Shown here one piece after another: positions 1 through 64,000 of a stretch of 64,000 nucleotides of DNA. The notes below the pieces were generated by a model. That model worked only from the letters and a program-made list of their open reading frames with translations, did no database searches and was not told the DNA's origin. The position numbers and the translations under genes are program-made. Position 1 is the stretch's first letter, and each line of letters opens with the position of its first letter. The stretch comes from Bacteroides ovatus (lineage in GTDB: Bacteria; Bacteroidota; Bacteroidia; Bacteroidales; Bacteroidaceae). The stretch lies in the NCBI RefSeq assembly GCF_001314995.1, contig NZ_CP012938.1:62001-126000 (forward strand), given 5' to 3'.

Positions 1-195
1 TACGACTTACAGTCAAAATATAAAACTGTGACTCCTACAGATTGGAATCAGGTCTTTGATTTGTCGCAATGTAAGTTTGTAATTGCTGATTTCCCGGAAA
101 CAGCTCAGACTTATGATCTTTACTGGATTCGTTCTTTCAAATCCATAGAGGAACTTCAAGCTTTTGTAGATAGTGAAAACAATACTAACGAATAA
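1..195 (+). CDS. C-terminal end of an unassigned protein (partial)
   Basis: An open frame runs from the first base to the TAA at 193-195 and gives 64 residues ending ...FVDSENNTNE. The start lies outside the window. The tail has alternating hydrophobic and aromatic residues (for example QTYDLYWIRSFKSIEEL), as in a beta-rich or glycan-binding domain, but I do not recognise a family. It ends 5 bp before the polysaccharide lyase at 201, so both are almost certainly co-transcribed. By position it could be a surface glycan-binding protein of the same utilisation locus; this is inferred from context only. Confidence 0.6.
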   Translation, partial: YDLQSKYKTVTPTDWNQVFDLSQCKFVIADFPETAQTYDLYWIRSFKSIEELQAFVDSENNTNE

Positions 196-200
196 CTACC

Positions 201-1604
201 ATGAATAAGATGAAATTATATACAATAATAGGAGCAGGGCTTTTTGCCCTGACTTCTACCACGCTTTTAGCATGTAGCGAAATAGAAGACGGCTCTAATG
301 ATATGAGTAGTTGGCCGGAAGTGAAGGATTATGTTACGACTTTGGAGCATCCTTGTATGCTTCATACAGAAACGGATTTTGAGTTTGTAAAAGGAAAAGT
401 GCAAGCCGGTGCGCAACCTTGGAAAAATGCGTTCGATCATTTAAGTCGTGGTGGGAATAGCTTGTCACAATCAAATTATAAGGCTTCTCCGGTGAAATTA
501 TTGGCGCGTCTCGATCAAAATAATTGGGCAGGCAAATATCCCAATGACTGGAATAACTACACGAAGTTGATGAAGGACGCTGCCGCAGCCTATCAATTGG
601 CCCTTCGATGGAAATTGTCGGAGACTGACGGTGCACAGTATGCAGATGCTGCTGTTGCTATTTTGAATGACTGGGCTAAAACATGTACAGGATTTATCGT
701 GAATGATAAAGGTGAATTTATAGATCCGAACGAGTTCTTGATTTTTATTCAGGTACATCAAATAGCAAATGCAGCGGAGATTATGCGTTCTTATTCAGGA
801 TGGCAGGAGGCTGATTTCGTTAAGTTTAAGGCATGGATTGCAGATGTCTTTTATCCTCATATCACAAAATTCCTGTCTACGCACAATGGAAATGAATGTG
901 CGCTTCATTATTGGCTCAATTGGGATTTATCTGCGATGACAGCTTTACTTTCTATCGGTATTTTGGCGGATGATAACTTTAAAATCAATGAAGCTATCCA
1001 ATATTTCAAATTCGGTATTGGTTCGGGAAATATAGGAAATGGCGTTCCTTTCATACATTTAGATCTGGATAGTAATGAAATGCTGGGACAATGTCAGGAA
1101 TCAGGCCGTGATCAGGGACATGCTACCTTGTGTGTCAGTCTGCTGGGTGCTTTCTGTCAGATGGCAAAGAATGTAGGTGAAGACCTTTTCATCTTTGATG
1201 ACGGACGTGCATTGGCTATGTGTGAATATGTAGCTAAATACAATATCGGTAGTGCTGAAACCGGTAGTTCAAGTGCCAGTTGGAAGATGACCGGTTTCAG
1301 ATATACAGATAATGATCTGCCTTATACTACTTATACAAATTGTAGTGGAAGCTGGGATACCATTTCTGCACAGGAAAGAAGAGAGGGAAAGGATTCACGT
1401 GGTGAAGTGCGTCCTGCGTGGGAGCTGGTGAATCGTTTGGCGCAGGATTATGGTAAATCAAGCATCTATGCTAAGATGTGGGTTGATAAAATGCGTGAGA
1501 ATGCGTCTCGTGGCAATTCTGATGGTGGAGCAGGTGACTATGGACCTAATAGCGGTGGTTATGACCAATTAGGTTTCGGAACCCTGATGTTTGCAAAAGA
1601 GTAA
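201..1604 (+). CDS. Polysaccharide lyase, alginate-lyase (alpha/alpha toroid) fold, lipoprotein
   Basis: The 467-residue product begins with a lipoprotein signal (hydrophobic stretch then LLACSE, Cys about 25), so it should be exported and lipid-anchored. The body has the layout of the alginate_lyase superfamily: an N-terminal HTETDFEFVKGK helix after the signal, then (alpha/alpha) barrel repeats with the motifs NGNECALHYWLNWDL (about 235-249) and ESGRDQGHATL (about 301-311). Conserved Asn, His, Glu, Arg and His in these motifs are typical active-site residues of the fold. It most resembles PL38-type enzymes, which beta-eliminate uronic-acid polymers such as glucuronan or alginate. The downstream GH88 enzyme removes the unsaturated uronic acid that such a lyase creates, which supports the call. 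The exact polymer is not determined by sequence. Confidence 0.78.
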   Translation: MNKMKLYTIIGAGLFALTSTTLLACSEIEDGSNDMSSWPEVKDYVTTLEHPCMLHTETDFEFVKGKVQAGAQPWKNAFDHLSRGGNSLSQSNYKASPVKLLARLDQNNWAGKYPNDWNNYTKLMKDAAAAYQLALRWKLSETDGAQYADAAVAILNDWAKTCTGFIVNDKGEFIDPNEFLIFIQVHQIANAAEIMRSYSGWQEADFVKFKAWIADVFYPHITKFLSTHNGNECALHYWLNWDLSAMTALLSIGILADDNFKINEAIQYFKFGIGSGNIGNGVPFIHLDLDSNEMLGQCQESGRDQGHATLCVSLLGAFCQMAKNVGEDLFIFDDGRALAMCEYVAKYNIGSAETGSSSASWKMTGFRYTDNDLPYTTYTNCSGSWDTISAQERREGKDSRGEVRPAWELVNRLAQDYGKSSIYAKMWVDKMRENASRGNSDGGAGDYGPNSGGYDQLGFGTLMFAKE

Positions 1605-1670
1605 AGAAAAAGCTGTTGGTAATATAGCATGATTGTTTTACAATAATCTTGGATAAATAGAAAAAAGTTG

Positions 1671-1702
1671 GAAAGGGATTAGGTATTTACCTAATCCCTT
1701 TC
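1671..1702 (+). terminator. Perfect 15-bp hairpin after the lyase gene
   Basis: GAAAGGGATTAGGTA pairs perfectly with TACCTAATCCCTTTC around a 2-nt TT loop. There is only a weak T tract after it, so it may terminate, attenuate or protect the 3' end of the lyase message. It lies in the 252-bp gap between the lyase and the GH43 gene. Confidence 0.6.
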
Positions 1703-1856
1703 GTATATATAAGTAAATAGGTCAGTAAATAGATTGTTTTGAAATCAGAGATGATAGGATTCAGTTTTAAAAGTGCTTGGTTTTTATATAAGGTAGAAAG
1801 AACCTGTTTTTAGGAATAACGAATCTAGTTTTGAATGAAATTGATTAGTAAGGTAT

Positions 1857-3506
1857 ATGCGTAAAAAGATTCTGTTTTTAGCAGGAATGATGGCTTGCAG
1901 TTCATTGGCAGGCGCACAAGAAATTTCTAAGACCTGGGTGGCTGATAAGGGGAATGGAACTTATCAGAACCCGGTTCTTCATGCTGACTATTCAGACCCG
2001 GATATCTGTGCGGCCGGAGATGATTTCTATATGACAGCATCCAGCTTTAATTGTATTCCCGGAATTCCTATTCTTCATTCCAATGATTTGGTTAATTGGT
2101 CGTTAGTAAACTATGCGTTATCGGTTCAGGAGCCGGAACCTTTCTTCGATAAGGCACAGCATGGTAAAGGCGTATGGGCACCGGCCATTCGTTTTCATAA
2201 CGGAGAATTTTATATTTACTGGGGGGATCCGGATTATGGAATCTATATGATTAAAACCAAAGACCCGAAAGGAAAATGGAGCAAACCTGTATTGGTAAAA
2301 GCAGGGAAAGGAATGATTGACCCGACACCACTTTGGGATGAAGATGGAAAAGTTTATCTTGTACATGCATACGCTGGTAGCCGTAGCGGAGTGAATAGCA
2401 TCGTAGTTATTTGCGAACTGAATGCTGAGGGAACAGAAGTAATTTCCGATCCGGTGATGGTATTTGATGGAAATGATGGAAAGAACCATACGGTAGAAGG
2501 ACCGAAGCTTTACAAACGCAATGGATACTACTATATTTTTGCTCCGGCAGGTGGAGTAGCAACCGGTTGGCAATTAGTACTTCGTTCGAAGAACATTTAC
2601 GGCCCCTACGAATCGAAGATCGTAATGGCACAAGGAAAGACAAATATCAACGGGCCTCATCAAGGTGGCTGGGTAGACACCAACACAGGAGAATCCTGGT
2701 TCATTCATTTTCAAGATAAAGGAGCTTACGGACGCGTGATTCATCTGAATCCGATGACTTGGGTAAATGATTGGCCTGTAATCGGAGTAGACAAGGATAA
2801 AGATGGTTGCGGTGAACCGGTAACGACCTATAAGAAACCGAATGTAGGAAAGACATATCTGATAGCCACTCCGCCGGAGAGTGATGAATTCAATACCCGT
2901 CATTTAGGGTTACAATGGCAATGGCATGCCAATAAAAAAGACACTTACGGGTTCACGACCGACTTGGGGTATATTCGTCTTTATGCAGGCAGTCTCTCAA
3001 AAGAATTTGTGAACTTCTGGGAAGTTCCTAACTTGTTGATGCAAAAGTTTCCGGCTGAAGAGTTTACGGCTACAACCAAATTGACATTTACTGCCAAGCA
3101 GGATGGGGAACAAACCGGAATCATTGTAATGGGATGGGATTATAGCTATCTCTCCATTCGTAAGGAGGGAGATCAGTTTATTCTGCAACAAGCAGTCTGC
3201 AAGGATGCGGAACAGCAAAATCTCGAACAGATAAAAGAATTGGCAAACATTCCGGTGGAACATCTGAAGATGCCGGGAGTAGCAGATAATGAGTGGCAAA
3301 CAGTTTATTTGCAAGTAAAGGTTCGTAAAGGAGCCGTTTGTACATTCGCTTATAGTCTGGATGGAAAGAAATACACGACAGTGGGAGAGCCTTTCACAGC
3401 CCGACAAGGCAAATGGATTGGAGCCAAAGTTGGAGTATTTTGCGTAACTCCGAATGAGGGCAATCGTGGATGGGCAGATGTAGACTGGTTCCGGATGACT
3501 AAGTAA
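1857..3506 (+). CDS. GH43 family glycoside hydrolase with C-terminal beta-sandwich domain
   Basis: This is a 549-residue secreted enzyme with a signal peptide ending near residue 20 (SLAGAQE). Residues about 35-320 form the five-bladed propeller of family GH43. The expected acid triad can be read: Asp47 in ADYSDPD (base), Asp155 in GMIDPTP (pKa modulator) and Glu214 in TVEGPK (acid). Residues about 335-549 match the concanavalin-like domain found at the C-terminus of many beta-xylosidases and arabinofuranosidases (VNFWEVPNLLMQKFPAEEF; GWADVDWF). GH43 enzymes release xylose, arabinose or galactose; which one applies here is not visible. It sits between the lyase and the GH88 gene on the same strand, so it probably trims neutral side sugars from the same uronic-acid glycan. 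Confidence 0.88.
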   Translation: MRKKILFLAGMMACSSLAGAQEISKTWVADKGNGTYQNPVLHADYSDPDICAAGDDFYMTASSFNCIPGIPILHSNDLVNWSLVNYALSVQEPEPFFDKAQHGKGVWAPAIRFHNGEFYIYWGDPDYGIYMIKTKDPKGKWSKPVLVKAGKGMIDPTPLWDEDGKVYLVHAYAGSRSGVNSIVVICELNAEGTEVISDPVMVFDGNDGKNHTVEGPKLYKRNGYYYIFAPAGGVATGWQLVLRSKNIYGPYESKIVMAQGKTNINGPHQGGWVDTNTGESWFIHFQDKGAYGRVIHLNPMTWVNDWPVIGVDKDKDGCGEPVTTYKKPNVGKTYLIATPPESDEFNTRHLGLQWQWHANKKDTYGFTTDLGYIRLYAGSLSKEFVNFWEVPNLLMQKFPAEEFTATTKLTFTAKQDGEQTGIIVMGWDYSYLSIRKEGDQFILQQAVCKDAEQQNLEQIKELANIPVEHLKMPGVADNEWQTVYLQVKVRKGAVCTFAYSLDGKKYTTVGEPFTARQGKWIGAKVGVFCVTPNEGNRGWADVDWFRMTK

Positions 3507-3594
3507 CTGATGGAGTGACTAAGTAACTGACCGCTCAAGTAACTGACAAAGAGAAATAAAGATTAAGAATTAACGCGAATATATTTGAACTAAG

Positions 3595-4815
3595 ATGAAA
3601 AAGATTGTAGTAGGTCTGGCTGTGATGTTAGGTTTTTGTATGTGCACTCACAAGCCTTCCGGTACATTGGATGTGAATAAGGCATTAGACTATTGTGCAG
3701 AGCAGACACAACGTACGCTTACGGAACTGAAAACAGATTCCGGCATTGACTATACGATGATGCCACGTAACATTATGGCTGACGAACACCACTGGAACTG
3801 TCGTAAGGCAACGAAAGAAGAATGGTGTGCCGGTTTCTGGCCGGGTGTGCTCTGGTATGATTACGAATATACACAGGATAAGCATATTCTGGAAGAAGCG
3901 AAGAAGTTTACGAACTCATTGGAATTCCTTTCTCGAATACCAGCTTATGACCATGATTTGGGATTTCTCGTATTCTGCAGTTATGGAAACGGCTATCGCT
4001 TGACGAAAGATCCTGCTTATAAGAAAGTGATTCTGGATACGGCCGATTCGCTGGCTACTTTATTCAATCCGGTTGTAGGAACAATGCTTTCGTGGCCTCG
4101 TGAAGTGGAACCACGCAACTGGCCTCACAACACAATCATGGATAACATGATTAATCTCGAAATGCTTTTCTGGGCAGCAAAGAATGGTGGAAATCCTTAT
4201 TTGTATGATGTTGCCGTTTCTCATGCTGATAAAACAATGAAATGTCAGTTCCGTCCCGATTATACATCCTACCATGTAGCAGTCTATGATACCATCACTG
4301 GTAATCTGATAAAAGGAGTAACCCATCAGGGCTATGCAGACAGTACCATGTGGGCGCGTGGTCAAGCATGGGCAATCTACGGATATACTGTAGTCTATCG
4401 GGAGACGAAAGATCCTAAATATCTTGATTTCGCACAGAAAGTGACAGATGTTTATCTCGAACGTCTGCCGGAAGATAAGGTTCCTTATTGGGATTTCAGT
4501 GCCCCGGGAATACCGGATGCTCCGCGTGACGCTTCGGCTGCGGCAGTAGTGGCCTCTGCTTTGCTTGAACTATCTACTTACCTCCCGAATGGAACCGGAA
4601 AACGTTATAAAGATGCAGCTATTGAAATGCTGGCAAGCCTGAACTCTGACAGTTATCAGAGTGGCAAGAGCAAACCGTCCTTTCTGCTTCATAGCGTAGG
4701 ACATTGGCCGGCTCATTCAGAGATAGATGCCTCTATTATTTATGCAGATTATTACTACATTGAAGCATTGCTTCGGTTGAAACGTCTGCAAGAAGGAAAG
4801 AATGTAATTAAATAA
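3595..4815 (+). CDS. GH88 unsaturated glucuronyl hydrolase, lipoprotein
   Basis: The 406-residue protein has a lipoprotein-type signal (MLGFCMC) and the (alpha/alpha)6 barrel of family GH88. Conserved segments include EEWCAGFWPGVLWYDYEYT, HDLGF with Asp121, IMDNMINLEMLFWA with Asp183, and THQGYADSTMWARGQAW. Asp121 and Asp183 are 62 residues apart, matching the two catalytic Asp of characterised unsaturated glucuronyl hydrolases. These enzymes hydrate the 4,5-double bond left on the non-reducing uronic acid by a lyase, which releases the sugar. The preceding lyase therefore gives it its substrate. The gene follows the GH43 stop by 88 bp and looks like the end of the glycan-degrading block. Confidence 0.9.
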   Translation: MKKIVVGLAVMLGFCMCTHKPSGTLDVNKALDYCAEQTQRTLTELKTDSGIDYTMMPRNIMADEHHWNCRKATKEEWCAGFWPGVLWYDYEYTQDKHILEEAKKFTNSLEFLSRIPAYDHDLGFLVFCSYGNGYRLTKDPAYKKVILDTADSLATLFNPVVGTMLSWPREVEPRNWPHNTIMDNMINLEMLFWAAKNGGNPYLYDVAVSHADKTMKCQFRPDYTSYHVAVYDTITGNLIKGVTHQGYADSTMWARGQAWAIYGYTVVYRETKDPKYLDFAQKVTDVYLERLPEDKVPYWDFSAPGIPDAPRDASAAAVVASALLELSTYLPNGTGKRYKDAAIEMLASLNSDSYQSGKSKPSFLLHSVGHWPAHSEIDASIIYADYYYIEALLRLKRLQEGKNVIK

Positions 4816-4879
4816 AGAAGATTTATATCGAATAAAACACTATCTTTATCACAGTTATTTAACAATAAATCTATGTTGT

Positions 4880-5437
4880 ATGAAACAGTGCATTAAAACA
4901 AATGGAGTTTTATTCTTTTTTTGTTTGATATCATTAATCATTACTGCACAGGAGCAATCAGTGCAGTCTAATATCAAATGCTTGAATTATCCTAGTTCGT
5001 TTGAGTTATTGCTTCGGCATTTTAAAGGAAAAATTGTATATATTGATGTAATGGCATCTTGGTGTAAACCCTGTCTGGCAGAACTCAAAGAATATGAAAA
5101 AACAGATGATTTTTTCAAAAAGAATGATATTGTAAGACTTTTTATTTCAATAGATGAACCCAAGGATTGGAATGCCTGTTTGAAAAGATTGGATGAAAGA
5201 TTATTAAATGGGTATTTTGTCACCTATCATCGACCAGAGAATAGTGTTGAGAATAATAAATTTTCTGTTGAAGTGGAGAAGTTGTTTGTCACTTATGATG
5301 AGAAAGGTAATTTCGCCGGGCTTTCAGTTCCTCAGTTTATTATTGTTAATAGGGAGGGAACTATTGTAGAATATAAGGCACAAAGACCAAGCAATCCGGA
5401 GGAATTGAAGAATCAGTTGAAACAATACTTGGAATAA
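4880..5437 (+). CDS. TlpA/thioredoxin-like exported protein
   Basis: The 185-residue product has an N-terminal signal (hydrophobic LFFFCLISLIITAQ) and a thioredoxin fold with the motif MASWCKPCLAEL, redox cysteines 62 and 65. The later segment GLSVPQFIIVNREG contains the cis-Pro loop and the strand typical of TlpA/ResA proteins. Proteins of this type act in the periplasm as thiol reductants or disulfide donors. The substrate is not known. It is AT-richer than the enzymes before it and is separated from the GH88 gene by 64 bp, so it may be a later addition to the locus or a separate unit; it ends in a strong terminator. Confidence 0.8.
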   Translation: MKQCIKTNGVLFFFCLISLIITAQEQSVQSNIKCLNYPSSFELLLRHFKGKIVYIDVMASWCKPCLAELKEYEKTDDFFKKNDIVRLFISIDEPKDWNACLKRLDERLLNGYFVTYHRPENSVENNKFSVEVEKLFVTYDEKGNFAGLSVPQFIIVNREGTIVEYKAQRPSNPEELKNQLKQYLE

Positions 5438-5461
5438 TATGAGGAAAGACTCCCAAAAACG

Positions 5462-5500
5462 AAAAGCTCTGCAAGAACGAAGGTTCCGTGCAGAGCTTTT
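5462..5500. terminator. Bidirectional intrinsic terminator
   Basis: A 12-bp stem AAAAGCTCTGCA/TGCAGAGCTTTT (5462-5473 with 5489-5500) is followed by more T on the plus strand and has A-rich flank on the other side. It sits between the convergent TlpA-like gene (+) and the NlpE-like gene (-), so it can serve both. Confidence 0.85.
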
Positions 5501-5525
5501 TTTACTGGTTAGGGTTAGGTTTATT

Positions 5526-6002
5526 TTATTGTTTTACCTTGATGATGTCATAATTCAGATCGCTGACAGCTTCTTGCAAGCTATCGTTCACCAGACGAAG
5601 AGTGGTGTCATTTACAATCACGAAATACATCGGAGCTTCACCATCCTTCGGAGTTAACTTAACAGCAGTAACAGGTTTTTTGTTCACAACCTTGTGTACT
5701 GTTTGTTGTTTTCCTTTTGAAGTGAAAGTCTTGTTTTGTCCTTGACCTTCAGCATCGAGGTAAGTCATATCCAGTGTATACGCAGTATCCACACCGTCAG
5801 TTGCAGCGTTCAGGGTCAGTACATAGTCAATACCCGGACCGTCGGCAGCAGGAAGAGTACCTTCATAAACTTCAGTTAATTCGGTAATCGGAGTCATCGC
5901 AAGAGCTAGACTGTCTGCTTGTGCCTCTGCGGCTTTGTTTGCTTTTGATTGGCATGATGCCAAAGCAGCTACGACTGCTGCTAACATAATTACTTTTTTC
6001 AT
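5526..6002 (-). CDS. NlpE-N-like copper-resistance/stress lipoprotein
   Basis: A 158-residue lipoprotein with lipobox LASCQ (Cys17). After an Ala-rich linker it has one small beta-barrel domain resembling the N-terminal domain of NlpE (VYEGTLPAADGPGIDYVLTL...; YTLDMTYLDAEG; YFVIVNDTTLRLVN). In enterobacteria NlpE senses envelope stress through Cpx; Bacteroides proteins of this family are short single-domain forms of unknown role. The CXXC of true NlpE is not present. It starts 57 bp after the CNNM transporter stop and likely shares its transcript. Confidence 0.75.
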   Translation of the reverse strand: MKKVIMLAAVVAALASCQSKANKAAEAQADSLALAMTPITELTEVYEGTLPAADGPGIDYVLTLNAATDGVDTAYTLDMTYLDAEGQGQNKTFTSKGKQQTVHKVVNKKPVTAVKLTPKDGEAPMYFVIVNDTTLRLVNDSLQEAVSDLNYDIIKVKQ

Positions 6003-6059
6003 CGTTAAGTGCTTTAAGTTAATATAAATATAGTGAGCTATTGCTCGTTTTTTGCTATC

Positions 6060-7352
6060 CTATTCCTGTTCATCGTCCCGTTTGATGACAAGCAGTTTGT
6101 CTACTCGTCCGCGGTCCATGTCCACCACTTCGAATTGCAGATTCTTGTAGGTGAAGATGTCTCCTGCTTTCGGGATGCGACCAATCAGGAACATGGCCAA
6201 TCCACCCAGAGTGGTGAAGTCTTCCGATTCCAGATCTTCGTAGGATAGGATACCCATTTCCTCCATGAAGTCGTCGATATTCATTGAAGCTTCCACCAGC
6301 ATTGAACCATCCTGCCTAGTGACGATTTCTTCTTCTTCCATTTCATCCTCTTCAAGGATGTCTCCGAAGATACTTTCGGTCAGGTCGTGCAGTGTGATAA
6401 TGCCTTCTGTGCTGCCATACTCGTTAACAACAACTCCGAACTTGTTTTTGTTCTTCTTAAATAGCTCTAAAACTTTATTTGCATACAAACTTTCCGGAAT
6501 AAAGAGGGGAGGACGGGCAATTTCGCGCAGGTTAAACACCTTTTTGTTGCCTACCATTAGGATAATATCCTTTACGGAAACCACACCGATAATCTCATCT
6601 TTCCGTTCGTCTACCAATAGATATTTACTGTAATGTTCTTCTTCAATAATCTTCATCACCTTTTCCTGTGTATCATCGGGATGAAGGATAATAAGATCTC
6701 TGCGATGTGTCATCAGTTCGTTGGCGCGTTTATCAGAGAAACGGAATACGTCGCGTATCATTTCCGTTTCCTCTTTGTCAATCACACCCTGCTCCGAACT
6801 TTGATGCAGAATCATTTTGATTTCCTCCTGTGTCATGGGGCGTTCTTCGCTTTTCAGACCGATAAGTTTGTTCAGTAACCGGGTAGAGACGCTTAGCAAC
6901 CACACAAAAGGATAAGAAACCTTCGTCAGCAGAATCATGACCGGGCTGAACAAAGTGGCGTACCGCTCCGGATTACTAAGAGCAATGGATTTAGGAACCA
7001 GCTCTCCGATAATCAGAGAAAGATAGGTGATGATTGCTACGGTAGTAATCATTGCCAGGTTGCGTGCGTATGCTTCTGCGCCCGGAATGAGAGAAAAGAA
7101 AGGTACGAGGTCGTCGGCAATAGCCACACCACCATACGCACCGGATACGATACCGATCAGCGTGATACCAATCTGAATGGTAGACAAGAACTTTTCCGGT
7201 TCTTCCAATTGTTTTAAAACTCCTCGGGCTGATTTGTTACCTTTTGCGACAAGTGTTTCAAGACGTGCTTTGCTGGATGATACCAACGCAATTTCATACA
7301 TGGCAAAAATGCCATTCAGTATAAGTAAGAAAAGTATGATAAGAAATTCCAT
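6060..7352 (-). CDS. CNNM/CorC-type ion transporter (hemolysin family, DUF21-CBS-CorC_HlyC)
   Basis: The 430-residue product has the three-part layout of CNNM/CorC proteins: a DUF21 membrane domain with four hydrophobic segments (about 1-190, including IGELVPKSIAL), two CBS domains (about 205-325, ending GVVVNEYGSTEGIITLHDLTE), and a CorC/HlyC domain (about 345-425, RDGSMLVEASM...LGGLAMFLIGRIP). The family exports Mg2+ or Co2+ across the inner membrane, with CBS domains sensing nucleotide. The name 'hemolysin' is historical. An NlpE-like gene follows on the same strand. Confidence 0.88.
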   Translation of the reverse strand: MEFLIILFLLILNGIFAMYEIALVSSSKARLETLVAKGNKSARGVLKQLEEPEKFLSTIQIGITLIGIVSGAYGGVAIADDLVPFFSLIPGAEAYARNLAMITTVAIITYLSLIIGELVPKSIALSNPERYATLFSPVMILLTKVSYPFVWLLSVSTRLLNKLIGLKSEERPMTQEEIKMILHQSSEQGVIDKEETEMIRDVFRFSDKRANELMTHRRDLIILHPDDTQEKVMKIIEEEHYSKYLLVDERKDEIIGVVSVKDIILMVGNKKVFNLREIARPPLFIPESLYANKVLELFKKNKNKFGVVVNEYGSTEGIITLHDLTESIFGDILEEDEMEEEEIVTRQDGSMLVEASMNIDDFMEEMGILSYEDLESEDFTTLGGLAMFLIGRIPKAGDIFTYKNLQFEVVDMDRGRVDKLLVIKRDDEQE

Positions 7353-7480
7353 AAATGGATTTAAATGGTTATAGGGTCGAAATTACAAGAAATCGGGACA
7401 CTATGCAAATATGTGTAATATATTAATGAAAATTTAATAATCGTGTTGTCTTTTTTGTGTAATCATAATAATATAATTGA

Positions 7481-7548
7481 GGCACGGATTACGCTGATTT
7501 CACAGTTTCAATTAAATAAGAACTGTGTTAATCCGTGTAATCCGTGCC
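7481..7548. repeat. Long nested inverted repeat, REP-like, between M48 and CNNM genes
   Basis: GGCACGGATTAC (7481-7492) pairs with GTAATCCGTGCC (7537-7548), and an inner pair CACAGTT (7501-7507)/AACTGTG (7521-7527) nests inside. The right arm repeats AATCCGTG twice in tandem. A run AATAAAAATC follows. It sits 3' of the M48 gene and 5' of the CNNM gene on the minus strand. It may terminate the M48 transcript; the repeated ATCCGTG also looks like a dispersed element. Confidence 0.65.
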
Positions 7549-7603
7549 TTAATAAAAATCAACAGGAAGTTTTGAACACTTCCTTATATATTAGATAAAC
7601 TCT

Positions 7604-8389
7604 TTACTTCTTAGCGTAGCTGTCTGCTTTGGCTTTTGTACGTTCAATGCGTTTTTGAGTGTCCGGATGTGAAGAGAACATTCTTTGTGCATAGGATGCT
7701 TTAGGAGCATCTTTTGCAAGTTCTGCCAATTTACTCAAGGCATTTGCCATTGCATAAGGGTCGATGCCGTTTTTTACGCAGAATTCAACACCATAATCAT
7801 CGGCTTCATTTTCTTGCTTTTGTGAGAATTGTGCACCGGCAAGAGCTTCTGCCATGGCTCCCAGTTCGGAGTCTGTCAGTTTGGCTACTTTGTCGTTGGC
7901 TGCACCTGCCGCGTTTTTCACAGCTGAACGTAGGTAGGCATTTTTCATAGCGTCTTTGGAATCTGTGTGAACCACATGACCGATTTCATGACCTACCACT
8001 GCCATTACTTCTTCGTCCGTCATAACATCCATCAAACCGGCGCAGATACGTACACTACCGTCACCGCAGGCAAAGGCGTTTACGTCTATTACTTCATATA
8101 CGCCAAAGTTAAGTTTCAGTCCGTCCACTTCTTTGATATGTCCCGTCAGTTTCTCCAGACGTTTGCCGTATTCGGTATCAGGTTTTGTCAATGGATTATG
8201 AGTGTCCATCCATGCCATATATTCCTTACTCATATTAGCAATGTCCGCATCAGATAACGTAACGGCTGATACTACATCTTTACCTGCTTGCAAAGCTTTT
8301 CCTAAATTAATCTTCTTGCCGAATTGTGCAGAAGCTGTCATTCCCATGCCTAATAATACGAAGGCAATCATAGCGATTTCTCTTTTCAT
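7604..8389 (-). CDS. M48 family zinc metalloprotease, exported
   Basis: A 261-residue protein with signal peptide (GMGMTASAQ, cleavage near 21). It has the zinc motif HEIGH at residues 134-138 (VVGHEIGHVVH) and a downstream QENEADDYG (about 192-200) that supplies the Glu ligand, as in the M48 group (HtpX/LoiP/BepA-like, catalytic core only). There is no TPR domain and no membrane helix apart from the signal, so a periplasmic quality-control protease is most likely. It follows the TonB-dependent receptor gene by 33 bp on the same strand. Confidence 0.87.
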   Translation of the reverse strand: MKREIAMIAFVLLGMGMTASAQFGKKINLGKALQAGKDVVSAVTLSDADIANMSKEYMAWMDTHNPLTKPDTEYGKRLEKLTGHIKEVDGLKLNFGVYEVIDVNAFACGDGSVRICAGLMDVMTDEEVMAVVGHEIGHVVHTDSKDAMKNAYLRSAVKNAAGAANDKVAKLTDSELGAMAEALAGAQFSQKQENEADDYGVEFCVKNGIDPYAMANALSKLAELAKDAPKASYAQRMFSSHPDTQKRIERTKAKADSYAKK

Positions 8390-8422
8390 ACTCTTTTTCT
8401 AGTTTAATGTTCTATGCATAAA

Positions 8423-10801
8423 TTAATACTCAAATGTTATTCCTAATGTGGGGAGCAAAGTCCCGCTCGATTGTTTGAGGCGTTTCATTTTATAGTGTTG
8501 GCTGTTGGCAGGAGCTTCCGGATTCTCGATGATGCCGGTGCTCATCAGCACATCCTGCTGTTTCAGTTTGCTGGCCGTGATATTCTGCAAATCAAGATAG
8601 AATCCTAGCATGCAATGTTTCAGATAAAATGTCTTGTCGATACGGAGGTCTACCTGTGCAAAGGCCGGAAGACGTTCCTTATTATATTTTGAATAGTCGT
8701 AATATGCTTTGCCTTGTGCATCCCAGGCGGATACCAAAGATGACTTTTCTTCATCGTATGGGGTATAAGGAGCACCGCCGATGCAACTGACTTTCATGCC
8801 AACACTCCATTGGTGGGGCAGATTGTAAGTTCCCCGCAAATTGAAAATATATCGGTTGTCCCATGCGGATGCGATGTATTCGCTCTCTTTGTCGTTACGG
8901 TATTCACTTTTAAAGATGGTGAAGGAGGAAGCCAGATTCAGTTTCTTGGCGATCAGCCACTTTACCAGAATCTCCGTGCCATACGAACGTCCTTGAGCGG
9001 TAGAAGTCAGCAATTCATTGCCAATCACTCCATAGTCATTTCCTTTGCAGGTAAGAGGAATTCCGTCTACAACGGAGAGCGGAATTTTATCATAGTCTTT
9101 GTAGAATCCTTCGACGGAGACTTCGAACGTATCCCCTTTGCGCCAACTAATGCCCAGACTTTCCTGGCTGACTTTCATATAGCGCAGATTGTATTTGTTG
9201 ACATACATTCCGTTATTATCTTTAAAACCGAGTGCCGTGTAAGGAGGCAACTGATAATAAAGTCCTGCATTTCCGCTTACGAACCAGTGCTCGGCAAGTT
9301 GGTAGGAAAGCGATATGCGGGGAGAAAGCTGGTCGGAGAGTGACTTCATGGCCGACGAATAATTGTTGGCATCAGCTCTCAATCCCAAGGAAGCTGTGAA
9401 ACGTTCGTCCATCGAAGAGTAGCTGATAGTGCCGAAAAGTCCCCAACGCATCATTCCCAAATAGGTGTGGTAATCAAACGTTTGTGCCTGATTGGTATAT
9501 GCCTTTTGAAAGGTGGTGTTGGTATATTGACTATAATCCAGATTCACTCCGAGATTGACTTTCCAGTTGCGGAAAGAAGAATTGTTTTCGAAGCGGAACT
9601 TCGTTTCCTGTTCGGTAGAACGGAGGCGGAGCATCAGATTTTCCGGAATGCTTTCATCATTCTGCCGGTATTTGGTGTTGCGGTTGTTCAGATAGCTGTG
9701 ACTGACTACCACTGACTGCACATGTGCGCCTGCATAATGACGATAAACGGCTCCCAATGTAAATGTCTCCTGCTTGATTTTCGGCAGGTAACTAAGAATA
9801 TATTCGTTGTCTTCGCTATCCGCTTTCGTGTTCAATCGCATATTGTCGATTCCTCCGAGTCCCAGCACTGTCAACTCGTTCTGTTCGTTAAACCGGGTTT
9901 TCAATTTGAACTGCGCATCGGTGAAAGTCGGCAGGAAAGGGAGGTCGAGCATATCAAACAGGAATTGCAGATAAGATTGACGTATAGATACCAGATAAGA
10001 GGTCTTTTTCCCGATATGCCCGTTGGAGGCGAGCGAGACTTCGGATGCTCCGAGGGTAGCCTTTACAGAGTTGTGCTCCATATCTCCGTCGCGCAACTTG
10101 AAATCAAGAACGGAACTAAGTGCGTTTCCTCTATCAGTGGGGAAAGCACCGGTGTAGAAATTGACTTCACGTATCAGGTCGGCATTGAGGATTCCCACCG
10201 GACCACCGGAGGCTCCTTGCGTACTGAAGTGATTGATATTGGGAATTTCCACTCCATCCAGGTAGAAACGGTTTTCAGAAGGAGAACCACCGCGCACAAT
10301 CAAGTCGTTGCGGTATCCAATCGGTGAGAAGGCAACTCCCGGATAAGACTGAACAATACGTGAAATGTCCCGATTAGCTCCCGGACTTTTTTCTATTTCC
10401 TGCAATCCGATAATGCGCAGGCTGACGGGGCTTTCCAAATCACGTCGGAAAGGAGAAGCGGTGACGGTTACTCCTGCGAGTTCGGTCAGGTTCTCTTCCA
10501 TCTCTATCGAGATATTCAGATCTTTGGTAGATACAATATATTCGGGAGTAGTGACACTTTTGTAGCCGATGGCAGTTGCTTGCAGGCGGTAGATGCCGGG
10601 AGGTACTTGTTCGATGGTGAAATGGCCTTCCGCATTGGTGACGCCACCTTTGTTCAGCCCGAGAACCATTACGTTAATGAACTCTAATGGTTGACGGCTG
10701 TTTTTCTCAATAACCGTTCCCCTGATTTGATGTACAGGTTGTGCCTGTAGCAGGGAAAGTAGAAGGTTTGAAAATAGTAGCAGAGTCAACAGTCTTTTCA
10801 T
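8423..10801 (-). CDS. TonB-dependent receptor with carboxypeptidase-regulatory-like N-domain
   Basis: This 792-residue outer-membrane receptor has a signal peptide (SLLQAQ), a CarboxypepD_reg-like beta sandwich (about 25-110, IRGTVIEKNSRQPLEFINVMV...GYKSVTT), a plug domain (about 115-235, DLIVRGGSPSENRFYLDGVEIP) and a barrel ending in ...LGITFEY with terminal aromatic. It is shorter than SusC proteins and has no SusD neighbour, so it more probably imports a metal chelate, vitamin or small ligand than a glycan. No ligand can be named. It is first in a two-gene unit with the M48 protease. Confidence 0.88.
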   Translation of the reverse strand: MKRLLTLLLFSNLLLSLLQAQPVHQIRGTVIEKNSRQPLEFINVMVLGLNKGGVTNAEGHFTIEQVPPGIYRLQATAIGYKSVTTPEYIVSTKDLNISIEMEENLTELAGVTVTASPFRRDLESPVSLRIIGLQEIEKSPGANRDISRIVQSYPGVAFSPIGYRNDLIVRGGSPSENRFYLDGVEIPNINHFSTQGASGGPVGILNADLIREVNFYTGAFPTDRGNALSSVLDFKLRDGDMEHNSVKATLGASEVSLASNGHIGKKTSYLVSIRQSYLQFLFDMLDLPFLPTFTDAQFKLKTRFNEQNELTVLGLGGIDNMRLNTKADSEDNEYILSYLPKIKQETFTLGAVYRHYAGAHVQSVVVSHSYLNNRNTKYRQNDESIPENLMLRLRSTEQETKFRFENNSSFRNWKVNLGVNLDYSQYTNTTFQKAYTNQAQTFDYHTYLGMMRWGLFGTISYSSMDERFTASLGLRADANNYSSAMKSLSDQLSPRISLSYQLAEHWFVSGNAGLYYQLPPYTALGFKDNNGMYVNKYNLRYMKVSQESLGISWRKGDTFEVSVEGFYKDYDKIPLSVVDGIPLTCKGNDYGVIGNELLTSTAQGRSYGTEILVKWLIAKKLNLASSFTIFKSEYRNDKESEYIASAWDNRYIFNLRGTYNLPHQWSVGMKVSCIGGAPYTPYDEEKSSLVSAWDAQGKAYYDYSKYNKERLPAFAQVDLRIDKTFYLKHCMLGFYLDLQNITASKLKQQDVLMSTGIIENPEAPANSQHYKMKRLKQSSGTLLPTLGITFEY

Positions 10802-10949
10802 GTGATTGCGAATTATTGCTGCGAAAGTACGAAAAAAGTATTAAAGAATGATACCTTCCGTGAATAAAAACAGAATCACTTCCTGTTTGGTTCGTTTTAC
10901 CTACTGATAAACTTAGCCGGATTTTGTTTCACATTTCATTTTTATATCT

Positions 10950-10957
10950 TATTTTTG
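10950..10957 (+). promoter_or_regulatory. Bacteroides -7 box TATTTTTG upstream of the DUF2007 gene
   Basis: Matches TAnnTTTG; a TTTG at 10923-10926 can serve as the -33 element (23-nt spacer). Predicted leader to the ATG at 10983 is about 20 nt. Confidence 0.6.
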
Positions 10958-10982
10958 TGGGACATATTAAAACAGATTCCTT

Positions 10983-11417
10983 ATGAAGACTGTAAAATTG
11001 ATAACTTGTAATGATGCGATGAAGGCACATATCCTTCAGGGAGCGTTGGAGAATGAAGGCATTGAGTCTATTCTGCACAATGAGAATTTCTCTACTTTGT
11101 ATAAGAGTTGTGTGAGCAATATAGCAGGAGTGGATATATTGGTGGCGGATGAGGACTATGAAAATGCTGTCCAAGTGTTGAGGGATAACGATAGTTGGCC
11201 GGAAGAATTAACGCTTTGTCCGTATTGCGGTTCATCGGACATTCAGTTGGTTCTAAGAAAAGGAAAGCGGTGGCGCGCTTTGGGTGCCGCTATCATTTCT
11301 GCATTGATGGTCACTCCTCCGGGAGATAACCACTGGAACTATACCTGTAAACAGTGTCATAAAACCTTTGAAATGCCGGTTTCTAAATTTAATCCTTCTG
11401 CAGAGACAGAGGAATAA
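10983..11417 (+). CDS. DUF2007 / zinc-ribbon protein
   Basis: A 144-residue cytosolic protein. Residues about 1-70 match the DUF2007 'putative signal transducing' fold (LITCNDAMKAHILQGALENEGIESILHNEN... VDILVADEDYENAVQVL). Residues about 80-132 hold two Cys pairs, LCPYCGSSD and YTCKQCHKTF, which make a zinc ribbon. DUF2007 is related to the PII-like ferredoxin fold; no substrate or partner is established. It is followed after 25 bp by an exported esterase but there is no clear functional link. Confidence 0.75.
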   Translation: MKTVKLITCNDAMKAHILQGALENEGIESILHNENFSTLYKSCVSNIAGVDILVADEDYENAVQVLRDNDSWPEELTLCPYCGSSDIQLVLRKGKRWRALGAAIISALMVTPPGDNHWNYTCKQCHKTFEMPVSKFNPSAETEE

Positions 11418-11442
11418 CTATATCTAACTATTATAACACACA

Positions 11443-12261
11443 ATGAAAAAGAAAAAACTTCTATTAATTGCTCTTCTTTTAGTATGGGTGGCTCCTTCGT
11501 TTGCTGCCAAAGTAGATACTTTATTAATTAAAAGTCCTTCCATGAATAAGGATGTGCAAGTGGTGGTGGTAACGCCGGATGCTGCGCTGGGGAAGAAAGC
11601 GGTAGCTTGTCCCGCCATTTATTTGTTGCACGGTTACGGTGGAAATGCTAAAACATGGATTGGAATTAAACCGAATCTTCCTCAAATTGCGGACGAAAAA
11701 GGAATTATATTCGTTTGTCCGGACGGAAAGAATAGCTGGTACTGGGATAGTCCGCTCAATCCGTCTTATCGTTATGAAACTTTTATTTCATCGGAACTGG
11801 TGAAGTATATCGACGAACATTACAAGACGATTGCCGACAGAAAAGGACGTGCCATCACCGGATTAAGTATGGGTGGACACGGAGCGATGTGGAATGCAAT
11901 CCGTCATAAAGATACGTTTGGTGCCAGTGGAAGTACAAGCGGAGGGATGGATATTCGCCCGTTCCCGAAAAACTGGGACATGTCCAAGCAGTTGGGAGAA
12001 TATGAATCTAACAAGGAAGTATGGGATAATCATACCGTTATCAATCAGATTGATAAGATAGAGAATGGCGATTTGGCTATCATTGTCGATTGTGGAGAAG
12101 GAGATTTCTTCTTGAATGTGAACAAGGATTTGCATAACCGCCTGTTAGAAAAAAAAATCGATCATGATTTTATTACCCGTCCGGGAGGACATACAGGGCA
12201 GTATTGGAATAACTCCATTGATTATCAGATTCTGTTCTTTGATAAGTTTTTCAAGAAATAA
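11443..12261 (+). CDS. Exported alpha/beta-hydrolase esterase (FrmB/esterase-D type)
   Basis: A 272-residue protein with a signal peptide (VWVAPSFAAK). The alpha/beta-hydrolase triad is readable: Ser142 in GLSMGGHG, Asp in IIVDCGEGDF (about 226) and His in PGGHTGQYW (about 247). The oxyanion segment is YLLHGYGG (60-67). Proteins of this type include tributyrin esterases, feruloyl esterases and mycolyltransferase-like enzymes. Its true ester substrate is unknown; in Bacteroides similar enzymes often remove acyl or feruloyl groups from glycans. A terminator lies about 90 bp after it. Confidence 0.83.
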   Translation: MKKKKLLLIALLLVWVAPSFAAKVDTLLIKSPSMNKDVQVVVVTPDAALGKKAVACPAIYLLHGYGGNAKTWIGIKPNLPQIADEKGIIFVCPDGKNSWYWDSPLNPSYRYETFISSELVKYIDEHYKTIADRKGRAITGLSMGGHGAMWNAIRHKDTFGASGSTSGGMDIRPFPKNWDMSKQLGEYESNKEVWDNHTVINQIDKIENGDLAIIVDCGEGDFFLNVNKDLHNRLLEKKIDHDFITRPGGHTGQYWNNSIDYQILFFDKFFKK

Positions 12262-12346
12262 AACCGGGAATACTTGACTTTGGCTTTTCAATGTTGTATC
12301 TTTGGTACAGAATCATAAAATAGATTGAGGTTAAACTACGATAGAA

Positions 12347-12374
12347 GGAGGGAGTGGAAGCTTTCTCCTTTTTT
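12347..12374 (+). terminator. Intrinsic terminator of the esterase transcript
   Basis: GGAGGGAG (12347-12354) pairs with CTTTCTCC (12361-12368), two G-U pairs included, with a 6-nt loop and a following run of six T. Confidence 0.75.
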
Positions 12375-12451
12375 GTTGTATCCTTGGGAGGCGTGAGCTT
12401 TATCCCGGCTTATAAAAGGGATGAAACCAGAGATTAACGTGTTTTATACCG

Positions 12452-12561
12452 CAGCTTTATAAAAATTAGACGGTGCGTTACGACTCATTAAACGCTGCGT
12501 TAGGAGAAGTTGAAGCCTTTGTTAGGTAAAATCAGAGCCTTTGTTTCGGAATAAACAAAGT
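12452..12561. repeat. Intergenic array of five degenerate 22-nt tandem units (array 1)
   Basis: Units lie at 12452-12473, 12474-12495, 12496-12517, 12518-12539 and 12540-12561. Aligned with no gaps, positions 5 and 6 (TT) and 19 (A) are invariant, position 4 is G in four of five, and units 2-3 start TGCGTTA while units 4-5 start TTTGTT. Unit 4 holds GTTAGGTAAA, which also occurs in the second array near 34740. No function is known to me. Confidence 0.7.
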
Positions 12562-12669
12562 TGAGGTATGAAAAGGGGCTTTATAGGTTAAGAATCTATA
12601 ATTCTGCTCTTGACAGAAATAGAGTGATTGTGCTACTTTAAAAGAGAATGCGATGTTCGGAATGAAAGA

Positions 12670-13464
12670 TTATTCGAAAGAAACCGAAATGTTGCGTGTG
12701 TATGGATAATAGTTGGCCTGTCCTCCGGCATAGGTCGTTTGACAAATCATCCTGGATGGATTCCCTTTTTTATCAAACTCATACGAATAGATTGTCTTTT
12801 CATCGTTACTTCCTGCAGGACAACTGCGTATGGTGAAATGGCGCGGGTCCTTACCCAATAACCCAGCGTAAAGAGCTTCAATATGGAATGTCAGAGGGTG
12901 TATTTCTAATAAACCGAGGCAGGGTAAATGGTATGTCGAACTTTCTTCTCCCGGTTCATAAATGAACTTGTTTTCAAGGCCGTTCATCTTGGAACTGATA
13001 GAGGTTATATCTCCGTTCTCGTATGTAAGTGATGTTGATGAGTATTCTGTATTGTCAATATTCTCGACAATTCCGGTTAAGTATCCTTCTGCAGAGTAAG
13101 AAAATTGATAAATACGATTTTGTGAAGACAAACTGTATACACATTGACTGGCATAGCCTTCGCTATTTAATGTATATACTAAAGTGAGATAGTCAGTGGT
13201 AACTGTTACCTGATTATCAGAGTAGCTCAAGTTTACTTCGTTGCTGATTTCTTCTTCGAAATAACGTTGTTTTATAATATGTTGAATCAGGCGCTCACCA
13301 TCGAACATAAATTTCTCTGTCTTATCTACAGGGTTTGAATCGTTCTTGACGGATTCATTGAAAATCATAGCCCATTGCCCTTTATTCTCTACTGTGCCCT
13401 TTTCGTCATCATCCGAACAACTGAATATCAGTATTGCCAGCAATAAAATAGCTATTTTTTTCAT
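12670..13464 (-). CDS. DUF4595-type lipoprotein
   Basis: A 264-residue lipoprotein with lipobox LIFSCS (Cys16) followed by an acidic DDDE stretch, the usual signal in Bacteroides for surface export. The body consists of repeated beta-strand segments (YQFSYSAEGYLTGIVENID; TSLTYENGDITSIS; YSYEFDKKGNPSRM) like the DUF4595 and RHS-like beta-solenoid proteins. No enzyme motif is seen. It starts 6 bp after the S41 protease stop on the same strand, so it is translated from the same message and may be a partner or substrate of that protease. Confidence 0.72.
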   Translation of the reverse strand: MKKIAILLLAILIFSCSDDDEKGTVENKGQWAMIFNESVKNDSNPVDKTEKFMFDGERLIQHIIKQRYFEEEISNEVNLSYSDNQVTVTTDYLTLVYTLNSEGYASQCVYSLSSQNRIYQFSYSAEGYLTGIVENIDNTEYSSTSLTYENGDITSISSKMNGLENKFIYEPGEESSTYHLPCLGLLEIHPLTFHIEALYAGLLGKDPRHFTIRSCPAGSNDEKTIYSYEFDKKGNPSRMICQTTYAGGQANYYPYTRNISVSFE

Positions 13465-13470
13465 CCTTTC

Positions 13471-14907
13471 TTATTTTAATCGTAATCCGTTACTACTAAA
13501 ACGTCTACTTGCCGGACTTATTACGCTTTTCTCTATTTTGAATTGCGCTTTTGTGGTCTCTTCGGTTTCTTCATCCTTTGGTGGATAACTTCCGTCAATA
13601 ACACCGATGGCTACTTTTAACATTCTTTCGTTAGGATCACCGAATGGTAAAAATTCACTATAATTAGTAACTCCATCAATAGTAGTTTCACTGATTTTAA
13701 GATCTGTTGTAGGGGAGATAGCTCCTCCGGCATCGTGGTTGGAATCATAGACAGTGCATACTACCGGGTTGATTGACCACAGAAATTCTTCATTAATGAA
13801 TTGTTCTGTTGCTACATTTTGTCCTTTAGTGACACCACCGATGGTTACGACAGGATAACTGTCTTTCAGTGAAAGACTCCTAATTAACATTTCCGGTGCT
13901 CCGGCTGTTGTACTGCTTGTAATAGCAAACAGAGCGGGCAGGTCTAAATTAACACCGCTCTTTAATATCTCACTATCAAAGTTGATGGTAGCATCCTTGT
14001 CTCTGTTTTTATTATTATATTCCAGATAGGCCATCGGCTTATTTAATCGTGCCTCTGAAGTCAGAATTGTACCTAATAACTGAACACAATCCAATGAACC
14101 ACCGGTGTTGTAACGTAGGTCAAGTATAACATATTTCACGCCAGCTGTCTTGAACTCTTGTGAGATTTGTCGCAGTTCGTTATTGTATTTGTCCGGATCA
14201 CTATTGGTTCCGGCTGTGAAGCTATTGTACATGAGATACCCTACTTTAATATCTCTATTGTTTTCTTTTACCGTAAGTATTTTGGTCTTATGCACTGGAT
14301 TATCCTCAACGGATCGTGCCGCAGGTAGTTTTAATGTTATGTCATTAGGTACTACCTTGTATACAAATTCTTCTTCTCCTTCTTCCGGCTCAACAGGAAC
14401 TTCTTTCCATACTCCCATCACCAAATCCCGGGCTTGGGTTCCTTGCAGTAATTGAGTCTCGTATTTCTTGCTGATGTAAGAAGTATCGACTTTCATAATC
14501 CAGTTTCCACGTTCCAGTCCGGCTGCTTCTGCCGGTGAACCGGGGATGACGTAAGTAATTAATGCATTATATGCTGTATCGATATCCGCATTTCGAACCA
14601 GTGAATAATCAAATCCATAGGTAGGCAGCGGAGTCTCCATCACAGAGTCCACAAACGAATAGCTGTCGTTTTTTGATTTTACTTTAGATAAAAACGAGGC
14701 AGGTTCCAGAAACAGATTCACATCATCGTAGGAAGGTAGATTTTGATACCACAGATAGTTCTGCTGCATGATGTCGTACATCCATGTATCCAGTGCGGTC
14801 TGATGGGCATACTCCGGCCAGCGGTCGACACCACAGGAGAAAAAGCCACTGATAAATACGATGCTCAGGGCAGGTATGAGGATTATCTTTCTTAATTTCG
14901 TCATCAT
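13471..14907 (-). CDS. S41 (C-terminal processing) peptidase lipoprotein with PDZ domain
   Basis: Start placed at the ATG at 14907 (MMTKLRKI), giving 478 residues; the longer frame from a TTG at 14928 begins within a promoter box. A lipobox FFSCG is near residue 24. Domains: an N-terminal helical cap (to about 110), a PDZ domain (YVIPGSPAEAAGLERGNWIMKVD, about 125-205), and the S41 core (VKYVILDLRYNTGGSLDCVQLL; LFAITSSTTAGAPEML with the nucleophile Ser near residue 330). Family members cleave extracytoplasmic proteins at the C-terminus. The acidic insertion PVEPEEGEEEF in the PDZ region is unusual. It heads a two-gene unit with the DUF4595 lipoprotein. Confidence 0.85.
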   Translation of the reverse strand: MMTKLRKIILIPALSIVFISGFFSCGVDRWPEYAHQTALDTWMYDIMQQNYLWYQNLPSYDDVNLFLEPASFLSKVKSKNDSYSFVDSVMETPLPTYGFDYSLVRNADIDTAYNALITYVIPGSPAEAAGLERGNWIMKVDTSYISKKYETQLLQGTQARDLVMGVWKEVPVEPEEGEEEFVYKVVPNDITLKLPAARSVEDNPVHKTKILTVKENNRDIKVGYLMYNSFTAGTNSDPDKYNNELRQISQEFKTAGVKYVILDLRYNTGGSLDCVQLLGTILTSEARLNKPMAYLEYNNKNRDKDATINFDSEILKSGVNLDLPALFAITSSTTAGAPEMLIRSLSLKDSYPVVTIGGVTKGQNVATEQFINEEFLWSINPVVCTVYDSNHDAGGAISPTTDLKISETTIDGVTNYSEFLPFGDPNERMLKVAIGVIDGSYPPKDEETEETTKAQFKIEKSVISPASRRFSSNGLRLK

Positions 14908-14925
14908 AAAAAGCTTTTTACTGTG

Positions 14926-14933
14926 CAAATGTA
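14926..14933 (-). promoter_or_regulatory. Bacteroides -7 box TACATTTG for the S41 protease gene
   Basis: On the minus strand TACATTTG reads 14933 to 14926. Transcription from it would begin near 14920 and leave a short leader before the ATG at 14907; it excludes the TTG at 14928 as a start. Confidence 0.6.
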
Positions 14934-14989
14934 GGAAATACTTTGCTTATCTACCACATTTATGGTATAAAAATGCCTTCAATATGTGA

Positions 14990-15020
14990 TTGGCTGCTAG
15001 AGATTCTTGCCTTATCTTTG
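14990..15020 (+). promoter_or_regulatory. Promoter of mnmA
   Basis: A -33 TTGG (14990-14993), a 19-nt spacer and -7 TATCTTTG (15013-15020) fit the Bacteroides sigma-ABfr consensus closely. The leader to the ATG at 15088 is about 60 nt. Confidence 0.7.
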
Positions 15021-15087
15021 TAGCATAGAATTTTTTAATAGGTATTAGCTTACATATAGAACGTTATTAATAGACGAATCATTATTC

Positions 15088-16155
<1,068 letters not shown>

Positions 16156-16197
16156 CTTGTTTCCTTAGGGTGGTAGAGATCGGTGAATAGCAATATA

Positions 16198-16857
16198 TCA
16201 GATGTAATATTCCGCTAAATCCACAATTCCTGCCCTCATCGCATATTTAGTAGCCTCGTGCACATTATTCACCCCCAATTTGCGAAAGATATTCTTACGA
16301 TGGCTGTTGATCGTATGGAAACTAAGATTTTTCTCTGCAGCAATCTCTTTCGTCGTTTTCCCTAATGCAATTTCTTTTAGGATATTCTTTTCTGTCTGCG
16401 TCAGCAAATGGTCGTCCATGCTTGACATTGCCAGCGGAGAAGAAGCTCCCGAAAGCAGCAGATTGCTGACATGGTTGCATATATACCGTTGTTTGCGGGT
16501 GGCGCATTGAATGGCAGTCATGATTTCTTCTTTTGAGTTATCTTTCATCACTACTCCGAAAGCCATGCTGCTGAATAATACCTGACGGAGAAAGTTCAGG
16601 CTTAGTTCGTCAGAGAATAGAATCCAGTCAGCTTCCTTGAATCTTTCCTGCAAGACAATCAACTCATCCGCCCCGGCAAAATTGAACAATGTATAATCCA
16701 ATACAATCACCGCTTGCGGATGCAATCGTAACTGCTGAATCAGTTCAGCCTTACTATCAGCTTCTAAAAGGAGGGATACTTCCTTCTGTTTACTTAGCAG
16801 AAACATCATTCCCGCCTTACTGATATCCTGATTGTCTGCGATGATAAATTCTCTCAT
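16198..16857 (-). CDS. NarL/LuxR-type response regulator
   Basis: Start set at the ATG at 16857 (MREFIIADNQ), giving 219 residues; the upstream in-frame ATG would add 14 residues that do not fit a receiver domain. Receiver domain about 1-120 with phospho-acceptor Asp in VIVLDYTLF (about 51) and a degenerate acidic pocket (ADNQD). The C-terminal LuxR HTH (about 150-212) reads LTQTEKNILKEIALGKTTKEIA...NSHRKNIFRKLGV. No histidine kinase gene is adjacent, so it is an orphan here. Target genes are unknown. Confidence 0.87.
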   Translation of the reverse strand: MREFIIADNQDISKAGMMFLLSKQKEVSLLLEADSKAELIQQLRLHPQAVIVLDYTLFNFAGADELIVLQERFKEADWILFSDELSLNFLRQVLFSSMAFGVVMKDNSKEEIMTAIQCATRKQRYICNHVSNLLLSGASSPLAMSSMDDHLLTQTEKNILKEIALGKTTKEIAAEKNLSFHTINSHRKNIFRKLGVNNVHEATKYAMRAGIVDLAEYYI

Positions 16858-16876
16858 AAGCAATGATGAATAAAAA

Positions 16877-16922
16877 AACTCCGCTACAAATGTACGCATT
16901 TTGCGCGATTTGTAGCGGAGTT
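16877..16922 (-). terminator. Terminator of the DUF4251 gene overlapping the response-regulator promoter
   Basis: A perfect 15-bp inverted repeat (16877-16891 with 16908-16922, core CTCCGCTACAAAT) has a 16-nt loop and on the minus strand is followed by TTTTTTTA. Its distal arm contains the -7-like TACATTTG (16894-16887) pointing into the response regulator gene. Confidence 0.8.
16887..16894 (-). promoter_or_regulatory. -7 box TACATTTG for the response regulator, inside a terminator stem
   Basis: TACATTTG reads 16894 to 16887 on the minus strand, 30 bp before the ATG at 16857. Most of the box lies within the terminator arm of the upstream gene. Confidence 0.5.
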
Positions 16923-16945
16923 ATGATAAGATTCTTGTATCCGGA

Positions 16946-17536
16946 TTACCAGGAACGTCCCTTGAAGATATTTGACTGGTCAAGCGGAACGATATTTCCG
17001 TTCAATGTCAGGTTGTTGTTGCTGAAGTTCGGGCTGATACTAACCGAAGCTGTATTGTTTCCACTGCTCATATTAATAAATACTTGAGCGGAGATGCCGA
17101 TACCCTGAACACTGAATGAACAGTTCACATTTCCTTTTTTGTCGATATTCATCTTCATATCCGAAGAATTACCATCTACTGTAACACCACCGATTCCGTT
17201 AGGACCTGGGTAAGGAGTGTTGAAAGCAGTCTGTACGGTAGCTCTGTTGCCGTTCATCAGGACGAAGTTGGTATTTGAAGTAACAAAAGCACTCATACCG
17301 TTGCGGAAGACAACCTGATTAGCTTCCAATACAAATTGCTTGTTTTTCAAAGCCTGTACAGCTTGTTGATAGGCTGCCATGTCCTGCACCTCTTCTTCGG
17401 CACGGAGTTTCGCTCTCTCTGCATCTCTTTGAGCTTTTCTTTCTGCGCGGCGTGCTGCTGCGTTACTTTCTTGTGCATACATCATTGTGCTTGCACTCAC
17501 TAATACTAATGCTACTAATGCAATAAACTTTTTCAT
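16946..17536 (-). CDS. DUF4251 exported protein
   Basis: Start set at the ATG at 17536 (MKKFIALVALVLVSAS), giving 196 residues with a clear signal peptide ending MMYAQES; a longer frame from 17620 would overlap the antiporter gene. The charged helix AARRAERKAQRDAERAK is followed by the DUF4251 beta domain (about 60-196): FVLEANQVVFRNG..., VTSNTNFVLMNGNRATVQTAF, KKGNVNCSFSVQG. The family is a Bacteroidetes-specific periplasmic or outer-membrane protein of unknown function. It is transcribed downstream of the NhaC antiporter gene, ending in a strong terminator. Confidence 0.82.
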   Translation of the reverse strand: MKKFIALVALVLVSASTMMYAQESNAAARRAERKAQRDAERAKLRAEEEVQDMAAYQQAVQALKNKQFVLEANQVVFRNGMSAFVTSNTNFVLMNGNRATVQTAFNTPYPGPNGIGGVTVDGNSSDMKMNIDKKGNVNCSFSVQGIGISAQVFINMSSGNNTASVSISPNFSNNNLTLNGNIVPLDQSNIFKGRSW

Positions 17537-17603
17537 AACTTTTTTTTGTTTAGGTTTAATATGTTGTTCGTTTATTGCAAAAACAAAGTGTATGCCAGAT
17601 TGT

Positions 17604-19031
17604 TCACGAACGTCGTGCAATTTTATATCCGATGGCTGCCACGGTGATACTCATTAAAGGACTGATAATGTTGAAAAAACAATAAGGGAGATACACAAGT
17701 GTGGGTACACTCAAGATAGTGGCTTGAGTCATTCCACAGCTGTTCCACGGGATCAATACGGATGTAACGGTTACTGCATCTTCCGTGGTACGGCTTAGTA
17801 AGCAACTTTCATACCCTTTCTTGGCATAAATATCGCGAAACATATTTCCCGTCAGAATAATACTGATATATTGATCGGCAGTGGTCAGATTAAGAAACAG
17901 ACCGGAACAAACCGTCGCACTGACCACGCTGACTGTTTTCTTCATAAAGCGCACAAAGATGGAAGTGATACTTCCCACCATGCCGCTTGCTGTCATTGCT
18001 CCGCCGAAACACATGGCACATAGTATCAACCAAATCGTATTCATCATTCCTGACATGCCACGTGTGGCAATTAAATCTGTCAGAACGGCATTATCCGTGT
18101 GTAAATTTGTCTCTCCGTAGATAGTCATCATTAGTCCTTTAAACAGTGAATCGAATCCGGAAGCGGCAATTCCTGAAATTTCTTCCAACAAATCCGGCTG
18201 AAAGATCAAAGCAAAAACAGCAGCCAGCAGGGTAGACAGGAACAGCGTAACGATAGACGGCACTTTCTTCGCTATCAATATCCCGGTTGCTACGGGAACT
18301 ATCAGTAGCCACGGAGTGATATGAAACTTTTCATTCAGAGCTGTTGCCACTTCTGCGATGTGTTGTGTATTGTTGGCATCATGAGAGAATCCTGCTACGG
18401 TGAAAATAATTAGCGTAATGACAAGAGATGGAACCGTAGTAATCATCATATAACGGATGTGACGGAACAAGGGAGTGTCTGTGATAGAAGAGGCCAGGAT
18501 GGTGGTTTCGGATAAAGGAGATATTTTATCTCCGAAGTATGCTCCTGAAATAATGGCTCCGGCAATCCAACCGTCTTCAAAACCTTGCGCCTTTCCGATA
18601 CCCATCAGGGCGATACCGATGGTAGCAATGGTAGTCCACGAACTTCCGGTCATAACGGAAATCAATGCGCAGATGATGCAGGTAGATGCCAGGAAGAAAC
18701 TGGGATGGATAATTTGCATCCCGTAGTAGATTAGCGTAGGCACTACTCCACTAATCATCCAGATCCCGCTCAACGCACCGATTATCAATAGAATAATAAT
18801 GGCTGTTGCCACTCCGGCAATATTGTTGGTGATGGCGAGCTCATAATCTTTCCAGGGAATTTTATAGAACACCATACCGATAAGGATACAAATAGCTGTA
18901 GTGGTGAGTAGTGACACTTGGCTTCCGCCGCTTAGGGCATCACTGCCAAATGTGCGGATAGTGGCAAACAATAATAACACCAGTACAATGATCGGTATCA
19001 ATGATACAATGGGAGAGGGGGCTTTCTTCAT
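17604..19031 (-). CDS. nhaC: NhaC family Na+/H+ antiporter
   Basis: A 475-residue inner-membrane protein with about 11-12 hydrophobic segments. Signature stretches include ISVMTGSSWTTIATIGIALMGIG, GAIISGAYFGDKISPLSETTILAS and the second half repeat LNLTTADQYISIILTGNMF...VTSVLIPWNSCGMTQAT, which match NhaC/ion-transporter superfamily antiporters. Such carriers exchange Na+ for H+ (or amines/malate with lactate in MleN relatives). Substrate choice cannot be read with certainty. The DUF4251 gene follows after 67 bp. Confidence 0.88.
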   Translation of the reverse strand: MKKAPSPIVSLIPIIVLVLLLFATIRTFGSDALSGGSQVSLLTTTAICILIGMVFYKIPWKDYELAITNNIAGVATAIIILLIIGALSGIWMISGVVPTLIYYGMQIIHPSFFLASTCIICALISVMTGSSWTTIATIGIALMGIGKAQGFEDGWIAGAIISGAYFGDKISPLSETTILASSITDTPLFRHIRYMMITTVPSLVITLIIFTVAGFSHDANNTQHIAEVATALNEKFHITPWLLIVPVATGILIAKKVPSIVTLFLSTLLAAVFALIFQPDLLEEISGIAASGFDSLFKGLMMTIYGETNLHTDNAVLTDLIATRGMSGMMNTIWLILCAMCFGGAMTASGMVGSITSIFVRFMKKTVSVVSATVCSGLFLNLTTADQYISIILTGNMFRDIYAKKGYESCLLSRTTEDAVTVTSVLIPWNSCGMTQATILSVPTLVYLPYCFFNIISPLMSITVAAIGYKIARRS

Positions 19032-19187
19032 GTTGATTCTTATAACCTTTTATTTGTTTTCCGGCTACTGTTTTGTTTATAGCCGCGCAAAGATACAACA
19101 AAAAAGAATGAAATCTTTTGCTTCAAAACGTCAGGCAATAAAAATTATTATAAGTTTGTATTTGATTGGAATATGTATAAGACCGGC

Positions 19188-19622
19188 TCAATTAGCGAAA
19201 GTCTTACGCCTTATCCACCAGTAACGGATGAAAAGTACCCCTGTCAGGATGAGGGCAATGGATAATCCGGTATAGAAAACAGAAATGAACGTTTCGGGCA
19301 GAAGATGGAAGCTACGTATGGTAATTCCCAGAGAAATCATGAAGATCATTGTAATCCAACTTTTCACATCGAAAAAGGAGAACGGGCAATTTCTGTGTTC
19401 TTTCTTTTGTTCGATTCGCTGGGTATGTTTATAATAAAGCCTTCTGAACACCAGAACGAAGAATAACAAGAAAACGACGGTAGCTTCTCCTATTTTGAAC
19501 ATCCAATCTTGGGAGGTGTTTAACCAGGTTACAATTCCTATTCGCAGAATATTGGCACCGGCTATAATCCAGACGGTGCCGGCTGTGATAAGTAAGATTT
19601 GTCTGTTAACTCCGTATTTCAT
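19188..19622 (-). CDS. Conserved four-helix membrane protein of unknown function
   Basis: A 144-residue protein with four predicted membrane segments (LLITAGTVWIIAGANILRIG; VVFLLFFVLVF; WITMIFMISLGITI; VFYTGLSIALILTGVLFI) and a basic cytosolic loop (RRLYYKHTQRIEQKKEHR). I do not recognise a named family. It starts 46 bp after the MFS gene stop on the same strand and may be the last gene of the A2M-pbpC-MFS unit. Confidence 0.6.
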   Translation of the reverse strand: MKYGVNRQILLITAGTVWIIAGANILRIGIVTWLNTSQDWMFKIGEATVVFLLFFVLVFRRLYYKHTQRIEQKKEHRNCPFSFFDVKSWITMIFMISLGITIRSFHLLPETFISVFYTGLSIALILTGVLFIRYWWIRRKTFAN

Positions 19623-19668
19623 TGGCTTTTTTATTGTAATAAACGGTTTGACCGTCTGTTTTGTTGAC

Positions 19669-20844
19669 TCACTTCTTGTAGAAAGTCGTAATTAATAAAG
19701 AAATTCCGGTTAAAACGACTCCGGTACCGATAACTCCGTGCCAACCATACAGTTGCCAAAAGCTGCCCGCCAGAAATGTTCCCATTGAACCGCCAATAAA
19801 GTAAGTAGTCATGAAAACTGTATTGATACGGTTCGAAGCGCGCGGGTCTAGTTCGAAGATACTTGTTTGGTTGCTAAGTTGGATACATTGCATCCCTATG
19901 TCAATGATGATGATTCCGGCAATGATACCAATAAAAGTGTTTTCACCGATGAAGAACAGTAACCAGGCAAAGAGAATCAATCCGCAACCGATAAAGTTAA
20001 AGCGGCGTACACCTACTTGCTTTACGTATCTTCCTACGAAAGAAGCAGTCAATGCTCCGGCCACTCCGCAAAGTCCTAGCATACCGATTACGTCGCTGTT
20101 GGCGAAGAACGGGGCTTGTCCCATTTTAAAAGCCAGACAGGACCACATGGCGAGGAGGGAACCGAAATTCAGTGCCGCCCGGATCGAATAAATGCGCAGT
20201 TGCGGGTATTCTTTCACTAAGGCTAACAGAGATTTCATCAGGCCGCTATACTTTCCCTGAAAGTTGGTCTGAATGTCAGGAAGGACTTTTAATACAACGA
20301 TTGCGCAGATAAACATCATGCCTGCAGCGATGTGATACATTTCCCGCCAGCCAATCAGTTCACCGATAAATCCGCTGACGACACGTGAAGCCAGAATGCC
20401 GGTCAATAGTCCTGATAAGACAATCCCTACATTTCTGCCTTTATTTTCCGGACGGGAGAACTGGGCGGCTATCGGAATGAATATTTGTGGAATCATCGAA
20501 CAAACTCCCGTGAGGAATGAAGCGATAAGTATCAAATGAAAATAGTGCGTCAGGGCGATAGTCAATAGAGAGAATATCAGAACGGTGAAGTTGACCAGGA
20601 TGATTTTCTTACGCTGATATAAATCTCCCAGAGGGGTGATAAACAACAATCCTGCCGCATAGCCTATTTGCGTGACCATGGCAATCAGGTTAGTTCTGAA
20701 CTCTGATATGCCAAGTTCATGGCGTATCATATTTAATAGAGGTTGAATATAATAGATGTTGGCTACCGAGACACCGGCCACAATAGCAAGTGTCCAGAGG
20801 ATAGATGCCGGTAGTCCACCGTTTTCTTTTAATGGCTGTTTCAT
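19669..20844 (-). CDS. MFS transporter (drug/sugar efflux type)
   Basis: A 391-residue carrier with 12 hydrophobic segments. The MFS loop motif between TM2 and TM3 reads FITPLGDLYQRKKI. The short cytosolic tail and IYYIQPLLNMI start segment resemble the YnfM/AraJ efflux subgroup. The substrate cannot be named. The ATG at 20844 is only 26 bp after the PBP1C stop, and a TATCTTTG box lies 4 nt before the ATG, so an internal promoter giving a nearly leaderless message is possible. Confidence 0.8.
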   Translation of the reverse strand: MKQPLKENGGLPASILWTLAIVAGVSVANIYYIQPLLNMIRHELGISEFRTNLIAMVTQIGYAAGLLFITPLGDLYQRKKIILVNFTVLIFSLLTIALTHYFHLILIASFLTGVCSMIPQIFIPIAAQFSRPENKGRNVGIVLSGLLTGILASRVVSGFIGELIGWREMYHIAAGMMFICAIVVLKVLPDIQTNFQGKYSGLMKSLLALVKEYPQLRIYSIRAALNFGSLLAMWSCLAFKMGQAPFFANSDVIGMLGLCGVAGALTASFVGRYVKQVGVRRFNFIGCGLILFAWLLFFIGENTFIGIIAGIIIIDIGMQCIQLSNQTSIFELDPRASNRINTVFMTTYFIGGSMGTFLAGSFWQLYGWHGVIGTGVVLTGISLLITTFYKK

Positions 20845-20848
20845 GCGG

Positions 20849-20856
20849 CAAAGATA
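20849..20856 (-). promoter_or_regulatory. -7 box TATCTTTG immediately before the MFS start codon
   Basis: On the minus strand TATCTTTG (20856-20849) is separated from the ATG at 20844 by 4 nt. If used, the transcript would have almost no leader. No good -33 element was confirmed. Confidence 0.4.
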
Positions 20857-20870
20857 ATAAAATAAGATGT

Positions 20871-23294
20871 TTATTCGATAAAGAAAGTGGTGGAAACTGT
20901 GTTGCCTTCTCCGTCTACTGCCGTCAGGGAATGTTTGCCGGGAGCAGGTTGCAGGGAAATTTTGTGGAAATCCTGTGTCTGTGTCTGATAGGTGTCGTCG
21001 AGATGCCAGAAGATAGTGGCATTGGGATTGCTGTGTGCCAGTTCCACCGTGATAAAGCCTTTGCTGCCATCCAGTTGCTTGGGCAGCTTGATGTGGGCGT
21101 TCATCGGAGGGTAGATGAACTGCATGGGTTGGAAAGAATCTTCTCCGCAGCCGGCTTTGAAAGGTGGCAGCGGTTTATATTCCGGATGGTGTTGTTTATA
21201 GTACCATTCCCATACGGGCGGCAGGGCAAACCATGATTTCTGAATGGTAGGTTCCGTGTTTGCACAGTTTTCATAGATGCGGTGGCTTTCGTCGGCGGAT
21301 AGTGTGACGAGATGATGGTAAGGACAAGCCTCTGTCCGTAATCCGACGGGAAGGATCAGTACGGTGTCGGTTTCTTCACAGAAACGTCCTTTCAGATGAC
21401 CGGATTGACGGCATATCTCTGCATCAACAAAAATTCCTGTGGGACGTTCAAACCAGGGTGAAGATGGGAGATAATTGAATATATCGAATAATACGGGACC
21501 GGCTGTCTGTGCACCGACCAATCCGGGTTTTCCTTCTCCGGTTGCATTTCCTACCCATACGCCTACTGCATAGCGGGGAGTCACGCCAACGGCCCAGGCA
21601 TCACGGAATCCGTAACTCGTTCCGGTCTTCCATGCGATAGTCTGCATCGAGGGGATTGATTTCCAGTCAATTTCTTCAGGGCGGTTGACTTCTGTTAAGG
21701 CGGAAAGGGTGAGCCAGGCCGCTCCTGCCGAAATGACTCCTTCTGAAATAACTCCTTCTGATATATCCTTTCTCGAAGTTGTTTTTCTTGAAATGGTCTT
21801 TCCTGAAGTAACTTTTCTTGAACCATCTCTTTCCGAAACTGTCTTTTCTTCTGTTCCCAGTAGTATCTGCACTTCCTTTTCTTGGGGAAGGTCGTTGGAA
21901 TGACTGTTGGAGAGGCTTCGTCCCATTTGTGCATAAGCATTCGTCACATCCCATAAAGTAGCTTCGGCACCTCCTAAAATGAGTGATAATCCATAATGGG
22001 AGGCTGATCGGTTGATAGTCTTGAACCCCATTTGTTGCAGCATGTGATGAAATTTGGGTACTCCATATCTTTGTAACATGGTGACAGCCGGGATATTCAA
22101 TGAGCGGGCAAGAGCTTCGGAAGCGGGGACGGCTCCTTCAAACTGCAGGCTGAAGTTTTGTGGAGTAAAGCCGTTGATATTAACGGGTACGTCCGGTAAC
22201 AGCATTTGCGGTAATAGACTTCCCTCCTGTAGCATGGCACCATAGAGAAAGGGTTTTAAAATACTGCCTGTACTTCTGGGAGCTTGAATCACGTCTACTT
22301 GATTCCCCCCTTGCTTACGGTCGAAATGTACATTTCCGCAGTATGCTACCACTTGATTGGTGGGAATGTCTATAATTAGGATAGCCAGGTTACGGATATC
22401 ACTTCGATTAAATTCATTGCTCCACCGTTCCGCCAAACTCTCTATATGGGTTTGTATTCCTTTATCGATGGTTGAGCGGGTATATAATCCGTTTCTTTCT
22501 TGATAAAAGCGGGTAACCAGGTGGGGGGCTATTTGAGGAAGAGGATGTGGTTCGTCGGGTAACGGTTCGCTGATAGCCAATTCATAGGTGGACGCATCAA
22601 TAATCTCTTCTTCAAAAAGTTGTTTCAATAAACGGTTGCGTTTGGAAAGTAGTGTTTTTCGTCCTTTGGATAGATGAATCATGGCGGGGGCATTGGGCAG
22701 GACGGCCAGCATGGCTGATTCCGCCCATGATAAATCTTCGGCAGAATGACCGAAGTAGCGCCAGGCAGCAGCATCCAGTCCTACTACATTTCCTCCGAAT
22801 GGTGCATGGGAGACATACATGGATAAGATTTCCTCTTTGGAAGTCCGAAACTCCAAACGGGTAGCCCAGATCATTTCGATGACTTTCTCTCCGATAGTTC
22901 TGGGTTTGTTCCGGGCGAGACGGATGGTCTGCATGGTAAGGGTACTGCCTCCGCTTACAACACGTTTATTCTTTAAATTCTGATAGAGTGCTCTTCCGGT
23001 AGATAGCGGATTAACTCCCCAATGGTGGTAAAAGTGTTTATCTTCGAAGGTAATAAGACATTGCTTGATTTTTTCAGGTGTTGTCTTTCGGGGAGGAAAC
23101 CGCCATTGACCATCCGAAGCGATACGTGCTCCCAGTAATTCTTCGTTTCGATCAGTCACAACGGTGGAGTAGGGTACATGAAACAGTTGCCGGGGAAGGC
23201 AAAAGATGTATCCTATCATCAAAAGAGCAATGCTTATTGTCATTACTTTCTTAGTAACAGATAATCGTTTGAAGAATTTATATATAGGATTCAT
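20871..23294 (-). CDS. pbpC: Penicillin-binding protein 1C (bifunctional glycosyltransferase/transpeptidase)
   Basis: The 807-residue product has one N-terminal membrane anchor, a GT51 transglycosylase domain (FEDKHFYHHWGVNP, GGSTLTMQTIRL, EEILSMYVSHAPFGGN), a transpeptidase domain with SILK (Ser about 344), SLN (about 403) and KTG (about 553), and the C-terminal BiPBP_C domain (about 715-807) that is diagnostic for PBP1C. It polymerises lipid II at the inner membrane. An in-frame array of eight pentapeptides (residues 483-522) is inserted between SLN and KTG. It starts 14 bp after the alpha-2-macroglobulin stop; this pairing is conserved in proteobacteria. Confidence 0.92.
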   Translation of the reverse strand: MNPIYKFFKRLSVTKKVMTISIALLMIGYIFCLPRQLFHVPYSTVVTDRNEELLGARIASDGQWRFPPRKTTPEKIKQCLITFEDKHFYHHWGVNPLSTGRALYQNLKNKRVVSGGSTLTMQTIRLARNKPRTIGEKVIEMIWATRLEFRTSKEEILSMYVSHAPFGGNVVGLDAAAWRYFGHSAEDLSWAESAMLAVLPNAPAMIHLSKGRKTLLSKRNRLLKQLFEEEIIDASTYELAISEPLPDEPHPLPQIAPHLVTRFYQERNGLYTRSTIDKGIQTHIESLAERWSNEFNRSDIRNLAILIIDIPTNQVVAYCGNVHFDRKQGGNQVDVIQAPRSTGSILKPFLYGAMLQEGSLLPQMLLPDVPVNINGFTPQNFSLQFEGAVPASEALARSLNIPAVTMLQRYGVPKFHHMLQQMGFKTINRSASHYGLSLILGGAEATLWDVTNAYAQMGRSLSNSHSNDLPQEKEVQILLGTEEKTVSERDGSRKVTSGKTISRKTTSRKDISEGVISEGVISAGAAWLTLSALTEVNRPEEIDWKSIPSMQTIAWKTGTSYGFRDAWAVGVTPRYAVGVWVGNATGEGKPGLVGAQTAGPVLFDIFNYLPSSPWFERPTGIFVDAEICRQSGHLKGRFCEETDTVLILPVGLRTEACPYHHLVTLSADESHRIYENCANTEPTIQKSWFALPPVWEWYYKQHHPEYKPLPPFKAGCGEDSFQPMQFIYPPMNAHIKLPKQLDGSKGFITVELAHSNPNATIFWHLDDTYQTQTQDFHKISLQPAPGKHSLTAVDGEGNTVSTTFFIE
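21729..21848 (-). repeat. Eight in-frame 15-bp tandem repeats inside pbpC
   Basis: Exactly 120 bp, eight units of 15 nt, encoding pentapeptides of the form (E/R/G)(K/G)xxS: EKTVS, ERDGS, RKVTS, GKTIS, RKTTS, RKDIS, EGVIS, EGVIS. Units are divergent at the DNA level yet keep phase and frame; the last two peptides are identical. A tract of this kind can change copy number without frameshift. Confidence 0.9.
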
Positions 23295-23308
23295 TTAAAT
23301 GTTAAAAG

Positions 23309-26300
23309 CTATCGACTGACAGTTGTTCTTCCCGCTTTGCTGCGTGCCTGTACGTTTACATCATACATTGCTTCACATTGAACGGCAGGAAGAATAAAGT
23401 TACCTGCATAAGTCGCTTGCAGTCTGACAGTGAATACTTTTGTTTCACCACGACGCAAATTGAAATAAGTTAATACCCTGTCATCGCGTATATCCAGATA
23501 ATTATATTTGCTGACGGATTTACCGGAACCGTCGGCTGCTCCGCTTTCCGTTTCGGGGGCAACCATTCTTTCGTTGTATATTTCCCAACCGGACGGTATG
23601 ATATGCGTCAGTGCCAGATTGGTGTAATCGGAAGTTCCGCTAATATTGGATATGGAGGTGATAGCCATAAAGTCAGTTCCCTGTATAATATCATTGACAG
23701 AGATCGGTGTACCGTTCAGGTTGGCATATCTTATATCCATGCGAAGATTGTCGCTGATGGCCGGTAATGTATCGTTCAACAACTGTGTGCGTGTGATAAG
23801 GTCTACGCTAAGCGCTCCTTTTCCTTGATTCTTCACAGCAATCATACCGGATTTGGGAGTGGTGGCGATTTCCTTTTCAAACACAGCTTTAGCCGATTTC
23901 ACGGCAGGTTGTTGTTTGTCGTTCCATGTCCATACGAAATCCAATGTGCCTGACAGCTTTTCAGCCAGACGTCCCATTGCCATAAGAGCAAAAGCGGTGG
24001 ATTGTGTACTGAACCACTCCTCTTGTGACAGATTCTTTGAAACGACTTTTGCCTGCTGTAAAGCATCCCGTTCCCGGTTCATCAGGATCAGTGTTTCCAG
24101 AATCATAGCTTCATCACGGTCGGAGGAACCGTAAATCTGATTCATGGAAGAGTAGGGGCTTACTGTTGTTTCCGCATTATACACCAGTTCTTCAGCCGGT
24201 TTCATCTTTCCGGTCAGTGCATAGGTTGCTGCCAGTCTCCATTTAGCCTGAATGGATAATCCTGCCTGTTCTTTCATCCGGTTCATGGCCCCATATTCCG
24301 GTGCTCCTGCCAATGCAAGCGTATATAAACGGAAAGCCTGTTGCAATTCCGACTGCCATTGTTGCCAGCCGCTTGCATCCTGCGGCATCCGCCAGTTCTG
24401 TGCGGCAGCACGTTGGAAACGCTTCCACTTGTTCAATACGTTCGAATGAACGGCGTATCCTTTTTCTTGTGCCAGTGTCAGGAACATTCCTGCATAAGAA
24501 CTGATCCATTCGTCGGCAACAGCATTTCCCGGCCAATATACAAATCCGCCATTGGGGAGTTGACGACCATAAATCTGCCGGATAGCTTCCTGTAGATTTG
24601 TCTTTATCTTTTCGGCTTCTATCTTATCTATTGTTTTGAATTGACCGACAAACAGAAGAGGCAAAGCCTTGGAAGTCAACTGTTCCGTACAATGGTGCTG
24701 ATAGTTGTATAAGAAGTCGAACCGGCGGCTGATATCAACCGAAGGTATGCGTGATACTTCCAGCTTTATCTGGTTATTTGCAGAAGAACTGCTTAGATTG
24801 TATGAAAGTTCTTTGCTTTGTCCGGCTTCTGCCCATTGACTGTTGCGCAGGGTTACTATCGGATTCGGGTTGCGTACTTCTATTTCAATGGTTTCTTTAG
24901 TTTGTTGTCCGCCACCATTGGCTGTCAGATGGATGGTAGCCTTTCCTGTTTTACTACCTGTTTTTAAGGTAAAGAACACGAGCTGGTCACCCGGTTGGCT
25001 AAATTTGAGCGACTGTTGGTTGGCCCCTACAATCTGTACTCCTCCACCGGATGCCTGAAGTGATACGGTTACATTCTTCACTTGATTTTCCATCGCAAAG
25101 ATATTTACCGGAACGGTGATTTCTTCCTGAATACTAAGCACACGGGGCAAGGTGGACAACATCATTAACGGAGTCCGCACGAAAGCCGTTTTTTCCGCAT
25201 TGCCGTACGCTCCCTCTTGTCCGGCAACCACCATGGCACGTACCGAACCTACATACATCGGAAGTTTCAGCGTATGCGTCTGGCTCTTACCTTTTCCCAG
25301 ATAGAAAGGACCTATAAACTTGACTACCGGTTTGAAGCGGTTTGCTTTTGCATCGGCAGGTTTTAATGTGGCGTCTCCACCCGTACTGAAAAGTGAACTG
25401 TAACTTCCGGCGGAAGCTCCCAATACATTATCATACATATCCCATGTCCGGATGCCGAGTGCTTCGCGTGAATAGAAATCATTCCATGGGTCCGGGGTTT
25501 TGAAATTGGTAAGATCCAGCAAACCGTCGTCTACAATAGCTAATGTATAAGTCATCGGTTTTCCGGTCTTTTCGCTGACGGTCACATTGAAGTTGGTTTC
25601 CGGGCGTAACACTTCCGGCATCTGTATCTGCGGTTGCAACACCGTCTGACTGTTAGTCACGAATACCGGAACGACGCCATACATACGGATAGGCAGGTCA
25701 TTGACTGTTTGCGCGTGAGGCTGTAACAGACTGATATGCAGATATACATTCGGAGTCATCTCCGGTGTAATCTTGAATGTATATTTCGTATCTCCTCCGT
25801 TGGAAACCTCTATCCATTCTTGTCGTAATACGGTAGAACCGTTTTCTATGGATACCAGTGCACGTCCTCCCGCTGCTGCAGGAATGATTGCTGTGGCTGT
25901 TTCTCCTATTTCATAAGAATCTTTGTTCAGCGAGAAAGCAAGCATCTTGATACCGCTGGGATCAGTCTTGCTCGAACGTCCCCGCCATTCCGGCCAGTCA
26001 ACATAAACTGTACCTCCGGTGGCATGTCCACTCTCTTTATCTTTCACGTAAACCAGGTAGCGTCCCCATGACGGATAATCGATACGGAATTTGAAAGATG
26101 CTTTTCCGCCTCTTGTCTGTAAATTGCCGCTGGCAACAGGAGTGATGGAACTGTTGTTGATATACGTTCCGAAAGATTCACCACTGTTTTCCCACCACCA
26201 ACTCCAGCCGATGCGGTATATTTTGTATTCCAGATTAGAACTGTTCACTAACTGTCCCTGCGTGTTTACAGTTACAATATCGAATACATGATCTTTGTCA

Positions 26301-28939
26301 GTTTCAATATATTTGCCTTTTGGCTGGTTCAGATTGATACCGACATAAGAGGTGAATGGTGAGAATGGAATTGTTTGAGTGTAGATGCTGGCATCTCCTC
26401 CCGGTTCGAACACGCGGGTGGTGAAAGTGGCGTTCAGCATACCCGGCGCTTCCGTTGCGGTCGGAACTTTCAGCATGACATTTGCTTTTCCTTCTGCATC
26501 CAGTGTGCCGTCAAATATATCTGTTTTGATAGTCGTGAAATCCGTAGCCGGATTGTTAAAGATATATTGTCCGTAATTCTTAAACTGTGTATTCACTTTC
26601 GATAAAGACATTTCTACTTTGGCTTTCAGTTTGGAGGCAGTTGCTCCTGTCAGCCAGGTTGAAGTGAGTGGGGCATAGAAATTCTTGTCCGTGGCTTGAA
26701 GCACCTTCGGCAATGCCAGATTTATTTTCAAGCGGTTGGGCTTTATGGTTTCGATACGCAGACCTTTGTGGAAGGTGGTTCCTCCCACCTTAATATACGC
26801 ATTCCAAAGTCCGGTCGGGTCTGTTGCCTGTGTCGGAACGTCGAATGTATAGAATCCGTTCATTCCTTGTGTTGAAATCATTTTTGTGTAGAACTGTCCT
26901 CTCGGATTGTAAATCTCCAGTGCTACGGGATGCTTGTCGGGGATTCTCTTTTCGCGGTCTTCCAATATAAAGGAAATGTGCAGCGTGTCTCCCGGGCGCC
27001 ATACTCCTCTTTCGCCATATATAAATCCTTTCAGTCCCTTTTGAATATCTTTTCCTCCCACGTCGAATCTGCTGACGGACTGTTCTTCACCGTCCACAAC
27101 GCGGACGTACGCTTTTTGCTTGTCCGATTCTGCCACGATAATGAAAGGCACACCGTTCGGAGTGATTTCAACGAATCCTTCTCCATTGGTTTCTCCTTTC
27201 CCTATGGGTTGTAACTGGAAATTATACGCTGTTACCTGTGCTTTCCCTATCGGTTTTGTATCCAAAATATTACTAACGGCAATCCACAGTTTATTCAGTG
27301 AGTTCCGTTTTACAATCATTCCCAGGTTGGAAGCAAAAACGTTGCAGGCAGCTGCCCGGTCTGAATCCATATAATAAGACGGATGGCAGGGGTTGTCGCG
27401 TTCCGTCCATCGGTACACACTCCAGTCCATTGTTCCGCCATTGTAATAATAGTAGGCTTCGGGGGTATTCCAGATTGCTTCATCTTCTTCGGACAAAACA
27501 CTTCCACTTACTTTGGTCAGCCCGTCGGAGGTGCTGCTGTCGGCGAATTTCATATCCTGATTCTCGCCTCCTCCACAAGGATAAGCGGAGTATTCCTGAC
27601 GAAATGAAAGTATGACACGATAGATGGCACCCGGTTCCTGGTGGATTAATCCGGCAAGGTCTATCGAGTAATCTCCCCAATGATGAATGTCTTTGGAAGC
27701 ATCTTTGGCAAGCCATAATGTTTTCTTGTAAACCAGTCTTCCCGAACGGCGTAGCTCATTGGCCGAGGCCAGTGAATTGGTTTGCATAAACATCAATACA
27801 TTGTTCTCGAAAATGCGGATCACGCTCAAATCCACAGCGTATAGGTTGACAGCCCTGAAAGGAATAATCAGACTTTTCGAATCGGGCAGGATAGCGGCGG
27901 TAGTAGACATTTCCACTTGTGGCTTCAGACTTACTTCACTGAATGAGATCGTATGAGAAGTTCCCAATGCTTTACCTTGACAGTCTTTGACTCCTTCATG
28001 GATATTCAACGTCAGTTTGTTCTGTGTGTTTGCTTCGAAATAGATAAAAACTCTGTTCTCACTGATTTGGAAGATCGATGAGGAGATTTCCGGGATCTCA
28101 ATCAGTCCTTTTAAATCTTGAGTAGTGGATAAGGGAGCGGAGAAAACAATCTCGATTCCATTTTCCGGTTGGTCGATGCGTTCGGCAGACATGAAACGGA
28201 AACAATCTTTCGCCGGTATCAGTACTTCTTCGCTTTGTTTACGGTCGATGCCGGCTGCGTTGCCGTTGGCTGTGATAGTCAAGGGGTAATCATCAGCTTC
28301 TCTGGGGATTTGTCTGATACTAAACAAATACCGGGTATGATTGTCGGTTGCGGTGACTTCCACCGGATAACTCTTTTTTCCGTCACTGGCAGTCAGCATC
28401 TTTTCTACCTCTTCCTTTTTCACTACGTCGCTGAAACGTATCTCTCCTTTAATATTTATTTCATTCGGTCGGGTAGCTGTAATCGGCAATGATTCCAGTT
28501 GCAGGGTGAAGTTACGTTCCTGTACACGGAATGAGAAGTTGAACTCTTTCAGCTTTTTGTCCACTTCGATGAAGTCTCCGAGCCGGAAAGTTCCTTCGTA
28601 AAGTGTTCCCGGTTTCAGCGCTCCTTCTTCGGGCACAAATTCAATGGTGTTGTTGCTAACCCAATATGCTTTTCCTTTTAATGAAGGTGAGAAACTGAAC
28701 GGATTGCTTTTTAACTCATTGTTCATATCCACCATGGGTTGGTCGTGGGTCAGTTCTATACGTATGGTCGAATTTTGCGAGATGACTCCTCCCGTATACG
28801 CATTTACATACGGTGCATAATCGGCAGAAGGAATGATGTCTTTTTGAGTGCGTGTGCATGAATATAGGCCCACAGTCATCATGATAAGTAAGAATAGTCC
28901 GGTAGCACTGATGCTACGTGTAGTCTTTGTTTGTCCCAT
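23309..28939 (-). CDS. Bacterial alpha-2-macroglobulin, thioester-containing lipoprotein
   Basis: Start set at the ATG at 28939 (MGQTKTTRS), giving about 1876 residues; the TTG at 28966 lies at the predicted transcription start. A lipobox GLYSC follows the signal. The protein has a tandem series of MG beta domains, the alpha-2-macroglobulin core (FIYGERGVWRPGDTLHISFIL; TYTLAIVDDGLLDLTNFKTPDPWNDFY), a thioester motif CTEQ (Cys about 1417) in a helical TED domain, and a receptor-binding-like C-terminus. Family members trap proteases covalently in the periplasm. It is followed by pbpC, as in E. coli yfhM-pbpC, which suggests protection of the wall after breach of the envelope. Confidence 0.92.
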   Translation of the reverse strand: MGQTKTTRSISATGLFLLIMMTVGLYSCTRTQKDIIPSADYAPYVNAYTGGVISQNSTIRIELTHDQPMVDMNNELKSNPFSFSPSLKGKAYWVSNNTIEFVPEEGALKPGTLYEGTFRLGDFIEVDKKLKEFNFSFRVQERNFTLQLESLPITATRPNEINIKGEIRFSDVVKKEEVEKMLTASDGKKSYPVEVTATDNHTRYLFSIRQIPREADDYPLTITANGNAAGIDRKQSEEVLIPAKDCFRFMSAERIDQPENGIEIVFSAPLSTTQDLKGLIEIPEISSSIFQISENRVFIYFEANTQNKLTLNIHEGVKDCQGKALGTSHTISFSEVSLKPQVEMSTTAAILPDSKSLIIPFRAVNLYAVDLSVIRIFENNVLMFMQTNSLASANELRRSGRLVYKKTLWLAKDASKDIHHWGDYSIDLAGLIHQEPGAIYRVILSFRQEYSAYPCGGGENQDMKFADSSTSDGLTKVSGSVLSEEDEAIWNTPEAYYYYNGGTMDWSVYRWTERDNPCHPSYYMDSDRAAACNVFASNLGMIVKRNSLNKLWIAVSNILDTKPIGKAQVTAYNFQLQPIGKGETNGEGFVEITPNGVPFIIVAESDKQKAYVRVVDGEEQSVSRFDVGGKDIQKGLKGFIYGERGVWRPGDTLHISFILEDREKRIPDKHPVALEIYNPRGQFYTKMISTQGMNGFYTFDVPTQATDPTGLWNAYIKVGGTTFHKGLRIETIKPNRLKINLALPKVLQATDKNFYAPLTSTWLTGATASKLKAKVEMSLSKVNTQFKNYGQYIFNNPATDFTTIKTDIFDGTLDAEGKANVMLKVPTATEAPGMLNATFTTRVFEPGGDASIYTQTIPFSPFTSYVGINLNQPKGKYIETDKDHVFDIVTVNTQGQLVNSSNLEYKIYRIGWSWWWENSGESFGTYINNSSITPVASGNLQTRGGKASFKFRIDYPSWGRYLVYVKDKESGHATGGTVYVDWPEWRGRSSKTDPSGIKMLAFSLNKDSYEIGETATAIIPAAAGGRALVSIENGSTVLRQEWIEVSNGGDTKYTFKITPEMTPNVYLHISLLQPHAQTVNDLPIRMYGVVPVFVTNSQTVLQPQIQMPEVLRPETNFNVTVSEKTGKPMTYTLAIVDDGLLDLTNFKTPDPWNDFYSREALGIRTWDMYDNVLGASAGSYSSLFSTGGDATLKPADAKANRFKPVVKFIGPFYLGKGKSQTHTLKLPMYVGSVRAMVVAGQEGAYGNAEKTAFVRTPLMMLSTLPRVLSIQEEITVPVNIFAMENQVKNVTVSLQASGGGVQIVGANQQSLKFSQPGDQLVFFTLKTGSKTGKATIHLTANGGGQQTKETIEIEVRNPNPIVTLRNSQWAEAGQSKELSYNLSSSSANNQIKLEVSRIPSVDISRRFDFLYNYQHHCTEQLTSKALPLLFVGQFKTIDKIEAEKIKTNLQEAIRQIYGRQLPNGGFVYWPGNAVADEWISSYAGMFLTLAQEKGYAVHSNVLNKWKRFQRAAAQNWRMPQDASGWQQWQSELQQAFRLYTLALAGAPEYGAMNRMKEQAGLSIQAKWRLAATYALTGKMKPAEELVYNAETTVSPYSSMNQIYGSSDRDEAMILETLILMNRERDALQQAKVVSKNLSQEEWFSTQSTAFALMAMGRLAEKLSGTLDFVWTWNDKQQPAVKSAKAVFEKEIATTPKSGMIAVKNQGKGALSVDLITRTQLLNDTLPAISDNLRMDIRYANLNGTPISVNDIIQGTDFMAITSISNISGTSDYTNLALTHIIPSGWEIYNERMVAPETESGAADGSGKSVSKYNYLDIRDDRVLTYFNLRRGETKVFTVRLQATYAGNFILPAVQCEAMYDVNVQARSKAGRTTVSR

Positions 28940-28967
28940 AGTGAGAAGTTTTTTATAGTTCAACAAA

Positions 28968-28975
28968 CAAATATA
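28968..28975 (-). promoter_or_regulatory. -7 box TATATTTG for the A2M-pbpC unit
   Basis: TATATTTG reads 28975 to 28968 on the minus strand and gives a leader of about 22 nt before the ATG at 28939. It is 33 bp from a divergent plus-strand box at 29009. Confidence 0.55.
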
Positions 28976-29008
28976 CAGTTTTTATGCTAAATCCTTTGTT
29001 ATTCTGAT

Positions 29009-29016
29009 TATTTTTG
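29009..29016 (+). promoter_or_regulatory. -7 box TATTTTTG for the FKBP gene
   Basis: Matches TAnnTTTG and lies 22 bp before the ATG at 29039, divergent from the A2M promoter. Confidence 0.55.
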
Positions 29017-29038
29017 CAAGTTCTTAATCAATTTATTT

Positions 29039-29440
29039 ATGGGGAAAAAGAAAGAATACAAAGAGGCCAATCGGCGATTTTTGAAAAAACTATCTTTTCA
29101 GGAAGGTGTTTTCGCGTTGCCGTGTGGAATCTATTACAAAGTTTTGGAAACTGGCGAAAGTACGATTTCTCCGGGTGCACGGAGCATTGTTACCGTGCAT
29201 TACAAAGGAAGTCTGATTGATGGCCAGGTGTTTGATAATTCTTATGAGCGTACTTGTCCCGATGCCCTACGTCTTAGTGATGTAATAGAAGGGTGGCAGG
29301 TGGCACTTCAGAAAATGCATGTTGGTGATAAATGGATTATTTATATTCCTTATGCAATGGGATACGGTATCAAATCTTTTGATTCTATTCCTGCCTACTC
29401 GACATTGATCTTCGAAGTGGAATTGCTTGGTGTTGCATAG
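29039..29440 (+). CDS. FKBP-type peptidyl-prolyl isomerase
   Basis: A 133-residue single-domain FKBP. Typical segments are VTVHYKGSLIDGQVFDNSYER (about 47-67), VIEGWQVALQKMHVGDKWIIYIPYAMGYG (about 80-108) and YSTLIFEVELLGV at the end. There is no signal peptide, so it is probably cytosolic. The family catalyses cis-trans isomerisation of prolyl bonds and assists folding. It is divergently transcribed from the A2M gene and convergent with the LytTR gene. Confidence 0.88.
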   Translation: MGKKKEYKEANRRFLKKLSFQEGVFALPCGIYYKVLETGESTISPGARSIVTVHYKGSLIDGQVFDNSYERTCPDALRLSDVIEGWQVALQKMHVGDKWIIYIPYAMGYGIKSFDSIPAYSTLIFEVELLGVA

Positions 29441-29464
29441 AGCATAAAGATGAGCTATATACAA

Positions 29465-29851
29465 TCAGATACATGGATATTTTTCTTTTAGCTTTTTCAT
29501 AAAAGACTTGCTTACTTGTAAAAGTTCCATCTCATTAAATGGAGGAAGCAATATGCAATTGTTGTCTTCAATCGAAACCAGATAGCTTATATTGATAATG
29601 TGTGACTGGCTAATCTGGATAAGATAGGGATGCAGACTCAATATCTTTTGTGAGTTTGTATTTCTTTTGAGTGCCAGGGTATGATTATTATTTAATACAG
29701 CTTCCCATAGTTTACTCTTGGAGTTATACCGGAAATAGCCAATCTGTTCTAAATGGATTAGTTGCAAGTTTCCAGTAATGGTAGTATATAAAAAGATCTT
29801 TTCTTCTTGATGTTTTTCTGTGTCGGTGTGATTACAATTGTCAATATTCAT
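29465..29851 (-). CDS. Stand-alone LytTR DNA-binding regulator
   Basis: The 128-residue protein is almost wholly one LytTR domain (about 20-125): IFLYTTITGNLQLIHLEQIGYFRYNSKSK..., LKRNTNSQKILSLHPYLIQISQSHIINISYLVSIEDN, ELLQVSKSFMKKLKEKYP. It has no receiver domain, so it is not a standard two-component regulator. Signal and targets are unknown. It is separated from the AraC-type gene upstream by a strong terminator, so the two are not one transcript. Confidence 0.82.
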   Translation of the reverse strand: MNIDNCNHTDTEKHQEEKIFLYTTITGNLQLIHLEQIGYFRYNSKSKLWEAVLNNNHTLALKRNTNSQKILSLHPYLIQISQSHIINISYLVSIEDNNCILLPPFNEMELLQVSKSFMKKLKEKYPCI

Positions 29852-29916
29852 ATTCTATTTATCTTAGTATTCGATTAATCTGTTGATGATGCCAACGTCG
29901 TAGTTTTATTTTGCAT

Positions 29917-29924
29917 CAAAAGTA
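29917..29924 (-). promoter_or_regulatory. -7 box TACTTTTG for the LytTR gene
   Basis: TACTTTTG reads 29924 to 29917 on the minus strand and gives a leader of about 60 nt before the ATG at 29851. Confidence 0.5.
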
Positions 29925-29949
29925 ACGGATTGCTTTTAGCTATAAAAAT

Positions 29950-29984
29950 AAAAAGTGTCTCATTCCTGAAATGAGACACTTTTT
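29950..29984 (-). terminator. Intrinsic terminator after the AraC-type gene
   Basis: A perfect 15-bp stem AAAAAGTGTCTCATT/AATGAGACACTTTTT (29950-29964 with 29970-29984), 5-nt loop, T-rich on the minus-strand side. It closes the AraC-type transcript before the LytTR promoter. Confidence 0.85.
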
Positions 29985-30016
29985 ACTATTAAGAATTGTG
30001 CTTTTAAAAAAAGAAA

Positions 30017-31129
30017 TTATTGTTCTACTCTTTGATTCTCAATGAATTTACTGGGTGATACACCATACTTTTCTGAAAAGTTACGATAGAAAGTTGCCCG
30101 GGAGGTGAAACCGCATGCAAACATCAGTTCTTTTACATTACTCTTTGGATTTTCGGCGGCTAACTGTCTGAAATATTCCAGTCGAAGATAATTAATGTAT
30201 TCCCGGAAACCTGTAAAGCCCTGACTTTTGATTGCTGCTGAAATATCATGTTCCTGTTTATTCAGGGACTTGGCTAAAAGTTCTATATTATACCGTTGAT
30301 CGGTATAGGGATGCTGTTCCTGAAGATAGGCTTCAATCGTTGAGAAGAGCGGGAGAGTAGGAGATGGCTTTCCAGCTTGTAGCATTATAGTGCTTTCCGT
30401 ATTCTTTGCATTATGAATCATGTTTATATGGTTCGAAAACGGATTCTCATAACGTAAATATTGTATGGAGAATAAGACCGTAAAAACGATTGCCATAATG
30501 CCGAACAGATTGAAAACAAATTCATTGATATTTAGAGTGAACAAAATGTATATCCCTAAAAATACGAATAGAAAACCGATGAATAGATACATGTTATTAT
30601 TTATCCTGCGGTAGGTCTTGTTATTCATCATCGGATAAATAAGAAGAACGAGTGGGGTAAAAACGGATAACAGGAATATGCAAACCCTAAGCTTGACATC
30701 TATTTGATGGATATTCGGAATAATTTCATCTATGGAGTGGATGGGAGTGATATTCCCATTGAAACCTAAATAACTGATTCCTACAGTTATCGTAATGATG
30801 GGTAATAATAGAAAAGTAAATATTCTGAAATGGTTCAGATAGCCCGGTGATAAAGAAGCGATAGGGAACAGGGCTACAATATTTGCTAAAGCATACCATT
30901 TGAGCATTTTCTCTATGTTGAGCAATTCTGTGAAGTTGTATTCCGGAGTGTCTGTGACAATTGTCAACCATCCGATATTTTCCCATGAAAACATAATGCC
31001 GATGCCGGTTGCTATAATTCCCCAATATAATTTCGGATAATTGTCTTTAGCACGTATAATAAGGATGATTCCTATAATTAACGCAATCAGATCAAGTGTA
31101 AGCTCAATAGATAGATGTGTAATTCCCAT
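30017..31129 (-). CDS. Membrane-anchored AraC-family transcription regulator
   Basis: The 370-residue protein has seven or so hydrophobic segments in residues 1-225 (LIALIIGIILIIRA; YALANIVALFPIASL; FTFLLLPIITITVGISY; MYLFIGFLFVFLGIYILF; FGIMAIVFTVLFSIQYL) and a C-terminal AraC double HTH (about 265-365) with NIELLAKSLNKQEHDIS and ELMFACGFTSRATFYRNFSEKYGVSPSKF. Such proteins probably sense a membrane or extracytoplasmic cue and bind DNA directly. Ligand and targets are unknown. It has its own promoter and terminator. Confidence 0.85.
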   Translation of the reverse strand: MGITHLSIELTLDLIALIIGIILIIRAKDNYPKLYWGIIATGIGIMFSWENIGWLTIVTDTPEYNFTELLNIEKMLKWYALANIVALFPIASLSPGYLNHFRIFTFLLLPIITITVGISYLGFNGNITPIHSIDEIIPNIHQIDVKLRVCIFLLSVFTPLVLLIYPMMNNKTYRRINNNMYLFIGFLFVFLGIYILFTLNINEFVFNLFGIMAIVFTVLFSIQYLRYENPFSNHINMIHNAKNTESTIMLQAGKPSPTLPLFSTIEAYLQEQHPYTDQRYNIELLAKSLNKQEHDISAAIKSQGFTGFREYINYLRLEYFRQLAAENPKSNVKELMFACGFTSRATFYRNFSEKYGVSPSKFIENQRVEQ

Positions 31130-31181
31130 TTTTTTGACGTGTTTCTATTCCTTGCCAGTCAGTGTGTAAATGTTTCCCGTA

Positions 31182-31212
31182 CAAAGGTAGGCAAAATAGA
31201 AATATCAGGCAA
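31182..31212 (-). promoter_or_regulatory. Promoter of the membrane AraC gene
   Basis: On the minus strand TTG (31212-31210), a 20-nt spacer and TACCTTTG (31189-31182) fit the Bacteroides consensus; the leader to the ATG at 31129 is about 45 nt. Confidence 0.6.
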
Positions 31213-31257
31213 TAAAAAAGATATGGCTTTGGAGAAACTTAGTTGTGCGGCGATATG

Positions 31258-31611
31258 CTATATTTCTTTCGCTGAATCATTTTCGGCCAATTCTTTGATC
31301 TCTTTATTCAAAAATACAGAAAGCACAGTTCTTACTACAACCACTCCACCCAGGATTGCCAATTCGTCCAACGTTGGATCAACCACAGTTTTTAGTATGT
31401 CGGAAGCAATTAGAAATTCCAATCCAAGCAAAAGGTAAGTGCCAAAATCCGCCCTCAACTGCCGTATATTGTTAACCGTATATGTTCCGTTGAATCGTTT
31501 TATTTCATTGCGTAAAAAGGCGATGAAGCAGACTAATACTCCGTAAGTGACAATTAGCAGACTAATAACACTGATAATAGTGGCAAGTGTATTTAAGAAT
31601 GTGAGTAGCAT
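31258..31611 (-). CDS. DUF1622 small membrane protein
   Basis: A 117-residue protein with three hydrophobic segments (about 5-33, 56-72, 82-101) and the family stretch RQLRADFGTYLLLGLEFLIASDILKTVVDPTLDELAILGGVVVVRTVLSVFLNKEI. DUF1622 proteins are inner-membrane proteins of unknown role and are often single genes. Here it lies between the AraC-type gene and the GGGtGRT unit with no clear operon. Confidence 0.82.
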   Translation of the reverse strand: MLLTFLNTLATIISVISLLIVTYGVLVCFIAFLRNEIKRFNGTYTVNNIRQLRADFGTYLLLGLEFLIASDILKTVVDPTLDELAILGGVVVVRTVLSVFLNKEIKELAENDSAKEI

Positions 31612-31952
31612 TGTTGTATAATGTTTTAGTATCTGTTATGTAAACAGGCGAAGTCATACAAAAGTTCTCGAATTAGCTACATTATTTGCTCTTACAGGTT
31701 TATATTTGTATATTCAAGTTAAAAGCTACCTATTTGTCCAGTTTAAATAGTGTCTGGAGGGTATTCAAAGTGGGTTGAAAGTGGATGTAAATCAAACACT
31801 GATTGGTACAAAGGAGAAAGAAAAGATGATATGGTTTATATGAAGTAATACATTTCTGAATAAATTTATCCATATCAAATTATTACAAATAAAAAGAACT
31901 CCTGTAATCGTTAAGATTACAGGAGTTCTTTATCTATATAAAGTAACCTGAA
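31612..31952. other. 341-bp intergenic region upstream of the DUF1622 gene
   Basis: The only recognisable element is the GGGtGRT-unit terminator at 31893-31931. The remaining AT-rich stretch (31612-31890) has no supported frame, RNA or repeat; it should contain the DUF1622 promoter, but no clear TAnnTTTG box was found. Confidence 0.5.
31893..31931 (-). terminator. Terminator of the NifU-like/GGGtGRT unit
   Basis: A perfect 17-bp stem (31893-31909 with 31915-31931, core GAACTCCTGTAATC) with a 5-nt loop; on the minus strand it is followed by a T-rich tract. Confidence 0.85.
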
Positions 31953-32963
31953 TTACTTACCTAAAGCCTGAGCAACATCAACCGCACAAGCTACTGTACA
32001 TCCTACCATCGGGTTGTTACCAATTCCCAGGAATCCCATCATTTCTACGTGAGCAGGAACTGATGAAGAACCAGCGAACTGTGCATCAGAGTGCATACGA
32101 CCCATCGTATCCGTCATACCATAAGAAGCAGGACCGGCAGCCATGTTATCCGGGTGAAGAGTACGACCTGTACCACCACCAGAAGCAACAGAGAAATAAG
32201 GTTTGCCAGCAAGAACACGTTCTTTCTTGTAAGTACCAGCAACTGGGTGTTGGAAACGAGTCGGGTTAGTAGAGTTACCTGTGATAGATACGTCTACACC
32301 TTCTTTCCACATGATAGCTACACCTTCGCGAACGTCGTCAGCACCATAACATTTTACTTTTGCACGAGGGCCGTCAGAGTAAGCGATTTCGCGAACAACT
32401 TTCAGTTCACCTGTGAAATAATCGAATTGAGTCTGAACATAAGTAAAGCCGTTGATACGAGAGATGATCTGAGCAGCGTCTTTTCCAAGACCGTTCAGGA
32501 TGCAACGCAACGGTTCTTTACGTACTTTGTCTGCTTTTGCAGCGATTTTGATAGCACCTTCAGCAGCAGCGAAAGATTCGTGACCTGCTAGGAAAGCGAA
32601 ACATTTAGTTTCTTCGCGCAGCAACATAGCAGCGAGGTTACCATGGCCGATACCAACCTTACGGTCGTCAGCTACAGAACCCGGGATGCAGAATGCTTGC
32701 AGACCGATACCGATAGCTTCAGCAGCTTCAGCAGCGTTTGTGCAGTTTTTCTTAAGAGCAATAGCAGTACCTACTACATAAGCCCATTTTGCGTTTTCAA
32801 AACAGATAGGCTGAGTTTCTTCACACGTTTTATAAGGATCAAGTCCGGCAGCTTCGCAGATAGCGTTAGCTTCTTCGATGTCTTTGATGCCGTTAGCGTT
32901 CAAGGCTTCAATGATACCTTTGATACGACGGTCTTGGCTTTCGAATTTTACTTCTCTAATCAT
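31953..32963 (-). CDS. GGGtGRT protein (conserved anaerobe protein of unknown function)
   Basis: The 336-residue cytosolic protein carries the family-naming motif SGGGTGRTLHPDN at about 261-273 and ends MVGCTVACAVDVAQALGK with two cysteines. Other Cys include DPYKTCEETQPICFENA and NAICEAAG. The family is found in anaerobic bacteria next to a NifU-like scaffold gene; its reaction is not established. Here it starts 20 bp after that gene. A strong Shine-Dalgarno AAGGAGG precedes the ATG, which is rare in Bacteroides and suggests high expression. A metal-sulfur or redox role is inferred from pairing only. Confidence 0.88.
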   Translation of the reverse strand: MIREVKFESQDRRIKGIIEALNANGIKDIEEANAICEAAGLDPYKTCEETQPICFENAKWAYVVGTAIALKKNCTNAAEAAEAIGIGLQAFCIPGSVADDRKVGIGHGNLAAMLLREETKCFAFLAGHESFAAAEGAIKIAAKADKVRKEPLRCILNGLGKDAAQIISRINGFTYVQTQFDYFTGELKVVREIAYSDGPRAKVKCYGADDVREGVAIMWKEGVDVSITGNSTNPTRFQHPVAGTYKKERVLAGKPYFSVASGGGTGRTLHPDNMAAGPASYGMTDTMGRMHSDAQFAGSSSVPAHVEMMGFLGIGNNPMVGCTVACAVDVAQALGK

Positions 32964-32973
32964 AGTTTTCTTT

Positions 32974-32980
32974 CCTCCTT
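32974..32980 (-). promoter_or_regulatory. Strong Shine-Dalgarno AAGGAGG for the GGGtGRT gene
   Basis: On the minus strand AAGGAGG lies 10 nt before the ATG at 32963. Most genes in this window lack a clear Shine-Dalgarno, as is usual in Bacteroides, so it stands out. Confidence 0.7.
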
Positions 32981-32983
32981 ATA

Positions 32984-33685
32984 TTATTCGTGACGTGGAT
33001 CAATAGATTTAACTGCTCCCTGTTCTGCTGTTACGCGTCCATAAGTACCTGTAACTTTCTTCAAAGCTTCGTTAGCATCAGTACCTTTCTTGATTTCGTC
33101 CATGAACTTACCCATGTGTACGAATTCGTATCCGCAGATTTCGTCGTTCTTGTCCAAGAAGATTTGTTTGATATAACCTTCTGCCATTTCAAGGTAACGA
33201 GGACCTTTAGCCAAAGTACCATAAAGAGTACCTACCTGGCTACGCAGACCTTTACCCAAGTCTTCCAAACCTGCACCGATAATCAAGCCACCTTCAGAGA
33301 AAGCTGATTGAGTACGTCCGTATACGATTTGCAAGAAAAGTTCGCGCATTGCAGTGTTGATAGCGTCGCAAACAAGGTCAGTGTTTAATGCTTCAAGAAC
33401 TGTTTTACCCGGAAGGATTTCAGAAGCCATAGCAGCTGAGTGAGTCATACCAGAGCAACCGATTGTTTCGATCAAGGCTTCCTGGATGATACCTTCTTTA
33501 ACGTTCAGTGTCAGTTTACAAGCACCTTGTTGAGGAGCGCACCAACCGATACCGTGTGTCAAACCAGAAATATCAACGATTTCTTTAGATTTTACCCATT
33601 TGCCTTCTTCGGGTATGGGAGCCGGTCCATGGTTAGGACCCTTCTTTACAACACACATGTGTTCCACTTCGTGTGAATAAGTCAT
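32984..33685 (-). CDS. NifU/IscU-like iron-sulfur cluster scaffold protein
   Basis: A 233-residue protein whose centre (about 40-140) resembles the NifU N-terminal scaffold: GIGWCAPQQGACKLTLNVKEG, IETIGCSGMTHSAAMASEILPGKTVLEALNTDLVCDAI. Cysteines in GCSG and LVCDA, plus WC and AC, could bind a cluster. The protein is longer than IscU, with a C-terminal extension of unknown fold. It is first in the unit with GGGtGRT and starts from a consensus promoter. It is distinct from the housekeeping Suf system, which is not in this window. Confidence 0.85.
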   Translation of the reverse strand: MTYSHEVEHMCVVKKGPNHGPAPIPEEGKWVKSKEIVDISGLTHGIGWCAPQQGACKLTLNVKEGIIQEALIETIGCSGMTHSAAMASEILPGKTVLEALNTDLVCDAINTAMRELFLQIVYGRTQSAFSEGGLIIGAGLEDLGKGLRSQVGTLYGTLAKGPRYLEMAEGYIKQIFLDKNDEICGYEFVHMGKFMDEIKKGTDANEALKKVTGTYGRVTAEQGAVKSIDPRHE

Positions 33686-33748
33686 AATTAGCTCTTTTTT
33701 TAAGTGATATAATTAAAAATACGTAGTCACGATTCTCTAAATCGCCCA

Positions 33749-33779
33749 CAAAGGTAGTCGATTTATTTGTTTCTGCAAA
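33749..33779 (-). promoter_or_regulatory. Promoter of the NifU-like/GGGtGRT unit
   Basis: On the minus strand: TTTG (33779-33776), 19-nt spacer, TACCTTTG (33756-33749). This is a near-perfect Bacteroides promoter with a leader of about 57 nt. Confidence 0.75.
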
Positions 33780-33923
33780 TCGCCTTTTATTACTTTTTTG
33801 TGAAAAGTGACAAATCTGTTTACGTTTTTTTGTCGTTTGTAAAGTCGGGATTGCATTTGTGAAAGATTGAGACCGGGAGAACTATCTATTCTTTGCTTTG
33901 TTGTTATTAGAAAAAGAAAATTT

Positions 33924-34328
33924 ATGGAACTGAATCAAGTAGATATACATTATTTAATAGCGGCAATTTGCGTTATTTCATCTGCACTTATTTTTTATAC
34001 GATAGGTGTTTGGGGAGAACGTCTTCAAAGGAAATTAAAGTTTTGGCATCTCATTTTCTTTCTTCTCGGGTTGTTGGCTGATACGGTGGGTACAAGCCTG
34101 ATGGAGCATATTGCCGAACTGACTCATCTGCATGACGAAATGCATACGGTGACAGGGGCAATTGCTATTCTTCTGATGTTTGTACATGCGTTATGGGCGA
34201 TATGGACCTATGTGAAGGGAACGCCTATAGAAAAGAGACATTTTAATCGTTTCAGCATTGTAGTTTGGTGCATTTGGCTTATACCTTATTTAATAGGGGT
34301 TTATTTGGGGATGCGATTACACGTATAG
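33924..34328 (+). CDS. HsmA/TIGR03987-type small membrane protein
   Basis: Start set at the ATG at 33924 (MELNQVDIHY), giving 134 residues; the longer frame from 33867 adds a poor N-terminus. Four hydrophobic segments alternate with conserved His: WHLIFFLLGLLADTVGTSLMEHIAELTHLHDEMHTVTGAIAILLMFVHALWAIW. The histidines in EHI, HLHDE and HALW are suggestive of metal or heme binding. The family (TIGR03987/HsmA) is a small membrane protein of unknown role, sometimes near heme or oxidative-stress genes; that link is not visible here. Confidence 0.75.
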   Translation: MELNQVDIHYLIAAICVISSALIFYTIGVWGERLQRKLKFWHLIFFLLGLLADTVGTSLMEHIAELTHLHDEMHTVTGAIAILLMFVHALWAIWTYVKGTPIEKRHFNRFSIVVWCIWLIPYLIGVYLGMRLHV

Positions 34329-34520
34329 GATTAGGCAGCAGATAAATAGGGGGAGAGGGATTATTCCGCTAAAAGCTTACGTTATTTAGTTCAAAAGGAT
34401 ACAAAAATGAGGGTGTTCGGAGAGGGGTGTACAAAGCGCTGAAACGCCCACCAGTAAAGGGGGAAAAGCCAATGAAAACCAGTAGAGTAGAGAAGAGAAG
34501 AGTAAAGAAGAGTAAGTAAA

Positions 34521-34556
34521 AGTATTATTTCTGTTATAAACAACAGCAATAATACT
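34521..34556. repeat. Imperfect 15-bp hairpin in a non-coding region
   Basis: AGTATTATT/AATAATACT and CTGTT/AACAG pair (34521-34535 with 34542-34556), with one mismatch and a 6-nt loop. No T tract follows, so it is not a standard terminator. Confidence 0.6.
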
Positions 34557-34643
34557 GGGCAGAGAAGATGGCTTTGGATGCTGCCGTTGTCGGTTCGGAT
34601 CACTTCGTCGGTACCGTTTCTGTTCCCGTGTCCCTCATGAACT

Positions 34644-34753
34644 GTTCGTCCGGCAGATGACCGACTTTTGTCTGGTAGGTTGTTGATGCTCGCCCGGTAG
34701 GTAACGGACATTCACACGGTAGATAACCTACGTTTGTACGTTAGGTAAATTCA
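34644..34753. repeat. Intergenic array of five degenerate 22-nt tandem units (array 2)
   Basis: Units at 34644-34665, 34666-34687, 34688-34709, 34710-34731 and 34732-34753 align without gaps. T3, G9, A12, G13 and T15 are invariant, and the majority sequence is GTTCGTCCGGTAGGTAAC plus GGAC. A weaker partial unit precedes at 34622. The last unit has GTTAGGTAAA, also found in array 1 near 12521. Confidence 0.8.
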
Positions 34754-34929
34754 ATATTATTTCACGGGCTACCGTTTCAATACTTGTTTGCTAAAGTATC
34801 ATTTGCTTCAAAACCGTACCGGAAGGAATGAAACGGATTGATAATTGTTTTTAGTAAGATTGTAGGCGTATCATTATTAGATATGGGATTAAAGTTGTAA
34901 CTTTGTTGCTTCAAATATTAAATGAAGAT

Positions 34930-35430
34930 ATGATCGAAGTTTTAGAGTCTGCTTTACAGAAGGCTGCGGGTGAAGGAATGGATGAATTTATCCAAGCGTT
35001 TACAGATAAATATAAAGAGATTGTCGGTGGCGAACTAACTGCCGAAACAATGCCTCTGCTGACAGGAGAACAACATTCTTTGCTGGCATATCAGATTTTT
35101 CGTGATGAAATAATGGTTGGTGGATTTTGCCAATTAATTCAGAATGGCTATGGTGGCTATATCTTTGATAATCCGTTTGCGAAAGTGATGCGTTTGTGGG
35201 GAGCGGAAGAATTCTCTAAATTAGTTTATAAGGCTAAGAAAATCTTTGATTCCAACCGGAAAGACTTGGAAAAGGAACGGACGAATGATGAATTTATGGC
35301 TATGTATGAGCAATATGAAGCTTTTGATGAATTGGAAGAGACTTATTTGGAGACAGAAGAGCAAGTAACAGCATTGATTGCGAGTTACGTAGATGAACAT
35401 TTGGAACTTTTTGCAAAAATAATAAAGTAA
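34930..35430 (+). CDS. DMP19/DUF4375-like acidic protein
   Basis: Start set at the ATG at 34930 (MIEVLESALQ), giving 166 residues; the TTG at 34903 would add an unlikely leader. The sequence is strongly acidic (many Glu/Asp), helical, and shows the DUF4375 features LTGEQHSLLAYQIFRDEIMVGGFCQLIQNGYGGYIFDNPFAKVM. DMP19 of Neisseria, the founding member, is a DNA mimic that blocks a repressor; whether this homologue acts so is not known. It is the first gene after the 22-nt array. Confidence 0.72.
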   Translation: MIEVLESALQKAAGEGMDEFIQAFTDKYKEIVGGELTAETMPLLTGEQHSLLAYQIFRDEIMVGGFCQLIQNGYGGYIFDNPFAKVMRLWGAEEFSKLVYKAKKIFDSNRKDLEKERTNDEFMAMYEQYEAFDELEETYLETEEQVTALIASYVDEHLELFAKIIK

Positions 35431-35483
35431 AGGATGCAGTATTTTTTAAGTACTTGCATTTATTAATTATGAATTAGAATTTA

Positions 35484-35491
35484 TATCTTTG
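35484..35491 (+). promoter_or_regulatory. -7 box TATCTTTG for the NigD-like gene
   Basis: The box overlaps the upstream TTG at 35489, so the coding start must be downstream (35507 or 35513). Confidence 0.6.
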
Positions 35492-35506
35492 CAAAATCTA
35501 AAAAAT

Positions 35507-36268
35507 ATGTTTATGAAACAGATGAAATTTTTCTTGGTGGCTTTGATGGCTGTGGTTATGGGTGTGTCGGTTACTTCATGTATGAATGGAGATGATAATA
35601 GTGGACCACGAACTTTGAGTGTCATTGCAAAACTGGATTCTTATGGTAGTAATTTTAAAATGATAGATGGGACTAAGTTGGTTCCTACTGATCCGACTAG
35701 CATTATGCTTTTGAATTCAGGAATGTACATTGTTAATGGTCAGTATAATGTAGAAGATGTGAATGTTAATGCAGCTTCTATAACTTTTACATTGACTTCA
35801 ACTCCTACCAATATTGATGGACCGAGCGTAACTTCTACACCGGATGATGCCGATGCAACAATGTATGCTTTGAATTATGAGAATACATATTATCCTTATT
35901 TCTTTGATAAGAATACATTAATTCTTCCTGCAATGTTTCATTTTAAAAACTCATCAGTATCAACTGAATTAGAAGCAGAGTTGAAGAAACATAAATTTAT
36001 TCTTTCATATGATGCGGAAAAAGTCGCTGAAGGTGGTGAAACATTAGATTTGTATGTGAATCATATTATTACTGAAGATAAAGATGAAACTCGTACATCT
36101 TACACAGTAAGCTATCAGGCTTATGATTTGTCATCAGTATTACATCAATTTACAAATCTGAAAAAGATTATAGTGCATGCTCAAGTAAATACTTCGTCTA
36201 ATAAATTGGATAATTCTAGTACAAGAGAAGAGAAATTTGAAATAGATTATTCAAAGATTTCACAATAA
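35507..36268 (+). CDS. NigD-like lipoprotein
   Basis: Start set at the ATG at 35507 (MFMKQMKFF; the ATG at 35513 is as likely), giving about 253 residues. Lipobox VTSCMNGDDN gives a surface-type acidic tail. The body has two beta domains, as in the NigD family named from the Bacteroides nigA-D operon: GPRTLSVIAKLDSY...GTKLVPTD and a C-terminal TRTSYTVSYQAYDLSSVLHQFTNLKKIIVHAQVN. Function is unknown; family members are abundant Bacteroides lipoproteins. The gene is AT-richer than its neighbours. Confidence 0.75.
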   Translation: MFMKQMKFFLVALMAVVMGVSVTSCMNGDDNSGPRTLSVIAKLDSYGSNFKMIDGTKLVPTDPTSIMLLNSGMYIVNGQYNVEDVNVNAASITFTLTSTPTNIDGPSVTSTPDDADATMYALNYENTYYPYFFDKNTLILPAMFHFKNSSVSTELEAELKKHKFILSYDAEKVAEGGETLDLYVNHIITEDKDETRTSYTVSYQAYDLSSVLHQFTNLKKIIVHAQVNTSSNKLDNSSTREEKFEIDYSKISQ

Positions 36269-36270
36269 CA

Positions 36271-36846
36271 TTGAACTACAAAGAACTATTTAACATAGCA
36301 ATGAAATTGATTTCCTCTCCGGCCAAGGCCTGGGAGGAAATTTCTATGGAAGAGGATAGGCGAAAAGTATATATAGCTTTTGTCTATCCTATGATTGGTT
36401 TATGCGGTCTGTCCGTATTCGTCGGTTCGTTATTGACGAATGGATGGGGAGGTCCGCAAAGTTTCCAGATAGCTATGACCAATTGTTGTGCCGTAGCTGT
36501 AGCCCTGTTCGGTGGCTATTTTCTGGCAGCTTATGCCATTAATGAAATGGGAACAAGAATGTTTGGTATGCATAGTAATATGCCGTTGACACAACAGTTT
36601 GCAGGATATGCATTGGTTGTGCCTTTCCTGCTTCAGATAGTAACCGGACTGTTACCTGATTTTAGAATTATTGCTTGGTTGCTGCAGTTCTACATCGTCT
36701 ATGTGGTATGGGAGGGAGTTCCTGTACTGATGGGAGTAGAAGAAAAACAACGATTAAAATACACCCTTTTGTCGTCTGTATTGTTAATACTATGTCCGGC
36801 GGTGATACAGATCGTGTTTAATAGACTGACGGCTATACTTAATTAA
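36271..36846 (+). CDS. YIP1 family membrane protein
   Basis: The 191-residue frame begins at a TTG at 36271 (MNYKELFNIAMKLI), 2 bp after the NigD-like stop; no ATG upstream of the conserved ISSPAKAWEEIS is available except internal Met10. Five membrane segments follow (MIGLCGLSVFVGSLL; CAVAVALFGGYFLAAYAI; AGYALVVPFLLQIVTGLL; WLLQFYIVYVVW; LLSSVLLILCPAVIQIV). The YIP1-domain family in bacteria is of unknown function. Tight spacing suggests it is translated from the NigD-like message, and SmpB follows after 9 bp. Confidence 0.75.
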   Translation: MNYKELFNIAMKLISSPAKAWEEISMEEDRRKVYIAFVYPMIGLCGLSVFVGSLLTNGWGGPQSFQIAMTNCCAVAVALFGGYFLAAYAINEMGTRMFGMHSNMPLTQQFAGYALVVPFLLQIVTGLLPDFRIIAWLLQFYIVYVVWEGVPVLMGVEEKQRLKYTLLSSVLLILCPAVIQIVFNRLTAILN

Positions 36847-36855
36847 TGAGTAAAG

Positions 36856-37308
36856 ATGAAACAACCTCCTGTAAATATAAAGAATAAACGGGCTACGTTT
36901 GATTACGAGTTGATAGATACCTACACAGCAGGTATCGTATTGACCGGTACGGAAATAAAATCCATTCGTTTGGGAAAAGCCAGTCTGGTAGATACGTTTT
37001 GCTATTTTACGAAAGGCGAATTGTGGGTGAAGAATATGCACATCGCCGAATATTTCTATGGATCGTACAATAATCATACGGCACGTAGAGAGAGGAAGTT
37101 GTTGCTTAATAAAAAAGAATTGGAAAAACTTCAGCGGGAGATGAAAAATCCCGGCTTTACGATTGTCCCTGTACGCTTGTTTATCAATGAGAAAGGTTTG
37201 GCGAAACTGGTCATAGCTTTGGCGAAAGGTAAGAAAGAGTATGATAAACGGGAATCCATTAAGGAGAAAGACGACCGTAGAGATATGGCAAGAATGTTCA
37301 AGCGGTAA
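36856..37308 (+). CDS. smpB: SsrA-binding protein SmpB
   Basis: A 150-residue cytosolic OB-fold protein needed for tmRNA trans-translation of stalled ribosomes. Family segments: [69 protein letters not shown] and the C-terminal basic tail [21 protein letters not shown]. Length and sequence are full. It is placed between a YIP1 gene and metH, on the same strand. Confidence 0.93.
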
Positions 37309-37397
37309 GTAAAAAACGCTATAAGATAAAACGCCGGACTACGAGAGGTCTGGCAGATGTTGGCAGAGTGGTAATTAGGTATTAATGTGATAGGGTA

Positions 37398-40145
37398 ATG
37401 AAAAAGACAATTTCTCAGATCGTATCCGAACGCATCCTTATTCTGGATGGGGCAATGGGTACAATGATTCAACAATATAATCTCAAAGAAGAAGATTTTC
37501 GTGGTGAACGTTTTGCGCATATTCCCGGACAGCTGAAAGGGAATAATGACTTGTTGTGTCTGACACGTCCCGACGTGATTCAGGATATTCATCGTAAATA
37601 CCTGGAAGTGGGTGCGGATATCATCGAGACCAATACATTTAGCTCAACCACAGTTTCTATGGCTGATTATCACGTAGAAGAATACGTACGTGAGATGAAT
37701 CTTGCAGCCGTAAAATTGGCTCGTGACCTTGCTGACGAGTATACAGCCAAGAATCCAGATAAACCACGTTTTGTGGCCGGCTCCGTAGGACCTACCAATA
37801 AAACCTGTTCTATGAGCCCGGACGTGAACAACCCGGCTTATCGTGCTTTGAGTTACGACGAACTGGCTGCATCCTATCAGCAACAAATGGAAGCAATGCT
37901 CGAAGGTGGGGTAGACGCCATTCTGATTGAGACAATCTTTGATACCCTAAATGCCAAAGCTGCAATTTTTGCTGCCGAACAAGCCATGAAAATGACAGGC
38001 ATAGAAGTGCCGATCATGTTATCTGTAACAGTGTCTGATATTGGCGGACGAACATTGTCCGGACAAACATTGGATGCATTTCTGGCTTCTGTGCAACATG
38101 CCAATATATTTTCAGTCGGTTTGAATTGCTCATTCGGTGCCCGTCAGTTGAAGCCGTTCCTGGAACAGCTGGCATCCCGTGCACCTTATTATATTAGTGC
38201 CTATCCGAATGCCGGGTTACCGAATAATCTGGGTAAGTATGACCAGACACCTGCGGATATGGCTCATGAAGTGAGAGAATATATTGAAGAAGGATTAATC
38301 AATATTATTGGTGGCTGTTGTGGTACGACAGATGCTTATATTGCTGAATATCCCGCCCTTGTAGAAGGAGCTAAACCACACGTTCCTGCCTCTGCGCCGG
38401 ATTGTATGTGGCTCTCCGGACTTGAACTGTTGGAGGTGAAGCCGGAAATAAACTTTGTGAATGTCGGCGAACGTTGCAACGTAGCCGGTTCGCGCAAGTT
38501 CCTTCGTCTCATCAATGAAAAAAAATACGATGAGGCTCTTTCTATCGCCCGCCAACAAGTGGAGGACGGTGCTTTAGTGGTCGATGTCAATATGGATGAC
38601 GGATTGCTGGATGCAAAGACAGAGATGACTATTTTCCTGAATCTTATCATGTCCGAACCGGAAATAGCCCGTGTTCCGATTATGATCGATTCTTCCAAAT
38701 GGGAAGTTATTGAAGCCGGACTGAAGTGTCTTCAGGGCAAATCAATCGTCAATTCTATTTCTTTGAAAGAGGGAGAGGAAGTTTTCCTTGAACATGCCCG
38801 AATCATCCGGCAATATGGAGCCGCTGCTGTGGTCATGGCGTTCGACGAGAAAGGACAGGCAGATACAGCCGCCCGTAAAATCGAAGTTTGCCAACGGGCT
38901 TACCGTCTTTTGGTTGACAAAATTGGTTTTAATCCTCACGATATTATTTTTGACCCCAATGTGCTTGCTGTAGCTACGGGGATTGAAGAACATAATAACT
39001 ATGCTGTAGATTTTATTGAAGCTACCGCTTGGATAAAGAAAAATCTCCCTGGTGCACACATCAGCGGAGGAGTCAGCAACCTCTCTTTCTCTTTCCGTGG
39101 CAACAATTATATCCGTGAGGCCATGCATGCAGTGTTCCTTTATCACGCCATCCAACAAGGAATGGACATGGGGATTGTGAATCCGGGAACTTCCGTATTG
39201 TACACTGATATTCCGGCTGATGTCTTGGAAAAGATAGAAGATGTTGTCTTAAACCGTCGTCCGGATGCGGCGGAACGGCTTATCGAATTAGCGGAATCTC
39301 TGAAAGCAAACATGAGCGAAACTGCCGGACAACCGGCTGTCAAGCAAGATGCCTGGAGAGAAGGAACTGTTCAGGAACGTTTGAAGTATGCCTTGATGAA
39401 AGGAATCGGAGATTTTCTGGAACAGGACTTGGCAGAGGCATTGCCTCTTTATGATAAAGCAGTTGATGTAATTGAAGGACCGCTGATGGATGGAATGAAC
39501 CATGTTGGTGAACTGTTTGGTGCCGGTAAGATGTTTCTTCCCCAGGTTGTGAAGACTGCCCGCACCATGAAGAAAGCCGTAGCTATCTTGCAACCGATCA
39601 TTGAATCGGAAAAAGTGGAAGGAAGTGCTTCGGCAGGTAAAGTGCTACTGGCAACTGTAAAGGGGGATGTGCACGACATCGGAAAAAACATTGTAGCTGT
39701 AGTGATGGCCTGCAATGGTTATGATATTGTAGATTTAGGAGTAATGGTTCCTGCAGAAACCATCGTTCAGCGTGCTATTGAAGAAAAGGTAGATATGATC
39801 GGGTTGAGTGGACTGATTACTCCATCTTTGGAAGAAATGGCTCACGTGGCTGTTGAACTTGAAAAAGCAGGTTTGGATATTCCTCTTTTGATTGGTGGAG
39901 CCACTACATCGAAGATGCATACGGCATTAAAGATTGCTCCTGTTTATCATGCTCCGGTAGTACACCTGAAAGATGCTTCCCAAAATGCAAGTGTCGCTTC
40001 CAAATTGCTCAACCCGCAGGCAAAAGCCGAGCTGGTGAATGAATTGGAAACAGAATATGAAGCACTCCGTGAAAAGAGTGGGCTGATGAAGCGTGAAACT
40101 GTTTCGTTGGAAGAAGCACAGAAAAATAAGTTGAACCTGTTTTAA
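37398..40145 (+). CDS. metH: Cobalamin-dependent methionine synthase MetH lacking the reactivation domain
   Basis: The 915-residue enzyme moves a methyl group from methyltetrahydrofolate to homocysteine through cobalamin. Domains: homocysteine/zinc (about 1-320, [10 protein letters not shown] and [11 protein letters not shown] supply the three Cys), pterin-binding (about 345-610, [25 protein letters not shown]), cobalamin cap and binding (about 635-875, with [11 protein letters not shown] holding the axial His). It ends after a short helix, whereas the E. coli enzyme of about 1227 residues has an AdoMet-binding activation domain. That domain is absent, so cobalamin reactivation must use a separate protein. 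No cobalamin riboswitch fits in the 89-bp leader. Confidence 0.93.
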
Positions 40146-40156
40146 ACATTGTCACA

Positions 40157-40756
40157 ATGAAAAAGATTTTCTCTTTCTTATGTCTGATTGTAGCAGTCAC
40201 TGCTATGACCTCCTGTTCTTCTGCAAAAGAAGAAAAAGGAACATCCGGAACCGGAAATGCTGTGTTGGATAATATTTTCGAGCGCAAAAGTGTGCGTGCT
40301 TATCTGAATAAAGGAGTAGAGAAAGAGAAAATCGACTTGATGCTTCGTGCCGGAATGGCTGCTCCTACGGGTAGGGATATCCGTCCATGGGAATTTGTGG
40401 TAGTATCTGATCGTGCCAAACTAGATTCAATGGCAGCAGCACTTCCTTATGCCAAAATGCTGACGCAGGCCCGTAACGCCATCATCGTCTGTGGAGATTC
40501 AGTACGCTCGTCATATTGGTATTTAGATTGTTCTGCAGCAGCACAGAATATTTTGTTGGCTGCTGAAAGTCTGGGATTGGGTGCTGTATGGACAGCGGCC
40601 TATCCTTATGAAGACCGTATGCAAGTAGTGCGTAAATATACTAACCTGCCCGATAATATTCTTCCGCTTTGTGTCATTCCTTTTGGCTATCCGGCTACAA
40701 AAGAGAACCCGAAACAGAAATTTGACGAGAAAAAGATACATTATAATCAGTATTAG
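40157..40756 (+). CDS. Nitroreductase-family lipoprotein
   Basis: A 199-residue flavin-type nitroreductase with an unexpected lipoprotein signal (MTSCSSAKEEKG, Cys20). The FMN-binding pattern ERKSVRAYLNKGVEKEKIDLMLRAGMAAPTGRD and GLGAVWTAAYPYEDRMQVVRKYTNLPDNI are family features. Most relatives are cytosolic NAD(P)H-dependent reductases; an exported version would lack NAD(P)H and must have another electron source or be lipid-anchored toward the periplasm. It follows metH by 11 bp. Confidence 0.82.
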   Translation: MKKIFSFLCLIVAVTAMTSCSSAKEEKGTSGTGNAVLDNIFERKSVRAYLNKGVEKEKIDLMLRAGMAAPTGRDIRPWEFVVVSDRAKLDSMAAALPYAKMLTQARNAIIVCGDSVRSSYWYLDCSAAAQNILLAAESLGLGAVWTAAYPYEDRMQVVRKYTNLPDNILPLCVIPFGYPATKENPKQKFDEKKIHYNQY

Positions 40757-40767
40757 TAAACAAAAGT

Positions 40768-40797
40768 TTTGTCTTTTCAATAATTTCCTTACATTTG
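40768..40797 (+). promoter_or_regulatory. Promoter of the symporter unit
   Basis: TTTG (40768-40771), 18-nt spacer, TACATTTG (40790-40797), 30 bp before the small-protein ATG at 40828. Confidence 0.7.
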
Positions 40798-40827
40798 CGT
40801 CTAAATTGATTAAAATCTGATACGCAA

Positions 40828-40953
40828 ATGTTTGGAATAGACGACCCTTTTATTATTCTGCCTTACCTGCTTTCGGTGGTATGTGTGATTTTTGCTGCCT
40901 GGTTTGGGCTGAAATATTGGAATAAGGACGACGAAAAAGACGAAACCCGATGA
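40828..40953 (+). CDS. 41-residue small accessory membrane protein of the symporter
   Basis: The short frame encodes MFGIDDPFIILPYLLSVV then CVIFAAWFGLKYW and a charged NKDDEKDETR tail: one membrane helix with a cytosolic acidic/basic tail. Its TGA at 40951-40953 overlaps the ATG of the symporter at 40950 (ATGA), so the two are translationally coupled. A consensus promoter lies just upstream. Small membrane proteins of this kind accompany some solute symporters, as subunits or stabilisers; here that is inferred from the overlap. Confidence 0.8.
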   Translation: MFGIDDPFIILPYLLSVVCVIFAAWFGLKYWNKDDEKDETR

Positions 40954-42497
40954 ATACATTTACTCTTGGACTAATTGTGGTAGCTTATCTGCTGTCACTG
41001 GCCTACCTCGGCTTTTTGGGATATAAGAAAACAACGAATACCAGTGACTATTTGGTAGGCGGACGTCAGATGAATCCTATCGTAATGGCACTTTCTTATG
41101 GTGCTACGTTTATTTCTGCATCTGCTATTGTAGGTTTTGGAGGAGTGGCGGCTGCTTTTGGAATGGGTATTCAGTGGCTCTGTTTCCTCAATATGTTTGT
41201 TGGGGTGGTTATAGCTTTTATCTTTTTCGGTTTGCGTACCCGGCGTATGGGGGCGAAGTTGAATGTGAGTACTTTCCCTCAATTATTAGGCCGTCATTTC
41301 CGTTCCCGTAATATACAGGTATTTATTGCTGCTGTTATTTTCATCGGAATGCCGCTTTATGCAGCGGTTGTAATGAAAGGTGGAGCCGTATTCATCGAAC
41401 AAATCTTTCAGATTGATTTCAATGTTTCCTTATTGATATTTACCTTGGTTATTGCTGCTTATGTCATAGCAGGGGGAATGAAAGGAGTAATGTATACAGA
41501 TGCTTTGCAAGGAGTTATCATGTTTGGCTGTATGTTATTTCTGTTGTTTTCTTTGTATCAGGTGCTTGATATGAACTTTATCGAAGCTAATAAAGAATTG
41601 ACTGCCATTGCTCCGCTAGTTCCGGAAAAGTTTAAAGCGCTAGGACATCAAGGATGGACTGCAATGCCCATCACAGGTTCTCCACAATGGTATTCGCTGG
41701 TAACTTCTCTCATTTTAGGAGTAGGAATCGGCTGTCTTGCACAGCCGCAGTTAGTGGTTCGCTTTATGACCGTGGAGAGTAGCAAGCAGTTGAACCGCGG
41801 TGTATTTATCGGTTGTTTCTTTCTGATTATAACAGTAGGGGCTATCTATCATGCTGGAGCCTTGAGTAATCTTTTCTTCCTGAAAACAGAAGGAGCGGTT
41901 GCTACCGAAGTTGTGCAGGATATTGATAAGATAATTCCATATTTTATTAATAAAGCGATGCCCGACTGGTTTGCCGCACTCTTTATGTTGTGCATCCTTT
42001 CAGCCAGTATGTCTACGTTAAGTTCGCAGTTCCATACGATGGGTGCTTCGGTAGGCTCTGATATTTACGGAACTTATAAACCCCGTTCACGGAATAAACT
42101 TACCAATGTGATCCGTCTGGGCGTATTATTCTCTATCCTGGTCAGCTATATTATTTGTTATATGTTGCCTCATGATATTATAGCCCGCGGAACTTCTATC
42201 TTTATGGGAATTTGTGCAGCCGCTTTTCTTCCGGCCTATTTCTGTGCTTTATATTGGAAGAAAGCTACTAAACAAGGTGTCATGGCAAGTCTTTGGGTGG
42301 GAACAATCGGCAGTCTGTTTGCTCTTGTGTTTCTTCATCAGAAAGAATCTGAAGCATTAGGTATCTGTAAAGCGTTATTCGGACGGGATGTGTTGATTAC
42401 CACTTATCCTTTCCCTGTGATTGACCCGATATTATTTGCCTTACCATTATCTGTATTGGCTATTGTCGTAATCAGTCTGATGACCTATAGGAAATAA
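40950..42497 (+). CDS. Sodium:solute symporter (SSS family)
   Basis: A 515-residue inner-membrane carrier with about 13 hydrophobic segments. Core signatures include NTSDYLVGGRQMNPIVMALSYGATFISASAIVGFGG, YVIAGGMKGVMYTDALQGVIMFG and MLCILSASMSTLSSQFHTMGAS, which match SSS transporters of the PanF/acetate type. They use the Na+ gradient to import a small organic solute; the exact solute is not visible. The 41-residue frame before it overlaps by four bases. Confidence 0.9.
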   Translation: MNTFTLGLIVVAYLLSLAYLGFLGYKKTTNTSDYLVGGRQMNPIVMALSYGATFISASAIVGFGGVAAAFGMGIQWLCFLNMFVGVVIAFIFFGLRTRRMGAKLNVSTFPQLLGRHFRSRNIQVFIAAVIFIGMPLYAAVVMKGGAVFIEQIFQIDFNVSLLIFTLVIAAYVIAGGMKGVMYTDALQGVIMFGCMLFLLFSLYQVLDMNFIEANKELTAIAPLVPEKFKALGHQGWTAMPITGSPQWYSLVTSLILGVGIGCLAQPQLVVRFMTVESSKQLNRGVFIGCFFLIITVGAIYHAGALSNLFFLKTEGAVATEVVQDIDKIIPYFINKAMPDWFAALFMLCILSASMSTLSSQFHTMGASVGSDIYGTYKPRSRNKLTNVIRLGVLFSILVSYIICYMLPHDIIARGTSIFMGICAAAFLPAYFCALYWKKATKQGVMASLWVGTIGSLFALVFLHQKESEALGICKALFGRDVLITTYPFPVIDPILFALPLSVLAIVVISLMTYRK

Positions 42498-42522
42498 GTA
42501 TTAGGTATTACACCTAATACTT
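42496..42522. terminator. Bidirectional hairpin between symporter and mltF
   Basis: AAGTATTAGGT (42496-42506) pairs with ACCTAATACTT (42512-42522), 5-nt loop, between convergent genes. Confidence 0.7.
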
Positions 42523-42533
42523 AATACTTTATC

Positions 42534-43925
42534 TCATGCTTTTATTTTCTTTTTGTAGGATTCGTAGCGCGACATAATATCTCGAACGAAATTGTAAGTC
42601 TCGATGCCACGGAAATATCCGTTTTTGCAGACAGGATCGTTGAAGTATTCTTGATTGCTTTTAAGCAAGATGAAGTTTTCTACATTATCTTTCCATACTA
42701 ATTTGTTTTTCCCGTATTTTTCGGCTAGTGCCATTGCGTCATATATATGTCCCAAACCGGCATTGTAAGATGCCAGAATAAAATTGAGCCGTTCCTGCTT
42801 ATCGGGAATCATGCTGAAACTCCGGTCGGTGGCAGTAATATATTTGATAGCCGCTTTCACACTTTCCTCCGGATTCTGCTCTTTGCCGGGAGGTACTCCC
42901 ATTGCACGTGCTGTGGCAGGCATTAACTGCATGAGTCCTTTGGCACCTGCCCAAGATACAGCGGTAGTGTCAAAATTGGATTCTGTATACGCTAATGATG
43001 CAAGCATACGCCAGTCCCAACCGATGTCTTTGGAATACTTTTTGAATAAATGGTCATAATGAGATATCTTTCCTTCTTTTAAGGAGAGGATAGGAGAGTG
43101 CGGCATCATTTTACTATTCTCAAAATAACGTTTCATACTGGCTGTGTAAGCAGGAGAAGTCATGTTTTCCTGATGCCATTGGGTAGCGGCGGCTGCGAGC
43201 TCGGGGCTGTCTTTTCGTACCGCCCACGAAGAACGTTGATCGAAACTGATGGACAGGCCGATATTTAAATTGGGATAATAGGTCTTATTAAGTCTGGCTA
43301 AATCATTGTCGGCCACCGTATACAGAATTTTTCCTTGCGCTACTTGCGTAATCAAGTCCTCAATAGTGATACTGTCATTGGTGACTTCATGAATCCGGAT
43401 ACCTCCTCCTAATTCACTATTCAGATTGACGAGGCGGTCATAATATTTCCCTGGTTTTACGTATATATCTTTTCCTACCAGTTCGGTTACATCTTTCAAC
43501 GGCTTCTGTTTTCCTCTTCCTTGCTGAACAATTACCTGGTGAGTAATTACATCTTCGCCACAATAAAGAAGACTGTCTTTCCACTCTTTGGTGATTGGCA
43601 GATTATAGGCAATCATGTCTCCTTCACCTGCCAATAATTTTTGGATCATTTCGTCGACGCTGTTGGCTACTTCAATCCTAAGTTTTAGTCCCAGGCTTTT
43701 GGCAAACTGTTCACTAAGTTCATATTGGAACCCCATTTCTTGTCCCCGGTAAATGAAATAGGAAGTAGAGCTATATAATGTCAATACAACGAGTTCGCCA
43801 CTATCTTTTATTTGTGGAAGATCACGCGCTGTCTCATCCATCTTGTTATGATGCTTATTCCGGCATCCGAGCATACAACAAAATAGAATAAGAAATAAAG
43901 GAATACTCAGTGTCTTGACATTCAT
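42534..43925 (-). CDS. mltF: Membrane-bound lytic transglycosylase MltF
   Basis: The 463-residue lipoprotein (lipobox CMLGCRN) has an N-terminal solute-binding-like domain (about 40-270, ELVVLTLYSSTSYFIYRG...GMQYELSEQF type) and a C-terminal SLT lysozyme-like domain (about 305-440) with catalytic Glu in AYTESNFDTTAVSWAGAKGLMQLMPATARAMG. MltF cuts peptidoglycan between MurNAc and GlcNAc to give anhydro-MurNAc; the N-domain binds muropeptide ligands in related enzymes. Full length. It follows udk by 24 bp. Confidence 0.9.
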   Translation of the reverse strand: MNVKTLSIPLFLILFCCMLGCRNKHHNKMDETARDLPQIKDSGELVVLTLYSSTSYFIYRGQEMGFQYELSEQFAKSLGLKLRIEVANSVDEMIQKLLAGEGDMIAYNLPITKEWKDSLLYCGEDVITHQVIVQQGRGKQKPLKDVTELVGKDIYVKPGKYYDRLVNLNSELGGGIRIHEVTNDSITIEDLITQVAQGKILYTVADNDLARLNKTYYPNLNIGLSISFDQRSSWAVRKDSPELAAAATQWHQENMTSPAYTASMKRYFENSKMMPHSPILSLKEGKISHYDHLFKKYSKDIGWDWRMLASLAYTESNFDTTAVSWAGAKGLMQLMPATARAMGVPPGKEQNPEESVKAAIKYITATDRSFSMIPDKQERLNFILASYNAGLGHIYDAMALAEKYGKNKLVWKDNVENFILLKSNQEYFNDPVCKNGYFRGIETYNFVRDIMSRYESYKKKIKA

Positions 43926-43949
43926 TTCTTAATTTTTAATTTTCAATTT

Positions 43950-44561
43950 TTAATTCTTAAGGTGCTTCTTGATGTACATAGTCAGTATATCAATAGCTAC
44001 CCTATTACTGCCTCCTTCCGGTACAATAAGGTCGGCATATCGTTTGCAAGGTTCGATAAATTGCAGGTGCATAGGTTTTAAAACCCGTGTATAGCGTTCC
44101 ATTACAGCTTCGGCAGTACGTCCGCGCTCAATGACATCTCTCTGAATGACACGAATCAGGCGTTCGTCGGGATCGGCATCAACAAATATTTTGAGGTCCA
44201 TCATATTGCGCAGCTTTTTATCACATAAGGCAAGGATTCCTTCAATGATAACCACCTCACGAGGTTCGATATGAATGGTTTCGGGCTGGCGCGTGCATGT
44301 GAGATAAGAATAGGTGGGCTGTTCGATACTCTTCCCTTCTTTCAGCGTCATGACATGCTTGGATAGCAGACTCCATTCAAAAGCATCCGGATGGTCAAAA
44401 TTGATATTCTGGCGTTCTTCAACCGGGACATGACTACTGTCTTTGTAGTATGAATCCTGTGGTAAGAGTACTACTTCTCCTGCGGGGAGGCTTTCTATAA
44501 TTTTCCGTACGACGGTGGTCTTTCCGGAGCCCGTTCCGCCTGCTATTCCTATAATTAACAT
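43950..44561 (-). CDS. udk: Uridine/cytidine kinase Udk
   Basis: Start set at the ATG at 44561 (MLIIGIAGG), preceded by AAAGAG, giving 203 residues; the longer frame from 44681 overlaps the divergent gene and adds no conserved sequence. P-loop GGTGSGKTT (about 8-16), YYKDSSHVPVEERQNINFDHPDAFEW, DPDERLIRVIQRD and the lid ERGRTAEAVMERY are typical. The enzyme phosphorylates uridine and cytidine in pyrimidine salvage. Confidence 0.93.
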   Translation of the reverse strand: MLIIGIAGGTGSGKTTVVRKIIESLPAGEVVLLPQDSYYKDSSHVPVEERQNINFDHPDAFEWSLLSKHVMTLKEGKSIEQPTYSYLTCTRQPETIHIEPREVVIIEGILALCDKKLRNMMDLKIFVDADPDERLIRVIQRDVIERGRTAEAVMERYTRVLKPMHLQFIEPCKRYADLIVPEGGSNRVAIDILTMYIKKHLKN

Positions 44562-44592
44562 CTCTTTAAATGTATATTTGAACCAAATAGAG

Positions 44593-44600
44593 TATTTTTG
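44593..44600 (+). promoter_or_regulatory. -7 box TATTTTTG for the Dabb gene
   Basis: Matches TAnnTTTG, 69 bp before the ATG at 44670; interleaved with a divergent box at 44635-44642. Confidence 0.45.
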
Positions 44601-44634
44601 CATTACTATTAATGTGGTAAACGCATTAACAAGA

Positions 44635-44642
44635 CAAATATA
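44635..44642 (-). promoter_or_regulatory. -7 box TATATTTG for udk-mltF
   Basis: TATATTTG reads 44642 to 44635 on the minus strand, 73 bp before the udk ATG. Confidence 0.45.
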
Positions 44643-44669
44643 GAAACAATTCATTAAAATAACAACGTA

Positions 44670-44969
44670 ATGGTAAAACACATTGTATTATTTAAGTTAA
44701 AAGACGAAGTTCCTGCTGAAGAGAAACTGGAAGTCATGACTAAATTCAAGGAAGCGATAGAAGCTCTTCCTGCTAAAATTTCTGTAATTCGCAAAGTGGA
44801 GGTCGGATTGAATATGAATCCTGGTGAAACATGGAATATTGCGCTTTACAGTGAGTTTGATACACTAGAAGATGTTAAATTCTACGCAACACATCCCGAT
44901 CACGTAGCTGCCGGAAAGATTCTGGCTGAAACGAAGGAGAGTCGTGCGTGCGTAGACTATGAATTATAA
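44670..44969 (+). CDS. Dabb (stress-responsive alpha/beta-barrel) family protein
   Basis: A 99-residue ferredoxin-like fold protein with the Dabb pattern MVKHIVLFKLKD...EAIEALPAKISVIRKVEVGLNMNP...YSEFDTLEDVKFYATHPDHVAAG. It lacks a signal and is cytosolic. Such proteins dimerise; reactions are unknown for most. It is 15 bp before dsbD on the same strand. Confidence 0.85.
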   Translation: MVKHIVLFKLKDEVPAEEKLEVMTKFKEAIEALPAKISVIRKVEVGLNMNPGETWNIALYSEFDTLEDVKFYATHPDHVAAGKILAETKESRACVDYEL

Positions 44970-44984
44970 ACCCCAAAAATAAAG

Positions 44985-47042
44985 ATGAGAAAAATAATTT
45001 CTTTCCTGCTTTTAAGCTTTGTTGTATATGCATTGCAAGCGCAGATCAAAGATCCGGTAAAGTTTAAAACAGAGCTGACAGCTCTCTCCGATACGGAGGC
45101 AGAGGTGGTGTTTACAGCTACCATGGATAAAGGTTGGCATGTTTATTCTACCGATCTGGGAGATGGCGGCCCTATTTCCGCAACATTCAATGTTGATAAT
45201 AAATCGGGTGTCGAGCTTGTAGGCAAACTGAAGCCTGTAGGCAAAGAAGTATCTACTTTCGATAAATTGTTCGAAATGAAGGTACGCTATTTCGAGAATA
45301 CAGCAAAGTTTGTGCAGAAAGTAAAATTCACGGGTGGAGCTTACGCAATCGAAGGTTATCTGGAATATGGAGCTTGTGATGACGAGAGTTGTCTGCCTCC
45401 TACTCAGGTGCCGTTTAAGTATTCCGGAGTAGCAAAAGCCGGAAATGCCGCTGCAACAAAAACAGAGCAACCGGAACAAAAGGTAGTGGATAAGCAAAAA
45501 GAAGAACCCGTTCCTGCTGTTACGAAAGATTCTTCTGCGATGATGGAACTGGTGCCTGCAACTACAACCGAAGTTGCTACGGATATTCAGCCTGCTGTTG
45601 CATCGGGTGATCTTTGGAAACCGGTAATCAGTGATTTACAAGCTTTAGGAGAAGAACATGGTCAGGAAGATATGTCCTGGATATATATTTTCATTACTGG
45701 TTTTCTGGGTGGATTATTGGCATTGTTTACCCCTTGTGTATGGCCGATTATTCCGATGACAGTCAGTTTCTTCTTAAAACGTAGTAAAGACAAAAAGAAA
45801 GGAATTCGTGATGCGTGGACATACGGTGCATCTATTGTAGTGATTTATGTGGCATTGGGCTTGGCTATTACTTTGATTTTCGGAGCCAGTGCATTAAACG
45901 CTTTATCTACCAATGCTATTTTCAACATTCTCTTCTTCCTGATGCTGGTGATTTTTGCTGCTTCATTCTTTGGAGCGTTTGAAATCAGGCTGCCGTCGAA
46001 GTGGGGAAATGCAGTAGATAGCAAAGCTGAATCTACGACCGGATTGCTAAGTATTTTCCTGATGGCTTTCACGCTTTCATTGGTATCTTTCTCTTGTACA
46101 GGTCCGATTATCGGCTTCTTGCTGGTACAGGTATCTACAACAGGAAGCGTAGTTGCTCCGGCAATCGGTATGTTAGGATTTGCCATCGCTTTGGCATTGC
46201 CGTTCACACTCTTCGCCCTGTTCCCGTCTTGGCTGAAATCGATGCCAAAATCCGGCGGATGGATGAATGTTATCAAGGTTACGCTGGGTTTCCTCGAATT
46301 AGCATTTGCACTTAAATTCTTGTCAGTTGCTGATTTGGCTTATGGTTGGAGATTGCTTGACCGCGAAACATTCCTGGCTTTATGGATTGTCATCTTTGCT
46401 TTGCTTGGATTCTACCTGTTGGGCAAGATCAAATTCCCGCACGATGACGATGATAATAAGGTGGGAGTAACCCGCTTCTTTATGGCGTTAATCTCTTTAG
46501 CATTTGCCGTATATATGGTTCCCGGTTTGTGGGGAGCACCATTGAAAGCCGTATCTGCATTTGCTCCGCCTATGCAGACGCAAGATTTCAATCTGCATAA
46601 GAATGATGTACACGCGAAATTCGATGACTATGATTTAGGAATGGAATATGCCCGTCTGAACGGAAAACCGGTTATGCTCGACTTTACCGGATATGGTTGC
46701 GTAAACTGCCGTAAGATGGAAGCAGCGGTATGGACTGACCCGAAAGTGAGTGATTTGATTAATAACGACTACGTATTGATTACACTTTATGTAGATAATA
46801 AAACTCCGTTGACTGAACCTGTGAAGATTATCGAAAACGGTACAGAACGTACTTTGCGTACTGTCGGTGATAAATGGAGCTATCTGCAACGTGTGAAATT
46901 CGGAGCTAATGCCCAGCCTTTCTATGTATTGCTGGACAATCAGGGTAAACCGTTGAATAAGTCGTATGCTTATAACGAAGATATTCCTAAGTATATTGAA
47001 TTCTTACAGACCGGATTGGAGAATTATAAGAAAGGAAAATAA
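44985..47042 (+). CDS. dsbD: Thiol:disulfide interchange protein DsbD
   Basis: A 685-residue inner-membrane electron carrier in three parts. The N-terminal periplasmic domain has EYGACDDESCLPP (Cys131, Cys136). The central membrane domain (about 225-545, eight segments) holds FTPCVWPIIPM and SFSCTGPIIG, the redox Cys. The C-terminal thioredoxin domain (about 560-685) has FTGYGCVNCRKME. Electrons pass from cytosolic thioredoxin to periplasmic disulfides. TlpA-like proteins such as that at 4880 are plausible acceptors; that is inference. Confidence 0.92.
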   Translation: MRKIISFLLLSFVVYALQAQIKDPVKFKTELTALSDTEAEVVFTATMDKGWHVYSTDLGDGGPISATFNVDNKSGVELVGKLKPVGKEVSTFDKLFEMKVRYFENTAKFVQKVKFTGGAYAIEGYLEYGACDDESCLPPTQVPFKYSGVAKAGNAAATKTEQPEQKVVDKQKEEPVPAVTKDSSAMMELVPATTTEVATDIQPAVASGDLWKPVISDLQALGEEHGQEDMSWIYIFITGFLGGLLALFTPCVWPIIPMTVSFFLKRSKDKKKGIRDAWTYGASIVVIYVALGLAITLIFGASALNALSTNAIFNILFFLMLVIFAASFFGAFEIRLPSKWGNAVDSKAESTTGLLSIFLMAFTLSLVSFSCTGPIIGFLLVQVSTTGSVVAPAIGMLGFAIALALPFTLFALFPSWLKSMPKSGGWMNVIKVTLGFLELAFALKFLSVADLAYGWRLLDRETFLALWIVIFALLGFYLLGKIKFPHDDDDNKVGVTRFFMALISLAFAVYMVPGLWGAPLKAVSAFAPPMQTQDFNLHKNDVHAKFDDYDLGMEYARLNGKPVMLDFTGYGCVNCRKMEAAVWTDPKVSDLINNDYVLITLYVDNKTPLTEPVKIIENGTERTLRTVGDKWSYLQRVKFGANAQPFYVLLDNQGKPLNKSYAYNEDIPKYIEFLQTGLENYKKGK

Positions 47043-47080
47043 CGATTTCTCCGATAATGACCAATCTTGGACAATGAATA

Positions 47081-47117
47081 AAAAAGCGGTTTCATCTTTT
47101 CGATGAGGCCGCTTTTT
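47081..47117. terminator. Bidirectional terminator between dsbD and pirin
   Basis: A 16-bp stem with two G-U pairs (47081-47096 with 47102-47117, AAAAAGCGG/CCGCTTTTT at the base), convergent genes either side. Confidence 0.85.
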
Positions 47118-47147
47118 GAATAGAATAAATTGAAATTTTAGCGAAAA

Positions 47148-47852
47148 TTACATGGGTACTTCTATTAATAGAAGTTGGGTTCCTTTTAATATATGTATCG
47201 GGAATTCTTTTGTATCCCAAACACCGATACCATCACGTTTGGACAGCCGTTCTTCCGCCACTGTGATTTCTCCTTCAAGTACGAAGATATATACTCCGTT
47301 ACCTTCCTGATGCATCTTATATTCGATTGTTTTTTCCGTATCGAAACTTCCCATAGAGAACCATGCATCTTGTTTGATAGAAGCTGGAGTCTTCCCGTTC
47401 GGAGACAGGATTAGCGCCAGTTCATTTGGTTTCAGGAGCGGACGAATATCGAAGTTGTTATACTCCGGTTTGGTGTTTTCAACTCGTGGAAATACCCATA
47501 TCTGCAGGAATTCCAGTTGTTCTTTATCACTGCCATTGTATTCACTGTGATAAATGCCGCTGCCTGTACTCATAACCTGAATATCACCCGGAGTGATGGT
47601 TTTTGTGTTTTGTACACTGTCACCATGTTTCAGGTAACCTTTCAGAGGGATGGAAATCACTTCCATATTTTTATGCGGATGTGTATCGAATCCCATAGAC
47701 GGGTCTACACTGTCATCGTTCAGCACTCGTAATGCTCCGAAATGAATTCTTTCCGGATTATAATAGTTGGCAAAACTGAATGTGTGATGGGTCTTGAGCC
47801 AGCCGTGATTGAAATAGCCTCTTGATGAAGCTCTGTCGATTACTTTTTTCAT
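47148..47852 (-). CDS. Pirin-family bicupin protein
   Basis: A 234-residue cytosolic protein with the N-terminal cupin metal site FDTHPHKNMEVIS (His, His, Glu) and SGIYHSEYN. Segments YYNPERIHFGALRVLNDDSV and SVQNTKTITPGDIQVMSTGSG are typical of pirins such as YhhW. Bacterial pirins can have quercetinase activity; the role in Bacteroides is unknown. Confidence 0.88.
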   Translation of the reverse strand: MKKVIDRASSRGYFNHGWLKTHHTFSFANYYNPERIHFGALRVLNDDSVDPSMGFDTHPHKNMEVISIPLKGYLKHGDSVQNTKTITPGDIQVMSTGSGIYHSEYNGSDKEQLEFLQIWVFPRVENTKPEYNNFDIRPLLKPNELALILSPNGKTPASIKQDAWFSMGSFDTEKTIEYKMHQEGNGVYIFVLEGEITVAEERLSKRDGIGVWDTKEFPIHILKGTQLLLIEVPM

Positions 47853-48019
47853 AATCTTCCTTTCTTTTTTAATAGAACTTTGGTGTGCGTCTTATTTGCA
47901 CTTTACTATTACTAATAACAATGGAAAGGTAGATAAAGTTCTTAACGGGAGATTTAATAAGAAGGGAGCTTTATTTTTTTATTTCAGAAAAAATACATAC
48001 GTTTGTAACATCATAACAA

Positions 48020-48027
48020 TACCTTTG
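48020..48027 (+). promoter_or_regulatory. -7 box TACCTTTG upstream of the sigma factor
   Basis: Overlaps the GTG at 48027, which is therefore unlikely to be the start codon; the ATG at 48048 is used here. Confidence 0.55.
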
Positions 48028-48047
48028 TGGCCAAAAATAAAGAAAGT

Positions 48048-48650
48048 ATGTACGCAACAGACACTCTAATGGATGAACGGGAAGTGGTTCTCCGTCTGAT
48101 AGACGGAGATGAAGAGGCCTTTTGCGAACTTTATGCCGCTTATAAGAATCGTTTGCTCTACTTCGCCCTGAAATTCGTCAAGTCGCATGAATTTGCGGAG
48201 GATATATTTCAGGATGCGTTTACGGTAGTTTGGCAAACCCGTCGTTTCATCAATCCCGAAGCCTCTTTTTCTTCCTATCTTTATACTATTGTACGTAATC
48301 GTATTTTGAATCAGTTGCGGGATATGGCTAATGAAGATCAGCTGAAAGAGCAGATTCTTTCTCAAGCGATCGATTCAGCGAACGAAACGAATAATCATAT
48401 TCTGCTCAATGATTTGAAAGAGATTATTGCCCGTGCATTGGAGCAATTAACGCCCCGCCAGCGTGAGGTATTTAAAATGAGCCGTGAACTACAGATGTCT
48501 CATAAAGAAATAGCCGAAGCATTGGGCGTTTCAGTTCATACAGTGCAAGAACATATTTCTCTTTCTCTAAAAGTGATTCGTTCCTATTTGACTAAATATT
48601 CAAGTACATCAGCCGATGTACTTTTGATTCTATTGTGCTTGAATTTATAA
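48048..48650 (+). CDS. ECF sigma-70 factor
   Basis: Start set at the ATG at 48048 (MYATDTLMDE), about 200 residues. Sigma region 2 (about 20-90): AFCELYAAYKNRLLYFALKFV...EDIFQDAFTVVWQTRRFI. Region 4 (about 125-185): LEQLTPRQREVFKMSRELQMSHKEIAEALGVSVHTVQEHISLSL. It belongs to the Bacteroides RNA-polymerase ECF group that is paired with FecR anti-sigma and a SusC with STN domain. Those follow in order, so it probably activates the SusC operon after ligand binding at the outer membrane. Confidence 0.9.
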   Translation: MYATDTLMDEREVVLRLIDGDEEAFCELYAAYKNRLLYFALKFVKSHEFAEDIFQDAFTVVWQTRRFINPEASFSSYLYTIVRNRILNQLRDMANEDQLKEQILSQAIDSANETNNHILLNDLKEIIARALEQLTPRQREVFKMSRELQMSHKEIAEALGVSVHTVQEHISLSLKVIRSYLTKYSSTSADVLLILLCLNL

Positions 48651-48736
48651 TAAATGTTAATCACACCCTAGCTCTTTCTTACTTTTGTGTATTACTTATA
48701 CAAAGGGAAGGAAATTAATATCCTTATATTGAATAT

Positions 48737-49726
48737 ATGATGAAAGATACTAAAACAGAAAAAGATAAATTGCATCGTTACCTGGATGATCTTTATACCC
48801 GGGATGATGCTTCACAGTTGTTGCAAAGTATTAAGGATTCAGAAAACCAAGATATATTGAACGAACTGGCAGCAGAGGTTTGGGAAGAATCCGGGAACCT
48901 GCAACCTGGTAATGATTTGGAGCGGGAAAAATATAAGAGAGAGGCACGCCAATTACTGAAGCGTATTGAACACAAAAAACGTACATGGTTCCGCCGGGCT
49001 TCTGTGGTGGCAGTCAGTACAGCGGCTGTAATAGCCATTATCATAGGGAGTGTCAACTTTTTCCGGTATATGAATGAACAACAGGTCACATTGGCTGAAA
49101 TTACCACTTCCTTTGGTGAGAAAAGACAAGTGACTTTGCCGGACGGGACTCTTTTGGTTCTGAACTCTTGTTCGCAAGTGCGTTATCCGGATCGTTTTGT
49201 TGGAGATCTCCGTGAAGTGGAACTTGAAGGAGAGGGATATTTCCGTGTTGCCCGTAATGAAAAGATGCCATTTGTTGTGAGGACGAAGCGACTGGATGTT
49301 CAGGTGTTAGGTACCCGGTTTGATGTAAAATCCTATTCAACAGATGAAATAGTGTCTGTGAGTGTGGAGAGTGGTAAGGTGCAGGTCGATTTGCCGGAAG
49401 CGATGATGAGGTTGACTGCTAAAGAACAGGTGCTTATCAATACTGTTTCCGGAGAATATAGTAAGAAAACAGAGGATAGGGGAGTGGCTGTCTGGATGAA
49501 AGGTGGGTTACGCTTTTACAGTACACCTATCCGCGATGTGGCAAAAGAACTGGAACGGGTATATAATTGCCGGATTACTTTTGCTCCCGGTCAGGATTTC
49601 AACAACTTGATTACCGGCGAACATGATAACAAGAGTCTGGAAGCGGTACTTAAATCCATTGAATTTATCAGCGGTGATATCAAATATAAGAAAGAGGGCA
49701 TCAATGTACTTCTTTATAAAGAATGA
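48737..49726 (+). CDS. FecR-type anti-sigma factor
   Basis: A 329-residue inner-membrane protein. Residues 1-85 are the cytosolic anti-sigma part; a membrane helix lies at about 88-108 (ASVVAVSTAAVIAIIIGSVNFF). The periplasmic FecR domain (about 120-215) reads FGEKRQVTLPDGTLLVLNSCSQVRYP...VELEGEGYFRVARNEKMPFVV, then a C-terminal DUF4974-like domain (about 255-329, GGLRFYSTPIRDVAKELERVYN). It receives the signal from the STN domain of the SusC protein and releases the sigma factor. It is 86 bp after the sigma gene. Confidence 0.92.
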   Translation: MMKDTKTEKDKLHRYLDDLYTRDDASQLLQSIKDSENQDILNELAAEVWEESGNLQPGNDLEREKYKREARQLLKRIEHKKRTWFRRASVVAVSTAAVIAIIIGSVNFFRYMNEQQVTLAEITTSFGEKRQVTLPDGTLLVLNSCSQVRYPDRFVGDLREVELEGEGYFRVARNEKMPFVVRTKRLDVQVLGTRFDVKSYSTDEIVSVSVESGKVQVDLPEAMMRLTAKEQVLINTVSGEYSKKTEDRGVAVWMKGGLRFYSTPIRDVAKELERVYNCRITFAPGQDFNNLITGEHDNKSLEAVLKSIEFISGDIKYKKEGINVLLYKE

Positions 49727-49934
49727 GATGAATAATAGATAATGTTCAACCTTTTAAAAAATAATAGATGAAAACAGCTCCTTCATGAACCTCCCCAAAA
49801 TGATAGAAGCACTCCAAAGGAATGCCTCTATCCGCAATCCGGACGGATATTCATAAGCTTCGACCCAAATGAATAACGTATCGCGCATTGCTTGTTTTTA
49901 ATAACTTTAGTCAATTACTAAAACGCACAAATTT

Positions 49935-52900
49935 ATGAATAATCTTCTTATTTGTAAAGGGATAAGTAAAAATAGCTGTTCGTTTTTAGCTTTTTTACTA
50001 TTCACCTTCATTTTAATAGCTCCGGCTGCTGCTCAGACATTGAAAGAGCATGATATTACGCTTCGTGTGCAAAACGAGCCGGTAGAGAGTGTTTTCAATA
50101 AAATCAGCAAACAGACTAATTTTAAGTTTCTCTATGATCAGGAGACGGTGAACAAGGCTCCGAGAGTTTCTTTCGACATTAAAAATGCTTCATTAAAACA
50201 GATTCTGGGAGAAATTACTTCCCAGGCCAAGCTTTATTTCAATAGGACCGATCATACAATTGCTGTCAGCAAACAGCCGCTTAAGAAAGAAGAAACTGCT
50301 CAACGTGCACGCACTATCCAGGGAATAGTTGCAGATGATAAAGGAGAACCGGTGATTGGTGCCAGTGTGCAGATTAAGGGAGAAGGCAGTGGTACGATTA
50401 CCGATATTGACGGACGTTATTCATTAATGAATGTACCGGAGTCTGCAACATTGACTATTTCTTATATTGGATATAAAACGGTAAATATCTCTGCAAAGGA
50501 TAAAAATACGGCGAAAATCACGTTGGTAGAAGATAGTAAGATGATTGATGAGGTAGTAGTGGTGGGATATGGAGTTCAGAGAAAAAGAGACGTCTCTACT
50601 TCTATTTCTTCCGTGAAAGCTGAACAAATTGCGGATGTTTCTGCTTCAGACTTTCGTCAGGCGTTGGCAGGTAAGATGCCGGGGGTACAGGTTACACAGC
50701 CAAGTGGTGATCCGGAGGGAAGTGTAAGTATCCGTGTTCGTGGTATCAGTACGGTTAATGCCGGTAGTGATCCTCTTTATATTATTGATGGCGTGCCGGT
50801 GGAACGTGGATTTGCCAATCTGAATAATAATGATGTCGAATCTGTGGAAGTTTTGAAAGATGCTTCGTCGGCAGCTATTTATGGTAGTCGCGGTTCCAAC
50901 GGTGTAATTATTATCACGACCAAGCAGGGACAGTCGGAAAAGATGAAAGTGCAGTATGATGGATATTATGGTATCCAGAGTGTTTCGAAGAAACTTTCAA
51001 TGATGAATGCATATCAGTTTGCCGAATTTGCAAAGGATGGTCATGACAACGCTTATCTGGATGCTAATCCCGGAGGTTCACCGGATGACCCGAATGGAAT
51101 GCGCCCGAATTCATGGGAACGTATTCCTACCGAACTCTTTCCCTATCTGAATGGTGATAAGGGGTTGACGGATACGGATTGGCAAGATGCTATTTTTCGT
51201 ACTGCTGCTACTACCAGCCACAATGTTTCTATTTCCGGCAGAGGAAAGACAGTCGGCTATTTCATTTCAGCCAACTATTATGATAAAGAAGGTATTATAA
51301 TTAATTCCGACTTTAAGAAATATAGTATGCGTATGAATTTGGACGGGAAATATAAAAGACTGAAATTCGGTCTGAATTTCTCTCCTTCCTATTCTACTTC
51401 CAATCGGGTAGATGCTTCCGGATCTAATGGTATTGTGCAATCGGCATTGATGATGCCTCCGGTATGGCCGGTGTATAATGCGGATGGCAGCTATAATTAT
51501 CAGGGAAATGGCTATTGGAGAATTGGGAATGACTATCAGCATAATGCCGTATTGAACCCGGTAGCCATGGCAAACTTACAATCGGATGTCGTAGACCGTA
51601 TGGCGATTGTCGGAAAAGTTTTTGCTGAATTGGAGTTGTATAAGGGGCTTACTTATAACATTTCTTTTGGTGGCGATTATTATGGTTCGCATAATGACCA
51701 ATATCGTTCTTCGGAACTTCCTTTATTGGGACAAAAGTATTATGATGTAAAGTCAAATCCGACAGCCTACAGTTCATCAGGTTTTTATTTCAACTGGTTG
51801 GTGGAGAATAAAATCAATTATAACACAACGATTAAAGATGCTCATTCTATCAATGTGGTCTTAGTACAGTCGGCTCAAAAAGAGACATATAAAGGAGATA
51901 ATGTGACGGCGACCGATTTCCCGAACGACTATATACAAACAATTTCCGGAGGTACGGTGACGAAAGGTGCATCTGATAAAACCCAATGGACGATTGCTTC
52001 TTATCTGGCGCGTATGCAGTATAGCTATAAAGGTAAATATATGGCTTCGGCAGCTATTCGTGCAGACGGTTCTTCCCGTTTTGGCAAGAATAACCGGTGG
52101 GGATATTTTCCTTCAGCTTCTTTGGCGTGGAGAATAAGCGGAGAAGACTTCTTTATGAAGGCTAAGTGTCTGTCGTTTGTTGATGATTTGAAGTTAAGAG
52201 CGAGTTATGGAGTGACCGGTAACTTCCAGATTGGCAATTATGATCATTTGTCTCTGATGGCTTCCGATAACTATATACTCGGTACAGGCAATGGGCAGTT
52301 GGTGAATGGATATAAACCTAGTACCATAAAGAATGAGGATTTGAGTTGGGAAAAGAATGCGATGGTGAATGTGGGTGTTGATTTGCAGATGTTCAAAGGA
52401 TTGCTGGGATTAACTGTGGATTATTATAATACCAATACCTCTAATATGTTGTTGAATGTACCAGTTCCCCACCTGACCGGATATAGCACTGCATTGATGA
52501 ATATCGGTAAAGTGAATAATAGGGGATGGGAAGTTGCTTTGACCTCACAGAAGAATATAACTAAAGATTTCGGTTATTCGTTTAATGCTAATTATGCCAC
52601 TAATACGAACGAAGTGAAGGCACTCGGTCCGGGTAATGCTCCTATCATATCTACCGGTAGCGTAGATCATGCTTATTACATAACGAAAGTCGGTGAACCC
52701 ATCGGATGTTATTATCTGTTGGTGCAGGATGGAATTTTCTCCAATGAAGAAGAATTAAAAAAGTATCCTCATTTCAGCAATACCCAGCCGGGAGATTTCC
52801 GCTTTGTGGATGTAGACGGGGATGGAGTGATGGATTTGGATAAAGATCGTACAATCGTGGGTAACTATATGCCCGATTTTACCTATGGGTTTGGTGGTAA

Positions 52901-53378
52901 AGTCTGGTTTAAGGGATTTGACCTTGATTTTAATTTTCAAGGAGTATATGGCAATGAGATTCTGAATCTGAATCGTCGTTACATTGATAATCTGGAAGGT
53001 AATACCAATGGCACCACTATAGCCTTGAATCGTTGGAAAAGTCCGGAAGATCCGGGAAACGGTCAGGTGAACCGTGCCAATCGTAAGTCAAAGGGTTATA
53101 ATGGTCGTACTTCAACTTGGCATCTTGAAGATGGTTCTTATCTGCGACTGCAGAATGTGACACTAGGATATACTTTGCCGAAGAACTTGACTCAATGCTT
53201 TTTCGTGGAAAAATTAAGAGTTTACGTTTCCGGACAAAATTTATGGACTTCGACTAATTATAGCGGATATAATCCGGAAGTAAATGCACGTCCGAGTAAT
53301 TCTCTTTCACCGGGTGAGGATTATGGAACTTATCCATTAGCTAAAACATTCTTGTTTGGGCTAAACATAACACTTTAA
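49935..53378 (+). CDS. SusC/RagA-type TonB-dependent outer-membrane transporter with STN domain
   Basis: The 1147-residue protein has a signal peptide (IAPAAAQ), an STN domain (about 45-115, LRVQNEPVESVFNKISKQTNFKFLYD...) for FecR signalling, a carboxypeptidase-regulatory domain (about 130-205), the DEVVVVGYG(V)Q box, a plug (about 215-335, SIRVRGISTVNAGSDPLYIIDGVPV; ASSAAIYGSRGSNGVIIITTK) and a C-terminal barrel. It forms the outer-membrane channel with the SusD protein that follows by 23 bp. The cargo is not given by sequence; the downstream phosphodiesterase and organophosphate antiporter point to a phosphate-ester-containing substrate. Confidence 0.93.
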   Translation: MNNLLICKGISKNSCSFLAFLLFTFILIAPAAAQTLKEHDITLRVQNEPVESVFNKISKQTNFKFLYDQETVNKAPRVSFDIKNASLKQILGEITSQAKLYFNRTDHTIAVSKQPLKKEETAQRARTIQGIVADDKGEPVIGASVQIKGEGSGTITDIDGRYSLMNVPESATLTISYIGYKTVNISAKDKNTAKITLVEDSKMIDEVVVVGYGVQRKRDVSTSISSVKAEQIADVSASDFRQALAGKMPGVQVTQPSGDPEGSVSIRVRGISTVNAGSDPLYIIDGVPVERGFANLNNNDVESVEVLKDASSAAIYGSRGSNGVIIITTKQGQSEKMKVQYDGYYGIQSVSKKLSMMNAYQFAEFAKDGHDNAYLDANPGGSPDDPNGMRPNSWERIPTELFPYLNGDKGLTDTDWQDAIFRTAATTSHNVSISGRGKTVGYFISANYYDKEGIIINSDFKKYSMRMNLDGKYKRLKFGLNFSPSYSTSNRVDASGSNGIVQSALMMPPVWPVYNADGSYNYQGNGYWRIGNDYQHNAVLNPVAMANLQSDVVDRMAIVGKVFAELELYKGLTYNISFGGDYYGSHNDQYRSSELPLLGQKYYDVKSNPTAYSSSGFYFNWLVENKINYNTTIKDAHSINVVLVQSAQKETYKGDNVTATDFPNDYIQTISGGTVTKGASDKTQWTIASYLARMQYSYKGKYMASAAIRADGSSRFGKNNRWGYFPSASLAWRISGEDFFMKAKCLSFVDDLKLRASYGVTGNFQIGNYDHLSLMASDNYILGTGNGQLVNGYKPSTIKNEDLSWEKNAMVNVGVDLQMFKGLLGLTVDYYNTNTSNMLLNVPVPHLTGYSTALMNIGKVNNRGWEVALTSQKNITKDFGYSFNANYATNTNEVKALGPGNAPIISTGSVDHAYYITKVGEPIGCYYLLVQDGIFSNEEELKKYPHFSNTQPGDFRFVDVDGDGVMDLDKDRTIVGNYMPDFTYGFGGKVWFKGFDLDFNFQGVYGNEILNLNRRYIDNLEGNTNGTTIALNRWKSPEDPGNGQVNRANRKSKGYNGRTSTWHLEDGSYLRLQNVTLGYTLPKNLTQCFFVEKLRVYVSGQNLWTSTNYSGYNPEVNARPSNSLSPGEDYGTYPLAKTFLFGLNITL

Positions 53379-53401
53379 TCATCCTTTAAAATACACGTTA
53401 T

Positions 53402-54793
53402 ATGAAAAAATATAAACTAATACTATTCCTATCAACTGCCTTGTTATCAGTTGCTTGTACAGATAGTTTCTTCGATTTGGAACCGAGTAGCAGTGTGCCT
53501 ACCGACAAGGTATATAAGACAGCGGAAGATTTTAATGTAGCTGTGATAGGATGTTACTCCAAATTGCAGACACAAGTTTCCTATTTTACAGAGTGTTGCG
53601 AATATCGGAGTGATAATTTGACATTGAGTGCGCCCACTGCCGGAACACAAGATCGTTATGATATCGATCAGTTTGCAGATAAAGCCTCTAACGGAATTTT
53701 GGAAGATGCCTGGGCGAACTTTAATAATGGAGTCTATCGTTGCAATCTTGTATTAGATAGAATTGATGAGGCCAACTTCGACGCAACTCTGAAAAAACAA
53801 TATAAAGGCGAAGCTCTTTTTATCCGTGCCCTTACTTATTTTAATATGTATCGTTTATGGGGAGGGATACCGATGACTAATAAAGTGGTGACGGTGGCTG
53901 AAGCTCTTAAAATCGGGCGCAGTTCCGATCAACAGGTTTATGATTTTCTTGTCGGTGATTTGAATCAGGTTATTAATGAAAATATGTTGCCGTCTTCTTA
54001 TATAAGTGCCGATATGGGACGAGTGACTTCCGGTGCTGCAATGGCATTGCTCGGCAAGATTTACCTGACTTTCCATAAATGGACGGAGGCTCGCAATGTG
54101 CTATCTCAACTAGTGGGTCGGTATTCTTTAATGACTACCCCCGAACAGGTGTTTGACGTGAACAATAAAATGAACGATGAGATTATTTTTGCTGTTCGCT
54201 TTAATAAGGATGTTGAAGGAGAAGGACATGGATATTGGTTCTCTATTATTAATCTGACTGATGATACCAATCAGACAAAGTCTCTGAAAGAGTGCTACAA
54301 AGATGGGGATAAGCGCAAGAATCTGATTACCTATGTAAAGGTGGAAGATAAAGTATGCGTGATGAATAAATTTAAGGATGTCAAAAGTGCGACCTATAAT
54401 ACAGTCGGTAATGACCAGATTATTCTCCGTTATGCCGATGTGCTGTTAATGTACGCTGAAGCTTTGAATGAAATCAGTTATAGTAATTTGCAGAATTCAG
54501 AAGCTATGGTTGCTTTGAATGCTGTGCATACTCGTGCCGGATTGTCTCCGCTTCAGATAACAGAGCTGCCCGATCAGGATAGCTTCCGTAAAGCGATTAT
54601 GTTGGAACGTCAACAGGAGTTTCCTTATGAAGGACAGCGTTGGTTTGATTTGGTACGTATGGGAGGTGCTAAGGAGGCTATGAAAGCAGAAGGACATATT
54701 ATTCAGGACTATCAATTCCTGTATCCTATTCCAAAAACAGAGTTGGAAAGAATAAACAACACAGAACTGTTGTGGCAGAATACGGGATATTAA
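53402..54793 (+). CDS. SusD/RagB-type outer-membrane nutrient-binding lipoprotein
   Basis: A 463-residue lipoprotein (lipobox SVACTDSFFDLEP) with the TPR-based SusD fold: AEDFNVAVIGCYSKLQ, YKGEALFIRALTYFNMYRLWGGIPM, SAMALLGKIYLTFHKW-like segment and the C-terminal QEFPYEGQRWFDLVRMGG...FLYPIPKTELERINN. It forms the lid over the SusC channel and binds cargo at the cell surface. It is somewhat shorter than glycan-binding SusD proteins, in keeping with a small ligand. Confidence 0.92.
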   Translation: MKKYKLILFLSTALLSVACTDSFFDLEPSSSVPTDKVYKTAEDFNVAVIGCYSKLQTQVSYFTECCEYRSDNLTLSAPTAGTQDRYDIDQFADKASNGILEDAWANFNNGVYRCNLVLDRIDEANFDATLKKQYKGEALFIRALTYFNMYRLWGGIPMTNKVVTVAEALKIGRSSDQQVYDFLVGDLNQVINENMLPSSYISADMGRVTSGAAMALLGKIYLTFHKWTEARNVLSQLVGRYSLMTTPEQVFDVNNKMNDEIIFAVRFNKDVEGEGHGYWFSIINLTDDTNQTKSLKECYKDGDKRKNLITYVKVEDKVCVMNKFKDVKSATYNTVGNDQIILRYADVLLMYAEALNEISYSNLQNSEAMVALNAVHTRAGLSPLQITELPDQDSFRKAIMLERQQEFPYEGQRWFDLVRMGGAKEAMKAEGHIIQDYQFLYPIPKTELERINNTELLWQNTGY

Positions 54794-54820
54794 TAGGATT
54801 AAACTAAAAGAAATCAAACG

Positions 54821-56785
54821 ATGAAAAAAATACTATATAGCTTGTTGTTTATTTTCACGGTAGTCTTTACTGCTTGTGAAGAAGATCTGCCAAAGGCAAG
54901 TTTCGATTTATATGAACTGAAGTCACTAACGGCAACAGCCGGAGATATGAATGTGACTCTTTCCTGGGAAGCATACGAGAATGCCCGTCCGAATGAATAT
55001 TTGATTCTTTGGACTTCCGGATCATCAGAAGCGGAAGGAGGCGAGATGACTGTGGATGCAAAAACAATGACTGCCACTATCAATAATCTGGTGAACGATG
55101 TTGCTTACACTTTTTCTGTGCAACCTCGTTATGCGGGAGGATTGGCCAGTAAAACTACTGCTGCCTGTACACCGAAGAATGCAAGATATCCGATTTCTGA
55201 TCTGACGGCAGCAGCCGGCAATGAAAGAGTGCGTTTGAGATGGACGAAACCTGCAAGTGAACGTTTCACTCGCTATCAGGTTACCGTGAATCCCGGTAAT
55301 CAGATTATCAATCTGGATGATACTTCATTGGAAGAATACATCGTTGATGGTTTGACTAACGATCAGGAATATACATTCAATGTAGTCTGTGTTTATCCTA
55401 CAGGCAATTCTATTGCGGTGGAAACTTCTGCTACTCCCGGATTGATCTATCCTATTCTCGCTAGTACGGAACTGGTTGTGTGGGAGCCTTCTACCTTTGC
55501 TTATAACGATATGTATTTCATGGCTGGTGAAGTGAAATCGGTAAGTTGGGATTTTGGTGATGGTACGACATCGGGAGAAAACAATCCGGTGCATGCTTTT
55601 ACTACTACCGGTACTTATACAGTGGCTGTAACGGTGACTTATGTTAATAATACCACCGAGTCGGGCAGTCTGACTGTCACGGTCGGCAATTATAAATGGA
55701 ATTCTGTCGATTTGAACTTCGGTGGACTTACCGGATATGTAAAGACCTCCAATCCGGTGTTCTCTCCGGATGGAAAAACAATGTATATCCCGACATCTAC
55801 TCCTGCGGGTCATTTATTTGCTATTGACGTAGTGAGCGGTGAATTCAAGTGGGTGTTTGCTATCAGTCAGATAACTTATGGCGGAGGTGCGTTGGTGGCT
55901 CCTGATGGTACAATCTATCAGTGTGTAAGAAATGCCACTATTAATAATGTATATGCTATTAATCCGAACGGAACTCAAAAGTGGGCAGTAAAATTGGATG
56001 CTGCGATAGGAGCTTTCCCTGCATTGTCGGCCGATGGTGTTCTTTACTGTCTCACCAATAAGAGTACGTTGTATGCGCTGGATGCATCCAGTGGTGCTAT
56101 TAAATGGCAACAATCGCTTGACGGAGCAACCGGTAGTGCTGTGGCTATTGATAAAGCCGGAAATGTTTATGCAGGTACAAGTGCAGCCATTTATTCTTTT
56201 AAACCGAATAAAGAGCAGAATTGGAAATTGGAAGAAGTGAATGTGACAGAACAGGCTACGTTTGCTTTGAAGGATCAGGTACTTTATGCGACTTTGAAAA
56301 ACGGAGGACTCGTTGCTGTTGATATGACAAACGGAACAAAGAAATGGACGTATCCGACTACAAAAGGAGATGCTTATTTCCCGATTGCTGATAAAAATGG
56401 CAATGTCTATTTTACTGAAAAAGGATCGCAGACTGTTCATGCAGTAAATGCCAGCGGATCTAAAATCTGGGAGAAAAATGTGGGTAACAATTTGAACTAC
56501 AGTGGAGGTGCTTTGAGTACGGATGGTATTCTTTATATAGGTACCCAATCGAATAACAAAGTGCTGGGACTTGACATCACTAATGGAAACATTGTTTTTG
56601 AAGAGACTGTGGGACAACAGGTCATGGCAGCTGTTAGCATTGGTCCGGACAGACGGCTTTATTGCGGAACGATCGGATCTAATAATATCGGTTCGATAAA
56701 GGCTTTTGCTGTCAATAAGACATTAGCAACAGACTCCTGGAGTATTCGTGGTGGTGATATTCAAGGTACAAACCGTCAAAAGTAA
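54821..56785 (+). CDS. Lipoprotein with FN3, PKD and PQQ-like propeller domains
   Basis: A 654-residue lipoprotein (FTACEEDLPKASF, Cys19, acidic tail). From the N-terminus: two FN3-like domains (about 30-115 and 120-205), a PKD domain (about 215-295, WDFGDGTTSGENNPVHAFTTTGTYTVAVTV) and an eight-ish-bladed PQQ/quinoprotein-like propeller (about 300-650, repeats such as GDIYAL-type LYALDASSGAIKWQQSL, YAINPNGTQKWAVKL, VDMTNGTKKWTYP). No catalytic motif is seen. By position third in the operon it is the surface binding protein of the system, equivalent to SusE/F. Confidence 0.85.
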   Translation: MKKILYSLLFIFTVVFTACEEDLPKASFDLYELKSLTATAGDMNVTLSWEAYENARPNEYLILWTSGSSEAEGGEMTVDAKTMTATINNLVNDVAYTFSVQPRYAGGLASKTTAACTPKNARYPISDLTAAAGNERVRLRWTKPASERFTRYQVTVNPGNQIINLDDTSLEEYIVDGLTNDQEYTFNVVCVYPTGNSIAVETSATPGLIYPILASTELVVWEPSTFAYNDMYFMAGEVKSVSWDFGDGTTSGENNPVHAFTTTGTYTVAVTVTYVNNTTESGSLTVTVGNYKWNSVDLNFGGLTGYVKTSNPVFSPDGKTMYIPTSTPAGHLFAIDVVSGEFKWVFAISQITYGGGALVAPDGTIYQCVRNATINNVYAINPNGTQKWAVKLDAAIGAFPALSADGVLYCLTNKSTLYALDASSGAIKWQQSLDGATGSAVAIDKAGNVYAGTSAAIYSFKPNKEQNWKLEEVNVTEQATFALKDQVLYATLKNGGLVAVDMTNGTKKWTYPTTKGDAYFPIADKNGNVYFTEKGSQTVHAVNASGSKIWEKNVGNNLNYSGGALSTDGILYIGTQSNNKVLGLDITNGNIVFEETVGQQVMAAVSIGPDRRLYCGTIGSNNIGSIKAFAVNKTLATDSWSIRGGDIQGTNRQK

Positions 56786-56791
56786 GCGATA

Positions 56792-57673
56792 ATGAGAGTT
56801 CCTGTTTTTATCTTATTTATGGCGATGACAATGGGTTTATATGCACAGAAATATAAAGTAGGTACGACTACAGCTTTGTGGAAAGTACCTGCTTCCACAG
56901 ACTTTTCTCAAGCTCGGTCTGTGGGGGTAGAGTATGTGGAAGTAGCATTTAACCAGTGTTATAGAGGAGTTCCGGCAGATGAAGTTGTTCCTCGTATCCG
57001 GGATATGAAAGCAAAAATTGATAGTGCCGGTATCAAGGTCTGGTCTATACATCTTCCTTTCTCACGCATGTTGGACATATCGGTGCTGGATGAAAAGAAA
57101 AGGAAAGAAAATGTAGATTTTATGGCGGAGATGATTGGACAGTGTGCTCAATTTCAGCCGAAATGTTTGGTATTGCATCCTAGTTCTGAGCCTATTACTG
57201 ACAGTATTCGGGCACAAAGAATAACTAACGCTTCCAGGTCTATCGCTTATCTGAAAAAATATGCGGATCAAATAGGAGCACAGTTGTGCATCGAAAATCT
57301 GCCGAGAACTTGCCTGGGTAATACTCCTGAAGAGCTTTTGGAGATGATCAAAGATATTCCGGGTGTGAAGGTTTGTTTTGATACCAATCATTATACTAAA
57401 GGGACGACAGGGCATTTTGTAGAAACTGTTGGTGAACGTATAGGTACTATACACGCTTCGGACTTTGATTTTGTCAACGAGTGTCATTGGCTTCCTACAC
57501 AAGGTGACATTCAATGGGGAAAGTTAATGCATGCACTCGAAGGAATCGGCTATGAAGGGGTTTTCATGTATGAAGCTACCAAAGACCATGAAAACGACAA
57601 TACGCGTCCGACACCGGAACGGGTGGTTGAGACTTTCAATAAAATAATTAATGACTATAAAAATCAGAAATAA
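56792..57673 (+). CDS. Exported xylose-isomerase-like TIM-barrel (sugar phosphate isomerase/epimerase family)
   Basis: The 293-residue protein has a signal peptide (MTMGLYAQK) and the AP-endonuclease-2/xylose-isomerase fold. Metal ligands are readable: Glu in CIENLPR (about 169), Asp in CFDTNH (about 194), His in GTIHASD (about 216), Glu in MYEATKD (about 260). Family members isomerise or epimerise sugars, inosose or related polyols with a divalent metal. Export of such an enzyme means its substrate is met outside the cytosol. It begins 6 bp after the propeller gene. Confidence 0.87.
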   Translation: MRVPVFILFMAMTMGLYAQKYKVGTTTALWKVPASTDFSQARSVGVEYVEVAFNQCYRGVPADEVVPRIRDMKAKIDSAGIKVWSIHLPFSRMLDISVLDEKKRKENVDFMAEMIGQCAQFQPKCLVLHPSSEPITDSIRAQRITNASRSIAYLKKYADQIGAQLCIENLPRTCLGNTPEELLEMIKDIPGVKVCFDTNHYTKGTTGHFVETVGERIGTIHASDFDFVNECHWLPTQGDIQWGKLMHALEGIGYEGVFMYEATKDHENDNTRPTPERVVETFNKIINDYKNQK

Positions 57674-57674
57674 G

Positions 57675-58733
57675 ATGGATATAATAAGAAAAATACAATA
57701 TTTACTGTTTTGTCTTTTGGCAATAGGTTTTGTTGCTTGTGATGATGATGACAACAACAGTACCGAAACTGGTCATGAAGGAATTCTTACGCAATTGGCA
57801 GAGGAAGTAGATGCCACTGCACAACAGTTGTGGAGTTCTTCTCCTTTGATTGTCAATACCGGACGTACCACTACTTTGACCAAGATCCAGGGATATGCGG
57901 ATAAGTGTAAAGATGATTATTTCATCAGTTATCTGAATGGCTTCGATCAGGCAAGTACGAGTATGGAAAAGTGTGATCCGATTATCTATTTTTATCGGAG
58001 TGCATTTGATCGTGTAATGGATGGAATTAAAAACTCAAAAGTAGAAAATGGTACGGCAGCGATCTGGTTACTCTATAATATGGGGTATGTGGTAAAAACT
58101 CCGTCAGGATGTTTTGCTATTGACATTTCTCATCGTTGGGCGAAAGAGCTGGCACCTTATATTGATTTTCTCTGTGTTACACACAAGCACTCCGATCATT
58201 ATAGTAATGATCTTATCCAGGCTATGTTTGATTTAGGTAAACCGGTGTTATCCAACTATTTGAAAGACACGACATATCCTTATACTGCAAAGGGGGATAA
58301 AGATTATGAAATTGGAAAATTCAAGATTAAAACCTGTATCACTGACCATAACAATGCCGGGTTATCTAATTTTGTGACTGTGTTTTCAATCGATTGTGGG
58401 GAAGATACCGGTAATTTCGTTTTTATGCATGTAGGAGACTCTAACTATAAACCGGAACAATATACGAATCTGGCTTCTCATGTGAATGTTTTGATACCGC
58501 GTTATGCTCCCAATGCTCTGACCGAAAATAATATTCTGGGTTCAGGTGCGGGACAGGTGGAGCCCGATTATGTCTTGTTATCACATATCTTGGAACTGGC
58601 TCATGCAGGTGTTGATGAATCAAGATGGTCATTGGATATGGCACTCGAACGGGCTTCGAAGATTAACTGTGAACAGACTTATGTACCAATGTGGGGAGAA
58701 AAACTAGTCTGGAAAAACAATAAACTGAATTAA
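57675..58733 (+). CDS. Metallo-beta-lactamase-fold lipoprotein hydrolase
   Basis: Start set at the ATG at 57675, one base after the previous stop, giving 352 residues with lipobox FVACDDDDNN (Cys22, acidic surface-export tail). The metal site THKHSDHY (His-x-His-x-Asp-His, about 170-177), FMHVGDSNY and VLLSHILELAHAG are MBL-fold features. Relatives include UlaG lactonase and NAPE-type phospholipase D. The N-terminal helical part (about 30-120) is unlike standard MBL enzymes. Substrate unknown; a phosphodiester or lactone is plausible by its neighbours. Confidence 0.82.
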   Translation: MDIIRKIQYLLFCLLAIGFVACDDDDNNSTETGHEGILTQLAEEVDATAQQLWSSSPLIVNTGRTTTLTKIQGYADKCKDDYFISYLNGFDQASTSMEKCDPIIYFYRSAFDRVMDGIKNSKVENGTAAIWLLYNMGYVVKTPSGCFAIDISHRWAKELAPYIDFLCVTHKHSDHYSNDLIQAMFDLGKPVLSNYLKDTTYPYTAKGDKDYEIGKFKIKTCITDHNNAGLSNFVTVFSIDCGEDTGNFVFMHVGDSNYKPEQYTNLASHVNVLIPRYAPNALTENNILGSGAGQVEPDYVLLSHILELAHAGVDESRWSLDMALERASKINCEQTYVPMWGEKLVWKNNKLN

Positions 58734-58741
58734 AATTCTTA

Positions 58742-59653
58742 ATGCTTGAACTTATGAAACGGATATGTAACTTCATACTTCTTCTGTGTTTGGTGCAACT
58801 GGCTGTTGCTCAAAATAGAATAGCTGAAATCAGAGAAAATCTGCTGGGAAATCATCCAGATAAAATATTGGTTGTATCCCACCGGGCTGACTGGCGTAAT
58901 GCCCCGGAAAACTCATTGCAAGGTATACAGAATTGCATTGATATGGGTGTCGATATGGTGGAGATCGATTTGAAACGAACCAAAGACGGACATTTAGTAG
59001 TGATGCATGATAAAACGATCAATCGTACCATGTCTGGAAAAGGACTGGTGGAAGATTATACATTGGCCGAATTGAAAGCAATGCGTCTTAAAAATGGAGT
59101 AGCTTGTAAGACAAGACATCAGATTCCTACATTGGAAGAAGTGATGTTGCTCTGCAAAGGTAAGATCATGGTAAATATTGATAAGGGGTATGATTATTTT
59201 CAGGAAGCTTATATTGTACTCGAAAAGACGGGAACGGTTGACCAGTGTGTTATCAAAGCCGGCCTTCCTTATGAACAAGTGAAAGCCGAAAACGGTGCTG
59301 TATTGGATAAAGTGATTTTTATGCCTATTGTACAGTTGCATAAAAAAGGAGCCGAAGCTATTATTGACAGTTACAAGATTCACATGAAGCCTGCTGCTTA
59401 TGAGTTAGTGTTTGATAATGATAGTCCTGAGGTGCTTAACCTGATAAAAAAAGTGCGTGATACGGGTTCTAAGTTGTTTATAAACTCTCTTTGGCCCGAA
59501 TTATGTGGTGGTCATGATGACGACCGTGCAGTAGAACTTCATCAACCGGATGAAAGCTGGGGATGGATCATTAATCAGGGAGCCAAATTAATTCAAACTG
59601 ACCGTCCTGCCCTCTTATTGGAGTATCTGCGCAAAAAGAAACTTCACGACTAA
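58742..59653 (+). CDS. Exported glycerophosphodiester phosphodiesterase family enzyme
   Basis: The 303-residue protein has a signal peptide (LVQLAVAQN) and the GDPD barrel. Catalytic and metal residues are in VSHRADWRNAPENSLQGI (His, Arg, Glu), VDMVEIDLKRTKDGHLVVMHD (Glu, Asp, His) and DKTINRTMSG. It should cleave a glycerophosphodiester to glycerol-3-phosphate and an alcohol, in the periplasm or at the surface. The start at 58742 or 58754 (MKRICNF) is open. The following gene encodes the matching carrier, an organophosphate antiporter. Confidence 0.9.
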   Translation: MLELMKRICNFILLLCLVQLAVAQNRIAEIRENLLGNHPDKILVVSHRADWRNAPENSLQGIQNCIDMGVDMVEIDLKRTKDGHLVVMHDKTINRTMSGKGLVEDYTLAELKAMRLKNGVACKTRHQIPTLEEVMLLCKGKIMVNIDKGYDYFQEAYIVLEKTGTVDQCVIKAGLPYEQVKAENGAVLDKVIFMPIVQLHKKGAEAIIDSYKIHMKPAAYELVFDNDSPEVLNLIKKVRDTGSKLFINSLWPELCGGHDDDRAVELHQPDESWGWIINQGAKLIQTDRPALLLEYLRKKKLHD

Positions 59654-59665
59654 ATAGACTTTTTC

Positions 59666-61042
59666 ATGTTGAAACAACTTATAAACTTTTACAAGGTCTC
59701 TTCACCGAGACCTTGTAACGGGGAAGCTTTGTCTTCATCCGGCTCACAACATCTTCATTCCGATGCCCGTCGTCTGAAATACCTGAAATGGTCTACTTTT
59801 CTTTCAGCCACTTTCGGTTACGGCATGTACTATGTTTGTCGTCTTAGCCTGAATGTCGTGAAGAAGCCCATCGTAGATGAAGGAATTTTCTCCGAAACAG
59901 AACTGGGAATTATCGGTTCGGTATTGTTCTTTACTTACGCCCTTGGAAAATTTACGAATGGTTTTCTGGCCGACCGTAGCAATATCAACCGCTTTATGAC
60001 TACCGGTTTACTGGTAACTGCTTTAGTGAACCTGTGCCTGGGTTTTACCCATTCTTTTATTCTGTTTGCTCTCCTTTGGGGGATTAGTGGCTGGTTTCAG
60101 TCTATGGGTGCTGCTTCTTGTGTAGTGGGACTTTCCCGTTGGTTCACGGACAAAGAACGAGGTTCCTATTACGGATTTTGGTCTGCCAGCCACAATATCG
60201 GTGAGGCGTTGACCTTCCTAATTGTTGCGTCTATCGTTAGTGTATTGGGGTGGAGATACGGTTTCTTCGGTGCCGGTATTGTTGGTTTGCTTGGTGCTTT
60301 AATTGTGTGGAAGTTCTTCCATGACACTCCCGAGAGTCAGGGCTTTCCTCCTGTAAATGTTCCCAAACAGAAAGAGGAGATGAGTGTGGTGGAAACGACA
60401 GACTTTAATAAAGCCCAACGCCAGGTATTGATGATGCCTGCCATCTGGATACTGGCTCTTTCGAGTGCTTTTATGTATATCAGTCGCTATGCTATCAATA
60501 GCTGGGGTGTTTTTTATCTAGAAGCGCAAAAAGGATATTCCACGTTGGATGCCAGCTTCATTATTTCCATTTGTCCAGTCTGTGGTATCGTAGGTACCAT
60601 ATTTTCGGGTGTTATTTCTGACAAGTTATTTGGCGGTTGTCGAAATGTTCCCGCCCTGATTTTCGGATTGATGAATGTTCTTGCACTTAGCCTGTTCTTG
60701 TTGGTTCCCGGCGTACACTTCTGGATAGATGTGTTGGCCATGGTTCTTTTCGGTTTGGGTATCGGAGTTCTCATTTGTTTTTTAGGTGGCCTGATGGCAG
60801 TCGATATTGCTCCTCGCAATGCGTCGGGAGCAGCATTGGGGGTAGTCGGCATTGCCAGTTATATTGGGGCCGGATTACAGGATGTAATGAGTGGTGTTCT
60901 GATAGAGGGGCAGAAGACGGTTCAGAATGGAGTCGATGTTTATGATTTCACTTATATCAATTGGTTCTGGATAGGAGCGGCTCTGCTGTCGGTATTCTTT
61001 GCATTATTGGTTTGGAATGCAAAATCAAAAGAGTCAGATTAG
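59666..61042 (+). CDS. Organophosphate:phosphate antiporter (GlpT/UhpT, MFS-OPA family)
   Basis: A 458-residue inner-membrane carrier with 12 hydrophobic segments. OPA-family marks are FGYGMYYVCRLSLNVVKKPIV (TM1), ALGKFTNGFLADRSNINRFM, GWFQSMGAASCVVGLSRWFTDKERGSYYGFWSASHNIGEALTF and NFR-type loop changes. GlpT and UhpT exchange an organophosphate for phosphate. The first 35 residues (MLKQLINFYKVSSPRPCNG) are an extra N-terminal tail that includes a perfect DNA hairpin. It ends the operon and would import glycerol-3-phosphate or a sugar phosphate made by the GDPD. Confidence 0.9.
   Translation: MLKQLINFYKVSSPRPCNGEALSSSGSQHLHSDARRLKYLKWSTFLSATFGYGMYYVCRLSLNVVKKPIVDEGIFSETELGIIGSVLFFTYALGKFTNGFLADRSNINRFMTTGLLVTALVNLCLGFTHSFILFALLWGISGWFQSMGAASCVVGLSRWFTDKERGSYYGFWSASHNIGEALTFLIVASIVSVLGWRYGFFGAGIVGLLGALIVWKFFHDTPESQGFPPVNVPKQKEEMSVVETTDFNKAQRQVLMMPAIWILALSSAFMYISRYAINSWGVFYLEAQKGYSTLDASFIISICPVCGIVGTIFSGVISDKLFGGCRNVPALIFGLMNVLALSLFLLVPGVHFWIDVLAMVLFGLGIGVLICFLGGLMAVDIAPRNASGAALGVVGIASYIGAGLQDVMSGVLIEGQKTVQNGVDVYDFTYINWFWIGAALLSVFFALLVWNAKSKESD
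59691..59716 (+). repeat. Perfect 10-bp hairpin inside the 5' coding part of the antiporter
   Basis: ACAAGGTCTC (59691-59700) and GAGACCTTGT (59707-59716) with a 6-nt loop, 26-51 bp after the ATG. No T run follows, so simple termination is unlikely; it could modulate translation. Confidence 0.65.
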
Positions 61043-61068
61043 TTTCAGGTATATTAGGTTAGATTGAA

Positions 61069-61103
61069 AAACACTTGTTTCCAAAAGAGGATAACAAGTG
61101 TTT
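61069..61103 (+). terminator. Terminator of the SusC-GDPD-antiporter operon
   Basis: AAACACTTGTT (61069-61079) pairs with AACAAGTGTTT (61093-61103), 13-nt loop, then ATTTT. Confidence 0.75.
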
Positions 61104-61125
61104 ATTTTCAATGGTATCGGTTTTT

Positions 61126-61162
61126 ATTTCGGGAAGTTCGTAGCTACGATTCTTCCCGAAAT
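61126..61162. repeat. 37-bp near-perfect palindrome
   Basis: ATTTCGGGAAG (61126-61136) pairs with CTTCCCGAAAT (61152-61162) and an inner TCGTAGCTACGA is itself a perfect palindrome. It lies 3' of the AAA-ATPase gene and may end its transcript, but its symmetric core is unusual for a terminator. Confidence 0.65.
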
Positions 61163-61174
61163 GTTTTATCATAT

Positions 61175-62740
61175 TTACCTCGTCTCTACCAGCCAACGAT
61201 TGATATTGCGAGTTTCCGCACTAAATTCCACTCCGATTTTTATTATTTCCCGATGGTCTTTCTGATAAGGAATCAGATATCCTTTCTCGTCAATTTGCTT
61301 CATCGCTTCTTCTGCTGTTCCATTTAATTTGAACTCAAACACATAGACATATTTCGGCGTTTTAACCATAGCATCGGCACGTCCACGGGTGCTGCGCACT
61401 TCCGCTTCCGTGAATTGTCCCATCAATTTGAATACGAGATAGAAGATAACCTGATAGTGGCGTTCAGTCTGGTCATTCAATTCATACGGAATATCGGCAA
61501 AGAAAGCTTCCAGACGGGTGAGGAAAGATTCGTAATCACCTTTCTCCAATTCATCAATGAATTTTCCAATATAAAATCCCTGATCATTGTTCTTCATCGG
61601 AGTGTAGAATGGCACAAGAAAGTTAATGAATCCGTAACGTACCTCATCGTTAGGAAAGTCAAGTAAATAATTATTAAACCGTCTGTCGTAATCCTTAATA
61701 GTCAAATATCCACTTTGATAAATCAGCGGTACGGGATTATTAGCATCCATTCTGTATTCTGCAAAAGAAGATGTAGGTGCTTCTATGCCATTTAATAAAG
61801 TACGGAGATCATACTCACTTTTTTGCAGTAGTTCAACCAAAAATGTCGGTGTGCCAGTCTGGAACCAATAGCTACCCAACTCCAGTTTGCTGAAAGCATT
61901 CAACACACTGAACGGATTGAATACTCCTGCACCATCCGGATGAAAATGATAGCCGTCATAGTTGCGTTCCATTGCTGTGACTACCTCTTCTGGAGTCTGA
62001 TGATTTTTGTGCCCGAAAACTTCAATTTCGGGTTCGAAAGTACTCTTTAGTTCTTCACGGGTGATGCCGCAAAGTGTGGCGTAAGAATAGTCGAGACTAA
62101 TATCATTCAACTGATTCAAATCGCTGAATACGCTGACTTGTGAGAACTTCGTAACTCCGGTCAGGAAAACAAAACGGAGATATGCGTCGGCGCTTTTTAG
62201 TACTCCATAAAAGGCTTTTAATGTCTGACGATAGTCTTCGAATAATTTCGGACGGGTAATAGCCTGCAAAAGCGGTTTGTCGTATTCGTCCACCAATACG
62301 ACGACACCTTTTCCTGTTTTCAAGGAAGCTTGTTCGATTACATAACTAAAGCGCTCCTCAGGGCTACGGTCTTTTTTCTCATTGCCGTAAATAGCTTCCC
62401 ATTTTTCTAAATATTGGTTTAGCATTGCAATTAAATCTGCTGCCGTTTCATATTTTTTGGCATTCAGATCAAGATGTAAAACAGGATGTTGTTCCCATTT
62501 CGTCTCCAGTTGTTCAATAGCCAAACCATCGAATAGCTCTTTTTTTCCTTGAAAATAAGCATCGAATGTAGAAATTAATAAGCTTTTACCAAAGCGACGC
62601 GGCCTGCTTAGAAAATATGGCTTTCCTAGGTTAGCCATACGCCATATAAGTGCTGTTTTATCCACATAAAGATAATTATCCTTCCGTATCCCTTCGAATG
62701 TCTGTATTCCAATAGGAAGTTTACGCATCAAGTTGTCCAT
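61175..62740 (-). CDS. AAA-ATPase-like / PD-(D/E)XK nuclease-like protein
   Basis: A 521-residue cytosolic protein. The N-terminal part (about 8-220) is an AAA-ATPase-like domain with P-loop SRPRRFGKSLLIS (Lys about 52) and a Walker-B-like GVVVLVDEYDKPL. The C-terminal 100 residues have a PD-(D/E)XK nuclease core, GRADAMVKTPKYVYVFEFKLNG (Asp, Glu, Lys). This two-domain type is abundant in Bacteroidetes, often in dozens of copies per genome, and has no known function; anti-phage or mobile-element roles have been suggested. Copy number cannot be judged from one window. Confidence 0.85.
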   Translation of the reverse strand: MDNLMRKLPIGIQTFEGIRKDNYLYVDKTALIWRMANLGKPYFLSRPRRFGKSLLISTFDAYFQGKKELFDGLAIEQLETKWEQHPVLHLDLNAKKYETAADLIAMLNQYLEKWEAIYGNEKKDRSPEERFSYVIEQASLKTGKGVVVLVDEYDKPLLQAITRPKLFEDYRQTLKAFYGVLKSADAYLRFVFLTGVTKFSQVSVFSDLNQLNDISLDYSYATLCGITREELKSTFEPEIEVFGHKNHQTPEEVVTAMERNYDGYHFHPDGAGVFNPFSVLNAFSKLELGSYWFQTGTPTFLVELLQKSEYDLRTLLNGIEAPTSSFAEYRMDANNPVPLIYQSGYLTIKDYDRRFNNYLLDFPNDEVRYGFINFLVPFYTPMKNNDQGFYIGKFIDELEKGDYESFLTRLEAFFADIPYELNDQTERHYQVIFYLVFKLMGQFTEAEVRSTRGRADAMVKTPKYVYVFEFKLNGTAEEAMKQIDEKGYLIPYQKDHREIIKIGVEFSAETRNINRWLVETR

Positions 62741-62866
62741 ATCCGATGATTTTAGAGTTTCTTAGGCAAAGATACAATATGCAAATGAGAATTTAGGCAG
62801 AAGACGAACATAATCTTTTCAGAATAAATTCAGTATTGTGCCTTTCTTTTGCCGGAGATAATTTGT

Positions 62867-62874
62867 TATCTTTG
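62867..62874 (+). promoter_or_regulatory. -7 box TATCTTTG for the DUF2490 gene
   Basis: Lies 20 bp before the ATG at 62895. Confidence 0.55.
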
Positions 62875-62894
62875 TAACTTTAACCCGAAAATCA

Positions 62895-63551
62895 ATGAGT
62901 AGAATATTATTAAATACTAAGACTTGGCTATTATTTGTGCTGTTGCTTGGAATATCACTTTCTGCATGGGCACAAAGTGACGATTTTAATACATGGACTA
63001 AATTCAAGGTAAACCATAAGATAGATTCCCGGTTTTCAGTTTCAGGTGATTTGGAATTGCGCATGAAAGATGATGTGAGTAAATTGGATCGTTGGGGGCT
63101 GACTGTTGGCGGAAGTTACCGACCCTATTCATTTTTGAATCTGGGGGTTGGCTATGAAACCCATCTTCGGAATTTGGGTGACTCGGACTGGAAGTTCAGG
63201 CATCGCTATCATATAACTGCTACTGTCAGTTTTCGTTATCAATGGTTGAAAGTAGCTGTAAGGGAAAGATTTCAGCAGACTTTTGATCGTGGCAACTCTG
63301 AAACTCGTTTGCGTTCCCGCTTGAAATTATCTTATGCTCCTACAAAAGGAATTGTTTCTCCCTATTTCTCTGTTGAAATCTATCAGAGTTTGGATGACGT
63401 TTCTTTTTGGAGAGCCGATCGTATGCGTTATCGTCCCGGAGTAGAAATAGCTTTGGCCAAACGTTGGTCGTTGGATGCATTCTATTGTTATCAATATGCA
63501 TCTTCGCAAGGCAGACACATTGCCGGAATAGAAGTGGGATATTCTTTCTGA
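62895..63551 (+). CDS. DUF2490 outer-membrane-type protein
   Basis: A 218-residue protein with signal peptide (SLSAWAQ) and a series of amphipathic beta strands ending in aromatic GIEVGYSF, as expected for a small outer-membrane barrel. Typical DUF2490 segments are NTWTKFKVNHKIDSRFSVSGDLELRMKDD and KFRHRYHITATVSFRYQWLKVAVRERFQQTF. The family occurs across Bacteroidetes; no function is known. Confidence 0.82.
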   Translation: MSRILLNTKTWLLFVLLLGISLSAWAQSDDFNTWTKFKVNHKIDSRFSVSGDLELRMKDDVSKLDRWGLTVGGSYRPYSFLNLGVGYETHLRNLGDSDWKFRHRYHITATVSFRYQWLKVAVRERFQQTFDRGNSETRLRSRLKLSYAPTKGIVSPYFSVEIYQSLDDVSFWRADRMRYRPGVEIALAKRWSLDAFYCYQYASSQGRHIAGIEVGYSF

Positions 63552-63854
63552 AATTAGCAGGCTCTTAATATAATAATGTGAGAGTTTAATTCTTTGTTCC
63601 TGACTAGTCGTTTGTAACTTGTTGATTGTTTGCGTTATAGATGAAAATGTGAAATTTTCCTATAGAAACTATACTCCGACTTAATATAATTATATACTTT
63701 TGCTTTCAAGACATCAAAATGATATCTTGAAATTGATGATTCCTCAGTACAACAGACGTGTTGTTCAGTATCCCATAACCGAAAGCGAATACTTCCTCTT
63801 ATGCTATTCTTTCTGTTCAATCAAAAGTTTCTATTGGAAAATTAAAAAATAAAT
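63552..63854. other. 303-bp intergenic region before the fimbrillin-like gene
   Basis: It holds one good -7 box (63695-63702). The rest has no supported gene, repeat or RNA. Confidence 0.5.
63695..63702 (+). promoter_or_regulatory. -7 box TACTTTTG for the fimbrillin-like gene
   Basis: Fits TAnnTTTG and would give a leader of about 145 nt before the ATG at 63855, long enough for a regulated 5' UTR. Confidence 0.5.
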
Positions 63855-64000
63855 ATGATGAAACTATTTTATAACCTACAAAGGGGCGTGGGTTTACTTG
63901 TTTTTTGTACTATCTTGCTTAGTGCTTGTGTGAACCATATTTCGGAGGAAGAGGAGGATAGTGTTAATAATGGAGATATTCCATTGAAATTTATTGCCGA
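63855..64000 (+). CDS. N-terminus of a fimbrillin-like lipoprotein (partial)
   Basis: The frame opens at ATG 63855 (or 63858) and runs off the window. It encodes a lipoprotein signal LLSACVNH (Cys25) followed by an acidic stretch EEEEDSVNNG and GDIPLKFIA. The last motif resembles the start of Bacteroides fimbrillin/Mfa-type proteins. It is too short to decide between fimbrial subunit and another lipoprotein. Confidence 0.6.
   Translation, partial: MMKLFYNLQRGVGLLVFCTILLSACVNHISEEEEDSVNNGDIPLKFIA

Follow-up and report, generated by a model that had tools for sequence, protein, structure and literature searches.

Non-coding DNA of a 6.47-Mb single-contig Bacteroides genome carries many short tandem arrays with one fixed step of 22 bp. 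The arrays form several sequence classes, they are associated with two kinds of gene (HU-wHTH and Lin1244), and one and the same gene can be preceded by different classes in different species. We propose, with a probability of about 0.6, that every class consists of predicted sites for one particular dimeric protein and that a body common to these proteins sets the pitch. Two of the arrays lie in the window, which is the 64-kb stretch analysed here (C1:62001-126000).

The array at 34644 and its neighbours

A sequence-only reading of the window had described positions 34644-34753 as five 22-nt units that align without gaps, with T3, G9, A12, G13 and T15 invariant, between genes for a small membrane protein and a DMP19-like protein. 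The units, the invariant positions and the neighbours were all confirmed. The features are as follows.

12452..12561, plus strand: first array of the earlier reading, with the same 22-nt pitch; its sequence is unlike that of the 34644 array and it matched no gene-linked class
33924..34328, plus strand: 5′ neighbour, an HsmA family (membrane) protein (TIGR03987)
34644..34753, plus strand: period-22 array; its five 22-nt units are degenerate and share their sequence class with the array after the intact Lin1244 gene at 0.585 Mb
34930..35430, plus strand: 3′ neighbour, a DMP19-like protein (PF14300), the upstream region of which was compared between genomes

At a lag of 22, 51 of the 88 compared positions match in the 34644 array. 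Within the 64 kb, scores of at least 51 at this lag are given only by array starts at 12434-12466 and 34642-34648. The period survived a null model: the score of 51 was reached in none of 60 block dinucleotide shuffles of the window (highest 48), the statistic being the maximum over lags 21-23. When lags 10-60 were scanned, lag 15 exceeded lag 22 in the window (58, with its best place at 21722), and two 15-nt tandem arrays were seen side by side at 21722-21807. Tandem Repeats Finder, when run on the window, reported neither the 34644 nor the 12452 array.

It had also been suggested that the two arrays of the window share a core, the 10-mer GTTAGGTAAA. This 10-mer has two plus-strand occurrences in the window, at the places claimed. 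As evidence of kinship it fails: the similarity of the 12452 and 34644 arrays, compared in all rotations and on both strands, is just 7.8, and unrelated HU-linked arrays score about 8.9 among themselves. Thus, the window arrays are no more alike than by chance, and the 10-mer was rejected as a family core.

A relic of a Lin1244 locus

The 34644 array is contained in a longer element with the following features.

34398..34782, plus strand: relic element that contains the array; another copy, 86% identical along the whole element, is at C1:187650-188019 (minus strand)
34402..34482, plus strand: remnant of a Lin1244/DUF4373 gene, codons 116-142 (tblastn, E 5.5e-4; blastn, 81% over 34393-34543)
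34481..34520, plus strand: purine-rich tract of 5/15-nt repeats within the gene-matching stretch (repeat listing and comparison with the gene)
34521..34556, no strand: inverted repeat with 15-nt arms that are 93% complementary, at the end of the gene-matching stretch
34773..34839, no strand: flank repeat, parts of which recur at C1:5495221-5495281 and C1:2888570-2888608, two loci with 22-nt arrays (L005 and L007)

Within positions 34398-34782, a locus near 0.585 Mb (L045) is also matched, in two separate parts. This locus has an intact 325-aa gene with the Lin1244_N (PF14297) and DUF7833 domains, the product of which matches a PHROG family of 'replication initiation protein' (PHROG 2562, E 1e-10). 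An array lies 10 bp past this gene; it is of the same class as the window array, but cleaner, and is followed by genes for a primase-helicase, a DUF4248 protein, an HU-HIG protein and an amidase. The surroundings resemble a polysaccharide locus, and the B. ovatus counterpart carries that annotation. The intact locus is also present in B. xylanisolvens XB1A and B. ovatus: the array has six units in XB1A and five here and in B. ovatus, a difference of exactly 22 bp. Among the gene-linked classes of its own genome, the window array is best matched by that of the Lin1244 locus Lin_L052 (13.06).

In the window remnant, no match was found to the N-terminal part or the DUF7833 part of the Lin1244 gene. 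Because the window keeps a gene fragment, the purine tract, the inverted repeat and the array, the window array is a remnant of the locus that is intact at 0.585 Mb; it is possibly without function. With four candidates scored per genome, the relic was matched in 18 of the 149 genomes searched, our genome included; in the other 17 of these only parts matched. At another locus, L047 (C1:1452000-1470000), a shortened Lin1244-like frame holds a different 22-nt array.

Abundance, fixed pitch and variable sequence

In 864 kb of sampled genome, 30 non-coding period-22 arrays were found. The first 464 kb, composed of the window and 400 kb of near-evenly spaced stretches, contained 13 of them (12 without the window), compared with four arrays of period 44 and at most one of any other period. 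The second 400 kb contained 17, compared with nine of period 44 and at most three of any other. Extrapolation gives a total of about 200-225 arrays in the genome. When the non-coding segments of the 800 kb of sampled stretches were counted, 27 of 262 were positive at period 22; the next non-harmonic period gave three, and shuffles gave 0 of 1310. No period-22 array was found in the 150 kb of E. coli K-12 that was scanned.

The positions of 29 arrays relative to flanking genes showed no significant orientation bias. Convergent gaps contained 8 of the 29, against 15% of the intergenic length (p 0.07), and divergent gaps also contained eight, against 32% (p 0.70). It should be mentioned that this test used mechanical ORF calls, which next to the window array include a spurious ORF on the minus strand, and that three further arrays had no flanking pair. 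Because the bias was not significant, a promoter or terminator position for the arrays was rejected.

Two classes with known arrays, selected for that reason, were searched for in the whole genome with the gap left free. For class 1 (ATAGYGWCRCTAT plus a half-unit, gap 8-10), the gap was 9 in every one of 27 matches, which lie at 14 sites, and class 2 (pairs of ACTATAGT, gap 11-17) gave 18 matches at seven sites, all with a gap of 14. The pitch was therefore 22 in 27 of 27 and 18 of 18 free-gap matches. Reversed-pattern controls gave no match genome-wide for either class. Because these searches required exact matches, the site counts are lower bounds. The ATAGTGACGCTAT array is of a Lin1244-linked class. 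Class 1 does not fit a CRISPR array: the space between its 13-bp cores is 9 nt, in contrast to the unique spacers of about 30 nt between constant CRISPR repeats.

The DMP19 gene allowed a comparison between species. In the 30 best-matching of the 84 genomes with this gene, a period-22 array was present upstream in nine, our genome included, and these arrays had about six unrelated sequences (L194 and L199 were borderline in the grouping, at 11.8). Both HsmA and DMP19 were found in eight of the 30 genomes, and five of these eight comparable gaps contained an array, with four unrelated classes. For the rest of the 30 genomes the scan reached at most 1.4 kb upstream, and the region covered there may belong to a different gap. 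Thus, different array classes precede the same DMP19 gene in different species. The sequence-only reading had offered the period in orthologous gaps as a check: the DMP19-upstream array is there in nine of the 30 genomes and absent, at the threshold used, in 21. One class, GTTTC...GAAAC, recurred at L252, L255, L257 and L262 (pair similarity 15-17); it had no match among the compared gene-linked classes of this genome.

That the arrays are a family which keeps spacing rather than sequence was the central idea of the earlier reading. It holds genome-wide, upstream of DMP19 and at the Lin1244 loci of other genomes (see below). The fixed pitch stands; the opposition to sequence must be softened, since the arrays form sequence classes, some of which are tied to a gene for a DNA-binding protein that has an array of that class upstream.

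Arrays at Lin1244 loci

A period-22 array was found in the flanks of 46 of 93 Lin1244 loci, where at least 38 of 66 matches were required in the 700 bp before or the 350 bp after the gene and N was excluded. The best other non-harmonic period was found at five loci, the harmonic period 44 at 20, and shuffles gave 0 of 1860. The loci were taken from our genome and from others of a 60-genome sample, and since some are orthologs they are not independent. From 110 Lin1244 matches, 94 were scanned (the 16 left out were mostly weak or partial), and L148, which had no ORF call, was removed to give 93. The unit sequences vary widely from one Lin1244 locus to another. In phage and plasmid records with Lin1244 relatives, three of 16 stretches contained an array, all of them from Bacteroidales plasmid records; no period-22 array was present in the stretches from L149, a Bacteroides phage, and L150, a plasmid of B. 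thetaiotaomicron. Two records filed as Bacteroides plasmids, L163 (NZ_CP081918.1) and L164 (NZ_OY725916.1), carry polysaccharide-type genes, Lin1244 cassettes and 22-nt arrays.

Many Lin1244 genes (for example, L090, L060, L073 and L150) also contain in-frame 21-nt direct repeats at about nucleotides 380-550. By eye, there are often three or four repeats, followed by an A/purine-rich tract with a period of 5-10 nt. At lag 21, 30 of the 93 genes reach 28 of 44 matches. Similar in-gene repeats were seen in one Bacteroides phage and one plasmid of B. thetaiotaomicron. This period of 21 is a separate coding feature, distinct from the period-22 arrays. In phage lambda, the replication origin lies inside the initiator gene, O. 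By analogy, the in-gene 21-nt repeats and the purine tract look like a candidate in-gene origin.

These loci bear on an explanation that we consider unlikely, namely that the arrays are replication iterons of phage-like modules lodged in the chromosome (a Lin1244 initiator with a primase-helicase, or HU with BT4734-like genes) and that orphan arrays were left behind when such modules decayed. Iterons commonly have a pitch near 22 bp, the array of L045 sits between the gene for the PHROG 2562 relative and that for the primase-helicase, and the window copy is a gene relic in which the array and the in-gene repeat tract were retained. However, 12 orphan sites of class 1 lie away from the five Lin1244 genes of this genome, and an informal look noted no gene remnant beside them. 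Moreover, the HsmA-DMP19 gap of L194 is only 233 bp, much of which is array. The in-gene 21-nt set and A/purine-rich tract of many Lin1244 genes are more origin-like than the arrays, and two Bacteroides phage and plasmid members have the in-gene repeats and lack an array outside the gene. The plain iteron explanation is weakened by this separate in-gene set of many Lin1244 genes and by the location of most sampled arrays away from such genes.

Arrays upstream of HU-wHTH genes

The genome has 34 matches to PF18291 (HU-HIG). In this and other genomes, an array was present just upstream of 41 of 44 HU-wHTH genes and of 0 of 21 other HU-HIG genes. The cut-off was at least 36 of 66 matches, and 39 of the HU-wHTH genes reach 38 or more. 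Proteins were assigned to the HU-wHTH group if they had at least 195 aa and no EAPDPAA tail, a rule that was set after the array scores were known. There were 71 HU-HIG loci: three had no ORF call (L278, L299 and L303) and three were removed because of wrong ORFs (L273, L280 and L281), which leaves 44 and 21. L281, which was thus set aside, has an array scoring 51. One set of 20 loci was chosen by ORF length among the matches listed. In other genera of the order, an array was found at five of 11 scanned HU-HIG loci (L315, 47; L316, 53; L325, 38 and partly in the gene; L326, 48; L327, 40), and the loci without an array mostly encode short proteins. These 11 come from 13 new order-level loci, after removal of L320 (no ORF) and L319 (own genus); L328-L343 lie outside this set.

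By Pfam, the array-linked proteins are HU-HIG and HU, and they have an HU domain followed by a putative C-terminal winged helix. In an AF2 model (mean pLDDT 80, pTM 0.43), the HU fold is followed by helix-helix-helix-strand-strand (helices 137-150, 156-163 and 167-179; strands 183-185 and 194-196), and the pLDDT of this block is 77-94. The PDB fold matches of the model were HU and IHF, and winged-helix profile matches were weak (Z-alpha, E 0.025; HTH_24, E 0.087). The predicted wing rests on the order of the elements in the model and these weak matches.

Array similarity tracks protein similarity (Mantel test, 4 of 2000 permutations). HU-wHTH pairs with a wHTH identity of at least 0.7 have an array similarity of 13-14, compared with about 9. 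The correlation is weak both for the wHTH (rho 0.17) and for the HU part (rho 0.19). Because the HU part does as well as the wHTH, the correlation does not single out the domain that reads the class. Common descent of gene and flank may be behind it.

After removal of two arrays at HU-wHTH genes, 22 of 30 sampled arrays were closer to a gene-linked class found in the genome they come from than to random classes of other genomes (p 1.7e-4). A strong match (at least 13) was found in seven of the 30, and most have none. Examples of such matches, besides the window array with the Lin1244 gene at 0.585 Mb, are as follows.

L175: sampled array that matches the HU gene at 4.40 Mb
L167 and L246: sampled arrays that match the Lin1244 genes L050 and L051

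The neighbourhoods of some HU-wHTH genes were also observed. The HU-wHTH genes of L226 and L227 are near-identical; both have the same array, and a transposase-like gene (DDE_Tnp_1, as shown for L227) is divergent from each of them. In L216, L219 and L224, the HU-wHTH gene is divergent from a BT4734-like gene (PF08800 for L216; the others by sequence likeness), and in L216 and L219 the arrays lie between the two genes.

Dispersal in the manner of REP or MITE repeats, in which the arrays are copied as short non-coding elements and have no role for the host, is in our view quite unlikely. The 385-bp relic is present twice in the genome with partial matches in 17 others, the two classes recur at 14 and seven sites, and the class that precedes a given gene differs between species, all of which copying could produce. 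However, copying explains neither the single pitch in unrelated sequences nor the arrays upstream of 41 of 44 HU-wHTH genes.

Unit symmetry and proposed mechanism

Inverted-repeat units exceeded the 95% level of the null in 32 of 39 HU arrays, 32 of 46 Lin1244 arrays and 17 of 30 other arrays; the units of the window array are not palindromic (score 8.8). Changes in the arms were one-sided in 620 cases and two-sided in 76 (59 are expected if changes are independent), and 31 of the two-sided changes were complementary. Because the changes are mostly one-sided, dimer sites on DNA fit better than RNA hairpins. That the arrays act as RNA elements, tandem hairpins in transcripts that serve as terminators or stabilisers, agrees with the frequent inverted repeats but is hardly credible and was rejected, because few arm changes are complementary, the window array folds no better than its shuffles (z +0.54) and Rfam has no match in the window.

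Our preferred reading, in which each class is bound by its own dimeric protein, can be put as a mechanism. Each sequence class would be read by its own dimeric DNA-binding protein, for which the HU-wHTH paralogs are the clearest case. A pair of wHTH domains would read the inverted repeat in each unit, and the common HU body would set the 22-bp step, which is about two helical turns. Neighbouring dimers would be aligned on one face of the DNA and thereby form a regular nucleoprotein patch. An array at the protein's own gene would give autoregulation, and orphan arrays would act at a distance, as bound patches with an effect on chromosome structure or expression nearby. The window copy is a decayed member of a Lin1244-linked class: the array and the in-gene repeat tract are kept, and the gene is largely lost. 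In this way, we infer protein binding, a filament and a function of the arrays. If this reading holds, the genome has many array sites that are read by histone-like paralogs with switchable specificity and one fixed step. The organisation or regulation of bacterial chromosomes would thereby gain a new layer, partly tied to capsule and phage-like loci. Because the HU-wHTH proteins adjoin their predicted targets, the reading is readily testable.

Distribution of the classes on the chromosome

From the GC skew of the samples, a noisy measure, the terminus was placed roughly at 0.75-0.94 Mb and the origin at 3.9-4.1 Mb. Class 1, with 14 sites, has a mean position of 0.66 Mb (Rayleigh p 1e-4; p 2e-4 without the two Lin1244 sites), and none of its sites lies between 2.14 and 5.20 Mb. 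The seven sites of class 2 have a mean position of 3.93 Mb, which is not significant alone (Rayleigh p 0.27). The two classes differ in their distance to the terminus (p 2.6e-4; below 6e-4 for a terminus set at 0.5-1.1 Mb). Among 45 arrays, similar ones are nearer to each other than random (p 0.022). By eye and with mechanical ORFs, six of 12 class-1 orphans are in convergent gaps and four of six class-2 orphans are in divergent gaps.

The terminus bias could be caused by accessory DNA near the terminus or by local spread from the gene. A further idea, which we regard as speculative and would not expect to hold, is an address code: HU-wHTH and Lin1244-linked paralogs would mark their own chromosome territories through private classes of 22-bp pitch, and at a given intergenic position one species could have exchanged its class for that of another, with no change of the ruler. 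If this were true, one class would mark the region around the terminus and another the origin half.

Comparison with known systems

The HU-HIG family (PF18291) comprises HU fused to a wHTH, an Ig or a glycine-rich motif, and the array-linked proteins are members of it. The HU-wHTH fusion itself is already known. Burroughs et al. 2017 is reportedly the source paper for the HU-HIG clades. In open-access titles and the starts of abstracts, among the matches listed, we found neither a link between HU-HIG proteins and arrays nor 22-bp arrays in Bacteroides; an earlier description of either may exist.

Where they lie at Lin1244 loci (46 of 93), the arrays resemble iterons in having tandem units of fixed pitch (about two helical turns) beside an initiator-like gene. 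They differ in that there are about 225 arrays per genome (extrapolated) in many classes, and most sampled ones are away from Lin1244 genes. REP/BIME elements and their RAYT proteins offer another comparison: these repeats are extragenic, often palindromic and of several classes per genome, with the protein gene beside its own class. The arrays are likewise extragenic palindromes in many copies (all are non-coding and 17 of 30 sampled arrays are palindromic). In contrast, they have a fixed tandem pitch of 22 bp and the linked gene is an HU-wHTH gene or a Lin1244 locus; at the classes with a linked gene, a RAYT transposase was not found in that place. The matS sites are single sites that are confined to the terminus region and bound by MatP. 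The sites of class 1 cluster near the terminus and contain a 13-bp palindrome, and those of class 2 do not cluster there. Our arrays differ from matS in that they are tandem, of several classes and linked to Lin1244 genes. Finally, TAACTGA direct repeats are reported from Beggiatoaceae, with many intergenic sets in one genome and one fixed sequence (PMC4679880). The two systems are alike in having many intergenic direct-repeat sets per genome, and they differ in that the arrays described here keep the pitch and vary the sequence.
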